Shown: piece by piece, positions 1 to 10,606 of the stretch
How positions within the stretch are numbered: the stretch's first letter is position 1
How the letters are laid out: each line of letters starts with the position of its first letter
Assembly (NCBI GenBank): GCA_028702015.1
Contig: JAQVPO010000018.1
Span: 1-10,606 of the forward strand
DNA: 10,606 bases
Direction: 5' to 3'
Source: Synergistaceae bacterium
Lineage (GTDB): Bacteria > Synergistota > Synergistia > Synergistales > Synergistaceae
Notes under the pieces: generated by a model
Seen by the model: only the letters and a program-made list of their open reading frames with translations
The model's database searches: none
Told to the model about the DNA's origin: nothing
Made by a program: the position numbers and the translations under genes

Positions 1-17
1 CTTCGGCAAAAAACCAT

Positions 18-42
18 AAAAAAAGACGGACCGAAGTCCGTC
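18..42 (-). terminator. Rho-independent terminator of tRNA-Val
   Basis: Read on the minus strand, a perfect 7-bp stem GACGGAC/GTCCGTC (36-42 with 25-31) closes a TTCG tetraloop at 32-35. It is followed directly by seven T residues at 18-24. A C(UUCG)G loop with a U tract is a textbook intrinsic terminator. It lies 15 bases past the tRNA CCA end, so it ends that transcript. Confidence 0.92.
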
Positions 43-57
43 AGTGGTTTACGACTA

Positions 58-132
58 TGGTGGGCGATAGAAGAATTGAACTTCTGACCTCTTCCGTGTC
101 AAGGAAGCGTTCTACCTCTGAACTAACCGCCC
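58..132 (-). tRNA. tRNA-Val, anticodon GAC
   Basis: The minus strand folds as a complete 75-nt cloverleaf. The acceptor stem is GGGCGGT/ATCGCCC with discriminator A and an encoded CCA (58-60). The D arm is GTTC-AGAGGTA-GAAC. The anticodon arm is CTTCC-TTGACAC-GGAAG, giving anticodon GAC, which reads the valine codon GUC. The variable loop is AGGTC and the T arm is AGAAG-TTCAATT-CTTCT. All stems are canonical apart from a G-U pair in the acceptor. The gene has its own promoter at 144-172 and terminator at 18-42, so it is a single-gene transcription unit downstream of tusA. The GAC isoacceptor is less common than UAC but normal in bacteria. Confidence 0.96.
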
Positions 133-143
133 AACGAGATGAG

Positions 144-172
144 ATTTTACTAGGTAATACATGCTCTGTCAA
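144..172 (-). promoter_or_regulatory. Sigma70-type promoter of tRNA-Val
   Basis: On the minus strand a perfect -35 box TTGACA (167-172) is separated by exactly 17 bases from a -10 box TAAAAT (144-149). Transcription would start near 137, leaving about five bases of leader before the mature tRNA 5' end at 132. Near-consensus boxes with a short leader are typical of stable-RNA promoters. Confidence 0.85.
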
Positions 173-205
173 TAGTCAGTGATCGAAAAGATATTTTCTT
201 TCACT

Positions 206-233
206 ATTTTGATCATATTTATATGATCAAAAT
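206..233. repeat. Perfect 13-bp inverted repeat
   Basis: The arms ATTTTGATCATAT (206-218) and ATATGATCAAAAT (221-233) are exact reverse complements separated by TT. On both strands T residues precede and A residues follow the stem, the reverse of an intrinsic terminator. It therefore reads better as a protein-binding palindrome or an RNA-stabilising hairpin. It lies about 34 bp upstream of the tRNA-Val -35 box and downstream of tusA. It contains TTGAT/ATCAA halves, but these are 12 bases apart, so it is not an FNR/CRP-spaced site. Confidence 0.6.
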
Positions 234-245
234 AAGGGGAAAGAA

Positions 246-274
246 GGGCAGGCAGATTTTTACGTTCCCTGCCC
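246..274 (-). terminator. Possible terminator of the yedE-tusA operon
   Basis: On the minus strand GGGCAGG (268-274) pairs perfectly with CCTGCCC (246-252) around a 15-base loop. It is followed by a pyrimidine-rich but interrupted tract rather than a clean U run. It lies 41 bases after the tusA stop, the right place for an operon end. The large loop and broken U tract make this a weak call. The adjacent perfect palindrome at 206-233 could add to 3' end formation. Confidence 0.35.
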
Positions 275-315
275 ATTGATCGTCACTGTTCATGTATGGT
301 TTTATTCCATATATG

Positions 316-531
316 CTATTTTTCCAGGATAACCTTAAAGAAGCCGTCTGATTCTTCAAAAGATCCCTGCCAGCCCGCATTTCTTCCGAACCTGAGCACA
401 TTTTCTCTTGAGGTTACTGTGTCAACCAGAACTTCTACTTTCCCAGCATTAAGCTTATCAAGTACTTTTTTTGTTTCTACTATCGGCTGTGGGCATGAAA
501 GTCCGCGTGCATCAACTGTTTTTATTTCCAT
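316..531 (-). CDS. TusA/SirA-family sulfur (selenium) carrier, YedF N-terminal-like
   Basis: A 71-residue protein with the TusA/SirA fold signature. A short beta strand (VDARGLSCPQPI) carries the CPxP motif with the acceptor cysteine at residue 13, followed by the TKKVLDKL helix and a C-terminal GxFxVxLEK strand. TusA-family proteins carry a persulfide on this cysteine and pass sulfur between partners. Members next to YedE are linked to selenium metabolism, as in YedF and Campylobacter FdhU. Full YedF proteins are about 200 residues with a second domain; this one has only the N-terminal domain. It starts 13 bases after the yedE stop with AGGAGG nine bases before the ATG, so the two are co-transcribed and probably co-function in membrane uptake and hand-over of a sulfur or selenium species. 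The substrate is inferred. Confidence 0.9.
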   Translation of the reverse strand: MEIKTVDARGLSCPQPIVETKKVLDKLNAGKVEVLVDTVTSRENVLRFGRNAGWQGSFEESDGFFKVILEK

Positions 532-544
532 CTTTTCAGGCCTC

Positions 545-1627
545 CTAATCTACCCTGTTCATGAATAATGTACCTACAGCAAGACAGAAAATCAGTCCGG
601 CTATGGTTGCGGGGATACCAAATGCGCCGACTCCGGCACCAGAACTTGCAAGTCTGAAATTATGGGCAAAAGCAGCGCCTACGAGCATTCCCATAATAAA
701 CACGCCGGCGTCAGAGTCGCCTTCACCAGACATTATGAACATACGTCCGGGACATCCGCCGGCTAGTGTGAAGGCAAGTCCTGACAGTGCCATGCCAAGG
801 AAGTTCCACAGGTGCATGGTATGAGCAACAGGCTGTCCTTCAAATCCGGGCTTGAAAAGTCCGAGGGTGATGTTTGTAAGAAATGCCGCAACGATAAAAC
901 AGAATATTCCCTTGAAAAGGTAGGTGTCCTTAAGCATGATGAGATCTCTGATGGCACCGACAGTGCAGAAGCGGCTTCTTTGGGCAAGCCATCCTACAAG
1001 CAGTCCGGCTGCAAGGGATATCATCAAAGGTGCGTGCATTGCACCCGGCCCTTTTTGTGAGAAGAAGACAGGTCCGGCTCCCTCTGCTCCGAAAATCGGT
1101 TTTATAACAAGCAGTGCAAGAAGAGATACTGCCAGCAGCGGCATGAACAATCCAGCCGCTTTAGGATTCTGACGCGCTGCCCCAAGACTGAATCCTTTGT
1201 AAAGAAAGACTATTCCTATAGCTATTCCTGCAACAAGCCCTGCTATTCCAGCAAAGGCATTATAGTCGCCTCCGGCAAGTCTCAGGTATGCACGCCATGG
1301 ACATCCCAGGAAGACCAGCGCACCTACCATGGCAAAGAATCCCAGGCCAAAACGTATCATTGGAGAAGATCCGCCCCTTGGCCTGTATTCGCGGTACAAA
1401 AGTGCAGATACGAATGATCCAAGTATGAAGCCTGCAAGCTCAGGACGCAGGTACTGAACGACACCTGCATGGTGAAGCCCCAAAGCACCTGCTACATCAC
1501 GGGTAAAGCAGGCTACACAGACTCCCATGTTTCCAGGGTTACCAAATTTTACAAGCAAAGCTGCAACGATACCAATTATAGTCCCTGCAAGAGCAGGTCC
1601 ATTCTTTGACATTAATAGACGATTCAT
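545..1627 (-). CDS. yedE: YedE/FdhT-type YeeE-family selenium/sulfur membrane transporter
   Basis: A 360-residue, strongly hydrophobic protein of the YeeE/YedE family, whose characterised members move thiosulfate across the inner membrane by relay through conserved cysteines. Two family repeats are visible. The first has NMGVCVACFTRD (C37, C40) and GCPWR (C109). The second has SRFCTVGAIRD (C221) and GGCPGR (C292). The N-terminal NMGxCxACFxRDxAGALGLH block is typical of the selenium-metabolism branch (YedE/FdhT), which in Campylobacter supports selenoenzyme formate dehydrogenase. The start is fixed by AAGGAGGT six bases before the ATG. It is followed by the TusA-like gene and preceded by a SECIS-bearing leader (1695-1829), which independently points to selenium. 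Assignment to the selenium subfamily is strong; the transported species is not known from sequence. Confidence 0.9.
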   Translation of the reverse strand: MNRLLMSKNGPALAGTIIGIVAALLVKFGNPGNMGVCVACFTRDVAGALGLHHAGVVQYLRPELAGFILGSFVSALLYREYRPRGGSSPMIRFGLGFFAMVGALVFLGCPWRAYLRLAGGDYNAFAGIAGLVAGIAIGIVFLYKGFSLGAARQNPKAAGLFMPLLAVSLLALLVIKPIFGAEGAGPVFFSQKGPGAMHAPLMISLAAGLLVGWLAQRSRFCTVGAIRDLIMLKDTYLFKGIFCFIVAAFLTNITLGLFKPGFEGQPVAHTMHLWNFLGMALSGLAFTLAGGCPGRMFIMSGEGDSDAGVFIMGMLVGAAFAHNFRLASSGAGVGAFGIPATIAGLIFCLAVGTLFMNRVD

Positions 1628-1694
1628 AATTGACCTCCTTAATTTTTAAACAACGGGGGTATTGCTGAAACTATGGATTATATCGCTGTAGTCT

Positions 1695-1829
1695 CTAATA
1701 GGAAGGTCGCAGAAGGGAATCAGAGTGAAAAGGATAGAAATGATATCCCTCTGTTGTTTTTTCTATTGGAAAAAGGCAGCGAAAGCGGAAGGTCCAGACC
1801 ATGGACCCGCAGCAGCTAAATCACGCCAT
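1695..1829 (-). CDS. Candidate 44-aa selenoprotein or Sec-dependent leader (UGA = Sec at codon 3)
   Basis: AAGGAGG lies seven bases before ATG-GCG-TGA, an ideal ribosome site leading to an immediate UGA. The hairpin at 1785-1810 matches a bacterial SECIS element at the correct distance, so the UGA (1821-1823) is likely read as selenocysteine. With readthrough the frame is open to TAG at 1695-1697, giving 44 residues that begin M-A-U-F-S-C-C-G. U3-F-S-C6 forms a UxxC redox-like motif, with C7 and C18 also present. I do not recognise the rest, which is basic and aromatic with no obvious membrane span. It sits 67 bases upstream of yedE. It may be a real small selenoprotein, or its decoding may act only as a selenium sensor for the operon. 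An ATG five bases upstream (1832-1834) opens a 23-codon overlapping frame, but its Shine-Dalgarno spacing of about two bases is too short. Confidence 0.5.
1785..1810 (-). promoter_or_regulatory. Bacterial SECIS element
   Basis: The minus-strand RNA GGUCCAUGGUCUGGACC (1807-1791) forms a 5-bp stem GGUCC/GGACC, extendable by one A-U pair, with GGUCU in the apical loop. The E. coli fdhF SECIS upper stem-loop is GGUUGCAGGUCUGCACC: also 17 nt, with GGUCU at the same position and 12 of 17 bases identical. The G and U of that loop contact SelB. A lower stem GCG/CGC (1808-1810 with 1785-1787) extends it across a three-base bulge. The UGA lies 20 bases before GGUCU (18 in fdhF), inside the known functional range. 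The E. coli sequence is recalled from established knowledge; the folding was done by eye. Confidence 0.65.
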
Positions 1830-1891
1830 CGCATTACCTCCTTCCTTATATTAGAAAAGTATTCTGTGTCAATTGCGTACGGCTGGAAAGT

Positions 1892-1897
1892 ATTATA
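1892..1897 (-). promoter_or_regulatory. Possible -10 box of the selenium leader/yedE operon
   Basis: A perfect TATAAT on the minus strand would start transcription near 1885, leaving about 55 bases of leader before the selenoprotein ATG. No good -35 is present 16-18 bases upstream, which suggests an activator or a false positive. Three copies of ATACTTT (1902-1908, 1887-1893, 1856-1862) flank it. A second pair, TTGACA (1867-1872) with TATAAG (1845-1850) at 16-bp spacing, would start inside the Shine-Dalgarno and so is less likely. Confidence 0.35.
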
Positions 1898-2110
1898 TAA
1901 CAAAGTATATTGATTTCGTAGGGTATTTTGTTTTTCTGCCGATTCATTATGCAGGGAGATATAGGTTAGTAAAATGATAAGGGTATGCTGATTCAATATA
2001 TTTATTATTACGTTTAATGAAATGTCTCTGTTTAACTTTGCTTTTTTGGCATAGCTGGGAGGAAGTTGAGCAAGCATAAAAAATACAGAAAATAAGCAGC
2101 ATTATAAGTT

Positions 2111-2157
2111 AAAAATAGCCGATGCGGCATTGCCTGAAAAAGAAGCTGTGCCGCATC
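2111..2157 (-). terminator. Terminator of the guaB transcript
   Basis: On the minus strand GATGCGGCA (2149-2157) pairs perfectly over 9 bp with TGCCGCATC (2121-2129), enclosing a 19-base loop. It is followed within five bases by TTTTT (2111-2115). It lies 61 bases past the guaB stop and separates the housekeeping run from the yedE operon. The loop is larger than usual, so efficiency is uncertain. Confidence 0.75.
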
Positions 2158-2217
2158 AGTTAATATTTAATAATTGATCCTTAAGATCAGGATCTGTTTA
2201 TTTAGCTGCGAAAGACC

Positions 2218-3723
<1,506 letters not shown>

Positions 3724-3772
3724 TTATATATATTCAGGCTGAGTTAAGATCCTGTCCTTTAGAGAAACAGCC

Positions 3773-4936
3773 TTAATTCCAATCGTACTTCGAGAGCGTA
3801 GCAACACCATGGCAGATCATGCATTCACTGCGCCCGACAGAACCGCAGTTTTCACCCGACTTAACTTTTATGTTAAAGTTTATTTCGTTCTGATTTTCAG
3901 CAATAATAGATGTTACATTTGATATAAATACAGGTACCATGTGTCCCAGTTTTGGCGCCTGTGCCTGCAGGGTAACATCGACCCAGTCAATATTCCACCC
4001 GTCAGACCGGACTTTGCAGATTACAGTTTTAAGCAGTTCACTGCTGTCCGCATTCTTCCATTTGGGGTCTGATGCCGGAAAGATAGTTCCGATATCAGGC
4101 TGGCCTGCCGCTCCTAGTATTGCATCCATTACTGTATGAAGTATTATATCTGCATCGGAATGTCCGAGAAGCCCAAACTCGGAATTTTCTATTTCAACTC
4201 CGGCAAGAATCAGCTTCCTGCCTTTCACAAGCTGATGTATATCAAACCCATGCCCGGTTCTTTGGATCTTATTCCCTCCAGTAATTAAAGAAGCCACATC
4301 CCAGTCAAATTTGGTAGTAATTTTAAAGTTCGTTTCAAGCCCCTTAGCGCATAAAATATTTCTCTCGGAAGCTGTCCATGCAGCAGCTTCATCTGTTCCT
4401 TCAAAACCAAATGAATTAATGGCATTGATCAGCGAGGCTTTTTCAAAAGCCTGCGGAGTCTGAGCCCTAAAATACTCTTTTCTGTCGGCGGAGATCATCC
4501 TTCCGGCTGTCACTTTTTTCAGCGAATCGGTGGATTCGATCAGAGGAATGGAAGCTCCGCAGACCGAAGCATTTTTTATCAGATCAAGACAAAATTCTTT
4601 GGTTATAAAAGGGCGGGCCGCATCGTGCACAAGCACGTGAGACCCGCATGAATTCTTTAACCCGTTCATTACCGACTGCGATCTTGTAACCCCGGCGTCT
4701 ATGATGTGTGTAGGGATTTTAAAATCACAGTACTTCTCCACTTCTGCTATGTGATCCTCCGGAACGACAATGACAAGCTCTTCAATTACTCCGTCCTTCC
4801 AGAGCTCTTCTGCTGTCTGTGCAGACCATTTCCATACCGGGCGGCCATTAAGCAACCTGAACTGCTTCGGAATTCCTCCAAGGCGAGTGCCTGTTCCCCC
4901 TGCTGCTATGATGAAGGACCAGGTCTCTCTTTTCAT
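3773..4936 (-). CDS. ispDF: Bifunctional IspD/IspF (MEP pathway)
   Basis: A fusion of two enzymes of the non-mevalonate isoprenoid pathway: MEP cytidylyltransferase (IspD) and MEcPP synthase (IspF). The IspD part, about residues 1-220, has the nucleotide loop AAGGTGTRLGG (11-21), VHDAARPF (103-110) and RAQTPQAF (157-164). The IspF part begins at TGHGFDIH (227-234), with metal ligands D232, H234 and H267 of GHSDADIILH. Near its C terminus the usual TTTE motif reads KSGE, although the following glycine and GR are kept. I place the start at the ATG at 4936, one base after the preceding gene's stop (TAATATG), which suggests translational coupling. A TTG at 4957 in the same frame would add seven residues and has a modest AGGA site. 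Fusion and function are clear; the start is less so. Confidence 0.95.
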   Translation of the reverse strand: MKRETWSFIIAAGGTGTRLGGIPKQFRLLNGRPVWKWSAQTAEELWKDGVIEELVIVVPEDHIAEVEKYCDFKIPTHIIDAGVTRSQSVMNGLKNSCGSHVLVHDAARPFITKEFCLDLIKNASVCGASIPLIESTDSLKKVTAGRMISADRKEYFRAQTPQAFEKASLINAINSFGFEGTDEAAAWTASERNILCAKGLETNFKITTKFDWDVASLITGGNKIQRTGHGFDIHQLVKGRKLILAGVEIENSEFGLLGHSDADIILHTVMDAILGAAGQPDIGTIFPASDPKWKNADSSELLKTVICKVRSDGWNIDWVDVTLQAQAPKLGHMVPVFISNVTSIIAENQNEINFNIKVKSGENCGSVGRSECMICHGVATLSKYDWN

Positions 4937-4937
4937 A

Positions 4938-6101
4938 TTAAGGGTGTATTCTTCCAAAAACCATTCTTCCTGCCGACGTCTGGAGCATAGAAGTCACCGT
5001 AACATTGACTCTTTCTCCAATGCGCTTATAACCGTCTTCGACAACAAGCATGGTTCCGTCATCAAGATAGCCAACGCCCTGATGTGGTTCTTTCCCGATT
5101 CGTATTATATCAATTTCCACATTCTCTCCCGGCAGGAGCATCGGTTTTAATGAATTAGCCAGGTCGTTTACGTTAAGTACAGAGACTCCCTCGATCTGTG
5201 CGATCTGGTTGAGGTTGTAATCCGTAGTGATAACTTTGCCGTTTAACTGACGCGCAAGTACGACTAAAGCTTCATCTACCTTTTCTCTTTCAAGATCCTT
5301 AAGCGTGGTTTCGGGAATTTCAATGTTAAGAGTTTTGATCTTCTGAAGTTCTGTTACAACTGTAAGACCGCGTCTGCCACGGGTCCTTCTGAGAGGATCT
5401 GTTGAGTCAGCAACTCCTTGGAGTTCACTGAGGATAAACCTGGGAAGCACTATTGTTCCTTCAATGAATCCGCTCTGCGCCACATCCAGTATCCTGCCGT
5501 CGATTATAGCACTTGTATCAAGTACCTTCGGTATAGAGTAAAAGAATTCAGATGCGACATCAATATCTGCATCTTTTTCTTCAGCGCCGTTTTCTGTTTT
5601 CTTTTTTCGCTTGGGCAGCCTCAGTTTGATATCACTGATATTGGTTATTACGCCCCATATGTCATCTTTCCTTTTCGCGAAAAAACGCAGACCAAGATAA
5701 CCAAGCGCGACGTTGAGCAGCACTGCGATATATACCCCAATACCTCCAGGAATCCTTGACATCGGCATGGCGATGAGGTTGGCGAGCAGCAGACCAAGGA
5801 TAAGGCCCAGCAAACTCACTGTAAGTTCCGGTACACTCGTATTCTGGAGTTTAGATTCTGTGAACTGTGCAAATTTACTTACACTTAGCCAGAACAAGGG
5901 GGCGATGATAAAGCCGAAGCATGCAGAAACAATAACAATAAATACTGTTGTTGCTATTGGGTGAAGCAGTGTAGCTGAAGGCCACCAGTTCTGCTCAAGG
6001 GCTATCTTCGATATCTGATAGCCGGCAGCAGCACAAATGAACACCATCACTGCTTTGACCAATCTTTTCATGATTGCGGAAAGACCGGATCCAGATGACA
6101 T
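4938..6101 (-). CDS. YacL-type membrane protein with PIN and TRAM domains
   Basis: A 387-residue membrane-anchored PIN-TRAM protein of the YacL family, widespread in Firmicutes and related anaerobes. Four N-terminal membrane segments lie near residues 13-33, 48-74, 94-114 and 120-140, followed by a lysine-rich linker (160-170). The PIN nuclease-like domain starts at VLDTSAIIDGR with D195, then SELQ, VDEALVVLA (D276) and VITTDYNLN (D294): the acidic residues expected for metal-dependent RNase activity are present. A TRAM RNA-binding domain fills about 320-385. RNA cleavage at the membrane is an inference. Start choice: the ATG at 6101 has AAAGGAG eight bases upstream, whereas the in-frame ATG at 6119 has no properly spaced site. 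It abuts ispDF and follows recR by 77 bases. Confidence 0.93.
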   Translation of the reverse strand: MSSGSGLSAIMKRLVKAVMVFICAAAGYQISKIALEQNWWPSATLLHPIATTVFIVIVSACFGFIIAPLFWLSVSKFAQFTESKLQNTSVPELTVSLLGLILGLLLANLIAMPMSRIPGGIGVYIAVLLNVALGYLGLRFFAKRKDDIWGVITNISDIKLRLPKRKKKTENGAEEKDADIDVASEFFYSIPKVLDTSAIIDGRILDVAQSGFIEGTIVLPRFILSELQGVADSTDPLRRTRGRRGLTVVTELQKIKTLNIEIPETTLKDLEREKVDEALVVLARQLNGKVITTDYNLNQIAQIEGVSVLNVNDLANSLKPMLLPGENVEIDIIRIGKEPHQGVGYLDDGTMLVVEDGYKRIGERVNVTVTSMLQTSAGRMVFGRIHP

Positions 6102-6178
6102 CTTGTTATCTCCTTTCATAATATTCTTATGATTCTCCTGGAACTCTCTGTTGGAACTGTTATCTGCAGATTTTATTT

Positions 6179-6787
6179 TTATTGCATCTCCTTTCTTGAC
6201 TCCATTGCCATGTGCAGCGTTACCCTGTCAGCATAGCCGATACTGCCGCCTACAGGCAGACCGTATGAGAGTCTTGATATTTTAACAGGTATAGACTTAA
6301 GCGCTTCCTGGATTGCAAAAGCTGTGAGATCACCTTCAATTCTTGGAGCTGTCGCAAGGATAATTTCTTCTATCTTAAGATCCACGACCCTTTCCTTCAG
6401 CTTTTCGATGCTCTCTTCAGGTATATCCTGTTCATCCAGAGGCGAGACCTGACCTCCAAGAACGTGATAGAGGCCATTGAATATACCTGCCTGCTCTATT
6501 GAGATACAGTCCTCATCGCTTTCCACAACACACATTATTTTACGGTTCCTCATTTTATCCCTGCAGATGGAACATGGTTCAATATCAGTAATATTGCCGC
6601 ACTCACTGCAGTGGTGTGTATCGTCTTTTACCTGTTTTACTGTTCTAATAAACTCAGCCACCCATTCAGGATCCTGTTTAAGAAGAAAAAAAACCATACG
6701 CCGGGCAGTTTTTTCTCCTACGCCTGGTAATCTGCTCCAAAGTTTTATGAGTTTATATACTGATGTAGGCAGAGAAGCGGATGACAT
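6179..6787 (-). CDS. recR: Recombination mediator RecR
   Basis: RecR clamps on DNA and, with RecO and RecF, loads RecA at gaps. The 202 residues match the family. The N-terminal helix-hairpin-helix is LSRLPGVGEKTARR-like (17-30), with a C4 zinc site at C60, C63, C72 and C75. A Toprim domain covers about 82-175 with E89 of VVES and the ATAPRIEGDLTA segment. The C-terminal GLPVGGSIGYADRVTL is the family block usually written GLPVGGDLEYADEVTL. The gene starts seven bases after the ybaB stop, a universally common pairing. No strong Shine-Dalgarno is visible, so translation probably depends on coupling to ybaB. In many bacteria dnaX precedes ybaB-recR, but here it is absent. Confidence 0.97.
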   Translation of the reverse strand: MSSASLPTSVYKLIKLWSRLPGVGEKTARRMVFFLLKQDPEWVAEFIRTVKQVKDDTHHCSECGNITDIEPCSICRDKMRNRKIMCVVESDEDCISIEQAGIFNGLYHVLGGQVSPLDEQDIPEESIEKLKERVVDLKIEEIILATAPRIEGDLTAFAIQEALKSIPVKISRLSYGLPVGGSIGYADRVTLHMAMESRKEMQ

Positions 6788-6794
6788 TATCCAG

Positions 6795-7106
6795 TTACAT
6801 CAGGCCGGGAAATCCGCCCATTCCCCCGGTAATCGAATTCATCTTGCTGTTTGATATTTCTTTGCTCTGTTTCAGCGCTTCTTTTATAGCAGATATGATC
6901 AGATCTTCCAGCATTTCAACATCCTGAGGGTCAACAACTTCTGGGGATATGGAGACAGAGAGGACTTCCCCGTGTCCGTTTACCTTAGCCTTGACCATGC
7001 CGCCTCCCGATGCTCCCTCGACAACCGTCTGAGCCAGCTGCTCCTGAGCCAACGTCATTTCAGCCTGCATACGCTGTGCCTGTTTCAAGAGTTTGTCCAT
7101 TTTCAT
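6795..7106 (-). CDS. ybaB: YbaB/EbfC nucleoid-associated protein
   Basis: A 103-residue DNA-binding protein of the YbaB/EbfC family, which forms a tweezer-like dimer and coats DNA. The N-terminal helix (LLKQAQRMQAEMTLAQEQL) leads to the family signature of a GGGMVKAKVNGHGEVLSVSISPEVVDP sheet. A helix (DVEMLEDLIISAIKEALKQ) and the common glycine/methionine-rich tail GGMGGFPGLM follow. AAGGGAAG lies about nine bases before the ATG; the ATG two codons in is a possible alternative. It is the first gene after a 139-base gap with a candidate promoter and is paired with recR, implying a DNA repair or chromosome role. Confidence 0.96.
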   Translation of the reverse strand: MKMDKLLKQAQRMQAEMTLAQEQLAQTVVEGASGGGMVKAKVNGHGEVLSVSISPEVVDPQDVEMLEDLIISAIKEALKQSKEISNSKMNSITGGMGGFPGLM

Positions 7107-7170
7107 AAAAAAATCTTCCCTTCAATAAAGACGTTATTTGTTTATTAAACGTAAAGTATACAACGATATT

Positions 7171-7201
7171 TTTATAAGCGCCAGATAAAAATACGCAACA
7201 A
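7171..7201 (-). promoter_or_regulatory. Possible promoter upstream of ybaB-recR
   Basis: In the 139-base gap between the glycosyltransferase gene and ybaB, the minus strand has TTGTTG (7196-7201) and an AT-rich stretch offering TTATAA (18-base spacer) or TATAAA (19-base spacer, 7171-7176). A further TATACT lies at 7155-7160 without a recognisable -35. The gap is AT-rich, so chance matches are likely; only its position before a conserved gene pair supports it. Confidence 0.3.
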
Positions 7202-7245
7202 AACATTGAATTACTAGCGATTGGCTCAGCCCATTTTGGGGAACT

Positions 7246-9000
7246 TTAATTTAAATTTATATCTTCGTACGATTCATCCTGATTGAAATTGTCAATATGG
7301 AGAATGGTCAGCAAGACATAAAAGGCAAACAGCGGAAGTTTAAGTATTCTCCGCCAGCGCCAAGGTTCCTGTATTGTCCGATAGAGCCATTCAAGACATA
7401 GCTTCTGCCATATCCGAGGTGCTCTCGTCAGTTTGCCTGATATAACGTCCATAGTTCCGCCGATTCCCATTCCTACAGTTGCTCCTGATCGTGCAAGATT
7501 TTCTTCCAGCCAGTATTCCTGTTTCGGCACACCCAGCCCCACAAAAAGTATGCTTGCCTGGCTTTCACGGATCTCCCTGCAGATATCATCTGTATCTTTA
7601 TCTGTAAAGTATCCGTTTCTTGTGCCTGCGACATTGAGTCCGGGATATTTTTCTGCAAGCTTCTGAGCTGCAGCTTCAGCGACTCCTGGAGCGCCTCCCA
7701 GAAACCAAATGCCCCAGCCTTCATATGAGGCTCTCTTGCATATATGTTCTGTAAATTCTACTCCGGGTATCCTTTCCTGAATAGGCGTACGCAGAAGTTT
7801 AAGGGCTGCAATAAGCCCGGCCCCGTCCGGCAGAACAAGGCCGGCATTTTTTATTATTTTTCTGTATCTTGAATCCGTGCGGCTTCTCAATGCAGCAAGG
7901 GCATCTGGAGTTACTATCATGAAATGGCCAGAACCCTTGTTTATCCAGTGCTGAACCTGGGTGATAGCATAATTCAAAGAAATGTTGTCAACCCTTATTC
8001 CCCAGAGTTCAGGCTTTCTGAACTGGTTCCTGGCAGACTGGGAGGCATATCTGAAAAAGACCCAGGTAACTATTGAAACTGAAATCGCGACTGTTACAAG
8101 GACAAGAAAACTGGTAGTTTCTATCTGCAGGAAGGCAGCGATGCATCCGATAAAGGCGCATATCATTACCACAGTATGGACCGATGCTGCGTGATCCATG
8201 CCCTTACTTAGAAGTTTTCTGTAAAGTATCAGGTTGCCTGTCGGCTTAGGGGAAAATGCGGCGCTTACCACGCTTATAGAGGTCTCTATTAAAGGAAGTG
8301 TGAATAGCCCGAGCGGCAGTACTGCAAGAGTATAAAACGCGACGCCTTTGCTGACGCCAAAAATGGAGAGCCCTGCAAAAAGGGTTCCCCAAAGAGCGGT
8401 CAGCGGTTCCGTAAGTCTCCTGTATGCATGTATATGTCTGCTCCAGAATACAAGGATCAGCACCATGCCTATGATACACAGCTGGACAGCTTCCCTTAAA
8501 TTCTGTGATGAGAGCATTATGACTATAGAGACAAGTGTCCAGCTTACAGTGAGGAGCAGTCCGCACATTCCAGGGATCTCATCGATCTCCTGGAAAAAGA
8601 TGGGGAATACCCCGATCCAAAGAGTACTTATCGCAATAGAGGCAAAGTATGAGAGGTAATAGTACTCCCCCTGTGCAAACTCTATGAAAGCAATTCTGGG
8701 GCCGAATAGTGAAAAGCCCAGCCCTACGATAAAGTATACAAACCTTAAATTTCTTCCCCTTGTGACTTTTTGGCAGAAACCGACACAGGCCGCTGCTACG
8801 CCCGCAGCTATGGTTATCTTCAGCGGTCTGTCCGGCGCCCATATGCCGCACAGAGCCCAGGCGGCAACCAAAGTAATATCCTTGAGGTAATAGTATTGAT
8901 CACTCTCAAGATATTTTTTAAAAAAACGCTGTATAAAAATACAGAGTACAGCGACAAATAAAACCAGAAAAACTGTCAGCGTATAATTACTTTCGAACAT
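7246..9000 (-). CDS. Degenerate WecA/MraY-like membrane domain fused to WecG/TagA glycosyltransferase
   Basis: A 584-residue fusion. Residues 1-320 are polytopic with about nine or ten hydrophobic segments. They can be laid over WecA/TagO-type polyprenyl-phosphate sugar-phosphate transferases: GPRIAFIEF (100-108), FPIFFQEIDEIPGMCGL where those enzymes have TNAVNLIDGLDGL-like sequence, LTEPLTALWGTLFAG for MGDAGSxFLGF, and NLILYRKLLSKGMDHAASV (256-274) for the HLHHRLL...SHRQAV motif. The catalytic Asp/Asn/His residues are largely gone. Residues 333-560 are a normal WecG/TagA/CpsF domain: PDG (391-393), FLGGAPGVAE (433-442), GLGVPKQE (488-495), GGTMDVISGK (514-523) and the C-terminal LEWLYRTIQEPWRWRR (536-551). 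It should transfer a sugar from a UDP-sugar to a lipid-linked sugar in surface polysaccharide synthesis. The start has GGAGG about 11 bases upstream. No other polysaccharide genes are adjacent. Confidence 0.85.
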   Translation of the reverse strand: MFESNYTLTVFLVLFVAVLCIFIQRFFKKYLESDQYYYLKDITLVAAWALCGIWAPDRPLKITIAAGVAAACVGFCQKVTRGRNLRFVYFIVGLGFSLFGPRIAFIEFAQGEYYYLSYFASIAISTLWIGVFPIFFQEIDEIPGMCGLLLTVSWTLVSIVIMLSSQNLREAVQLCIIGMVLILVFWSRHIHAYRRLTEPLTALWGTLFAGLSIFGVSKGVAFYTLAVLPLGLFTLPLIETSISVVSAAFSPKPTGNLILYRKLLSKGMDHAASVHTVVMICAFIGCIAAFLQIETTSFLVLVTVAISVSIVTWVFFRYASQSARNQFRKPELWGIRVDNISLNYAITQVQHWINKGSGHFMIVTPDALAALRSRTDSRYRKIIKNAGLVLPDGAGLIAALKLLRTPIQERIPGVEFTEHICKRASYEGWGIWFLGGAPGVAEAAAQKLAEKYPGLNVAGTRNGYFTDKDTDDICREIRESQASILFVGLGVPKQEYWLEENLARSGATVGMGIGGTMDVISGKLTRAPRIWQKLCLEWLYRTIQEPWRWRRILKLPLFAFYVLLTILHIDNFNQDESYEDINLN

Positions 9001-9076
9001 AAACAGCTGTTCCTCCGTTTGAACGTGTATAAAGCAAGCAGCTTCATACTCCTTATCCTATCATGTTTGCCTTTAT

Positions 9077-9128
9077 AAAAAAAGGGAGACACAACCGAGC
9101 CAGGGGCAAGAATTTCTCCCCTGACTCG
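9077..9128 (-). terminator. Terminator or attenuator downstream of serS
   Basis: On the minus strand CGAGTCAGGGG (9118-9128) pairs with CCCCTGGCTCG (9096-9106) in an 11-bp stem with one G-U pair and an 11-base loop. Twelve bases later comes TTTTTTT (9077-9083). An alternative stem, GGGAGA (9115-9120) with TCTCCC (9084-9089), sits directly against the T run but shares bases with the first. It lies 26 bases after the serS stop. It may end the ribH-serS transcript or attenuate read-through into the glycosyltransferase gene. Confidence 0.7.
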
Positions 9129-9154
9129 ATCACAATAGCGAAATATTCTGATAT

Positions 9155-10426
9155 TTATTTTACGATATCCATTCCTCCGGCATACGGACGGAGGACTTCC
9201 GGAACAGTTATACTGCCGTCTTCGTTCTGATAATTCTCCATGAGCGCGATCAGACATCTGCCGATGGCGATACCTGATCCGTTAAGGGTATGGATAAAAC
9301 GGGCCTTGCCTCCTGATGCGGGGCGATATTTTGTACCCATCCTTCTTGCCTGAAAGTCCTCACAGTTGCTGCAGGAGCTTATCTCGCGATAGCAGTTCTG
9401 GCTTGGAAGCCATACCTCAATATCATAGGTTTTTGCCGCCCCGAATCCCATGTCCCCTGTACATAGGCAAATTACCCTGTATGGGATGCCAAGGAGCTGA
9501 AGGACTTTTTCTGCAGAGTTAGTCATGTGCTCAAGTTCTTCATAGCTCTTGTCCGGCGTGCTCAGCTTGACCATCTCGACCTTGTCAAACTGATGCTGTC
9601 TCAGCATTCCCCTCATATCACGTCCATAGGTACCGGCTTCTCGTCTGAAGCAGGGTGTGTAGGCACAATAATATTTGGGCAGATCAGACTCATTAAGGAT
9701 CTCGCCTGCGTGCAGATTTGTAAGCGGAACTTCTGCTGTTGGTATAAGCCACAGATCATCGTTCGCACATTTATAAAGATCCTCTGCAAATTTAGGGAGC
9801 TGTCCGGTCCCGCTCATCGTAGCTGTGTTTACAAGGACAGGAGGAGCTACTTCTGTAAATCCATGCTCTGTTGTATGAAGATCGAGCATAAAGTTCATAA
9901 GAGCTCTTTCGAGTCTTGCTCCAGCTCCCCTGAGAACGGTAAAACGGCTTTCGGCGATCTGGACCCCCTTTTCAAAGTCCATGATGCCTAGAGATTCGCC
10001 AAGATCCCAGTGCGGCTTTGGTTCGAAATCAAACTCACGCGGCTTGCCGTGTTTTCTGATTTCAACATTGTCGTTTTCGTCCGCTCCGATGGGAACAGAA
10101 TCATGGGGTCTGTTGGGGATCCTCATTGAAAGGTCATCAAGCTCGGCCTCAATGGTGTTTACCTTTTCATCAAGTTCCCTTACCTTTTCCCCTAAAATGC
10201 GCATCTCTTCCATAAGTTCGTCAGCGTTTTCTCCGGCTTTCTTCTTAACGCCTACTTCTTTTGCTCCGGCATTGCGTCTCTCCTTCTGAGCTTCAGCCTC
10301 AAGAAGTGTTTCTCTGCGCATAGAGTCAAGCTCTATAAAACGGTCAAGCGGGAAGGAGTAATTCCTGTTTGCCAGCATGACGGCAAATTCTTCGGGGTTC
10401 TCCCTCACCCATTTGATATCAAGCAT
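9155..10426 (-). CDS. serS: Seryl-tRNA synthetase
   Basis: Charges tRNA-Ser (and tRNA-Sec, the first step of selenocysteine synthesis) with serine using ATP. The 423 residues form a bacterial-type class II enzyme. The N-terminal domain [12 protein letters not shown] leads into a charged coiled-coil arm (about 33-100) that grips the tRNA. The catalytic core carries motif 1 around FMLDLHTTEHGFTEVAPP (179-196), the TAEVPL serine-site loop (230-235), motif 2 FRREAGTYGRDMRGMLRQHQF (260-280) and motif 3 GSGIAIGR (383-390). The ATG overlaps the ribH stop by one base (TAATG), with GAGGGG about ten bases upstream, indicating translational coupling to ribH. Identification is firm. Confidence 0.98.
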   Translation of the reverse strand: MLDIKWVRENPEEFAVMLANRNYSFPLDRFIELDSMRRETLLEAEAQKERRNAGAKEVGVKKKAGENADELMEEMRILGEKVRELDEKVNTIEAELDDLSMRIPNRPHDSVPIGADENDNVEIRKHGKPREFDFEPKPHWDLGESLGIMDFEKGVQIAESRFTVLRGAGARLERALMNFMLDLHTTEHGFTEVAPPVLVNTATMSGTGQLPKFAEDLYKCANDDLWLIPTAEVPLTNLHAGEILNESDLPKYYCAYTPCFRREAGTYGRDMRGMLRQHQFDKVEMVKLSTPDKSYEELEHMTNSAEKVLQLLGIPYRVICLCTGDMGFGAAKTYDIEVWLPSQNCYREISSCSNCEDFQARRMGTKYRPASGGKARFIHTLNGSGIAIGRCLIALMENYQNEDGSITVPEVLRPYAGGMDIVK

Positions 10427-10606
10427 TATGCATCAGCCCCTCTGTCTTTGCGAACTTCCCTGAGAAGATTGGCTGTCTCAAGCGCAGCAAGCGCGGCATC
10501 CGCGCCCTTATTGCCGGCCTTGCTGCCGGAGCGTGCGAGAGCCTGCTCAAGGTTGTCGCATGTTATTATGCCGAACGCTACGGGTACGCGGTATTCAAGT
10601 CCTACC
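10426..10606 (-). CDS. ribH: 6,7-dimethyl-8-ribityllumazine synthase, C-terminal part
   Basis: The last 59 complete codons of an open frame that runs off the window end, finishing at TAA (10426-10428). The visible sequence [21 protein letters not shown] followed by [20 protein letters not shown] matches the C-terminal block of lumazine synthase (xPVxFGVLTxxxxEQAxxR then GNKGxEAA). This enzyme makes the direct precursor of riboflavin and assembles as pentamers or icosahedral shells. It is truncated only by the window boundary. The rest of a rib operon probably lies beyond 10606. It shares one base with the serS start. Confidence 0.93.

Follow-up and report, generated by a model that had tools for sequence, protein, structure and literature searches.

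A UGA-containing leader frame with a SECIS-like hairpin upstream of yedE as a candidate selenium sensor in Synergistota and other bacteria

In a 10,606-nt stretch of Synergistaceae DNA (hereafter, the window), the gene for a putative selenium transporter, yedE, is preceded by a frame that would end after two codons, ATG GCG TGA, if its TGA were an ordinary stop. This raises the question of whether the UGA is decoded as selenocysteine (Sec) and what such a short frame is kept for. An initial annotation, made from the sequence of the window, had described AAGGAGG, seven bases and ATG GCG TGA, followed by a frame open to 44 codons. Reading of the minus strand bore out both descriptions in coordinates and frame: the start codon occupies 1829-1827, GCG and TGA follow, and translation with TGA as Sec gives MAUFSCCGSMVWTFRFRCLFPIEKTTEGYHFYPFHSDSLLRPSY*, a peptide of 44 residues whose frame ends at 1695 (Table 1). 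The leader frame is flanked by the IMP dehydrogenase gene and yedE, with 67 nt between its stop and the yedE start. The placement of the leader ahead of a yedE-tusA pair was right for yedE, which is a clear member of the YedE family TIGR04112 (491 bits against a cut-off of 200), whereas the next gene can be called only TusA/YedF-like (58.5 bits against a cut-off of 110). For YedE, a role as selenium transporter or exporter has been predicted (PMC5322559), and the leader is not mentioned in the available part of that paper on the family.

Table 1. Features of the yedE leader region in the window
Feature	Position	Strand	Basis
tusA/yedF-like sulfurtransferase domain gene, 71 aa	316..531	minus	TIGR03527, 58.5 bits, under cut-off 110
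yedE, YedE family putative selenium transporter, 360 aa	545..1627	minus	TIGR04112, 491 bits (cut-off 200)
yedE Shine-Dalgarno (SD) AAGGAGG	1634..1640	minus	sequence reading
Leader ORF, with UGA read as Sec	1695..1829	minus	44 residues, translation
Extended stem with the SECIS-like hairpin at its tip, leader SD paired with pyrimidine-rich 3' strand	1768..1845	minus	fold; folds of relatives
SECIS-like hairpin GGGUCCA[UGGUC]UGGACCU	1790..1808	minus	-9.5 kcal/mol; pair counts
UGA, codon 3, proposed Sec codon	1821..1823	minus	kept in 6/6 yedE-bearing genus genomes (window's included)
Leader SD AAGGAGG	1837..1843	minus	7 nt 5' of ATG; direct sequence reading

The hairpin behind the UGA was compared with the model of bacterial SECIS elements (bSECIS). 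In the available portions of PMC13188914, this model has an apical loop of 3-9 nt and an upper stem of 4-16 bp (Fig. 2 legend), a G within loop positions 1-2, a UGA-to-loop distance of 16-37 nt and an MFE of -7.5 kcal/mol or lower. The window hairpin lies within all four constraints as given there: it has a 5-nt loop on a 7-bp stem, its loop (UGGUC) carries the G, as do the loops of the genus relatives (UGGAC, UGUAC, AGGAA), the distance from the TGA to this loop is 19 nt, and the energy of the tip hairpin is -9.5 kcal/mol. The initial annotation had located the hairpin 20 bases after the TGA, but the stem begins at 13 nt, or at 12 nt if an outer G-U pair is included. The figure of 12/17 identical bases with the E. 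coli fdhF SECIS is that annotation's own estimate. Among the 50 curated leaders introduced below, the loop, its G and the spacing of a hairpin fitted in 48, and in 38 of these the energy did too; the best hairpin in range was used here, which was not always the aligned one.

Folding of the 92-nt segment 1762-1853 gave a single long stem, tipped by the hairpin, with an energy of -37.6 kcal/mol (z = -4.24); none of 200 shuffles was as stable. The leader SD was located within the 5' strand of this extended stem. The element thus resembles the bSECIS of selenoprotein genes in loop length, stem length, loop G, 19-nt spacing and stability; it differs from them in that its stem reaches upstream to pair the leader SD and in that it serves a short frame with an unconserved peptide.

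Since short motifs are easily found by eye, this arrangement might be due to chance, that is, to an ordinary two-codon frame beside an unrelated hairpin or to a 23-aa frame reading ATG CGA TGG. One DNA match (L007) was indeed accidental and lay inside an ABC permease gene. The 23-aa frame was rejected, as it is interrupted by TAA in two aligned relatives (L004, L005). The initial annotation had named, as a check, the presence of the in-frame TGA and the hairpin in relatives, and both were retained: yedE was found in five of the seven other genomes of the genus, and all five keep ATG GCG TGA and a six-pair stem with a variable loop. In the remaining two (86% and 89% complete), neither yedE nor the leader was seen.

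The search was extended to 185 genomes, of which 108 had yedE matches; the yedE genomes of this set were placed in Synergistota by named relatives. After exclusion of two matches without an N-terminus (G061, G106), 106 upstream regions were available, seven of them short (140-635 nt including about 60 nt of gene). The strict scan demanded an SD, a start codon, a UGA within 12 codons and a hairpin whose loop has a G at position 1 or 2 and lies 15-23 nt after the UGA; the readthrough frame had to run for 10 codons or more before closing at a stop. These criteria were fixed after the first examples from family f1 had been seen, and later sets were tested with the same criteria. The scan was positive in 33 of the 106 regions, against 0.48 expected from dinucleotide shuffles; the 33 include distrusted matches, such as that of G031, and the set is made up of related genomes, with several per genus. 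With the other stop codons, the numbers were 0/106 for TAA and 1/106 for TAG. A genomic control of 1372 other windows of yedE loci, which contains some genomes twice, is largely coding and matches upstream regions only roughly, gave 9 positives with TGA, 11 with TAA and 6 with TAG. Positives were frequent in f1 (16/26), f9 (5/5), f10 (4/4), f7 (2/2) and f8 (1/2), fewer in f3 (5/50) and absent in f4 (0/11), f5 (0/4) and f6 (0/2), despite a tRNA-Sec match in 16 of the 17 genomes of the last three families.

When imperfect stems and inspection were allowed, 50 leaders in 22 genera were curated from the strict, loose and relaxed scans and from sequence reading; this count has no shuffle control of its own, and the statistics rest on the strict scan. 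Five of these leaders were added by eye (G026, G081, G084, G088, G173), three candidates whose frame closes within 5 codons were removed (G067, G070, G076), and some relaxed-scan matches (e.g., G009, G029, G037, G058) were judged to be chance. No curated leader was present in the other 56 of the 106 upstream regions. The typical starts of the curated leaders are M-A-U, M-T-U, V-T-U and R-U. A tRNA-Sec match was found in 43 of the 50 leader genomes and in 53 of the 56 yedE genomes without a leader; therefore, tRNA-Sec tracks yedE and not the leader in particular. The leader genomes without such a match were G020, G066, G096, G129, G169, G173 and G182 (55-95% complete). A covariance model (R1) built from 14 leaders gave 16 matches in the 185 genomes, all directly before yedE. 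Because 15 of these were training sequences or identical to one, with only G020 being new, this result mainly shows that there is no second copy before other genes at the sensitivity of the search, the filters of which lose weak matches.

Outside Synergistota, the strict scan was positive in 9 of 45 yedE loci from named genomes of other phyla (shuffles 0.1, TAA 1, TAG 0), namely, in seven Chloroflexota, one Syntrophales and one other bacterium. In a sample of 400 Chloroflexota genomes, the phylum of L184, yedE was found in nine, and four of these were positive (shuffles 0.0, TAA 0, TAG 0); one of the four was already known, so that three of eight new genomes were positive. tRNA-Sec was above the cut-off in all six non-Synergistota leader genomes searched, one of which (L197) came from the relaxed scan and another of which (L188) scored only 48.9 bits against the cut-off of 47, whereas 5 of 14 control genomes passed the same cut-off. 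The start N-R-R-T-U recurs in the leaders of L183, L185 and L188. By eye, M-N-R-R-T-U was also read in L253, where there is no stop ahead of yedE. As a side observation, R-R-T-U before or at the Sec codon is common to the non-Synergistota leaders L183, L185, L188, L197, L213 and L253, and this start is more conserved than the M-T-U of Synergistota.

Although nine of the 1372 unrelated windows also passed the strict scan, the chance reading is already strongly disfavoured, considering the scan statistics (33/106, 9/45 and 4/9 against the shuffle and stop-codon controls), the pairing of the stem across genera and the interruption of the 23-aa frame; it was therefore judged to be highly improbable.

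The initial annotation had also asked for selA, selB, selC and selD in the host. The host genome, the source of the window, is 65.5% complete. It encodes selA (560 bits), tRNA-Sec (76 bits) and a selD that scored 330 bits and contains a single in-frame TGA, together with a fragment of selB that lies at a contig edge beside selA and scored 203 bits, under the cut-off of 242. The host selD (G000:C32:5256-6182, L244) reads RLSERARTSG-U-AAKIG at the Sec site and has the SECIS UGGUCCGGC[GGA]GCUGGACCG, the loop of which begins 20 nt after the UGA; a GGUCC/GGACC stem is common to this SECIS and the leader hairpin. SelD of the host genus thus appears to be a selenoprotein. Within the genus, TSG-U-AAKIG and a strong SECIS were observed in L244 as well as in L243 and L245. 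Six of the eight genus genomes gave GrdA matches that contain a single in-frame TGA, partial ones in G004 and G005; in G000 and G006, the GrdA pieces stop short of the Sec site or do not show it. Compared with the leader hairpin, that of GrdA looks different and its loop is longer. Because of the host sel genes, the selD hairpin and the GrdA matches, it may be concluded from the genomes that the genus uses Sec and that its selD uses a SECIS of the leader type.

Whether the RNA or the peptide is under constraint was studied in 14 leaders of family f1. In the tip stem, 97.6% of cells were in standard pairs, compared with 86.5% in shuffles, and when the partners were shifted by 1 to 3 columns, no more than 50% remained paired. 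Three of the six tip-stem pairs were changed on both sides (GGUCCA/UGGACC versus GGCUCG/CGAGUC), but shuffles gave similar numbers (mean 2.5), and the changes represent one split only, between genus g1 (5 rows) and the 9 others. They therefore amount to one well-paired replacement and not to many independent ones. The stems of other families, which were not aligned, have a different sequence again, yet they are paired. In some f1 leaders, ACG before the UGA is part of a lower stem (80.4% of cells paired).

These data bear on the first of two options raised initially, a tiny selenoprotein or a selenium-sensing leader. A functional selenoprotein of about 20-60 residues, working alongside YedE and TusA in, for example, redox chemistry or the carriage of selenium, would agree with a frame open to 44 residues, with the lack of internal indels in the pairs G001-G004 and G001-G002 and with a slight excess of third-position changes beyond the hairpin (63/152, p = 0.022, from non-independent pairs). 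However, the C-termini are unrelated between genera, and the UGA-to-loop spacing is 17, 18 or 19 nt among genera, so that the reading frame across the hairpin differs and the encoded peptides do too (ARVPSL, GSCTES, GSMDWT). Internal indels of 1 nt separate G021 from G150, and those of 1, 1 and 2 nt separate the window's leader from G001. The UxxC pair pointed out in the window is present there but is not conserved, the residues after U in genus relatives being FRNY, FRSY, FISF and SCST, and a conserved CxxU or UxxC is absent from the leaders that were compared. Conserved sequence around Sec, as expected of a selenoprotein family, was thus lacking, since the peptide is unconserved between genera and the frame shifts across the hairpin. 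A tiny selenoprotein is therefore the poorer fit and, in our estimate, unlikely. As the hairpin and UGA are kept while peptide sequence and frame change, the sensing leader fits better, and the comparison points to a leader kept for UGA plus SECIS rather than for its peptide.

The hairpin could also be a SECIS-like operator that binds SelB, with the UGA as a mere stop, as in the translational control of E. coli selAB. In E. coli, SelB is known to exert control by way of SECIS RNA; for selAB, such control via a SelB/SECIS-like element was reportedly described by Thanbichler and Bock in 2002. This precedent, the SECIS-type hairpin in the 5' region of a selenium gene and the long stem that hides the leader SD speak for an operator. 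In an operator of the selAB type, however, the hairpin lies beside the SD of the regulated gene and there is no Sec codon, whereas the yedE leader hairpin follows an in-frame UGA, rather than UAA or UAG, of a leader ORF with its own SD, at SECIS spacing, and in the window it is about 150 nt from the yedE SD. An operator with a meaningless UGA was considered quite improbable, slightly more so than a selenoprotein.

The leader UGA is probably read as Sec. This is the best reading because it would explain why UGA, and not UAA or UAG, stands behind an SD and at the distance of a SECIS, in genomes that use Sec and before a selenium gene. The comparison establishes the UGA-SECIS arrangement, its UGA specificity, its conservation, its position before yedE and the Sec machinery of the host; Sec insertion, a response of yedE and the sign of that response are inferred. 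It is likely that the leader senses selenium, with Sec insertion or termination at the UGA setting yedE expression; the leader looks like a switch that would measure selenium by attempted translation. A ribosome would initiate at the leader SD and reach the UGA and the correctly spaced SECIS, usually within 2 to 10 codons. If SelB with Sec-tRNA were available, the UGA would be decoded, and the ribosome would pass the hairpin and continue to the stop of the leader, as a rule 13-52 codons further on. With selenium in short supply, release factor 2 would terminate translation at the UGA, and the ribosome would depart early. The two outcomes would cover or free different 5' stretches of the mRNA and thereby set the level of yedE expression.

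Ribosome-mediated leader-peptide attenuators of the trpL type contain a short SD-bearing frame with codons for the sensed amino acid. The yedE leader likewise has a short SD-bearing ORF with a codon for the presumably sensed amino acid, an otherwise variable peptide and a related, nutrient-handling gene downstream. It differs from the trpL type in that it would sense Sec at a recoded stop codon, so that scarcity would mean termination and not stalling, and in that no intrinsic terminator was found in 1600-2120. The modelled accessibility of the yedE SD in 36 leaders was on average 0.30 for free RNA, 0.33 with a ribosome at the UGA and 0.30 with a ribosome at the leader stop. This model did not support a switch that hides the yedE SD, as the shifts were inconsistent over these leaders (4 cases one way, 9 the other way). 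The readthrough frame overlaps the yedE start in G012, G066, G082, G119 and G123, and in G130 and G169 it meets no stop ahead of yedE; such arrangements might allow coupling or interference.

As for the sign of the response, it may be guessed, at only slightly better than even chances, that scarcity of Sec raises yedE expression, since the yedE mRNA of Methanococcus maripaludis increased by 5.3 log2 units under selenium starvation, according to the available text of PMC11097638; this species is an archaeon, whose SECIS system differs from the bacterial one. The same text states that deletion of yedE caused no clear transport defect there, and no clear role in transport was seen for the YedE of this species.

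Rfam models gave no match at the window leader (E up to 5) or at 12 further loci (E up to 1), and no paper on a Sec leader before yedE was found in the open-licence literature, subscription papers being mostly outside this coverage. Therefore, the yedE leader was classed as a new, putative form of leader-ORF control, the signal of which would be the 21st amino acid. On balance, it seems somewhat probable, as one joint claim, that these leaders constitute an unnamed and widespread class of selenium sensors that gauge the supply of Sec-tRNA via a UGA-SECIS in a disposable leader frame and control a selenium transporter, and that this class, an attenuator reading the 21st amino acid, spans Synergistota, Chloroflexota and at least one Syntrophales genome. 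If yedE expression depends on Sec decoding, the leader would be a selenium sensor made of the decoding machinery itself, and YedE would be tied to selenium by regulation, beyond co-occurrence. It would also suggest the existence of a class of short Sec frames likely missed by ordinary gene finders and by homology-based selenoprotein searches.

Several other features of these loci were observed. A GC-rich element with the core GCCTGCCG lies between the leader stop and yedE in several f1 genera (L041, L043, L044, L071, L073). In 12 genomes of f3 genus g20 (G035, G077, G079, G081, G082, G084, G088, G100, G105, G106, G112, G113), a tRNA-Sec gene is located beside yedE in convergent orientation, at a distance of approximately 0.3 kb from where the yedE match ends, and in G156, tRNA-Sec is adjacent to yedE in divergent orientation. 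Positions 7246-9000 of the window contain a 584-aa ORF that by eye resembles a membrane domain joined to a WecG/TagA-type glycosyltransferase.
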